From Opitutales bacterium (GTDB lineage Bacteria > Verrucomicrobiota > Verrucomicrobiia > Opitutales > T3Sed10-336): a stretch of DNA of 34,573 bases. The notes beneath the pieces are model-generated. The model saw nothing but the letters and a program-made list of their open reading frames with translations, ran no database searches and was not told the origin of the DNA. The first letter of the stretch is position 1. Each line of letters begins with the position of its first letter. This document shows, piece by piece, positions 1 through 34,573 of this stretch. The position numbers were made by a program, and so were the translations under genes. The DNA is taken from assembly GCA_007130045.1 (NCBI GenBank), contig SLTG01000065.1, forward strand, positions 1 to 34,573, read 5' to 3'.

Positions 1-88
1 CGGCACGGGCTTCGATCTCGCAGGTCGCGGCAAGGCGAGCGCGGCGAGTTTCCATCGTGCGATCGATCTCGCGTTGCGATTTGGCTAG
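1..88 (+). CDS. C-terminal tail of an unidentified protein (partial)
   Basis: The second forward frame is open from the window edge and ends at TAG 86-88. Its 28 residues (starting GTGFDLAGRGKASAAS and ending LALRFG) have a normal amino-acid balance, unlike the Arg/Ser-rich readings of the other two frames. I take it as the 3' end of a gene that starts outside the window. The family cannot be identified from so short a piece. A small stem-loop follows directly. Confidence 0.5.
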   Translation, partial: GTGFDLAGRGKASAASFHRAIDLALRFG

Positions 89-92
89 CAGC

Positions 93-112
93 CTGTCGGA
101 CTTCGCCGACAG
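93..112 (+). terminator. Stem-loop after the partial upstream gene
   Basis: CTGTCGG (93-99) pairs with CCGACAG (106-112) around a 6-base loop, just after the stop codon at 86-88. No T-tract follows, so an intrinsic terminator is uncertain. It could also be an mRNA 3'-end stabiliser. Confidence 0.3.
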
Positions 113-188
113 ACTCCTAGTCCGTGCGCAATATCTTGCAGACGGCTCTTGAACCGAACGGCTTTTGCTGGTTAGTTGGCGGAGATTG

Positions 189-566
189 ATGACAGAACAG
201 ACTACAGTTGCCGGCGTCCAAACCGTCCGCGAAGCCGATGAGAGGCTGATTCGATTGAGCGAATCGGCATCGAAAAAAGTGCTCGAATTGATCGAGCGCG
301 AAAAGGAGGGCGACTGCCTGCGTGTGGCCATCAGCGGCGGGGGCTGCAATGGACTTTCGTACAAATTGAAATTCGAGCCCGAGCCAAAGAAAGGCGACAT
401 TCTCGTGCGGTCGGGAGGCGTCCGTGTGCTCATCGACACGAAAAGCGCGCTTTACCTCAAGGGAATGGTCCTCGATTATTCGCACGCCATGGTGGGCGGA
501 GGGTTCCGGTTTTCGAATCCGAACGCCAAGGCGAGCTGTTCGTGCGGCGAGAGCTTCAGCGTCTGA
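189..566 (+). CDS. A-type iron-sulfur carrier protein (IscA/ErpA/HesB family)
   Basis: A 125-residue cytoplasmic protein of the A-type carrier family, which passes Fe-S clusters to apoproteins. The three family cysteines are present: Cys53 in GGGCNGLSY, and Cys117 and Cys119 in the C-terminal SCSCGESFSV. The length is slightly above the usual 105-120 residues because of an N-terminal extension. I chose ATG 189, preceded by GGCGGAGA, over an in-frame TTG at 165. No iscS, iscU or suf gene lies nearby, so whether it acts like ErpA, IscA or SufA cannot be settled. infC follows after 76 nt in the same direction. The family call is firm. Confidence 0.93.
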   Translation: MTEQTTVAGVQTVREADERLIRLSESASKKVLELIEREKEGDCLRVAISGGGCNGLSYKLKFEPEPKKGDILVRSGGVRVLIDTKSALYLKGMVLDYSHAMVGGGFRFSNPNAKASCSCGESFSV

Positions 567-642
567 AATGGGAAAAGAGTTGAAATTTATTTCCGAAGCG
601 GCACACAGTTAAAAGCGAAAGAGGAATACCAACCACATTTTA

Positions 643-1230
643 ATGGCTCATCCCAGACGAAACTTCCGAAGTAACCGCGCTCCAAAATATCGCAAGAACG
701 AACGCATTCGTTTACGTGAGGTCCGAGTCATCGGCCCCGACAGCCAGCAATTGGGTGTGATGGCGACGAAGGACGCTCTCGATCTCGCCAAAAAGCTTGG
801 GCTGGACTTGGTGGAGGTGGCGCCGCACGCGAAGCCGTCGGTCTGCCGGATCCTCGACTTCGGCAAGTTCATGTACGAACAGAGCAAGAAGTCGAAGGAC
901 AACAAGACGACCACCAGCAAGATCAAGGAGGTCAAATTTCGCGTCCGCATCGAACAGCACGACTACATCACCAAGCTGCGTCACGCGGAGGAATTCCTGG
1001 ACAAGGGGAACAAGGTGAAGCTGACCCTGACGCTGCGCGGCAGGGAAAACCAGTTCAAGGATCTGGCGATGGAGACGATGAAGCGGGCCATGGGCGACCT
1101 TACTCACGTCGGGAGTGCGGATTTCGAGCCGCGGATCATGGGCAACCGCATTACCGCGATGCTTTCTCCTCTTCCCGAGAACAAGAGGACGCTGAAGTTC
1201 AACGTAGAGGTGGAAGAAGAAAAGGGATAG
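643..1230 (+). CDS. infC: Translation initiation factor IF-3
   Basis: IF-3 binds the 30S subunit, checks initiator tRNA and start codon, and prevents premature 50S joining. This 195-residue protein has the N-terminal domain (KNERIRLREVRVIGPDSQQL, about residues 18-37, then the Asp/Leu-rich helix and VCRILDFGKFMYE), the lysine-rich linker, and the C-terminal domain (IKEVKFRVRIEQHDY, LTLRGREN, and PRIMGNRITAMLSP near the end). Length is typical. The start is taken as ATG 643, not the rare AUU used for autoregulation in enterobacteria; an AAGAGGAA stretch lies about 18 nt upstream, too far for a good SD. The usual partners rpmI and rplT do not follow. The next gene, an amidase, starts 2 nt after the stop, so the two are probably co-transcribed. 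Confidence 0.97.
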   Translation: MAHPRRNFRSNRAPKYRKNERIRLREVRVIGPDSQQLGVMATKDALDLAKKLGLDLVEVAPHAKPSVCRILDFGKFMYEQSKKSKDNKTTTSKIKEVKFRVRIEQHDYITKLRHAEEFLDKGNKVKLTLTLRGRENQFKDLAMETMKRAMGDLTHVGSADFEPRIMGNRITAMLSPLPENKRTLKFNVEVEEEKG

Positions 1231-1232
1231 GC

Positions 1233-2426
1233 GTGGTGATATTACGCACGACAGGCCCCGTTTGGCTGAGAAGCCGGGCGTTCCGTGCCGGGGAGCTGGC
1301 CGTCGTATCATGCCTTCTGTTTTGGGGGTTCGTGGAGGCTGCGCCGGATACCGACACTCCGCGCCGGCCCGATCCCTCCCAGACACTTCCGCCTCCACCG
1401 CCTGCCCAGGAGAGAGATGACACTGATCGCATCGCGCCGGAAATCACCGCTCCCCGGCGACCTGAGCCAGCCCCGCCCGCCTCGCCGCCCCTTCAGGCGC
1501 CTCCGGCGGTGCGGACGACGGACCACACGGCTTACATCGAGCTGGGGCGGGTGGCTGCCGCGGCGAATCTTCGCGGAAAATGGGACGGTGAACGCAGGCG
1601 GCTGATTCTCAGCAACGGTGCGCTGCGGATGGAGTTCGAGGGCGAGAGTCGGGCGGTCAGTTTCGACGGCGTACGCATCTTTCTCGGTGAAGCGATCCAG
1701 TCGCGGGGAAGCGCGCTTTACCTGAGCACGATCGATTATCAGACCGCCGTCCGGCCGCTGCTTTTTCCGGAGGCGGCCCCGCCTCCGGGCGGACCCGTGC
1801 GAACCATCGTGCTCGACCCGGGGCACGGAGGGCGCGATCCCGGCGCAAGGAGCGCCGTGCTGGGCATTGAGGAGAAGGACATGACTCTCGACGTCGCTTT
1901 ACGCTTGCGCACTCTTCTGGAAGCGCGGGGGTACCGAGTCATTCTGACCCGCCGTGACGACCGTTACGTCTCGCTCGAGCGACGGGCCCGGATCGCCAAC
2001 ATGGCGCGAGCCGACCTTTTCATCAGCATTCATTTCAACGCCGTGGACAACGCGTCGGTTGCCGGCGCGGAGACGTTTGTGCTGACGCCCCGCCACCACC
2101 GTTCCACGGGCCAGGGGTCCCGTCGGCCGGAAGATGTGGAAACTCATCCGGGCAACCACAACGATCATTGGAACGCGCTGCTCGGGTTTTATGTGCAGCG
2201 GCAACTCCTTCACGACACGGGCGCCGCCGACCGGGGTGTCAAACGCGCCCGGTTCAGTGTGTTGCGGGAAGTCGAGAGTCCCGCCGTGCTGGTTGAGGCG
2301 GGATACCTGTCGAACTCCGCCGAGGCGCGCCGGATCGCAAACCCCGCTTACCGGCAGCAATTGGCGGTTTCCCTCGCCCGAGGCGTCGAGCATTACCGGC
2401 GCACCGTGAACCGCGTCCTCCAGTGA
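1233..2426 (+). CDS. Secreted N-acetylmuramoyl-L-alanine amidase (Amidase_3)
   Basis: A zinc amidase that cleaves the amide bond between MurNAc and the stem peptide in the periplasm. The 397 residues comprise a signal peptide (hydrophobic stretch about 20-36, ending VEAAP), a Pro-rich linker (about 38-95), a small beta-rich stalk resembling AMIN or copper-amine-oxidase N-terminal domains (about 98-178), and the Amidase_3 domain (about 190-393). Zinc ligands and catalytic residues are visible: His198 in LDPGHGGRDPGA, the Glu pair 213-214 in GIEEKD, His267 in SIHFNA, and Glu355 in VEAGYLSN. The start is GTG 1233, 2 nt after infC, with a purine-rich SD (GAAGAAAAGGGA) inside the infC end. The tight spacing suggests translational coupling. 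It probably takes part in cell separation or peptidoglycan recycling, which is inference. Confidence 0.93.
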   Translation: MVILRTTGPVWLRSRAFRAGELAVVSCLLFWGFVEAAPDTDTPRRPDPSQTLPPPPPAQERDDTDRIAPEITAPRRPEPAPPASPPLQAPPAVRTTDHTAYIELGRVAAAANLRGKWDGERRRLILSNGALRMEFEGESRAVSFDGVRIFLGEAIQSRGSALYLSTIDYQTAVRPLLFPEAAPPPGGPVRTIVLDPGHGGRDPGARSAVLGIEEKDMTLDVALRLRTLLEARGYRVILTRRDDRYVSLERRARIANMARADLFISIHFNAVDNASVAGAETFVLTPRHHRSTGQGSRRPEDVETHPGNHNDHWNALLGFYVQRQLLHDTGAADRGVKRARFSVLREVESPAVLVEAGYLSNSAEARRIANPAYRQQLAVSLARGVEHYRRTVNRVLQ

Positions 2427-2538
2427 GTTTTGCTTGTGGTTTGTCGCAGGCGTGGGCGGCGAGGATATTCCCGTAAGGTGTGAAACCGCGCGTAATGCCT
2501 TGCCTCCGAAGACGAGATTCTCAGATTGGAGGAGTGAA

Positions 2539-4227
2539 ATGAGAATCAGTCCGGTAGATTCGTGCGGTTCTCCGTTTCCGGCCGGATGTGGTTTCCGCCG
2601 GAGACCGGCTCTCCTGATCGCCTTGGCGCTCGCGCTCCTGTTCGCCCCGGCGCTTCACGCCTTCGAAGCATTGGCTCGGCGGACGTTGGTGGTGGCCAAC
2701 GAGAATTCAGCAGATTCGGTCGCCCTGGCCGAGTACTATATCGAGAAACGCGGGATTCCTCCGGAAAACCTTTACCTGGTCCGCGCCCCCCGTTCCGAGA
2801 CAATCGATTGGGCCCAGTTTGTCGAATCGATCTACAATCCCCTGAGGCGGCAATTGATTGAAGACCGGTGGCTCCAGGGAACCCTGTCCGACCGGACCGA
2901 TCGCGACGGACGCCTGCTGCACTCCACCTCGGGCCACCGGATCGAGTACCTGGTGCTTTGCCACGGAATGCCGTTGCGGATCCGTCACGACGACGAGCTC
3001 CTCCCCGAAGCGGCACGGGAGCAGCTCCCGGAAGCGCTTCGGACGAATCGGGGCGCCCTGGATTCGCAATTGGCCTTGCTCAGTCACTCGACGTACGCGA
3101 TCAACGCGTACCTGCGTAACCCGCTTCACGAAAACCGCTTTCCGTCTCCGGGGGAGCGTGCGGCGGTCATCCGTGTCTCGCGGCTCGACGGTCCGACCGT
3201 TGAGGACGCGAAGAATCTCGTGGACATGGCCCTGTACGGAGAAGAGCACGGGCTGCAAGGGAGGGCGTACATCGACCTTGGCGGACCGTCTCCCAGCGGA
3301 GACGAATGGCTGGAACGAGCCTCCCGCAGGATCGGAGAGCTCGGGTTTGATCTCACGGTATCCGGTGCCGGCGAGAATCTTCCGGCTGCCGTTCGTTTCG
3401 ATACGCCGGCGCTTTACTTCGGGTGGTATTCTCCCCACGTCGAGGGACCGTTCAAACTGAACGGTTTTCGCTTCGCTCCCGGCGCAGTCGCGATCCACAT
3501 CCACAGTTTTTCCGCGACGACCGTTCGGGCGGATGACAGCCGGTGGGTGGGTCCGTTTGTAGCGACCGGGGTTGCCGGAACCGTGGGCAACGTTTACGAG
3601 CCGTATCTTGAGTTGACGCACCGTCCTGACCTGATGTTGGAGGCGTTGAGTCGCGGGAACACGCTTGGGGAAGCCGCGTTTTACAGTTTGCCGGCTTTGA
3701 GTTGGCAGGGGATTCTTGTCGGAGACCCCCTTTACCGTCCGTTCCGGGTCGGACTCGATCGACAGCTTGCGGCGGGGGAGGTTGGAACCGACGGAAGCCT
3801 TCTCCAATACGCGGTAATCCGGAAGATGAATCTCCTGAGGAAGGAAGGAGAGATCGAAGGAGCGATCCGGCTCGGAGAAGAATTTCACGAAGCGGATCTG
3901 CGGGTTGCGCTGGCCTTTGCCCTGGGCCGCTTTTACGCGGAAGCCGGCGACACGGGAAAGGCGCGCGAGATCCTGCGCTTTGTCGCGGAGTTGAACCCGG
4001 TTTCCGACATTCAGGCCGGAGTGGTCATGGAGATAATCGACTTTCTTGTGGAAAACGGCGGCGCGGGAACCGCGCTGGATGCGAGCCGCGTCCTGATCGA
4101 ACGCTCGGAGCTTTCGCCGCCGGTGCGCGCCGCGGCCATCCGCCAGGGCGCCCGACTCGCCCGGCAACGTAACGAGAGCCGCCTGGCCCGCCAGTGGGAA
4201 TCAGAGCTTGCCCGTTTGAAACGGTAG
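2539..4227 (+). CDS. Secreted TIGR03790-family-like protein
   Basis: A 562-residue exported protein of unknown biochemical function. The start is ATG 2539 because GGAGGAG (2528-2534) sits just upstream and a signal peptide follows (hydrophobic stretch LLIALALALLFAPALHAF). An in-frame TTG at 2434 would add an unlikely leader. The mature N-terminus reads VVANENSADSVALAEYYIEK, then RGIPPENLYLVR, the hallmark opening of the family I know as TIGR03790, uncharacterised and seen in Verrucomicrobia and related phyla. The last ~140 residues (from about QYAVIRKMNLLR) are helical and read like degenerate TPR repeats. The gene stands alone, 112 nt after the amidase stop and 96 nt before prfC. The family name is from memory; a function is not claimed. 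Confidence 0.82.
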   Translation: MRISPVDSCGSPFPAGCGFRRRPALLIALALALLFAPALHAFEALARRTLVVANENSADSVALAEYYIEKRGIPPENLYLVRAPRSETIDWAQFVESIYNPLRRQLIEDRWLQGTLSDRTDRDGRLLHSTSGHRIEYLVLCHGMPLRIRHDDELLPEAAREQLPEALRTNRGALDSQLALLSHSTYAINAYLRNPLHENRFPSPGERAAVIRVSRLDGPTVEDAKNLVDMALYGEEHGLQGRAYIDLGGPSPSGDEWLERASRRIGELGFDLTVSGAGENLPAAVRFDTPALYFGWYSPHVEGPFKLNGFRFAPGAVAIHIHSFSATTVRADDSRWVGPFVATGVAGTVGNVYEPYLELTHRPDLMLEALSRGNTLGEAAFYSLPALSWQGILVGDPLYRPFRVGLDRQLAAGEVGTDGSLLQYAVIRKMNLLRKEGEIEGAIRLGEEFHEADLRVALAFALGRFYAEAGDTGKAREILRFVAELNPVSDIQAGVVMEIIDFLVENGGAGTALDASRVLIERSELSPPVRAAAIRQGARLARQRNESRLARQWESELARLKR

Positions 4228-4323
4228 GGTTGCGTTGGCCTTTCGTCTCGGAGATACGCGAACCACACTGTTATCCTCCTTGCGTTCGGGTTGACAGGCC
4301 GATTATTGTGGGCGGTTTGACGC

Positions 4324-5931
4324 ATGCCTGAGGAAATCGGAAAACGGCGCACGTTCGCCATTATCTCACACCCGGACGCCGGGAAAACGACGCTTACGGA
4401 GAAATTCCTCCTCTATTCGGGGGCGCTGCAGCTTGCGGGATCGGTGACCGCGCGCAAGAACCAGCGCGATACGGCGTCGGACTGGATGGAGCTTGAAAAG
4501 CAGCGGGGGATCTCGATCTCGTCGACCGTCATGCAATTCGATTACCGCGGAATGACGATCAACCTGCTGGATACACCCGGCCACCAGGATTTCTCGGAGG
4601 ACACGTACCGCGTCCTCACCGCTGTGGACGCGGCGGTGATGGTGATCGACGCGGCCAAAGGGATCGAGGCCCAGACCCTCAAGCTGTTCGATGTGTGCCG
4701 GATGAGGGGAATTCCGATCTTTACCTTCGTCAACAAATGCGACCGGCCGGCCAGGCATCCCCTCGAGTTGATCGACCAAGTCGAGCGGACGCTGGGGATC
4801 GAGGTGTATCCGGTGAACTGGCCGCTGGGAAGCGGAGTCGATTTCAAAGGGGTGTTCGACCGGCGTGAGAATCTCTTGCACCTCTTCGACCGGACTCCCG
4901 GCGGACGAACCCGGGCGCCCGTTCAGGTGTCCGGGCTCGAAGAGGCCGCGGTCGCCGCCCGGCTCGAAGAGGGAGTCGCCGCAGCCGTTTCGGAGGAACT
5001 GGCGATGCTCGAAGAGGCCGGCTCGGAGTTCGACCGGGAAGCGGTCATGACGGGACAGCAGACTCCGATCTACTTCGGGAGCGCGCTGAACAATTTCGGG
5101 GTGGAGTTGTTCCTGGACGGATTTCTGGAGCATTCGCCCGAACCAGCCCCGCGCCGCTGCGGCGACAGGGTGGTAAACCCTGAGGACGAGGTTTTTTCGG
5201 GGTTCATTTTCAAGATCCAGGCCAACATGGATCCCAAGCACCGCGACCGGGTGGTTTTCGTGCGAGTTTGCTCGGGGAAGTTCGAGCGGGACATGACAGT
5301 GACGCACGTCCAATCCGGAAAGAAGATCAGGCTTTCCTTTTCTCATAGACTCTTCGGGCGCGAGCGGGAGACTCGGGATGAAGCGTGGCCGGGCGACATC
5401 GTGGCGATCGCCGGGCACAACGACCTTGGGATCGGCGACACGTTGACACAGGATCCGTCGATCGTTTTCGGAGAGATACCGCGGTTTCCGCCCGAATGCT
5501 TTGTGTATATCCGGAATCTCGACACGAACAACTTCAAACGCTTTCGGGCCGGGCTGGAGCAACTCCTGCACGAAAAGGTCGTGCAGCGGTTCTACGTGGA
5601 CAAGAGCGGGCGAAGCGATCCGCTGATCGGCGCGGTGGGGCCGCTGCAGTTCGATGTCGTCAAGCATCGGCTGGAGGCCGAGTACCGGGCCGAAGCCAGG
5701 CTGGAGAAGGCCCCTTGGACGGTGGCCCGGTGGCTCGACCCGGAGTTCGATCCGGCGCGCTTGGAAGACGTTTTTCTCGGTGGCGGAATCGAGCCGGGCC
5801 GGGACGACGAAGACCGGCCCGTTCTGCTGATTGCGGATGATTGGACGTTGCGTTATTTTCAGGACAAGAACCCGAAGGTTCCGCTGCTCGAACGCGCACC
5901 GAAAAGCCTGCCGGTCACGGCGGCTTCCTGA
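4324..5931 (+). CDS. prfC: Peptide chain release factor 3 (GTPase)
   Basis: RF3 is a class II release factor GTPase that recycles RF1/RF2 from the ribosome after peptide release. The 535-residue length matches E. coli RF3 (529). Seen: G1 loop SHPDAGKTTLTEK (about 15-27), the RGISISSTVMQF switch I region, DTPGHQDF (83-90), and NKCD (137-140). The N-terminal 30 residues after the start and the EKQRGIS segment separate RF3 from EF-G. RF3-specific domains continue through PQRF-like segments such as KVVQRFYVDKSG and VGPLQFDVVKHRLEAEY. Its 3' end overlaps the convergent small gene at 5915-6193 by 17 nt. A second GGQ-type factor is encoded elsewhere in this window (11372-11773). Confidence 0.97.
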   Translation: MPEEIGKRRTFAIISHPDAGKTTLTEKFLLYSGALQLAGSVTARKNQRDTASDWMELEKQRGISISSTVMQFDYRGMTINLLDTPGHQDFSEDTYRVLTAVDAAVMVIDAAKGIEAQTLKLFDVCRMRGIPIFTFVNKCDRPARHPLELIDQVERTLGIEVYPVNWPLGSGVDFKGVFDRRENLLHLFDRTPGGRTRAPVQVSGLEEAAVAARLEEGVAAAVSEELAMLEEAGSEFDREAVMTGQQTPIYFGSALNNFGVELFLDGFLEHSPEPAPRRCGDRVVNPEDEVFSGFIFKIQANMDPKHRDRVVFVRVCSGKFERDMTVTHVQSGKKIRLSFSHRLFGRERETRDEAWPGDIVAIAGHNDLGIGDTLTQDPSIVFGEIPRFPPECFVYIRNLDTNNFKRFRAGLEQLLHEKVVQRFYVDKSGRSDPLIGAVGPLQFDVVKHRLEAEYRAEARLEKAPWTVARWLDPEFDPARLEDVFLGGGIEPGRDDEDRPVLLIADDWTLRYFQDKNPKVPLLERAPKSLPVTAAS

Positions 5932-6193
5932 ACGGCGCACCCGCGTCGGGGGTATCCATTGCCCGGCGAAGAAAGGTTTCGGCGTGGCCAAGAAGCGAGA
6001 GGCAGCGTTGGTAGTCTCCGTGCCATGAGTTTGTAAGGCGCAGGCTCTTGATGAAGTGGCTTCCGGAATCGCTTCGAGGGTCGTAGCCGGGGTCGATTTC
6101 AATCGCGAACTTCGGGGTCGCCGTGTGGAGAATATAGGATACCGTACGTCCGCGTTCCTGCTTTTCCACACGAAGAAAATGTGAGAAGGACAT
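5915..6193 (-). CDS. Small hypothetical protein (92 aa)
   Basis: A 92-residue ORF with a natural composition: a beta-like opening (MSFSHFLRVEKQERGRTVSY), ILHTATPKFAIEIDPGYDP, and a helical end containing SWHGDYQRCLSLLGHAETF. No signal peptide or membrane segment. I do not recognise the family. It lies 108 nt downstream of the aldose-epimerase gene on the same strand and its 3' end overlaps the end of prfC by 17 nt, so transcripts converge. No clear SD precedes the ATG, which is common in this window. It could be false, but the opposite-strand readings look much less protein-like over the non-overlapping part. Confidence 0.6.
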   Translation of the reverse strand: MSFSHFLRVEKQERGRTVSYILHTATPKFAIEIDPGYDPRSDSGSHFIKSLRLTNSWHGDYQRCLSLLGHAETFLRRAMDTPDAGAPFRKPP

Positions 6194-6301
6194 GACGGAA
6201 TAATGCTTGAGTCACGGCCGGCGTCAATCGGAAGGTTCACGGCGGAGCGCCGGCATGCCAGGCTGCGGTCGCGAAAAGCGAAGGCGGGTCGACTCGGGAC
6301 G

Positions 6302-7237
6302 TTACTCGTTTCCTGCGGCGACGGCGACTTCGACGAGAAAGCTGGAGGCCTTGCCCGGTTCGACCCAGTGCAGGCCGATGTTGTGGTCCGGGCTGTTTGG
6401 CGGCCCCATCCAGGGTTCAAGACAATAAAAGGGGCTGTCGCTCGATTCAGTCCAGGTGACGACGGCTATGTCGGGATCGGGTGCCCGGTCATCGCTGCCC
6501 AGACGGATCACGAGGGAGTCGCCGCCGGTTTTCTCGGAGAGGGCCAATATGTTTTTCTTCAGGTGGACGTGGATGCGGTCCACGAGGTCAGGCGAATCGA
6601 TCGAGGTTTCGAGCGGAGGCGGGGAAATGGGAGCGAGTGTGCCGTCGGAACCGTGACGGAAGGCTTCTTTTGCCGGAATGCGAACGAAGTAGTCCTTTCT
6701 CGCTTTTCCATCGGTCCACGGAAGAGTAAAGTAGAAGTGGTGTCCGGCCGACCACGGGATCGGCGACGTGTCCTGATTCTTCAGGCGGAGTTCGACGTAG
6801 AGAACGGTGGCTTCGAATCGATAGTGAACGGTGAACTCGTATTTGAAGGGGTAGGCTGCTTCAGCTTCCGCGTCCGGCGCAAGGCGGGCCGAAAACCCGT
6901 GCTCGTTGGTTTCGAGTAGTTCAAATCTTCCCGTCATGGTGAAGCCGTGCAGCGGCATGGGACGCCGAACTCCGTCCGGCCCGATCCAGAAGCCGATTTT
7001 GCCGTCGGCGAAGCTGCGGCCGCAGAACGGAAAGAGAATGGGATTGCCGCCGCGGATCCTGGAAAAGTCTTCAAGGGAATCGGATTCGGGCCAGTAGATG
7101 ACGTCGCGTACCGAACCGTCGGCGTACGAGAGATTCCAGTTCATCAAACGGGCGCCTTTTTCAGGATAAGCAAGAAACGTGGACGGACCAATGATCCACT
7201 TGTGAAGGGTCTCTCCCTGGTAATTGATGGTCTCCAT
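6302..7237 (-). CDS. Aldose 1-epimerase family protein
   Basis: A 311-residue galactose-mutarotase-fold protein. Members interconvert alpha and beta anomers of free aldoses or hexose-6-phosphates. Visible family marks: the RGGNPILFPFCGR segment (about 62-74), His97 in PMPLHGFTMTG, the catalytic His in SAGHHFYF (about 166-167), and the general-base Glu274 in YCLEPWMGPP. Length fits the family (about 290-340). The RGGNPILFPF-type opening resembles LacX/YeaD-like members more than classical GalM, so the substrate (free sugar or sugar phosphate) is open. No sugar catabolic genes flank it. It is followed on the same strand by the small gene at 5915-6193 and preceded by a possible short ORF ending 6 nt upstream. 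Confidence 0.9.
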   Translation of the reverse strand: METINYQGETLHKWIIGPSTFLAYPEKGARLMNWNLSYADGSVRDVIYWPESDSLEDFSRIRGGNPILFPFCGRSFADGKIGFWIGPDGVRRPMPLHGFTMTGRFELLETNEHGFSARLAPDAEAEAAYPFKYEFTVHYRFEATVLYVELRLKNQDTSPIPWSAGHHFYFTLPWTDGKARKDYFVRIPAKEAFRHGSDGTLAPISPPPLETSIDSPDLVDRIHVHLKKNILALSEKTGGDSLVIRLGSDDRAPDPDIAVVTWTESSDSPFYCLEPWMGPPNSPDHNIGLHWVEPGKASSFLVEVAVAAGNE

Positions 7238-7243
7238 TGCGTT

Positions 7244-7423
7244 TCAGTGTACAAATAAGACGGGGAAGGCCAAGAACGGAGTTAATCGAACGGAATCCAT
7301 TCGATAAGATTCGACGGGTCGCCCGTCATCCCCGATCCGGATCCTGCCGACATGCAGGCGGAATCGAATGAGTAACAGGCTGAGGGCGGTCGTGGCGAGC
7401 AGCGTTATCAGACCGTTCTCCAA
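7244..7423 (-). CDS. Possible 59-aa membrane-like small ORF
   Basis: Between the membrane-protein gene (ends 7471) and the epimerase gene (starts 7237) one minus-strand frame is open from TTG 7423 to TGA 7244-7246. The reading begins LENGLITLLATTALSLLLIR, a plausible transmembrane helix, followed by a basic/polar part with HVGRIRIGDDGRPVESYRMD. It fills an otherwise empty 233-nt gap and ends 6 nt before the next start, as in an operon. Against it: a TTG start, no SD, and no family recognised. Treat as a candidate only. Confidence 0.3.
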   Translation of the reverse strand: MENGLITLLATTALSLLLIRFRLHVGRIRIGDDGRPVESYRMDSVRLTPFLAFPVLFVH

Positions 7424-7470
7424 AAACCCGTTCCAATGGGGCGCGGAGACGCGTGGAACCTGCGAGCTGT

Positions 7471-8115
7471 TTACTCGTCCCGCTCGCCTTCGTCTGCTTC
7501 TTCCTCTTCTTCCTCGGGTTCGGTTGAGATCGTGAGAGCAACCAAGTGGTTGTTAAACGAATAAACCAGAGCCAGGGGAACGATGACGACCGCGACGTTC
7601 AAGGCCAGCGGCAGAAGGGAATGGCCCAGCATGTAGCCGAAAATCGCGAGAACCCCTGCGGTTATCCAGAACTTCAGTTCCAGACTGTTGCTCATGACGG
7701 ACGCGCAAATGGCGGCCACGATGGCGTATACACCGAGAAGCCACCCGGAAAGAACCACTGTGACTCCCCAAATGAATACGACGGGAGCGTGGAAAAAGAA
7801 GATCCGGTGCCAATGCACGGTCTGGAGAACGATCGCGATTCCCAGAATCGCGGCCTTTGTCCCCATGACAAGGTAGTCGGCGTGTTCGACATCTGGATCC
7901 GGGAAAATGGCGAGATTGATCAGGCAATAAGCCCCGGCGAAGGCGCGGATTCCGTCCAGCCAGTTCTGCCAGCAGCCCATGTAGTTCAGCAACGTAAAAT
8001 CGAAACCGTAAACATTCGAAATCATCCTTTCCTTCGCACTTTCGGGATAGAAGAAGGGGGCCGGTATCCAGAGCAACAGGATAGAGATGATAAGATAAAT
8101 CCAAATAATTTCCAT
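7471..8115 (-). CDS. Multi-pass membrane protein with acidic C-terminal tail
   Basis: A 214-residue inner-membrane protein of unknown function. About six hydrophobic segments are visible: IIWIYLIISILLLWIPAPFF at the N-terminus, AFAGAYCLINLAIF, AILGIAIVLQTVHW, FFHAPVVFIWGVTVVLSGWL with VYAIVAAICASVM, FWITAGVLAIFGYML and LALNVAVVIVPLALVY. The chain ends in a strongly acidic tail with an unbroken Glu run (EPEEEEEEADEGERDE). It looks complete, with ATG 8115. It heads a possible minus-strand unit with the epimerase gene. No family is recognised and no function proposed. Confidence 0.75.
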   Translation of the reverse strand: MEIIWIYLIISILLLWIPAPFFYPESAKERMISNVYGFDFTLLNYMGCWQNWLDGIRAFAGAYCLINLAIFPDPDVEHADYLVMGTKAAILGIAIVLQTVHWHRIFFFHAPVVFIWGVTVVLSGWLLGVYAIVAAICASVMSNSLELKFWITAGVLAIFGYMLGHSLLPLALNVAVVIVPLALVYSFNNHLVALTISTEPEEEEEEADEGERDE

Positions 8116-8429
8116 ATACGCAAAAGCCGTTTCATCATCCCATCCGAAACGTTCGCCACCGTCTGGTCCGGTCCGGCGCGACAGGAATTCCGCTACTCAA
8201 GCCGACTTGGAGAGATGCTGTAAACAACAAAATAACAGTTTTATGCATTCGGATTCACCCCATCGCTTCAATAAATTCCGATCGGCTTGATCGACCGCAC
8301 TTCGGGCAAGGGAAAGTCATTCCGGGAAAAACGCCGTGATGCCGCGGGAACCGGGTCTTCTTGGAAGCTCCCTGTTTGTTATTGCGATTTCATTGTCCTG
8401 AATACAGCAGTTTTGAAAACTGAATCACG
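8116..8429. other. Divergent intergenic region (314 nt)
   Basis: This region separates the minus-strand membrane-protein gene from the plus-strand PIG-L-fold gene and should hold both promoters. It is AT-richer than its flanks around 8221-8275. The only clear structure is the palindrome at 8408-8422. A half copy (ACAGTTTT) lies near 8235. I see no coding frame or RNA gene. Confidence 0.6.
8408..8422. promoter_or_regulatory. 15-bp perfect palindrome upstream of the PIG-L-like gene
   Basis: CAGTTTTGAAAACTG is a perfect palindrome around a central G and ends 7 nt before ATG 8430, where the ribosome would bind. It could be a repressor operator or a small hairpin limiting translation. The function is inferred from position only. 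Confidence 0.4.
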
Positions 8430-9290
8430 ATGAATCCCTATCGAAAGCATGTGTCCGAGTTCGCTCGTCTATACCGCGAAGGGCGCGACATTCCCTTGGG
8501 AGAATTATCGTCGCCGCCGGCGCTTCACCTGCCGCCGGATGCGTGGAAGGTGTTGATATTCTCCCCGAATCCCGGCGATGAGGCGATCGCCGGAGGCCTC
8601 GCTCTGCGTCTGATGCGGGAGAACCGGATGCGAGTGACCAACGTGGCCGTGACCCATGGGAGCGACCGGGATCGGCGTTCGGGGAGATTGGGGGAGTTGA
8701 GAAAAAGCTGCGACTACATCGGATTCGACCTGCGGCGGACCGCAGTGGACGGATTGGAAAACGTCAACGTGCGCAACCGCGAGGAGAATCCGGGCGATTG
8801 GATATCGTCGGTGGAAACGATTGTGGAAATTCTGAAAGAACACCGGCCGGAGATCGTTTGCTTCCCGCATGACACCGATCAGAACAGCGTGCACATCGGC
8901 ACGCATTATCTAATGGTTGACGCCCTCGAACGGCTGCCCCGCTCCATTTCCTTTTACACGGTCGAGACTGAATTCTGGAGTCCGATGGCGTCGCCGAATC
9001 TGATGGTTGAGCAGAGTGAAGCGGATGCCGGAGATCTGGTTGCGGCGCTTTCGTGCCACGCCGGAGAGGTGCGTTTGAATCCCTATCATCTGCGCCTGCC
9101 GGCATGGCTGATGGACAACGTCCGTCGTGGCGCCGCCCTGGTCGGGAATCGCGGGAGCGGGACCGACGTTACCTTTGCGGTCCTTTACCGGCTCCGACGG
9201 TGGGAGCAGGGGCGCTTTCGCAACGTCCTCGAAAGGGGACGCTTTCTCGCGGCCTCGGAAAACGCCGGACTTCTGTTTCCACTGTTGTAG
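8430..9290 (+). CDS. PIG-L-family protein with altered catalytic motif
   Basis: A 286-residue protein with the LmbE/PIG-L fold, whose active members are zinc N-deacetylases of GlcNAc-type substrates (MshB, BshB, PIG-L). Family landmarks are present: VLIFSP-x-P-x-DEAIAGGLALRLM (from about residue 41), VTNVAVTHGSDRDRR (69-83), LGELRKSCDYIGF, and the second metal segment FPHDTDQNSVHIGTH (145-159). The hallmark (A/S)-x-H-P-D-D-E motif is SPNPGDE here (45-51). The His zinc ligand is Asn47 (AAT, 8568-8570) and the first, catalytic Asp is Gly49 (GGC, 8574-8576); the metal-binding Asp50 remains. The His of the usual H-P-D-H is also not conserved (NSVH). The protein may be catalytically dead or use another mechanism. 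The reading frame is intact, so it is probably expressed. Confidence 0.85.
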   Translation: MNPYRKHVSEFARLYREGRDIPLGELSSPPALHLPPDAWKVLIFSPNPGDEAIAGGLALRLMRENRMRVTNVAVTHGSDRDRRSGRLGELRKSCDYIGFDLRRTAVDGLENVNVRNREENPGDWISSVETIVEILKEHRPEIVCFPHDTDQNSVHIGTHYLMVDALERLPRSISFYTVETEFWSPMASPNLMVEQSEADAGDLVAALSCHAGEVRLNPYHLRLPAWLMDNVRRGAALVGNRGSGTDVTFAVLYRLRRWEQGRFRNVLERGRFLAASENAGLLFPLL

Positions 9291-9349
9291 GACGGCATGG
9301 GGATTTCCCTTTACGTCGGTTAGGTGACATTCTTATTGTCGGGGCCGTT

Positions 9350-9550
9350 ATGAAAGATCCGGATGATGATAACGAGGACCTCGACTTCGAATGGGTCGAC
9401 GAGGACGAAAACGAGGTGCCGGAGGACCGCGGCACGCCGCTCAGTTCGATTAATCCGGTTGCCGCCTGGATCATGGGCGGCCTGGTCGGTCTATTCGTGC
9501 TTTATCTTATTATGAAGCTGATGCTCGCATTGGTCGATTACTTCGGCTGA
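9350..9550 (+). CDS. Small acidic single-pass membrane protein (66 aa)
   Basis: ATG 9350 opens a 66-residue protein with a very acidic first half (runs of Asp/Glu such as DPDDDNEDLDFEWVDEDENE) and one C-terminal transmembrane helix (about 39-62, AAWIMGGLVGLFVLYLIMK). This is a tail-anchored topology with a short YFG end. The longer upstream extension of this frame overlaps the PIG-L-like gene and reads as Arg-rich out-of-frame sequence, so it is rejected. It starts 59 nt after that gene. Function unknown. The clean domain layout argues that it is real. Confidence 0.7.
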   Translation: MKDPDDDNEDLDFEWVDEDENEVPEDRGTPLSSINPVAAWIMGGLVGLFVLYLIMKLMLALVDYFG

Positions 9551-9551
9551 C

Positions 9552-9576
9552 CGCCGGGCCTGACGATCGCCCGGTG
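9552..9576 (+). terminator. Stem-loop after the small membrane protein gene
   Basis: CCGGGC (9554-9559) pairs with GCCCGG (9569-9574), extended by a G-T and a C-G pair, immediately after the stop at 9548-9550. There is no T-tract, so termination is uncertain. Confidence 0.3.
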
Positions 9577-9743
9577 ATCGAGATTTATGACCGCTTGCTT
9601 ATTAATCACGGTCCCGTGGGGACAATTTAATCGTAGCGGTGGGGTCTAACCCGCGCATTCAAAACAGGACACGGTTTCTTCGCGGGTCGCGGGCGAAAAG
9701 AGAAAGGTTGCCAGAGGCGGGCAAATCCCCATCCTGATCCCCT

Positions 9744-11360
9744 ATGCCTGACGCCCCCGCAAAGCACGGTACCGCGCAGACATCCGCCCATCGGTGGATA
9801 TGGGTGGGTGTGTTCGTCGCTGTGCTGATTACCGGTTATTTCGTGACGGGAGAATTCGCGCAGCGGGACGTTGAGCCGGAACAGGCGGAGAGGCTTGCGG
9901 CGGCCGACGAGAATCTCGAACCGGAGGATGTCACGCACTTCGGGTTCTGGTCGCTGGCGCCGGCGGCGGTTGCCATCGTCCTTGCATTTCTGACTCGTAA
10001 CGTGCTCGTGGCGCTTTTCCTGGGCATTCTTGCCGGCGGAGTGATTGTCGGCGAGCTCAACATTATTCGGCACTTCCTCATCCCGTCGCTGGGTTCGCCC
10101 GGCTACGCCCAGATTCTGCTTGTGTATCTTTGGTTCCTGGGCGGGCTGATCGGGATCTGGACCTGCACAGGCGGCGCCCGCCATTTTTCGCAATGGGCGG
10201 CGCGGCGCATGGTGAGCGGGCCGCGGTCGGCGAAGTTTTTCGGATGGATCATGGGTTTTGTTTTCCACCAGGGGGGAAATACGAGCACGGTCCTCACAGG
10301 CACGACGGTCCGGGCTATCAACGACCGGCACAAGGTATCCCACGAAGAATTGTCCTACGTGGTCGATTCCACCGCGTCGCCTGCCGCGACCCTGTTGCCG
10401 TTCAATGTCTGGCCGATCTACGTCGGCGGCATTGTGGCGGGCAGCATTCCCCTGCTTGCGACCGAGCAGGAGGCAATCACGTTTTTCTTCAAGGCGATTC
10501 CGCTCAATTTCTACGCGATATTCGCGGTGTTGTTCACTCTCCTGCTGGCATGGGAAAAGCTGCCGTTGATCCCGAGCCGGAAGATGCTGCGGGCGCGGAA
10601 GCGGGCGCGGGAGGAAGGGAAGCTCGACCGGGACGGCGCCCATCCGTTGACCGCCTCCGAGTTGACTGAACAGCGGGTGCCGGCCGGCTACGCACCCGGG
10701 CTCGTGGATTTTCTTGCTCCGATTCTGATCCTCGTCGGCGTGGCGGTGGTGCCGTTTACGTACGTGGCTATCATCAGGGGAGAGCCGGACCAGGCGACGG
10801 TCTATATCAACGAAGCGTTTTTCCTGGCGGTCGCGTCGGCGATCCTGATCGCCCTGTTCAAGGGGATGAAAATCCGCACGGCGATGGACGGTTTCATCAA
10901 TGGATGCAAGGGCGTCACCATCGGCGCGATCATCCTCGGTCTGGCGACGACACTGAACGGGGTGAGCGACAGCCTCGGGGTGGGATTCTACGTGGTGGAG
11001 GCGTTCGGCGAAGTGCTTCCGGCGGCCATTCTCCCCGCGGGCCTGATGCTCCTGTGCATGATCATTGCGTTCTCCACGGGAACTTCGTTCGGGACGTTTG
11101 CGGTCATGTTCCCGATCGCCATGCCCCTTGCCTGGAGCATTCATCCCGATAGCTTTTATGTGATGCTCTGTTTTTCCGCCGTGATCGGCGGAAGTCTGTT
11201 CGGCGACCAGTGTTCGCCGATCTCCGACACCACCATCCTCTCCTCGCTGGCGACCGGATGTGACCTGATGGACCACGTTTACACGCAGATTCCGCTTGCG
11301 CTGACCGCGGCGGCTCTGGCGGCGGCGCTGTACACGGTTATGGTGATCGTGTTCGTTTGA
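9744..11360 (+). CDS. nhaC: NhaC-family Na+/H+ antiporter
   Basis: A 538-residue inner-membrane antiporter predicted to exchange cytoplasmic Na+ for external H+, important for saline or alkaline settings. About 11-13 hydrophobic segments alternate with short loops. Family marks: GIWTCTGGARHF (about 135-146), FHQGGNTSTVLTGTTVRA (about 172-189), TASPAATLLPFNVWP, FSTGTSFGTFAVMFPIA in the last third, and GDQCSPISDTTILSSLATG near the end, the NhaC signature. A soluble acidic N-terminal loop (about 33-62) lies between the first two membrane spans. It stands alone between a small membrane-protein gene and a convergent gene whose stop is only 11 nt away, leaving no room for a terminator. Confidence 0.93.
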   Translation: MPDAPAKHGTAQTSAHRWIWVGVFVAVLITGYFVTGEFAQRDVEPEQAERLAAADENLEPEDVTHFGFWSLAPAAVAIVLAFLTRNVLVALFLGILAGGVIVGELNIIRHFLIPSLGSPGYAQILLVYLWFLGGLIGIWTCTGGARHFSQWAARRMVSGPRSAKFFGWIMGFVFHQGGNTSTVLTGTTVRAINDRHKVSHEELSYVVDSTASPAATLLPFNVWPIYVGGIVAGSIPLLATEQEAITFFFKAIPLNFYAIFAVLFTLLLAWEKLPLIPSRKMLRARKRAREEGKLDRDGAHPLTASELTEQRVPAGYAPGLVDFLAPILILVGVAVVPFTYVAIIRGEPDQATVYINEAFFLAVASAILIALFKGMKIRTAMDGFINGCKGVTIGAIILGLATTLNGVSDSLGVGFYVVEAFGEVLPAAILPAGLMLLCMIIAFSTGTSFGTFAVMFPIAMPLAWSIHPDSFYVMLCFSAVIGGSLFGDQCSPISDTTILSSLATGCDLMDHVYTQIPLALTAAALAAALYTVMVIVFV

Positions 11361-11371
11361 GCGCCGCGAGG

Positions 11372-11773
11372 TTAACCTTTCCCCGGGTCCACTTTTTTGC
11401 GGAGGTCCTTCTTTTCGGACTGGTGCCGTTTGTCCGCGAGGATCCGGCGTTTGACGCCGGACGGGCGCGGGCGCGTCTTCCGGCGGAGTTTCTCTCGAGC
11501 CTGCTTTTCGTCACGACGAAGGCGCTTCCGGTGCGCGTCGATTTTTTCGAGCAGGCGCAGGAGGGCCTCGTGGCGGTTCTTTGCCTGGGTGCGGTGAACC
11601 ATGCACTTCACCGAAAAGCCCGTCGGCAGGTGAGTGAGCTGGACGCAGGTGGAAACTTTATTCACGTTCTGCCCGCCCCGGCCGGATGAGCGGACGAACG
11701 ACTCCTCGAATTCGGCGGGATGGACGCCGAAGGTCTTCATACGCTGTTGTTGTTCCGGGGAGACTTTGATCAT
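11372..11773 (-). CDS. GGQ-domain release-factor-like protein
   Basis: A 133-residue protein carrying only the peptidyl-tRNA hydrolysis domain of class I release factors. The motif SSGRGGQNVNKV is complete, with GGQ at 33-35, followed by CVQLTHLPTGFSVKC and a basic C-terminal tail (KRLRRDEKQAREKLRRKTR...). There is no codon-recognition (PxT/SPF) domain. This resembles ribosome-rescue factors such as ArfB/YaeJ, which bind stalled ribosomes by a basic C-terminal tail, and small RF-like proteins of Opitutae. I chose ATG 11773 because sequence upstream of it in the longer frame is low-complexity Arg-rich and would overlap trhO. It is last in a minus-strand group, 16 nt after trhO. Family sure; exact role inferred. 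Confidence 0.85.
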   Translation of the reverse strand: MIKVSPEQQQRMKTFGVHPAEFEESFVRSSGRGGQNVNKVSTCVQLTHLPTGFSVKCMVHRTQAKNRHEALLRLLEKIDAHRKRLRRDEKQAREKLRRKTRPRPSGVKRRILADKRHQSEKKDLRKKVDPGKG

Positions 11774-11789
11774 AAGGAATCGGGCGAAT

Positions 11790-12773
11790 CTATCGCGTAG
11801 TTGAGTTCGCGGCCGGCGGGTTTTCCATCGCGGGGGCAAGCGAACGCGATTTGTTGTCGGCGGTTTCAGATGTCAGCCCCTTCCGCAGGCATTCCGGGCA
11901 GAGACGGTGGTCGGGGCTATCCTCGACGATCGATTCGGCGACCAGAAAGAGGCGGTTGCACGGGTTGTGAATGCAGTTGACGTAATGGCTCGTGGGCAAT
12001 CCGCTGTGCGCGCACCGCCCCGCCGGGGCTTTGCCGCGGGCGGTGGCCATGGGGAGGACGACGCGGTTGTCGAAAACGAAGCAGTCGCCTTCCCAGAGAT
12101 CGTCCCGGTCGCAGATTTCCTTCTCGTAATTCATGATCCCCCCGTCGAGCTGGTAAACCTCCCGGAACCCCTGGCGCTTGAAGAGGGACGAGGCCTTTTC
12201 GCAACGGATTCCGCCGGTGCAGTACATGAGGATCTTCCTGTCCTTCAGATGGCCGTAATCGGACAATACCGCGGGGAGGTCCCTAAAATTCTTTATCTGA
12301 GGAGTGATCGCCCCGCGAAAACGTCCGACCGCCGACTCGTAGTCGTTGCGCACGTCGAAAATGACCGCGTCGGGATCGGTTTCGGCGAGACGTTTCCACT
12401 CGAAAGGGGAAAGATGGGCGGCCGGGTCGATTTCAGGGTCGAAGGGAAGGGCGGCGCCGAGGGTGACGATTTCGGGGCGGACCTTGATCGAGAGGCCGGG
12501 GAAGGTGTCGGCTGTTCCACGGCTGATTTTGAATGGCATGCCGGCGAATCGCGGGTCTTTTGCCAGCGTTTCGCGATAGCTGCCGGTTGCATCCGGAGCG
12601 CCGGCGACCGTGCCGTTGATCCCCTCTTCGGCGACGATGATTCGTCCCCTGAGCCCGAGGCTCGCGCAGAATGCCCGATGGTCGCGCGCAAAGGCGTCGG
12701 GGTCTTCGATGCGGACGTACCTGTAGTAAAGCAGGACGACGTGAGGAGAGTGAGCGGCGGCTTGTGCTTCCAT
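11790..12773 (-). CDS. trhO: tRNA uridine(34) hydroxylase, rhodanese-fold
   Basis: TrhO (YceA) hydroxylates U34 of certain tRNAs to 5-hydroxyuridine. The 327-residue protein has the N-terminal acylphosphatase-like domain (VVLLYYRYVRIEDP, then GRIIVAEEGINGTVAG at about 43-58), the rhodanese domain with VIFDVRNDYE (137-146) and the active-site loop MYCTGGIRCEKA (Cys185 and Cys191), and a C-terminal cysteine-rich part (CAHSG, YVNCIHNPCN, CPECLRKG) typical of the long family form. ATG 12773 begins 4 nt after the DUF5069 gene stop. I prefer it to an upstream in-frame start at 12812 that would overlap that gene. The neighbour downstream is a GGQ rescue-like factor, giving a translation-related pair. 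Confidence 0.93.
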   Translation of the reverse strand: MEAQAAAHSPHVVLLYYRYVRIEDPDAFARDHRAFCASLGLRGRIIVAEEGINGTVAGAPDATGSYRETLAKDPRFAGMPFKISRGTADTFPGLSIKVRPEIVTLGAALPFDPEIDPAAHLSPFEWKRLAETDPDAVIFDVRNDYESAVGRFRGAITPQIKNFRDLPAVLSDYGHLKDRKILMYCTGGIRCEKASSLFKRQGFREVYQLDGGIMNYEKEICDRDDLWEGDCFVFDNRVVLPMATARGKAPAGRCAHSGLPTSHYVNCIHNPCNRLFLVAESIVEDSPDHRLCPECLRKGLTSETADNKSRSLAPAMENPPAANSTTR

Positions 12774-12777
12774 GTGC

Positions 12778-13233
12778 TTAAACAGGATCGATCCGGCCCT
12801 CGTCGAAATCAATCATGTCGGCGAAGGAGACCAGATCGGCGCGGTTATCGGCGTTCATCCTGCGTTTTACATCGTCCAGCGCCTCGCGTCCCATGGCGCT
12901 CATGCCCATCTGCACCAGCTTGCGGTTCCAGACAGCCACTTTCAGGTCTTCGGGAAAGATCCCCATCAACCGGCGGTCGAGCTCTTCGGGCGATTCGCTC
13001 GTGCGGACGATCTCGATGACCTCCCGGGGATCCACTCCCAGGTGCAGGCAGAGAAACCCGTCAAAGCCCTTGGTGAAATTGCGCTGGTAGGATTTAGGAA
13101 GCTCGCCAGCGAGATGCTTGCGGATCTTGGCAAGAAACCGCGGCAAATGGAGCAGTCCACAACGGTGTGGAAGATAGGGCGAGGGAAGGTCGTCAAGTAT
13201 CTCGCCGGTGGGACCTGACTCGGGTTGTGTCAT
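12778..13233 (-). CDS. DUF5069 domain protein
   Basis: A 151-residue soluble protein. The reading contains LPSPYLPHRCGLLHLPRF, KHLAGELPKSYQRNFTKGFD, FLCLHLGVDPREVIEIVR and, near the end, NRKLVQMGMSAMGRE, which I recognise as the pattern of DUF5069, a domain of unknown function common in Verrucomicrobia. There is no signal peptide. The gene precedes trhO by 4 nt and follows the TPR gene by 54 nt, so co-transcription with both is likely. The family call comes from memory of its pattern, not a search. Confidence 0.78.
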   Translation of the reverse strand: MTQPESGPTGEILDDLPSPYLPHRCGLLHLPRFLAKIRKHLAGELPKSYQRNFTKGFDGFLCLHLGVDPREVIEIVRTSESPEELDRRLMGIFPEDLKVAVWNRKLVQMGMSAMGREALDDVKRRMNADNRADLVSFADMIDFDEGRIDPV

Positions 13234-13287
13234 TGACTTTTCGTGAGGCTCGGGATTCGCATCCGAAGAGCCCTCCGGACGGCTCGT

Positions 13288-14910
13288 TCAACCGATGGCC
13301 TCCGTCCGGTGGCGTTCCATAATGGCTTCGATCGCCTCCAGGATTTCCCGGCGGTCGTCGGTGTAGAGAAACCGGTCGCTGCTCAGAAAGAGGTAGGCCT
13401 CGTTGAGCACTTCGGGCGACGGCAGGCGCATATCCATCAGTTTCGGAAGATTGTCGATGAGAGCGATCCCGTCGCCGCGCATCATGTCGAGCCGGATCAG
13501 CGCGTTGAGAAGGCTCTGGCTCCGCGGGTTCGAGCGCTGGGCCTGGACAAGGATCCGACGGGCGGGTTCGATTTGGGCGATTTCTATGAGCTTGTCCGAA
13601 TAGGTAATGTAGTTCGAAGGGCGCAGGTTGTCACCGGCGAGAAACTGGTTGAGTCGAAGGTCTCCGTTCGCCTGGTCGCGCCTCGCATAGGCGGCAATCG
13701 CATTGACCGCCAGAATTTGCGGGCCAAAGCGATCTTCAAAGCCCTCCACCTCCCGGATAAGCCGTTCCGCGAGTGCGATTCCCCGATCGAATTCGCCGGT
13801 CTTGATCAGGGTGTGGACCAGGATAATGCCGGGAATCGAAAGTTCCATGCTCCGCGCCTGGGCATGTTCGAAAATCCGTTGCGCCAGGGCGACGTCGGCG
13901 GTGTCCATCGCGAACTGGGCGACGTGTTCAACGGCCCGATTGTCTCCCCGGAAATCTCGCAGAATTGACTCGATCTCGTACTCCAGTGTCTCGTGCTCCC
14001 CCTTTTCTTTGTATATGTACAGCAGATCGACCCGGGGAATCATGTTCAGCGGATCGTTCAGTTGACGAATGACCGCGTAGCGTTCCGCTGACTCGAGATT
14101 GCCGATTTCATGGTGGAAACGTGTCAGGTATATGTAGGCTTCGTTGCCGTCCGGATGCGTGGCGGCAAGCGTTTCCAGGCGGTTGATGGCTTCCGCGCGG
14201 CGACCGCGGCTCCAGTCGATTCGTGCGAGAAGGATCCTGCCGTTCCTGCTGGAACTCAGCTCGTAGTCGTCGATCAGTTGAACGGCACGGTCGAAGTCTC
14301 CACGATGAAAGTTCGCCCGTGCCGCGGCAAAGGCGAGAATCAAGTTGCGATCCTTAAGGACCGGTACCTCCGGAAGGTATTCGTCGGCTATCCCCCGGAT
14401 CTGGTCGTCCTTTTCGCTTGCGAGCAGAATTCGCATGGTCGCCGTAACGTAGTCGGTGTCGTCGATTCCGTAAGGCATGCCGTCCTCAAGGAGCCGCGCA
14501 GCAAGGTCGACCCGGTTTCGCGCCAGATAAAGATTCGCCAGCAGGAGGCGTCCCTCGATGTTGCCGGGAGAACGGCCGACGCCGATTCTCAGGTAATGAA
14601 AGCCTTCGATCGCTTCGCCCGCCTCCACAAGGTCTTTTCCTCTCTCGATGTAGTCCTCGCCCCACGCAAGCCGGTAGTCATCCCACCGGAAGAGCAACAG
14701 GTCGGCAAACCTCCCGGTCTCGATGTCGCGGGTGTGCTTAAGAAACAAGAATCCCGCGAACGCGACGAAAATCCATGCCGCGACGCCAAGCGCACAGAAC
14801 AGCAGAAACAGTCGGCCCCAGACCGGATGCACACCGAATCGACCCTCCTTGTTGCGACCGAAATTAACGAACCCGAGGATCGCGTTTCCTCTTCTAAAAT
14901 ATTTTTTCAT
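13288..14910 (-). CDS. Membrane-anchored TPR-like repeat protein
   Basis: A 540-residue protein with a short basic cytoplasmic N-terminus, one transmembrane helix (about 33-57, LFLLFCALGVAAWIFVAFAG) and a long alpha-helical-repeat region predicted in the periplasm. Repeats are TPR-like: GFHYLRIGVGRSPGNIEGRL, LLLANLYLARNRVDLAARLL, ARANFHRGDFDRAVQLIDDY, LARIDWSRGRRAEAINRLET, and AYIYLTRFHHEIGNLESAER. I chose ATG 14910 (MKKYFRRGN) over 14955, which adds an atypical Cys/His leader. It is divergent from the polysaccharide-export block with a shared 173-nt upstream region. A scaffold role in envelope polymer assembly is possible but only inferred from position. Confidence 0.85.
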   Translation of the reverse strand: MKKYFRRGNAILGFVNFGRNKEGRFGVHPVWGRLFLLFCALGVAAWIFVAFAGFLFLKHTRDIETGRFADLLLFRWDDYRLAWGEDYIERGKDLVEAGEAIEGFHYLRIGVGRSPGNIEGRLLLANLYLARNRVDLAARLLEDGMPYGIDDTDYVTATMRILLASEKDDQIRGIADEYLPEVPVLKDRNLILAFAAARANFHRGDFDRAVQLIDDYELSSSRNGRILLARIDWSRGRRAEAINRLETLAATHPDGNEAYIYLTRFHHEIGNLESAERYAVIRQLNDPLNMIPRVDLLYIYKEKGEHETLEYEIESILRDFRGDNRAVEHVAQFAMDTADVALAQRIFEHAQARSMELSIPGIILVHTLIKTGEFDRGIALAERLIREVEGFEDRFGPQILAVNAIAAYARRDQANGDLRLNQFLAGDNLRPSNYITYSDKLIEIAQIEPARRILVQAQRSNPRSQSLLNALIRLDMMRGDGIALIDNLPKLMDMRLPSPEVLNEAYLFLSSDRFLYTDDRREILEAIEAIMERHRTEAIG

Positions 14911-14988
14911 GCCCAAGTGAGAAAAATGTTGACAGGCAACACCGAAAGTAAGCACAGTCCCCTCTCGCCAAGCAAGAAAAGAAGCTGT

Positions 14989-15013
14989 AAAAAATCCCGC
15001 TTCGGATGTTTTT
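14989..15013 (+). promoter_or_regulatory. Leader hairpin with A6/T5 flanks before the export operon
   Basis: A6 (14989-14994), then T, C, CCG, a CTT loop, CGG, AT, G and T5 (15009-15013) form an imperfect hairpin with bulges. It sits in the 173-nt divergent region, 71 nt before the first gene of the export block. It resembles an intrinsic terminator but has no gene before it on this strand, so a leader attenuator is possible. A TATAAG (15051-15056) closer to the gene could be a downstream -10 box. Confidence 0.3.
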
Positions 15014-15083
15014 CTCTTGCTCCGGAGAGTTCACCCCCTATCCTCCAGGTTATAAGTTTAAATCGCCTAACTAAAAAAAAATC

Positions 15084-15578
15084 ATGAAATACCTGAAATC
15101 AATCCTCGTTCTTGCCGCTCTGGCCTCCTATTCAGTCTCCTTCGCTCAAGCCAATCTCGACGAGATTATCAGCGAGATCCATGCCGATCCCGCCGACCTT
15201 GAGTCCATTGTTGCGATGAGCGTGGCCGATAATCCCGGCGAGGCCGCGGCGATTACCGCGGGAGTCCTCGCGGAATTCCCGGATGAAGCCGCGCGCATCG
15301 CCGGAAGCGCGATCGCCGGGCTTCCGGAAAAAACCGCGGATACTGTCGGCGAAATTGTCCGTCTGGCTGTCGCGGCAAATCCCGCCGCTGTCGAGGATGT
15401 TATCAGTGCCGCGAATGCCGCCACCGGAGATGTGGATTTATCAGGGCCGATCGATGAGGCAGCGGCGGCGGGACTGGAAGACTCCAGGGACGTTGTTCGT
15501 GTGGCGCCGCGTCCGGCTCCGGTTTCTCCAACTCCCGGGATCGCTATCGATGCATCCATTATCAGCCCCAGCCGGTAA
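15084..15578 (+). CDS. Secreted helical-repeat protein (164 aa)
   Basis: A signal peptide (MKYLKSILVLAALASYSVSF, cleavage near AQA-N at residue 23) leads a 140-residue alanine-rich mature protein. Five short helical units each begin with a proline: Pro36, Pro51, Pro66, Pro81 and Pro100. The spacing is exactly 15, 15 and 15, then 19 residues. Each unit follows the pattern P-x-(E/D/A)-x(4-5)-I-x(4)-(A/V)-x-A. A proline-rich tail follows (RPAPVSPTP, about 143-151). No cysteine is present. I do not recognise a named family. It is first in the block with the barrel, OPX and kinase genes, so a periplasmic accessory role in polymer export is plausible, but this is inference from position. Confidence 0.8.
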   Translation: MKYLKSILVLAALASYSVSFAQANLDEIISEIHADPADLESIVAMSVADNPGEAAAITAGVLAEFPDEAARIAGSAIAGLPEKTADTVGEIVRLAVAANPAAVEDVISAANAATGDVDLSGPIDEAAAAGLEDSRDVVRVAPRPAPVSPTPGIAIDASIISPSR

Positions 15579-15678
15579 CAGACGGTGACTCTATTCGGGA
15601 TACGGGGATTCCCTCCGATTCGGAGATCGCCGTGTCCGCTTGAGGTTCGCAAAATAAAATCTGTAAGTAAGCAAAAAA

Positions 15679-16845
15679 ATGATGAAGCTGCATTTCCCTC
15701 CTTATCTACCTTCGGTTAAAACTGTTGCCGCCACTTCCCTTGCGGCAACAATGGCAGCCCTCACTGCAAATGGCGCACCCCTTGTGGCCGTCGGTGAACG
15801 GGGCGAGATATTCTTCAACGGCAGCGTCACCCTCAGAGCGGACGACAATGTATTCCTCTCGGGAATCGAAGAGGAATCCGACGTGATCTTCATCTTCTCG
15901 CCCGGTGTCGAATTTTCCTATGGTGGCGACGCGATCTGGAACGCCAGCGCTTATTACCGCGAAGATATCTACCGCTACACCGACAACAGCGAGCTCAATA
16001 CGAATAACTCGAACGTCTTCCTCAATGCGAACTACGGGGATGCGCGTTTGGAGGGTTCGTTCGACGCCTCCTACCAGCGGTTGGTTCAAAATACATTCGA
16101 TCTTGCAGGAGAGGGGTTCCTGGTCGAACGTGATGTCTACCGGATCGGTGTCGGCGGAGAATATGATCTGACCCAGTTTATAGACGTTGGAAGCGGGATT
16201 TCGTATCAGCGAACCGATTTTAAACGCCGCGAGTTCCGCGATACCGAGGTCATCAGCGTTCCTGTTGACGTTTATTACAATCTGAGCCCAACGATCGATC
16301 TGAGCGCCGGTTACCGGTTTCGCGACAACAACACGCGGGGAACCGGGCTCGATTCCCAGGACCACTTTTTCAATGTCGGCATTCGCGGGGAGGTGACCCC
16401 GTTGATCATGGGTTCGTTCAAGATCGGTTACCAAGAGCGGCGTTTCAAGGATAGCGACGCCCCCGACGATCGGACCGGGCTCGCCTTTGACGGCCAGGTT
16501 ACCTGGGATGCCAGTGATCGGATTAATGTAAGCATTCACGGGAATCGCGATCTTCGCTATGGAGCTCGGGGCAACACCATTGAGCAGACCGGCGGAGGCG
16601 CGCGAGTCACTTATCTCTTCACCGAATTGCTTGCGGGTGGAGGCGGTCTCCGTTACCAGGAATCCCGCTATAAGGAATTCGACCGCAAGGATGATCGGTG
16701 GACCGCCGACATTGGGCTGACCTATTCTCCGAACGAATATGTTGACCTTTCCGCGGATTACATTTATACGAATAATGATTCGAATGTTTCCGCCGCCGAT
16801 CTGGATCGGAATATTTTTCAGTTGACAGCCGCGCTGAGATATTAA
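15679..16845 (+). CDS. Outer-membrane beta-barrel of a polysaccharide export locus
   Basis: A 388-residue protein with a signal peptide (hydrophobic about 16-33, ending TANGAP) and a mature part made of alternating amphipathic strands ending in aromatic residues: FFNGSVTLRADDNVF, VIFIFSPGVEFSYGG, WNASAYYREDIYRYT, LEGSFDASYQRLVQNTF, RIGVGGEYDLTQF, VDVYYNLSPTIDLSAGYRF, and so on, closing with FQLTAALRY. A C-terminal Tyr after alternating residues is typical of BAM-inserted barrels. I estimate 16-18 strands. ATG 15679 and ATG 15682 are adjacent candidates. With the short OPX gene 86 nt downstream it fits a composite OPX/beta-barrel polysaccharide translocon of the kind described in Myxococcus. 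The barrel is clear; the transport role rests on neighbourhood. Confidence 0.85.
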   Translation: MMKLHFPPYLPSVKTVAATSLAATMAALTANGAPLVAVGERGEIFFNGSVTLRADDNVFLSGIEEESDVIFIFSPGVEFSYGGDAIWNASAYYREDIYRYTDNSELNTNNSNVFLNANYGDARLEGSFDASYQRLVQNTFDLAGEGFLVERDVYRIGVGGEYDLTQFIDVGSGISYQRTDFKRREFRDTEVISVPVDVYYNLSPTIDLSAGYRFRDNNTRGTGLDSQDHFFNVGIRGEVTPLIMGSFKIGYQERRFKDSDAPDDRTGLAFDGQVTWDASDRINVSIHGNRDLRYGARGNTIEQTGGGARVTYLFTELLAGGGGLRYQESRYKEFDRKDDRWTADIGLTYSPNEYVDLSADYIYTNNDSNVSAADLDRNIFQLTAALRY

Positions 16846-16859
16846 TTTGGATGATTCCT

Positions 16860-16883
16860 GCGCCCGATAATCGCTTAGGGCGC
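16860..16883 (+). other. Inverted repeat between barrel and OPX genes
   Basis: GCGCCC (16860-16865) pairs with GGGCGC (16878-16883) with a 12-base loop, 15 nt after the barrel gene stop. It could trim expression between the two genes or stabilise the upstream mRNA. No T-tract is adjacent. Confidence 0.25.
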
Positions 16884-16931
16884 CGGAAGAGTCTTTTATC
16901 CGGGGAGGAACCTTTTATTTGGGATTAACTC

Positions 16932-17540
16932 ATGCTCAAACGTCTTACTGTCTTCACAAGTCTATTGCTTATTCCCGTGCTTCTTGCCGCCTCCGATACC
17001 GGGGCGGCATCGGCGTCTGAAGCCGCGGAGATTCAAACCTCCGATTACATAATCAACTCATCGGATCTGCTTCATTTCCAAGTATTTCAGGAAGAGGACC
17101 TCACGCGCCAGGTTCGGGTTTCACAGAGTGGAAACATCACCCTTCCAATGGTGGGAACCATTGAAGTAAAAGGAAAAACCGTCGAGGAGGCTCAGCGACT
17201 CCTTACGGAACGGTATGATGCGGACTTTTTGGTCAACCCTCAGATCAATCTCTCGGTGATCGAATACTCCCGGCGGACCGTCAACGTTCTCGGATCCGTG
17301 AACGCACCGGGAACCGTCCCGTTCCCGCCTGAGGACTCGATGACATTGATGGACGCTATCTCCGCCGCCGGCGGTTTCCAGCGGTCCGGTAACCGTCGTA
17401 ACGTAATTCTGCGACGAACGACTGAAAACGGTGTTCAGCGATACTCAGTCGATACCCATTCGATTATTCAGGGCGACAGCCCGGTGGTATGGCAGCTTCA
17501 GCCCGGCGATCAAATTTACGTGCCAGAGAGGATCTGGTAA
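16932..17540 (+). CDS. Short polysaccharide export (OPX/Wza-like) protein
   Basis: A 202-residue exported protein. Signal peptide about 1-27 (TVFTSLLLIPVLLAASDTGA). The Poly_export domain spans about 37-115: YIINSSDLLHFQVFQEEDL, VSQSGNITLPMVGTIEVKGK, EEAQRLLTERYDADFLVNPQ. One SLBB domain follows (VNVLGSVNAPGTVPFPP to LQPGDQIYVPERIW). Classical Wza has about 380 residues, a lipobox cysteine, several SLBB domains and a C-terminal amphipathic helix that forms the outer-membrane pore. This protein has no cysteine at all, one SLBB and no such helix. It therefore cannot span the outer membrane by itself in the Wza manner and probably docks to the barrel encoded upstream. It precedes the kinase gene by 21 nt. 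Confidence 0.92.
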   Translation: MLKRLTVFTSLLLIPVLLAASDTGAASASEAAEIQTSDYIINSSDLLHFQVFQEEDLTRQVRVSQSGNITLPMVGTIEVKGKTVEEAQRLLTERYDADFLVNPQINLSVIEYSRRTVNVLGSVNAPGTVPFPPEDSMTLMDAISAAGGFQRSGNRRNVILRRTTENGVQRYSVDTHSIIQGDSPVVWQLQPGDQIYVPERIW

Positions 17541-17561
17541 TTCAAACGAACGTATTTAACA

Positions 17562-19796
17562 ATGTCCAACAGTCCATCGCCCAGAGATCAACATCACAAT
17601 AAGCCGACTACCGGTTACGGGTACGGGTACTATCCCGACAGCACGTCCTATTACTCGGACCAGCACGACGACAGTCCGCAGCGCAGCCTGAAGGATTACC
17701 TCCTCATATTCCGTGAAAGGTTCTGGTACATCCTCGTCGTTTTCCTGCTCTTCTTTTCCGGAGTTTTGATCTACACCCTCACCCGGACCGAAATCTATGA
17801 AGCGCGTTCCACCGTGGAGCTTCTTCGCCAAGATTCGAGGGTGATGCAGATCGAGCAGGTGATGAGCCAGGAAATTCGGAACCAGGAGGATTTTAACACA
17901 CAGATTCGGATCCTCGAGAGCGGGCGAATCGTCCGGGCGGTGGCTAGCAGAATGACGGAAGCGGAGCGCAACCGCTTCATGCAGCCCTTTGAGGAGCCCG
18001 AAGCAACCGGGCGTTTCGTTGGTATCGAACAGTTGCTGTTCGAGAACCGGCAGATTGTTCCGGGACGGATGAACCTCATCGTCGAAGTGCGCTTCCGCCA
18101 CCCCGACCGCGAAGTGGCGATGGACGTTGCCGATTATTTTGTTGAGGAATATATCGCCTACAACCTGAACGTACGGATCGACGAGTCCATGCGGGCGATG
18201 GAAGAGCTTACGGCCAAGGCTGAAGATCAGGCGAGGGAACTGCAGCGAATCGAAGAGCGGCGGAATCAATACATGGCGGATATGGGCTCCATTTCCCTTG
18301 ATTGGAGAACCGATCTTCAGAGGGATTCCCTTCGTGATTTGAATCTTCGAATCAACGACAGCGAACAAGCGTTTAGGCGGGCTTCGACCCTCTGGAACCA
18401 GATCCAGGATTACCGGGACGAGGGACTTCCGCTGACGGGAATTCGAACCATCGCCAATCAACCGGATGTCAATGAGTTGTTGTTGAATCTCCGCAATTTG
18501 AATGTCACCCGGGGACGTTTGGCTCAGCGATACCGCGACCAGCATCCGCGAATGATCGAGATCGATCAGGCGATTCTTGAGACTGAAAGCGAACTGGATA
18601 TGGCTGTTCAAGCGGCAGTTGGCAAAATCGAGGGCGACTTCCGGCGAGCGCGCGATGATTATCAGGCGGATATGACCACCCTCAATCAACTGGAGGAGGA
18701 CGCCAAACAATTGAGAGATCTTCGAGTTGAGTTTGATCGGCTAAGCCGGGAGGCCGAGGTGCAGGAATTTCTCTACCAGTACCTAATCCGACGGGAACGC
18801 GAGACCACTTTGACGAGTACGATCGACACTGTAAGCGCGCGTCCTCTGGACTGGGCGACGGCGTCGTTGCGGCCCGTCACTCCCAATATTCCTCTGAACC
18901 TCGGCCTTGGGCTTCTTGGAGGGCTCGGCCTCGGAATCGGGGTTGCGTTCGTGGTTGCCTTCCTCGACGACCGGGTGAAGAGCGCCTTTGACATCGAATC
19001 GATCGTCGGTCTGCCATTGCTCGGAATCCTCCCCGAAGTGAAAAAGCTCAAGCAGGAAGACAAGGTGAAGATTGCCTTTACGGGCACCGATCGACACGTC
19101 GTCGAATCATTCCGATCACTTCAGTCCAGTCTGAAACTGAGCAAGGTGAGCAACAGTGCTCAATGTATCATGATCACCAGTAGCTTGCCAGGCGAAGGTA
19201 AATCGTTTGTCAGCTCGAATCTCGCGCTGACCTATGCGGTAAACGGCGAGAAGACAATACTGGTCGACGGCGACCTTCGGATGCCAAGTGTGCACAAATC
19301 GCATAAACTCAAGAATGACAAGGGCGTGATTTCCTACTGCCACGACAACATGGAACTCGACGGCCTCATTCATAAGGATATTCATCCAAATTTCGATATC
19401 CTTACGACGGGTGGAAAGGCGAAGAATCCGACGCAGACGATCAATAGCGTCGCCTTCGAGAATATGATCGCGGAGCTGAGAAAGAAATATGCCCGTGTGA
19501 TTATCGATACGCCTCCGTTGGCCGCTGTCAGTGACGCGCTTATTATCATGCAGCATACCGATGGCTCGCTGTTCACGATGAAGTTCAATAAGGTCCGCCG
19601 AAGCGCGGCCAAGCATAACGTCCGTCGTTTAATGTCTTCGGACACCCCGGTGTTCGGGGCGGTTCTGAATCACCTGAATATTTCGGTCGGCGGTTACTAT
19701 TACGCCCAATATTACGATAAGTCCTATCGCGACTACTACTACGTGAGGGAAAGCGACAAGGCGAAACAGCGGGAGACGATCCCTCCTAAGGCCTGA
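17562..19796 (+). CDS. Polysaccharide co-polymerase/BY-kinase (Wzc-like)
   Basis: A 744-residue inner-membrane protein joining a Wzz-type chain-length domain to a bacterial tyrosine kinase. TM1 is about 54-73 (FWYILVVFLLFFSGVLIY), the periplasmic coiled-coil region about 75-440, and TM2 about 446-468 (GLGLLGGLGLGIGVAFVVAF). The kinase has Walker A TSSLPGEGKSFVSSNLA (about 538-555), Walker A' ILVDGDLRMPS (about 566-577) and Walker B VIIDTPP (about 645-651). The C-terminus carries a nine-tyrosine cluster (712-727, YYY-AQ-YY-DKSY-RD-YYY), the expected autophosphorylation site. Unusually, the cytoplasmic N-terminus also has six tyrosines between 19 and 31. Known relatives control polymer length and export by cycles of phosphorylation. 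A dedicated phosphatase is not seen here. A strong terminator follows. Confidence 0.95.
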   Translation: MSNSPSPRDQHHNKPTTGYGYGYYPDSTSYYSDQHDDSPQRSLKDYLLIFRERFWYILVVFLLFFSGVLIYTLTRTEIYEARSTVELLRQDSRVMQIEQVMSQEIRNQEDFNTQIRILESGRIVRAVASRMTEAERNRFMQPFEEPEATGRFVGIEQLLFENRQIVPGRMNLIVEVRFRHPDREVAMDVADYFVEEYIAYNLNVRIDESMRAMEELTAKAEDQARELQRIEERRNQYMADMGSISLDWRTDLQRDSLRDLNLRINDSEQAFRRASTLWNQIQDYRDEGLPLTGIRTIANQPDVNELLLNLRNLNVTRGRLAQRYRDQHPRMIEIDQAILETESELDMAVQAAVGKIEGDFRRARDDYQADMTTLNQLEEDAKQLRDLRVEFDRLSREAEVQEFLYQYLIRRERETTLTSTIDTVSARPLDWATASLRPVTPNIPLNLGLGLLGGLGLGIGVAFVVAFLDDRVKSAFDIESIVGLPLLGILPEVKKLKQEDKVKIAFTGTDRHVVESFRSLQSSLKLSKVSNSAQCIMITSSLPGEGKSFVSSNLALTYAVNGEKTILVDGDLRMPSVHKSHKLKNDKGVISYCHDNMELDGLIHKDIHPNFDILTTGGKAKNPTQTINSVAFENMIAELRKKYARVIIDTPPLAAVSDALIIMQHTDGSLFTMKFNKVRRSAAKHNVRRLMSSDTPVFGAVLNHLNISVGGYYYAQYYDKSYRDYYYVRESDKAKQRETIPPKA

Positions 19797-19817
19797 CAGT
19801 CAGCGAAAACCTTTATA

Positions 19818-19856
19818 AAAAACGCCCCGCCGGGTCACTACCGGCGGGGCGTTTTT
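19818..19856. terminator. Strong bidirectional intrinsic terminator
   Basis: A perfect 16-bp stem (19818-19833 with 19841-19856), GC-rich in the middle, has a 7-base loop GTCACTA. The arm ends are A5 and T5, so it works on either strand. It lies 21 nt after the kinase gene stop and 65 nt beyond the end of the convergent rpsR, so it probably serves both. Confidence 0.93.
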
Positions 19857-19921
19857 GTTAAAGCGGAAAAAGTTATAAGGGAGTCCCGAACGGCACCCCT
19901 TCAATCGGATGGACGAGCCAG

Positions 19922-20122
19922 CTATTTCATAAGCAACGAATTGCGGGCAAGCTTGATTGATCGCGTGATCGCACGTTGCTCCTTCGCGGGAAGCTTTGTG
20001 ATCCGGCGCGGAAGGATTTTTCCCGTACCGGTGACGTATTGTGAGAGTGCTTCCGTGTCGGTAAACGGAATTTCCGACGGGGGGCGACTCTGGCTCGTGG
20101 CGTTGTTTGATTCGTTATCCAT
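19922..20122 (-). CDS. rpsR: 30S ribosomal protein bS18 (short form)
   Basis: A 66-residue protein with the S18 core: ALSQYVTGTGKILPRR (about 25-40), ITKLPAKEQRAITRSIKLAR (41-60), ending NSLLMK. The GKILPRRIT and KxxRxxxxxIKxAR motifs are diagnostic. The N-terminus (MDNESNNATSQSRPPSEIPFTD) replaces the usual basic Arg/Lys-rich start with a polar acidic segment, and the LALLP end found in most S18 proteins is shortened. It is a lone gene, not in the normal rpsF-ssb-rpsR context, so it may be the only copy or a paralogue. It is convergent with the export operon across the shared terminator. Confidence 0.9.
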   Translation of the reverse strand: MDNESNNATSQSRPPSEIPFTDTEALSQYVTGTGKILPRRITKLPAKEQRAITRSIKLARNSLLMK

Positions 20123-20360
20123 ATAGACTGAAACGGTAGATTAAATCCCGGACGCGGAGGAAATTCAAGCAAAAAGAGTGATTTCTGGTTTTCATATCGC
20201 TATGGGCAGGTATCGCTTTCATATTGATTTCCGTGAGAATGCGCGGCCAGGCTGGCGGTCCGGATGACCGCGTCCTATTCCGCGGTTTACGGTCAGATTG
20301 CGTCGGGACCGTTTTGAGGGTGCGGGGGTCCACTCCGCAGCGGAACGGCCGAAGGAGGCT

Positions 20361-22493
20361 TCATTCCAGAAGCATGACCTGAAGACGAAGGAACCGCCGC
20401 TGTTCCGTTACGGGGTCCTCTACACGCATCATGTTGTCGAGGTTATTCGCCTGCGTGTCCTCCCTTGAGTCGTAGAGCACGTCGCTCCAGTCTTCGAGGT
20501 CGCCGGACGCCTGAACGACGCAGGCAATGTCGCTCAGGGCAGGGTTGCGACGGAAAATGATCGCAGCCATGGATCCCTCATGATCGATCTGCGGCAGAAC
20601 GGCGGCACCGGGAGCGCGAGGATCGCCGCCCAGGGCGTACTCCAAGAGATTCTTTACGCCGTCGCCGTCCGGATCGGCGTCCGGGCCGGCAGTCTCGGGA
20701 TCGTTATTTTTTTTCCGGATCCGGAAAATATTCCTCGATCCAATCTGCGAAACCAACCGCCGTAGTCCAGGATATGCGCATCACCTCACTTCCACAGTCT
20801 TCGACCGTATCCACCTCTACCGACAAAAAGCCCCTGTAGGGTCGATATGCGATTCCCCGGTGGATCGTTTCCCCGTCGGGGTCGCGAATCAGGAACTGAA
20901 AATCGGCGTTTTCGATCCTGTCGGCGAGACCTTCGCCGATTCCTGTGAAAAAGCCGTCCTTGAAAACGTCCCCGCCTGAGTTCCCTGGGAGCGTGAATCT
21001 TTATCCTGTTTTACGTCGAGAGTGGTTCCCTGGGCCAGGGAGATCAGTATACTGCTTTCGTCATCGAGGCTGCCTTCGAGTAGCGACACCGTCTGGAGAG
21101 CGTTTCCGAGAGAGAGAGATCCAGTTCATCGCCCCCTTCGGCAACGAGTTCGAGAGACCCCGACCCGAGTTGCGATCCCGATTCCACCATAATGTTCCCG
21201 GTCATCAGATAGGTTCCTCCTTCGTAAAGGTCATTGCTTCCTGAGAGCACAAGCGTTCCTCCACCGGATTTGAGCAACATTCCCGTCCCCGTCAGCGCCC
21301 CGGACAGAGTCAGCCGGTGGGCGCTACCGTCCACGTGTACATGTGAATCGCCGGCGAAAACGACATCGTTCGTCACGGTACCCTCGTGGAAATCCTCTTC
21401 CGACTCCCGGAACTCCAATTCCGGATCGAGACGTAGCGCCCCGAGGCGACCGGCCTGCGGGATGGATACAGGATCTTCATCGGGTCCAAGGCTGTTGAGA
21501 ATCAACTCGCCTCCGAAGGCGTAGGTCCGGGGACTACCATGAGAAACCAGACGCAACTGACCGCCCGGATTTACCTTTATGGAAGAGGTGGCCGGTGGGA
21601 ACGGACGATTCCGTGACCCTGAGTACGCCGCCGTCGACGACCGTTGGTCCGGTGTAGTTCTTGTTGTCTCCAGTGAGTGACAGTACGCCGAAACCTTCCT
21701 TGATGAGGCCGCCCGCTCCGAATACACTCTCCCGGATCCGGAGGGCGCCGAATTCGCTGACGGAATTCACATTGTCGACGGTGACACGAAGACCGCCGGT
21801 CAATTCAATTCCCTCTTCGATCCGCAGTTCATTGAAACCGAAACCGATTCCTCCAATCAGCAGGTGGGCGCCCGTGGAGCTATCGTCGAATGTCAGAGCT
21901 CCGCCCCCTCCGGCGAGCCTGTTTCGTGAGCTGGTGTCATTGTTGAGGACCAGTCGGCCCACCGTGATATTCTCCCCAAGGGAGACCTCGCGATCGCTGT
22001 CCGACATCAGATGAATGGTGGCTCGTTCAGCGGTTCCGTCAGGAAAAGTGTCGCTGCTCCAGTTGGTGTCCATATTCCAGAAACCGTCCCCCTGGGGAAG
22101 AAAAACAGGGTCATCACCGAGATCGGTATAGGCGGGAACCGGACCGTGTTCGGCGTGAACTGTTGCACCGAACGGTTCCTCAGCCACGGTAAACGACAAC
22201 GGATCTCCGGTCTGCAACGAGCGTTCCTCGACCCGGAGAATGCCGGCGTCGAGATCGTTCGGAATCAGCGTTCCCCAATGACGGTCGCGACCGGCAACCT
22301 GGTGCGTGTAGAACCTGGAATAACGCTCGTCGACCTCCGCTTCCACAGGCCGTTCCGCGAAGCTGCAAGGTCCGTCCGCGAGGTCGTGGGGAGAAGGTGA
22401 ATCAGCCGGGATGAATCCCGGGACCGAAGCAAAGAGGAGAAACTGACCGGAGATTAGAACGCGCTTGGCTCGTAAAGACGGCTTTGCTTTCAT
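20361..22493 (-). pseudogene. Frameshifted autotransporter-type beta-strand-repeat surface protein
   Basis: One gene read in five frame segments. Segment A (from ATG 22493) has a signal peptide (VLISGQFLLFASVPGF) and repeats such as FGVLSLTGDNKNYTGPTVVD. It slips near 21590-21600 into segment B (SSIKVNPGGQLRLVSHG, GTLVLSGSNDLYEGGTYL), at the CT repeat near 21108-21119 into C (SLLEGSLDDESSILISLAQG), near 20990-21010 into D (FTLPGNSGGDVFKDGFFTG), and at an 8-T run (20707-20714; A8 on this strand) into E (NDPETAGPDADPDGDGVKNL, ending RRFLRLQVMLLE). The repeats are autotransporter-associated beta-strand repeats, and segment E resembles the C-terminal domain of Verrucomicrobial surface proteins with a calcium-type DxDxDGD loop. 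As written no full product is made. The net shift is zero modulo 3. A decayed gene, a phase-variable gene or assembly errors are all possible. Confidence 0.85.
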
Positions 22494-22626
22494 GGAACTT
22501 CCGGTTGATTGATTGAAATGGTGGGTTGTATTCGTAGAAAAACCTCCCTGCCCGCTGTTGATACTCTGTCAAAACCATGCCCGCGCCGACGCCTGAGCGA
22601 GACCGGCCCGGCCCTCGCGGCGATTC

Positions 22627-23730
22627 TCATCGGGCCATGTCGGGAATGTCGACGTCGACGAATTCGCCGGGCCGCACTTCAAGTGTCGGGGGGAGGCTGA
22701 TGAGGAGCGGCAGACCCGACTCGTAGGCGTCAAAGAAGGGAGTCCGGTGGGCGGGACTGAGGGGTTCGACTTGGGCGCCGATGGAAATGATCTCTCCAAT
22801 GCCGTGGGACTTTGTGGCGTTGCGCGCCCGCACATTGACTTGTGCGCCGAGTTGAGGTTCGAACCTTAGAGGCTGCTTCAGGTAGGCGATGATTTGATCA
22901 GCTGCCCCCGAGCGAATTGTAAGGATTGTTTCACCCGCCGCCAGATTCGCCCGGTTCGTGCGATGGATCATGGAAACCATTCCAGAGATCGGGGCAATAA
23001 GGGGGGCCGGACGCAATTCGGCTTCAATAAGCTTGAGCCGTTCTTCGTGAAGGTTCAGCGCCGCAACGATCGCGTCAGCGGTGTCGGCGCGCGGTTCGGA
23101 CGTCCCGCCTCTGAGCCGATCGAGTGTCTGGTCCGTTTCTTCAACCAGGATTTCCTGTTCGGTGACGATCGTCCGCAACATTTCCGCGAGGTCCCTGATC
23201 TGCTCGTATTGTTCGGCGGAAACGTGTCCCTGTTGGTGAAGCCTTGAATAGCGCTCCTCGTTGCGTTCCGCCTGCTGCAATTCAATCCGCCGGATCGCCA
23301 GGTCCGTACGTTTCTCCAGCAGGTCGAGACGCAGTTCCTCCTGCTGCAAGAGATTCCGTTGTTGGTCCAGCACGGGATCGAACCAGCCCATGCGCGTGAG
23401 CTCGATCTCCATCTTGAGCACCGCGAGGGAGGATTGCAGGACATCCGGCGGCGTTCGGATGACTTGCCCCACCGTTTGACCTGCTTCCACTTCATCAAAG
23501 CGCTCGATGAAGAGCTGGGCCAGACCTCCGGCTGAGGGAGAGGTGACTACGCCGGTGACTCCTTCGACTTCGCCCGTTAACATTCCGGGTCTTGTCTGGT
23601 CCCGCCACAGGACTGCCACCGCGATCACGACCCCCACGAAGATAAGGAAAGGCAGCGCTTGTATGCGGAACTCTCGCCACCGCAGCTTCAGAGGGGTGGG
23701 TATGGGTGATCGTTCTTTCATCGGTGTCAC
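22627..23730 (-). CDS. HlyD-like membrane-fusion (adaptor) protein
   Basis: A 367-residue periplasmic adaptor. A single N-terminal transmembrane helix (about 28-43, LPFLIFVGVVIAVAVLW) leads to a lipoyl-like half (GVVTSPSAGGLAQLFIERFD, EVEAGQTVGQVI), a long alpha-helical hairpin (about 95-220, Gln/Glu/Leu-rich, with NEERYSRLHQQGHVSAEQYE), the second lipoyl half (APLIAPISGMVSMIHR) and a beta-barrel end (RPGEFVDVDIPDMAR). The start is GTG 23730, overlapping the DUF4956 stop as GTGA; ATG 23721 is an alternative. No ABC, RND or MFS partner is next to it, which is unusual for the family. It is third in an overlapping trio with the VTC and DUF4956 genes. Confidence 0.88.
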   Translation of the reverse strand: MTPMKERSPIPTPLKLRWREFRIQALPFLIFVGVVIAVAVLWRDQTRPGMLTGEVEGVTGVVTSPSAGGLAQLFIERFDEVEAGQTVGQVIRTPPDVLQSSLAVLKMEIELTRMGWFDPVLDQQRNLLQQEELRLDLLEKRTDLAIRRIELQQAERNEERYSRLHQQGHVSAEQYEQIRDLAEMLRTIVTEQEILVEETDQTLDRLRGGTSEPRADTADAIVAALNLHEERLKLIEAELRPAPLIAPISGMVSMIHRTNRANLAAGETILTIRSGAADQIIAYLKQPLRFEPQLGAQVNVRARNATKSHGIGEIISIGAQVEPLSPAHRTPFFDAYESGLPLLISLPPTLEVRPGEFVDVDIPDMAR

Positions 23731-24413
23731 ATTTCCGATTCGTCTCTGGCTGTCAGCCCGGTCACGCGAGCGGTCCCCGGAATCGATCGAACTTCTTTGA
23801 ACAGATCGTCAACCCGGGAGGGATCCCGGAGAAGTAGGCGGTAGGAGAGGTCCGTGCCCTCGCCTTCGTCGTGCGCGCGCTGGCTGGCGCATTGCGTGCG
23901 TCGGCTGTGCCGGTTGAGCAGCGAGACCAACTCCGGCAGCTCGGCCAGGGGGCGGTTCCAGTGAAGGTTCAACACGAGGTCGTAACGGTGGCGGCTCCCG
24001 AATGAGGCGGTGTGCAGGTAAAGAAGGATGCCGCCGAGAATAGCCAGTCCGATCACTGTCGTGGCGTAGCGCTGGGTGCCCGCCGCCATGCCGACCGTGA
24101 TCGCGGACAGGATGTAGCACGTGTCCAGCGTGTCGCGCAGAATGTTTCGAAAACGTACGATCGCGAAAAGAGCCATGAGACCGAACGCGGTGATGATGTT
24201 GTTGGCAAGCACCATCATCACCATCGCCACAAGAAAAGGAATGATCACCAGTGAATTCACGTAGGTGCGCGAATAGGACAGTCCGCTGTGTGTGATCATG
24301 TAAACCCAGGCAAGCACCTGCCCGCTGAGGAACGCGAGGAGCATGCCCAGGACTACCGACTGCATGTTGACCGGTTCCCTCGCGAATTCTCCGCCGAGTA
24401 GTGTCTCAATCAT
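23727..24413 (-). CDS. DUF4956 integral membrane protein
   Basis: A 228-residue membrane protein. After a short N-terminus come membrane segments QSVVLGMLLAFLSGQVLAWV, SLVIIPFLVAMVMMVLANN, the AFGLMALFAIVRFRNILRDT loop and AITVGMAAGTQRYATTVIG with AILGGILLYL. The FGL-x-A-x-x-IVRFR-x-x-x-D-x-x-D and VGMAAG motifs are the DUF4956 signature. The last ~80 residues are soluble with an ACT-like alternation (DLVLNLHWN, YRLLLRDPSRVDDLF, RVTGLTARDES). I chose ATG 24413, which overlaps the VTC gene stop as ATGA; ATG 24443 would add ten residues. Known gene neighbourhoods often pair DUF4956 with VTC-domain and CotH proteins. No CotH is present here. Confidence 0.9.
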   Translation of the reverse strand: MIETLLGGEFAREPVNMQSVVLGMLLAFLSGQVLAWVYMITHSGLSYSRTYVNSLVIIPFLVAMVMMVLANNIITAFGLMALFAIVRFRNILRDTLDTCYILSAITVGMAAGTQRYATTVIGLAILGGILLYLHTASFGSRHRYDLVLNLHWNRPLAELPELVSLLNRHSRRTQCASQRAHDEGEGTDLSYRLLLRDPSRVDDLFKEVRSIPGTARVTGLTARDESEM

Positions 24414-25261
24414 GTTGATGTTGGAGATTGATAGTCCCCACATGGCGAACCCCGGGGACCGATCCGGCGAGCGCGTTCGCGAGCGAATCCGCTCCCCATG
24501 GGACGGTAAATCTGATTCAGAATGTGCAGTCCTTCCATGAGTTCGACACCGTCGACGTACTTGGCTGCGGAAGTTGGACGCAGACCGAAAACGCGGACGA
24601 GTTCCGCGAGCCAGTCGGGAAAGCGGCTCATGAATTTCAGTTCCATGACGGTGCAGTCGCCGAATACGCTGACCGGATAATCCATCTCGGGAACGAGCCG
24701 CGCGGTCGCTTCGGGACAGCTGCGCACGTTGCGGTCGAAGGTGACCCGCACCGAATTGTCGCCTTCTCGAGGCATCCACGCTTCCCTCATGTAAGCTACG
24801 TGAACCCGGGGCCGGGCCCGCAGTTCATTAACATGGGTGCAAAACGTTTGAAGCGCGCGCAGGTGGTTCGGGTCGTTCGACGCCATTTGATTCTCCTCCG
24901 GCAACTGACCGGCGATAACAGCGTTAACGGCATTGCGATGCACCGCACCCCGTTCCTTGCTGATCGTGTTGTCGTGACGGCGCTTGATCTCGAAATAAAC
25001 CGGGGCTCCCGGGCGGTTCTCGTAAAAGCGCACGCGCAATTTGTACCGGTCCTTGTCTCCGTTGATCGTGCTTTGGTGCAGGGCAAAGTCATCCGAATCC
25101 AGGTACAGGCTGTGAACGGGGTACGAACAGTCCGGGCGGGTGGCGGCGTATTCGTCGAGCACGAGGCAGGAGCTCACGAAGCCTCTGGCGGCTGCGGCCG
25201 TACTTTCCGGAATGATGTATTTAAACTCAAAACGCTGAGACTGGAGACGATCACTATGCAT
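24410..25261 (-). CDS. VTC-domain protein (polyphosphate polymerase-like)
   Basis: A 283-residue soluble protein with the VTC tunnel fold (related to yeast Vtc4, which makes polyphosphate from ATP). Visible beta-barrel residues: RFEFKYIIPES near the start, VHSLYLDSDDFALHQSTING, YKLRVRFYEN, VYFEIKRRHDNTISKERG, VRVTFDRNVRS, TVMELKFMSRFPDWL and SAAKYVDGVEL. These contain the Lys/Arg and Glu residues lining the tunnel in the family. Start taken at ATG 25261, with GGGGAG about 15 nt upstream; a GTG at 25297 is in frame. The stop overlaps the DUF4956 start (ATGA), so the two are translationally coupled. Whether the bacterial protein synthesises polyphosphate is unproven. Confidence 0.88.
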   Translation of the reverse strand: MHSDRLQSQRFEFKYIIPESTAAAARGFVSSCLVLDEYAATRPDCSYPVHSLYLDSDDFALHQSTINGDKDRYKLRVRFYENRPGAPVYFEIKRRHDNTISKERGAVHRNAVNAVIAGQLPEENQMASNDPNHLRALQTFCTHVNELRARPRVHVAYMREAWMPREGDNSVRVTFDRNVRSCPEATARLVPEMDYPVSVFGDCTVMELKFMSRFPDWLAELVRVFGLRPTSAAKYVDGVELMEGLHILNQIYRPMGSGFARERARRIGPRGSPCGDYQSPTST

Positions 25262-25589
25262 GGAAAGGATCACTCCCCGATCATTTTCCGGATCCACTGC
25301 GAGAATTCAACATCTTTCTCGAAGGGCGCGGTGTCAAGCATTCGGGAGCGCACGGAATATCCCTTTATTCAAAGGCTTAGCTCGTCTGATTCGGGCCCCG
25401 AGGGCGCTGCCGCTTGTGCGCGAATCTTTCATTACTATAAGTTTGAGTTGAAAACGTCACCTTTTGGGGAAGAGAAATGCTTTTCAAGGGTCTAACCTAT
25501 GGACTACGGCGAAATCGATTGGCCGCTTGTTCGTTTCAGATGGTTGCGGAACCGGCGCCAGGCGGATAATTTTCGAATTCAAACATCCT
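25262..25589. other. Divergent intergenic region (328 nt)
   Basis: This separates the VTC operon (minus) from the DsbD-like gene (plus). The open frames across it read as low-quality extensions of these genes. The only candidate signal I see is the promoter-like pair at 25414-25441. No RNA gene or repeat is evident. Confidence 0.5.
25414..25441 (+). promoter_or_regulatory. Candidate promoter for the DsbD-like gene
   Basis: TTGTGC (25414-25419) and TATAAG (25436-25441) are separated by 16 bp and lie about 150 nt before ATG 25590. Both boxes match the sigma70 consensus only partly. Confidence 0.25.
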
Positions 25590-27455
25590 ATGGGTATTGG
25601 TAATCTCTTAAGAACGGTCGTGATGCTTGCTGTTGCGGGCGGCGCGGCCGGTTCGGTCGAAAAGGCTTCGGCCGTTGACCAGCACGTGCGGGCCGAACTG
25701 CTCGCTGACGCGGCGCAGGTTGCGCCGGGCGACATTCTCCAGGTCGGCGTGCGCCTTCAGATTGAAGGGGGCTGGCACATTTACGGAGAGAGCCCCGGAT
25801 TGAATGGATTGCCGACCGAGGTGGTCTGGGACCTTCCTGACGGAGTCGAGGCCGGGCCTTTGATGTATCCGGAGCCGGAACGGTTTGAATTTGAGGGAGA
25901 AACAGATTTTGGGTACTCGGGGGAGGTCATGCTGGTTTCCATATTGCGGCTTCCGGAGGAGTTGGACGAGATCCTGAATCTGGGAGCAACAGTTTCCTGG
26001 CTAGCGTGCGCGGATCTCTGCATTCCCGGCGAAGAGGAGGTCGCTCTGTCTGTTGCCGTGGGCGACGAGACCGTGATTTCAGAGGCGAACCGCGAGCTTT
26101 TTGGCGAGCGGGACGCAATTGCGGCGGCGTTTGAAGGAGAGACGGTGGACCCGGCGGCTACGCCGTTTACCGTCGGCAGGTTCGGCCTGTTTATCCTGTA
26201 CGGATTCATTGGGGGGCTCCTGCTCAACTTCATGCCGTGCGTACTTCCGGTGATCGGGGTAAAGATCATGTCAGTCGTCAAGAACGCCGGAGACAAGCCG
26301 CGGGCGGTTCTGCTGCAGGGCTGGATGTACACCGCCGGCATCGTGGTTTCCTTCTGGATTCTTGCCGCCGTGGTAATCGCGTTGCAGGCCGTCGGGCAGG
26401 CCCTTGGGCAGGGCTTCCAGTTCCAGCATCTGCCGTTCCTGGTGTTTGTGACGGCGTTGATATTCGTGCTGGCGTTGAGTATGCTCGGGGTGTTTTCCCT
26501 CGACCTCACATCGGGAGGCTATCAGAAGGCGGGCGAATTGAGCAGCCGGAAGGGATTGAGCGGAGCGTTTTTCACCGGCTTTGTCGTGACCGCGGTGGCC
26601 ACTCCGTGTACCGCCCCCTTCCTCGGTGCGGCGATGGGCTTCGCTTTTACACAACCTGCATTGGTCACGATCACGGTCTTTACGGCGGTGGGCTTCGGCC
26701 TGGCCTTCCCGTTTACAGCACTGGCCCACAAACCCGATTGGCTGCGATACCTGCCGAAACCCGGTATGTGGATGGAGTATTTCAAGCAGGCAATGGGTTT
26801 CCTCATGCTCGGGGCAGTCGTGTGGCTGATCTGGGTAATCAATCTTTCCCAGGGAGGTGATGCGGTTGTCTGGACGGTTGCTTTCCTTTTCGTTCTTGGG
26901 ATCGCGGCGTGGGTTTATGGAACGTTCGGGAATCCCGCCATGTCGCGGGTTGTCAGGCGACGTGCCCGTTGGGTGATTGTGGTTCTGCTGTTTGCCGGCG
27001 TGGTCGGCATCCTTGAAGGGCAGATGAGCTGGCGATCGGCGGTGCCGGCATCGGGCGGTCGTGCCGGGGGTGGCGATGCGGGGGAAGCCGAAATCACCTG
27101 GGTCGATTTTACGCCGGAGACGGTCGATGAACTGCTGGCGACCGACCAGCCGGTTTTCGTCAATTTCACGGCCGCCTGGTGTTTGTCCTGCAAGGTGAAC
27201 GAAAGGACTTCGATCGAGATCGCACGGACACGCGGCGTGAAAGAAGATACCGACGCCGTTTTTGTGTATGCCGACTGGACCAACCAGAACCCGGAGATTG
27301 CCGCGTTCCTTCGAAAATTTGACCGTGCGGGGGTGCCGCTGTACTTGGTTTATGGAAAGGATCGGGACAATCCGGAGATTCTGCCCGAAATTTTGACTCC
27401 GGGGATTATGGAACGGGCTCTGAACCGGGCGACGAAATCATTTCAGCAAGAATGA
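25590..27455 (+). CDS. dsbD: DsbD-family thiol:disulfide reductant transporter
   Basis: A 621-residue inner-membrane protein that carries electrons from cytoplasmic thioredoxin to periplasmic disulfides. It has a signal/anchor (about 5-29), an N-terminal periplasmic domain (about 30-190) with WHIYGESPG and the cysteine pair in WLACADLCIPGEEE, and eight membrane spans (about 198-475). The spans contain the CcdA-type motifs NFMPCVLPVIGVKIMS and VATPCTAPFLGAAMGFAF, each with the redox cysteine. A C-terminal thioredoxin domain carries AAWCLSCK (about 528-535, CxxC). ATG 25590 is chosen because it opens directly on the signal sequence; a TTG at 25464 is in frame but adds an unlikely leader. It is monocistronic, with possible partners in cytochrome c maturation or Dsb isomerisation outside the window. 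Confidence 0.95.
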   Translation: MGIGNLLRTVVMLAVAGGAAGSVEKASAVDQHVRAELLADAAQVAPGDILQVGVRLQIEGGWHIYGESPGLNGLPTEVVWDLPDGVEAGPLMYPEPERFEFEGETDFGYSGEVMLVSILRLPEELDEILNLGATVSWLACADLCIPGEEEVALSVAVGDETVISEANRELFGERDAIAAAFEGETVDPAATPFTVGRFGLFILYGFIGGLLLNFMPCVLPVIGVKIMSVVKNAGDKPRAVLLQGWMYTAGIVVSFWILAAVVIALQAVGQALGQGFQFQHLPFLVFVTALIFVLALSMLGVFSLDLTSGGYQKAGELSSRKGLSGAFFTGFVVTAVATPCTAPFLGAAMGFAFTQPALVTITVFTAVGFGLAFPFTALAHKPDWLRYLPKPGMWMEYFKQAMGFLMLGAVVWLIWVINLSQGGDAVVWTVAFLFVLGIAAWVYGTFGNPAMSRVVRRRARWVIVVLLFAGVVGILEGQMSWRSAVPASGGRAGGGDAGEAEITWVDFTPETVDELLATDQPVFVNFTAAWCLSCKVNERTSIEIARTRGVKEDTDAVFVYADWTNQNPEIAAFLRKFDRAGVPLYLVYGKDRDNPEILPEILTPGIMERALNRATKSFQQE

Positions 27456-27461
27456 ACGCGG

Positions 27462-27491
27462 CCCCCGGGCGCTCATCTGCCTGACCGGGGG
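27462..27491 (+). terminator. GC-rich stem-loop after the DsbD-like gene
   Basis: CCCCCGG (27462-27468) pairs with CCGGGGG (27485-27491) across a 16-base loop, starting 7 nt after the stop. No T-tract follows, so termination strength is doubtful. Confidence 0.35.
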
Positions 27492-27578
27492 ACGAGAGCG
27501 CGCAATTTCCAGCGTGCGTCGGTTCACTGATGAGTAAAGGCTCGTCATTTTCGCGCTTCGGTACCAAGAAAGGTTGGT

Positions 27579-28025
27579 ATGGAAATCGAGCTGAAGCCCA
27601 AAGAGTACCTTGCCTTGCTTAAGGCAACCTACCTCGCGGATTGGCTTGCCAATGCCCATGCCGCCAGTTCGGCACACGAAGACAGGGAAATCGTCCGGAT
27701 CTGCCGTAAGATATATTCTCTCGCCGATTCATTTGGCTTCGGGGAACTCGCACCTTACGACTCCCGCCACAACGATTACATACCGGGCCGGGACCTTGTG
27801 GAGGAAATGGATTCAGCGTACATCGCCGATCATGTCGACCGTGTGTTTTGGCGTGAACTCGGGGCGCGTCTGACCGACCGGGTTATGGACGAGAAGTTTG
27901 GGGCCGAGATGGACGGTTGGAGCGACAGTGTGTACCGGAAACGTCGGGAGCATATCGAAAAAAGGGTGGAAAAGGAACTTCGGGAAAACGGACTGAAAAA
28001 CCTTTTCCTGCTCGGCGATTTCTGA
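27579..28025 (+). CDS. Hypothetical soluble protein (148 aa)
   Basis: A 148-residue, mostly helical, charged cytoplasmic protein. It opens with MEIELKPKEYLALLKATYLA and DWLANAHAAS, contains IVRICRKIYSLADSFGFGE and HVDRVFWRELGARLTDRVMD, and ends in a basic coiled helix (RKRREHIEKRVEKELRENG). A good SD-like AAGAAAGG lies 8-15 nt before ATG 27579. It is probably a real conserved gene, but I do not recognise a family and propose no function. It stands 123 nt after the DsbD-like gene on the same strand. Confidence 0.78.
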   Translation: MEIELKPKEYLALLKATYLADWLANAHAASSAHEDREIVRICRKIYSLADSFGFGELAPYDSRHNDYIPGRDLVEEMDSAYIADHVDRVFWRELGARLTDRVMDEKFGAEMDGWSDSVYRKRREHIEKRVEKELRENGLKNLFLLGDF

Positions 28026-28447
28026 AATGCCCGCCGGATTTTCATCCAGCGCGCCCGGCATTGCGGGGGCGGGTCGTATGTCGGCATGGATCACCCGGTG
28101 CCCGTCCGCGTCCGCTCACAGAGGGCTCCAGGGATTGACCCCCGGGAAAGAACGCCTCACCCTGTCGATATGCGCGGCATATACACCCTTCGGCGAACAC
28201 CCGGCACTATAGAAGATCTCGACGTGACCGATCCGCTCGCTCTTTGGGCCGACATCAATCCTTTCAATGTCGTTCGGACCCAACGGATGCCCGTACTGCG
28301 GTGGACTCGCCGTATTCGGACGATAACATGGGCTGGCCGGGAAGTCGGCCGCAGGGTCCAACGCCCGCTGCGGCGGGCCGGAATACGTCACTCAGGAAGC
28401 CGGAATGAACACTGAGGCCCCGCACGGGTAAGAGCCTGTTCACGCGC
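28026..28447. other. Intergenic region (422 nt), possible orphan ORF
   Basis: No recognised gene lies here. Several short frames are open on both strands. The most protein-like is minus strand 28391-28116 (GTG start, 91 aa), containing YGHPLGPNDIERIDVGPKSE and VEIFYSAGCSPKGVYAAHID. It has no SD or known relatives, and could be a gene remnant. The promoter of the MFS gene must also lie here. Confidence 0.4.
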
Positions 28448-29734
28448 ATGACAGCCATAACGCAAAATCTCAGGTATCTCTTCCGCACCCTGGCCTACAG
28501 GAACTACCGCCTCTTTTTCCTCGGCCAGATCGTCGCTTTAACCGGAACCTGGATGACCCTCGCCGCCATGGGATGGCTGGTATTCCGACTGACCGAGGAT
28601 CCCTTTAAACTGGGGCTGATCGGTTTCTTCATGCATGCGCCCACCTTTATCCTCGCTCCTCTCGGAGGGGCGTTGACCGACCGGCTCGACCGGCGTCGCC
28701 TCATCGTCTACACGCAGATCCTCAATCTGGGCATCATGGTGATCCTGGCCGGAGTGACCCTCTTCGGATTCGTCCAGATCTGGCACATCCTGCTCGCCTG
28801 CACTCTCCTCGGCGTGGTCAAAGGCTTCGAAATGCCTGCCCGCCAGGCCCTGGTCGTCGATATCGTCGACGACCGGTCCAAACTGTCCAACGCTATCGCC
28901 CTGAACTCATCCATTTTTCATGCTGCTCGTCTCGCCGGCCCGATGATCGCAGGAGGGCTGATCATTCCCCTGTTCGGCAATGCGGGGGAGGGGGTGTGCT
29001 TTCTTATTCACGGACTGAGCTACCTGGTCTCAATCGCCTTCCTCCTCGCCCTGCAGATGAAACGACACCAGTACAAAGCCTCCGGGAAGAACATTTTCGC
29101 TGAAATGCGCGAGGGCTTTGCCTACGCCTTTGGCTTCCCCCCCGTTCGCACTCTTCTCCTTCTCATGGGGGTGCTCGCCCTCTTCGGAATGCCCTACGGC
29201 ACGCTTCTCCCCGTCTTTGCAGCGCAGATCCTCGACGGGGGATCCCGCACCTACGGGCTACTCCTTTCCGCCGGAGGCATCGGCGCGGTGTTCAGCGCCA
29301 TCTATCTTGCCTCGCGCCCGAGTGCGCTGGGACTCGGACGCATCATCGCGCTGAGCCAGCTTCTCTTCAGCATCATGCTCGCCAGCTTCGCCTTCTCGAC
29401 CCATCTATGGCTCTCCGCTTTCCTCCTGGTCCTCACGGGCGGAACCAGTCTAACCGCGATGGTCGGCACCAATACCATCCTCCAGACCCTCGTCGATGAC
29501 GAAAGGCGGGGCCGGCTCATGAGCCTGATGGGGATGACCTTCATGGGCGCCTTGCCCGTGGGTGCCATCCTCTTCGGCAAGGCGGCCAGCTTCATCGGCG
29601 CCCCGATCACTCTCCTCCTCGGAGCCACTGTCTGCGGTGCCGCCGGTCTCGTTTTTGCTTGGAGACTGCCCGCCCTTCGCCGCATTGCCCGCCCTATTTA
29701 CATTGAACGCGGCCTCCTCCCGCAAAAACCGTAA
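28448..29734 (+). CDS. MFS exporter (EntS/MFS_3-like)
   Basis: A 428-residue 12-span major-facilitator permease. The N-terminal signature FRTLAYRNYRLFFLGQIVAL and TGTWMTLAAMGWLVFRLT, the loop GGALTDRLDRRRLIVYTQ between spans 2 and 3, and EMPARQALVVDIVDD with LSNAIALNSSIFHAARLAGP are characteristic of the MFS_3/EntS-like group, members of which export siderophores, drugs or other small molecules. The C-terminal half retains ERRGRLMSLMGMTFMGALP. No substrate can be inferred because neither a regulator nor a biosynthetic gene is nearby. Start ATG 28448 gives a normal length. Confidence 0.92.
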   Translation: MTAITQNLRYLFRTLAYRNYRLFFLGQIVALTGTWMTLAAMGWLVFRLTEDPFKLGLIGFFMHAPTFILAPLGGALTDRLDRRRLIVYTQILNLGIMVILAGVTLFGFVQIWHILLACTLLGVVKGFEMPARQALVVDIVDDRSKLSNAIALNSSIFHAARLAGPMIAGGLIIPLFGNAGEGVCFLIHGLSYLVSIAFLLALQMKRHQYKASGKNIFAEMREGFAYAFGFPPVRTLLLLMGVLALFGMPYGTLLPVFAAQILDGGSRTYGLLLSAGGIGAVFSAIYLASRPSALGLGRIIALSQLLFSIMLASFAFSTHLWLSAFLLVLTGGTSLTAMVGTNTILQTLVDDERRGRLMSLMGMTFMGALPVGAILFGKAASFIGAPITLLLGATVCGAAGLVFAWRLPALRRIARPIYIERGLLPQKP

Positions 29735-30112
29735 CCGCCACCGTCTACCATCGCCACTCGGGTGCGGGCGAGAAGTAATTTCTTCTCGTGACCGCATACG
29801 TGCACCAGGAACAAACCGGCCAGGCGAATCTCTTCGTCCAGGTTCGATCCTGAACCGACCGTATACGTTTCCCCTAAACGATCTGCCGTCGATTCAATCC
29901 TTCCTGTACCTTCCCGTGGCACTTGCACCCCTCGCGAAATAATCTCGTATCCCCACAGCGCCCACGATCCGGTCCATGGCGCTGTGTGACCCGGTGTTCG
30001 TTTCAGTCAAATCGCAATTCTATTTGCGCGCCTATCTCGCATGCCCAATGTTTGTCTCTCACAGTTCCAGGAGGAATTCGCGGATTTCGACCGGCCAATC
30101 TTCGAACCAGAA
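29735..30112. other. Intergenic region with two inverted repeats (378 nt)
   Basis: No gene is convincing. CGAGAAG (29769-29775) pairs with CTTCTCG (29782-29788), shortly after the MFS gene stop. A better 9-bp inverted repeat lies at 29954-29986. The last 72 nt would be coding if the next gene starts at ATG 30041 instead of 30113. Confidence 0.5.
29954..29986. promoter_or_regulatory. 9-bp inverted repeat upstream of the G1P-dehydrogenase-like gene
   Basis: CACAGCGCC (29954-29962) is the exact reverse complement of GGCGCTGTG (29978-29986), with a 15-nt spacer. It may be a regulator site or an mRNA leader hairpin for the gene starting at 30041 or 30113. It has no T-tract. Confidence 0.35.
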
Positions 30113-31162
30113 ATGACACGCACGCAAATCCATATACCTACCCTGGTCCGTATCAAGGAGGGTGCCGTCGACCGTGTTGGGGTCTATGCCCGCCGCAATG
30201 GGTTTTCCCATGTTGTCGTCCTGCACAGTGAAGGCCTCCCGCCGAACCTCCTGGAGCGCCTGCACGAGGGGCTCAAAGCTGAGGACGTATCCGTTATGCA
30301 CAGTTGGCCGGTACAGGAAGCTTGCTTTGAGCAGGCCCGGAAGATTTTTCCGGGGATTCCTGCCAGAACCCGTGCCATCGTGGGATTCGGCGGCGGAAAG
30401 GCTCTGGATGTTGCCAAATATATTGCCTTCCTGACCGGCGTCCCCTGCATCTCGGTACCAACATCGCTTTCGAACGATGGCATTTGCAGTCCTCAATCCA
30501 GCCTGACTCTCGACGGACGTCGCAAATCCCTGCCCTCCGCCATGCCCTTCGGTATCGTGATCGACACCAAAGTGTGCCTCGCCGCACCCGAGGTACTATG
30601 GCTTTCGGGCATTGGCGATCTCGTTGCCAAGCTTACTGCCATCTTCGACTGGAAACTTGCGTTTCACGCATCGGGCACACCGATTGATGACTTCGCGGCG
30701 CTCCTCTCCGACGCCACCGTATTTCAGTTTATCGCCCGCCCGAATCACGATCTCCAAGGTATGCGATTCCTTGGAACAGCGCTTATGCTTAACGGAATCG
30801 CCATGGGGGTTTGCGGTTCATCGCGCCCGGCCAGCGGCAGCGAGCACTTGATATCGCACGCCCTCGACGCCTTGGGCGGCACACCCCTCCTCCACGGCCT
30901 GCAGGTCGGCGTCGCCACCTATTTGGTCAGTTTGTTGCAGAAACAATCCTCGGAGACCATCGCCACGCTGTTTCAAAAAACCGGCTTCTGGCGGGTCGTC
31001 GAGTCCAACCCCTTCCACCGTGCCGACTGGCTCGAAGCGATTCGCCGCGCCCCGAGGATCAAAGAGGATTTTTACACCGTTCTGTCCTCGCGCGACTGTC
31101 TTCCGGAGGCCGAAGAATATCTCCGCAACGATCCCTTCCTCCGAAAATGTGTGGTGGAATAG
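30113..31162 (+). CDS. Glycerol-1-phosphate dehydrogenase-like protein (Fe-ADH superfamily)
   Basis: A 349-residue cytoplasmic NAD(P)-dependent dehydrogenase of the group containing archaeal G1P dehydrogenase and bacterial EgsA/AraM, which reduce dihydroxyacetone phosphate to sn-glycerol-1-phosphate. Seen: nucleotide loop VGFGGGKALDVAKY (about 90-103), VPTSLSNDGICSPQSSL (115-131), and the metal ligands Asp169 (SGIGDLVAK), His245 (SGSEHLISHALD) and His261 (LLHGLQVG). I prefer ATG 30113 (MTRTQIHIPTLVRIKEG), where family alignment begins; ATG 30041 would add 24 residues. No GGGP synthase or ether-lipid gene is in view, so the product's fate is open. Related dehydrogenases acting on other cyclic or phosphorylated polyols cannot be excluded. 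Confidence 0.83.
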   Translation: MTRTQIHIPTLVRIKEGAVDRVGVYARRNGFSHVVVLHSEGLPPNLLERLHEGLKAEDVSVMHSWPVQEACFEQARKIFPGIPARTRAIVGFGGGKALDVAKYIAFLTGVPCISVPTSLSNDGICSPQSSLTLDGRRKSLPSAMPFGIVIDTKVCLAAPEVLWLSGIGDLVAKLTAIFDWKLAFHASGTPIDDFAALLSDATVFQFIARPNHDLQGMRFLGTALMLNGIAMGVCGSSRPASGSEHLISHALDALGGTPLLHGLQVGVATYLVSLLQKQSSETIATLFQKTGFWRVVESNPFHRADWLEAIRRAPRIKEDFYTVLSSRDCLPEAEEYLRNDPFLRKCVVE

Positions 31163-31570
31163 CCTATGAGGCATCATACAAATAAATCCTCCTGCTCAAT
31201 ATCTCCGCCGGTTGAATCGAATCGGACCGACGGCGCACGCCCCACGGCCGCGAAACCAAACACTCCGGACGCCGGGAAACGGGCTTCCTCTCTGCCCGCG
31301 CGCCCGTTCGGCTGGAATCTTCCGATTAAAGGATTCTCATTTGGTATTAATGGCAGCCCGTCCGACGAGGCAAGCCCCGGATTATGCGAACACGAAGCGA
31401 CGACCTCCGGTTTTTCCACGGGAGAAAGCTCATTCAACAAGAGAAATTCGCTTTTGGGTGTTCACAGCCATGAAGTCAATGCGAAGCTGTTGGAACGGTG
31501 TTGGGAATCGGACTGGAACGAGGACTCTGCAGGGGGTTGGCGGATTCGCAAATAGTTTTGACTGCCAAGA
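31163..31570. other. Intergenic region (408 nt) without a convincing gene
   Basis: Open frames occur on both strands (for example plus 31166-31555, 129 aa), but their compositions are Ser/Pro/Arg-biased, they lack SD sequences and I recognise nothing. It may carry the 3' flank of the tRNA transcript and decayed sequence. Confidence 0.4.
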
Positions 31571-31657
31571 TGGTGCCCGGAGCCGGGGTCGAACCGGCAC
31601 TCCCTTGCGGGAACCAGATTTTGAGTCTGGCGCGTCTGCCAATTCCGCCATCCGGGC
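31571..31657 (-). tRNA. tRNA-Leu (anticodon CAA)
   Basis: Read on the minus strand: acceptor GCCCGGA pairs with TCCGGGC, followed by discriminator A and an encoded CCA. The anticodon arm is CCAGA, loop CTCAAAA, TCTGG, giving anticodon CAA, which reads UUG. A long variable arm (TTCCCGCAAGGGAG region) marks a class II tRNA, and the T arm contains GGTTCGACCCC. Length is 87 nt including CCA. Confidence 0.97.
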
Positions 31658-31968
31658 CAATCTGTTGATTGAAGGAATCAAATTGCTCCGATTCCCGCGC
31701 CAAAGTCAACCCAAACATGGAAAAGGGTTTTCGAAGGTTTCGCCCGCTGTGCGCGGCCGATTCCCGCCGCTCACGGAAACTGCGTGCATCAAGAACGCCG
31801 TACCCTGCGGACGCAGTGCTCGCCCGCCGGCCTGCGGGAAACCCCTTGGCGCAGGCCGGGGCACGCTGGAAGCGCACGCTGCTTCAGTGTAACGTCCTGG
31901 TTTCCTCTTAGCGTTCTTTCGCCCTTTCCGCTTGTCAGCGTCCGGCGAAAGGGGTTTAGACATCAGGG
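31658..31968. other. Intergenic region (311 nt) between tRNA and rsmE
   Basis: This should hold the minus-strand promoter of the tRNA and the plus-strand promoter of rsmE. I see no coding frame with natural composition and no clear hairpin or repeat. Confidence 0.4.
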
Positions 31969-32757
31969 ATGGGGGACTATCGCTGTTTTGTTGGTTTTGA
32001 CGAGGTGGAGGGAGCACGTGTTCGTCTCTCTCCGCCAGAGTCGCATCACCTGGTGAGTGTAAACCGGGCGCGGCGAGGAGATCCGGTTACGGCGTTTGAC
32101 GGGCGAGGAACTGAGTTTGATTGTATACTGGAGGATGCGAACGGGCGAACGGCGGTACTGCGGGTCCGGGCGAGCCGGAGCTGCCGTCCGCTTCCCTACG
32201 CCGTGACCCTCGCCCAGGCGCTGCCCAAGGGCAAAACTTTCGATGCGATCGTCCGGCAGGCGACGCAGATCGGGGCGATGCGGATCGCGCCGTTGCTGAC
32301 CGAGCGAACGGAAGTCCGGTTGGACCCGAAACGGCGGGATCACAAGGACGAAAAATGGCATGCTGCGGCCGTGGAGGCCGCCAAACAGTCGGGGAATCCC
32401 TTCATTCCGGAAATTACGCCTGTCGAATCGCTTGCGTCGTTTTTGGAGAATCGTGAACCCTACGATCTGAAGCTCCTGGCCGGACTCGTTCCGCAGGCGC
32501 GTCCCCTGTGCGAATATCTGCCGGACGCCGTGCGCGGCACTCCGGAAGCCCCCTGTCGGGTTGCGTGGCTCGTGGGCCCGGAGGGGGATTTTTCCCCCGA
32601 AGAGGTGGAGGCGGCGCTGGCGCACGGATTTCAGCCCGTGACACTCGGCCCCTGCGTGCTCCGAGTGGAAACCGCCGCGCTGGTCGCGTTGAGCATCTCC
32701 GGGTACGAACTGGGGCGCCGGTTGGGGGAGGAGGGAAGGGAGAAAGAGGAATCATGA
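31969..32757 (+). CDS. rsmE: 16S rRNA (uracil(1498)-N3)-methyltransferase
   Basis: RsmE methylates N3 of U1498 in 16S rRNA using SAM. The 262-residue protein has the N-terminal PUA-like domain (SPPESHHLVSVNRARRGDPV, about 22-41, then FDGRGTEFDC) and the SPOUT trefoil-knot methyltransferase domain: VTLAQALPKGKTFDAIVRQA (about 79-98), QIGAMRIAPLLTERTEV, AAVEAAKQSGNPFIPEI, the SAM-knot WLVGPEGDFSPEEVEAAL (about 202-219) and LGPCVLRVETAAL. The usual GPEGG is GPEGD here, a variant also tolerated in the family. Length is typical. The PhoH-like gene follows 158 nt downstream. Opposite-strand tRNA-Leu lies 311 nt upstream. Confidence 0.95.
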   Translation: MGDYRCFVGFDEVEGARVRLSPPESHHLVSVNRARRGDPVTAFDGRGTEFDCILEDANGRTAVLRVRASRSCRPLPYAVTLAQALPKGKTFDAIVRQATQIGAMRIAPLLTERTEVRLDPKRRDHKDEKWHAAAVEAAKQSGNPFIPEITPVESLASFLENREPYDLKLLAGLVPQARPLCEYLPDAVRGTPEAPCRVAWLVGPEGDFSPEEVEAALAHGFQPVTLGPCVLRVETAALVALSISGYELGRRLGEEGREKEES

Positions 32758-32915
32758 GTCACGAAGAAAGAGGAGGGCAGGGGGAGGAGGCTCCCGGCAA
32801 AACTTTCCAGATTTTGACTTTATGAACGCCTATGAATCCTGTACTAATAGGGAGTCAAAACACTCGCGGGCTTAAGGTCCGCTGTACAGTTGAATTCGGC
32901 CCAAACCGTTCTTTA

Positions 32916-34388
32916 ATGAAATCAACTAAAGCGTACATTCTCGACACCAACGTTCTCCTTCATGACCCCCACGCCCTTTACAAATTTGACGAGCACCATG
33001 TGGTTCTTCCTGTCGAAGTTCTTGAGGAGCTCGACCGATTCAAGAGTGATCCCGGCGAGAGAGGGCGAAACGCACGCCACGTCCACCGGGAGTTGAAGGA
33101 ACGATTCGGCGATTCCACCGCATCCTGCATGGTGGAGGGCGCGAACCTCCCGAACGGCGGCAAGATCTCGGTGCTTGTGAACAAGTTCCTTCTTCAATCC
33201 GGAAAGAAACGGCCGAGCGCGGGATTGAAGAAACTGATGACCGTCTTCCCGGACATGTCGAAGATGGACAACCGCATCCTCGCTTGTGCCGTATACGTGA
33301 ACGAGACGGCCGGAAAACCGGCGATCCTGGTCACCAAGGACATCAACATGCTGTTGAAAGCGATCGCCCTCGGTCTGCGGGCGGAGGATTACCTGCACGA
33401 CAAGGTGAAGGAAAAATTCGAGGACGACGCCGGATTCTACCAGTCGATTTATGTCAGCCGTCACGAGATGCAGCGCTTCGGTTCCGAAGGGGAGATCTCC
33501 TTTTCCGCCGATAGGATCAACGGAATGGCGATCAATGAATACGCCGTGCTTCAGGCCGATGACGGCGCCGTTTTCCCATCGCGTTACGACGGGGAAGGAA
33601 CGTTTCACCGGCTGAACCTCCCCGCCCACCTTCAGGCGCCGGGCGGAATCCCGATCAAGGCGCGCAACCTCGAGCAGCAGTTTTTGATGGACGCCCTGCT
33701 CGATCCGAACGTTTCCCTCGTCACCTGCTACGGAAAGGCGGGCACGGGCAAGACAGTCGTTAGCACCGCCTGCGCGCTCCACCTCATCGGTCTTCAATAT
33801 TACGACGGGGTCAGCATCTCCCGTCCGGTCATTTCGATGGGAAAGGACATCGGCTACCTGCCGGGCGACCTCAAGGAGAAGATGACGCCGTGGCTCCAAC
33901 CGTATCACGACGCGCTGAACGTCATTTATCCGATTCACGAGGAAAGGGATCCGGCATTTGCCGAGAAACGCGTCTCCCGGCGCCCCAAGAAACAGGTGAA
34001 GAAGAAAAAATCCGCGAACGGGCAGGCGCTGGGCGGCATGCCGCTAAGGGTGAAGCCGTACCTGGAGCTGATCGAATCGGGCCTGCTTGAGATCGAGGCG
34101 CTGACCTTTATCCGCGGGCGTTCGATTCCGCGCCGGTTTTTTATTCTGGACGAAGCCCAGCAGCTTACGCCCCACGAAGTGAAAACAGTGGTGAGCCGGA
34201 TGAGTGAAGGTTCGAAGATCGTCCTGCTTGGCGATCCCACACAGATTGACAATCCCTACGTTGATTCCCAATCCAACGGCCTGGTTTACGCCAAAAACAA
34301 ACTCAAGAACCAGCAGCTCGCCTCGCACGTCAAACTGATCAAGGGCGAACGCAGCCCGCTCGCCGAACTTGCTGTTACGGTGATGTAG
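32916..34388 (+). CDS. PIN-PhoH fusion ATPase (PhoH2/YlaK type)
   Basis: A 490-residue protein joining a PIN ribonuclease domain (about 5-150; AYILDTNVLLHDP with Asp10, LPVEVLEELDRFK, and GRNARHVHREL) to a PhoH-type superfamily 1 ATPase (about 245-490). Walker A is CYGKAGTGKTVV (GKAGTGKT at 273-280) and Walker B RRFFILDEAQQLTPHE (Asp412, Glu413), followed by VLLGDPTQID and ending SPLAELAVTVM. A Lys-rich insertion (about 355-372) interrupts the ATPase domain at a place where the family is variable. Bacterial PhoH2 proteins are reported as RNA helicase/RNases linked to toxin-antitoxin-like function. ATG 32916 aligns with the family start; ATG 32832 would add 28 atypical residues. Confidence 0.93.
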   Translation: MKSTKAYILDTNVLLHDPHALYKFDEHHVVLPVEVLEELDRFKSDPGERGRNARHVHRELKERFGDSTASCMVEGANLPNGGKISVLVNKFLLQSGKKRPSAGLKKLMTVFPDMSKMDNRILACAVYVNETAGKPAILVTKDINMLLKAIALGLRAEDYLHDKVKEKFEDDAGFYQSIYVSRHEMQRFGSEGEISFSADRINGMAINEYAVLQADDGAVFPSRYDGEGTFHRLNLPAHLQAPGGIPIKARNLEQQFLMDALLDPNVSLVTCYGKAGTGKTVVSTACALHLIGLQYYDGVSISRPVISMGKDIGYLPGDLKEKMTPWLQPYHDALNVIYPIHEERDPAFAEKRVSRRPKKQVKKKKSANGQALGGMPLRVKPYLELIESGLLEIEALTFIRGRSIPRRFFILDEAQQLTPHEVKTVVSRMSEGSKIVLLGDPTQIDNPYVDSQSNGLVYAKNKLKNQQLASHVKLIKGERSPLAELAVTVM

Positions 34389-34573
34389 GCGGGACGACCG
34401 GATTTGTCACCGGTCTGCCAGGGCGTTGGCGTCGACTTGCTCAATGCCCCTCGTTAACCCATCTTCGACAGTTCCGAAAGAACGATTAGCTGTTCAAGCG
34501 GGTTTCCTGAAGATTTCACTGATTTTTCTCCACTACATTTTCGATGATTTTTGGGCGGGTGGGCAATTTCAGC
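34389..34573. other. 3' flank of the PhoH-like gene
   Basis: This 185-nt tail to the window edge has no open frame I can support and no clear terminator hairpin. Confidence 0.4.

Follow-up and report, generated by a model that had tools for sequence, protein, structure and literature searches.

A probable composite OPX/β-barrel polysaccharide exporter encoded apart from synthesis genes in Opitutales

We propose that a compact locus in the genome of an Opitutales bacterium encodes a composite OPX/β-barrel exporter of the EpsX/EpsY kind. In this reading, which we consider likely, the locus is the envelope-spanning export half of a Wzx/Wzy-type pathway, vertically kept, with synthesis encoded elsewhere. 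The window, the stretch of DNA analysed here, is one whole contig of 34,573 nucleotides whose edges are the contig ends. It comes from an assembly of 146 contigs (3.4 Mb, 96.7% complete), and statements on this genome beyond the contig are drawn from family searches. The four plus-strand ORFs that a preliminary description had grouped into a block are all present (Table 1), separated by 100, 86 and 21 bp, and families were matched for the barrel, OPX and kinase genes. The strong terminator claimed in that description was borne out by folding of the region 19797–19870 (−38.5 kcal/mol, z −5.9); a terminator scanner had overlooked this hairpin because its stem absorbs the T run. No sigma-70-like match was found in the intergenic region between the TPR and HEL genes.

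Table 1. Features of the export locus (window coordinates)
Feature	Position	Strand	Remarks
TPR protein, one N-terminal membrane helix	13288..14910	-	Likely start ATG 14910; ORF reaches 14955
TPR–HEL intergenic region, probable divergent promoter region	14911..15083	.	Basis: position only
HEL: signal peptide, seven-helix repeat domain, disordered tail with conserved end (TPGIAIDASIISPSR)	15084..15578	+	
Outer-membrane β-barrel, 18 strands in model	15679..16845	+	PF10082 BBP2_2
Short OPX protein, 202 aa, Wza D1–D2 only	16932..17540	+	PF02563 and SLBB
PCP-2 type Wzz/GNVR and BY-kinase, tyrosine-rich C-terminus	17562..19796	+	
Hairpin terminator, perfect 16-bp stem with T run	19820..19855	+	Basis: RNA folding

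The other window genes scanned with Pfam and NCBIfam encode IF3, an amidase, RF3, an aldose epimerase, PIG-L, a Na/H antiporter, TrhO, HlyD, DUF4956, DsbD, MFS, Fe-ADH, PhoH and TPR proteins. Directly downstream of the block, on the minus strand, lies a PATR (autotransporter-like) gene (20361–22493) that is open only across several frames and is a pseudogene or an assembly error. Further along the same strand (22627–24779), a gene for an HlyD-type membrane-fusion protein adjoins one for a protein with a DUF4956 match.

The barrel and OPX proteins resemble those of the Myxococcus type, as the preliminary description had supposed. The barrel matches PF10082 (BBP2_2) in Pfam at 1.5e-24. Its structural model (pLDDT 88, residue numbering off by one in places) predicts 18 strands, counting residues 68–73 and 76–81 as one strand broken at the invariant Pro75. 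Against the PDB, AlgE alginate exporters give the top TM-scores among the matches listed (0.50–0.52), but many porins score nearly as high, with E-values as good or better, and BBP2_2 barrels are similar in fold to many porins. The OPX protein matches PF02563 (9.2e-22) and SLBB in Pfam. The OPX family profile aligns with Wza residues 57–231 of 359 and the protein stops there, and therefore has no further domain and no outer-membrane helix. With its PES motif (PF02563) and a length within the 280 aa allowed, it agrees with the OPX proteins of composite translocons. The kinase combines Wzz and GNVR matches in its periplasmic part with an above-cut-off match to the BY-kinase model TIGR01007 (6.4e-43). 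It carries a P-loop (SSLPGEGKS), Walker A′ (ILVDGDLR) and Walker B (VIIDTPP) motifs and 9 Tyr in its final 45 residues, as expected of a BY-kinase PCP-2 of the Wzc type. The neighbouring TPR protein matches PF14559 and other TPR models in Pfam, with a predicted hydrophobic helix at about residues 44–73 of the 555-aa ORF.

The preliminary description had proposed to compare the gene order of OPX and BY-kinase orthologues, and this comparison revealed that barrel–OPX–kinase adjacency recurs throughout the order. In a linkage set of 99 non-duplicate Opitutales loci, with counts made on all ORFs, the OPX gene lies directly upstream of the kinase gene at 76 of 82 loci, a lower bound given that L075, L094, L095, L102, L138 and L142 show OPX in the gene map. 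The coupled gene for an 18-strand barrel, a hallmark of composite translocons, lies within 2.5 kb at 80 of 82. Because this order recurs in around 80 genomes, the arrangement is not due to chance. TPR orthologues are divergent from the block at 58 of 78 loci, and the conserved unit is TPR(divergent)–barrel–OPX–kinase, not HEL–barrel–OPX–kinase; of the four-gene unit first described, the last three genes are near-invariant, HEL is limited to some lineages and the TPR gene had been left out. A close BY-kinase orthologue is found in most Opitutales with larger genomes. Within a sample of 289 genomes from the phylum, orthologue-level matches (above 680 bits) occur only in Opitutales, with matches outside the order staying below 500 bits. 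The block is retained across the order, even in genomes of about 1.3–1.4 Mb (G189, G246), a persistence that points to an important surface polymer. The block is usually flanked by genes that, judged by their sequences, encode HisC together with a CorC/CNNM protein at one end and either Sua5 or UppP at the opposite end; Pfam confirms the HisC and CorC types on contig C122 of the window's genome. UppP recycles the lipid carrier, yet is also a housekeeping protein. The block has most likely been kept by vertical descent in Opitutales. An RmlD-like NDP-sugar reductase gene lies just past HisC in several Opitutales loci (for example, L053:17777-18670), a possible sugar-supply link.

HEL, by contrast with the conserved unit, is an accessory confined to some lineages, and matched no family in Pfam or NCBIfam. 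In its AlphaFold2 model the signal peptide is followed by seven helices (core pLDDT 93–98), and a fold search against the PDB gave no match below E 1.4. The best sequence-profile match in the PDB, a DsbA-like protein (0.012), was taken as chance. Nearly all HEL members have a tail terminating in SPS, SPN or a close variant. HEL lies beside the TPR gene in 8 of 8 genomes of the window's family (G000–G007), followed by barrel, OPX and kinase wherever the contig continues. Outside the family it is found at this position in L085 and L132, and L108 has a doubtful match (5.6e-4). The gap between TPR and barrel genes measures 48–429 bp at loci without HEL versus 555–772 bp at loci with it (four outliers in the list stem from ORF calls that overlap or from an additional copy of the barrel gene), so that most loci have no room for HEL. 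It is possible, although we find it doubtful, that HEL is unrelated to export and merely has a promoter or transcript in common with the block. Its absence from most orthologous loci would be consistent with this idea, but its fixed position within the family and in L085 and L132 argues against it, as does the presence of HEL-like domains at the front of a PilQ-type secretin, another outer-membrane gate. Such domains occur both in this secretin and in its operon neighbour (2.6e-14 and 2.8e-21), in the window's genome as well as in related ones, and also in a 564-aa protein of G006 (1.9e-42); they are alanine-rich repeats, and the weaker scores may be partly compositional. HEL may be an adaptor for outer-membrane gates. 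In the window's own genome, the secretin and its neighbour (contig C112, L069:4979-7297 and 7254-8990) carry the helical-repeat domain N-terminally, after the signal peptide. On contig C26 (L066:8448-8975), a small secreted protein of 175 aa that ends in SPS is encoded beside the Wzy gene of a second export set; its layout resembles that of HEL (signal peptide, probably helical part, flexible tail), with no detectable homology.

We then asked where the polymer could be made. In line with the preliminary description, model searches (Pfam and NCBIfam) found no glycosyltransferase, flippase or polymerase among the scanned window genes, and GT2, GT4, Wzy_C and flippase models had no match on the block's contig. 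All 8 PF00535 and 9 PF00534 matches in the window's genome lie on other contigs. In the flanks of 108 loci (1.86 Mb), a search seeded with the window genome's own glycosyltransferases detected such genes at four loci only (L108, L117, L059 and L100). L108 has a real glycosyltransferase cluster about 2 kb downstream of the block, with four genes from the seeded search and one from Pfam. For 189 flanking proteins, the top 25 Pfam families listed include no glycosyltransferase family with at least two members; single matches could hide in this tally, for which the seeded search compensates in part. By this search, glycosyltransferases in the flanks of the block, which would have spoken against a detached exporter, were detected at these four loci only. 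Contig C109 of the window's genome (L210) encodes two GT4 glycosyltransferases, three sulfotransferase-like proteins, a Kdo/WaaP-type kinase and a MacB-like ABC exporter, possibly a sulfated glycan or lipid pathway.

Polymerase candidates are encoded elsewhere in every block-holding genome examined: 46 of 46 holders encode a Wzy_C protein, versus 10 of 16 non-holders. The Wzy_C family also includes O-antigen ligases, and genome size confounds the comparison in that non-holders mostly have small genomes; we therefore regard this co-occurrence as weak evidence. The window's genome has Wzy_C matches on C26 and C122. The Wzy gene on C26 lies next to a second set of BY-kinase, OPX and barrel genes, and paralogous kinases of G002, G041 and G147 likewise have a Wzy_C match within about 1–3 kb, unlike the orthologous block. 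On C122 the Wzy_C gene is next to HisC and CorC, which border the block in relatives. In G004, of the same family, 2.5 kb separate the TPR gene from a Wzy-type gene just past HisC–CorC, and the C122 and G004 Wzy proteins are 29% identical over 481 residues. These two arrangements make this Wzy a plausible partner that was once a neighbour of the block in the window's family. They also favour an alternative that we nevertheless judge unlikely, in which the block is the export remnant of an ordinary compact cluster: an ancestral Wzy, perhaps with further genes, adjoined HisC–CorC and the block, rearrangement in this lineage dispersed the cluster, and the C122 Wzy is its dedicated polymerase. Against this, two Wzy seeds found no relative outside the family in flanks that keep HisC–CorC by the block; Wzy there therefore looks like a feature of the family and not like what the ancestor of the order possessed. 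Also on C122 (L211:5542-8469), a TPR protein of 975 aa that weakly matches Wzy_C_2 is encoded near the Wzy_C gene and HisC–CorC.

The detached-exporter reading also has evidence against it, because for the upstream pathway searches of the window's 96.7%-complete genome found neither a dedicated initiating transferase (PF02397) nor a clear Wzx. The only Wzx-like match there, obtained with flippase models on contig C39, looks like MurJ from the start of the protein and was not counted as Wzx. None of the linked glycosyltransferases, Wzx, Wzy and initiating transferase that make up a complete Wzx/Wzy cluster was found at the locus. Taken together, the label of a block without synthesis genes stands for the window and is qualified by the G004 and C122 Wzy genes and the L108 cluster. 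The suggestion of a stand-alone exporter for a polymer made elsewhere is strengthened by detachment among housekeeping flanks throughout the order, which is therefore not an accident of this contig.

In our preferred reading of a composite exporter, the polymer would be assembled on a lipid carrier, a Wzy protein encoded elsewhere would polymerise it in the periplasm, and the Wzz/BY-kinase would set chain length and gate the process through tyrosine phosphorylation cycles. The polymer would then pass through a ring that the short OPX protein forms in the periplasm and enter the 18-strand barrel, the candidate outer-membrane pore because the OPX protein has no membrane-spanning domain. By analogy to the TPR scaffolds of synthase-dependent systems, the TPR protein, with its predicted anchor in the inner membrane, is probably a bridge to the OPX/barrel complex, and HEL may be a periplasmic accessory of this gate in some lineages. 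A broader idea, which we offer as quite improbable, is that TPR–barrel–OPX–kinase forms a general port untied to any one cluster, combining an OPX/Wzc gate with a synthase-type TPR bridge, and that in one family the port and the type IV pilus secretin have in common a helical adaptor domain whose C-terminal tail is conserved. The port type is already known; for its order-wide detachment and extra periplasmic parts we found no published description.

Composite OPX/β-barrel translocons are established in Myxococcus xanthus (PMC9601211). Its EpsY/EpsX, ExoA/ExoB and WzaB/WzpB pairs (PMC9601211, PMC9603273) resemble the Opitutales block in the short D1–D2-only OPX protein, the adjacent gene for an 18-strand barrel with an AlgE-like fold and the Wzz-type PCP. 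The myxobacterial pairs sit in polysaccharide clusters, whereas the Opitutales block lies among housekeeping genes across the order, with the kinase fused to the PCP, a TPR gene in divergent orientation and HEL in certain lineages. Published OPX surveys looked for polysaccharide genes in the neighbourhood of OPX and retained only the cases that had them, so detached export sets are easily overlooked or left unassigned. Under a criterion of one polysaccharide gene within five genes, for which a PCP (Wzz) alone may count, 287 couples with a PCP as nearest gene were left unassigned (PMC9601211). At our locus only the PCP itself qualifies; neither Wzx nor Wzy nor a glycosyltransferase was found in the window.

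The same parts (barrel, OPX, PCP and BY-kinase) make up the EpsE–EpsF–EpsG–EpsL set of XrtB/XrtA systems (TIGR03028, TIGR03017, TIGR03029 and TIGR03014); in the Opitutales block, PCP and kinase are one protein, and linkage to exosortase or glycosyltransferase genes is absent. We consider it highly improbable that the block provides EPS export for an exosortase/PEP-CTERM sorting system of XrtA or XrtB type: the window's genome has two exosortases, and the barrel matches TIGR03016 and EpsL, the OPX protein EpsE and TIGR03027, and the PCP EpsF, but every associated match falls under the curated equivalog cut-offs, for which reason we rejected set membership, no block homologue was found in the stretches examined around either exosortase, and PEP-CTERM loci usually carry glycosyltransferases (PMC1569441).

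E. coli Wza–Wzc has OPX D1–D2 homology and a PCP with BY-kinase in common with the block, but Wza adds further domains and an α-helical outer-membrane pore where the Opitutales block couples a barrel gene. In the same phylum, cps1 of Akkermansia muciniphila also includes Wza and Wzc, within a complete 26-kb locus that, unlike the block, contains Wzy, Wzx, WbaP and glycosyltransferases (PMC13343947). The synthase-dependent exporters AlgK/AlgE, PgaA and BcsC pair a TPR protein with a barrel of 16–18 strands, as does the block, which differs in having OPX and Wzz/BY-kinase proteins, no linked synthase, and a TPR protein predicted to be anchored in the inner membrane. The divergent TPR gene offers a testable link between two exporter classes that are usually treated apart.
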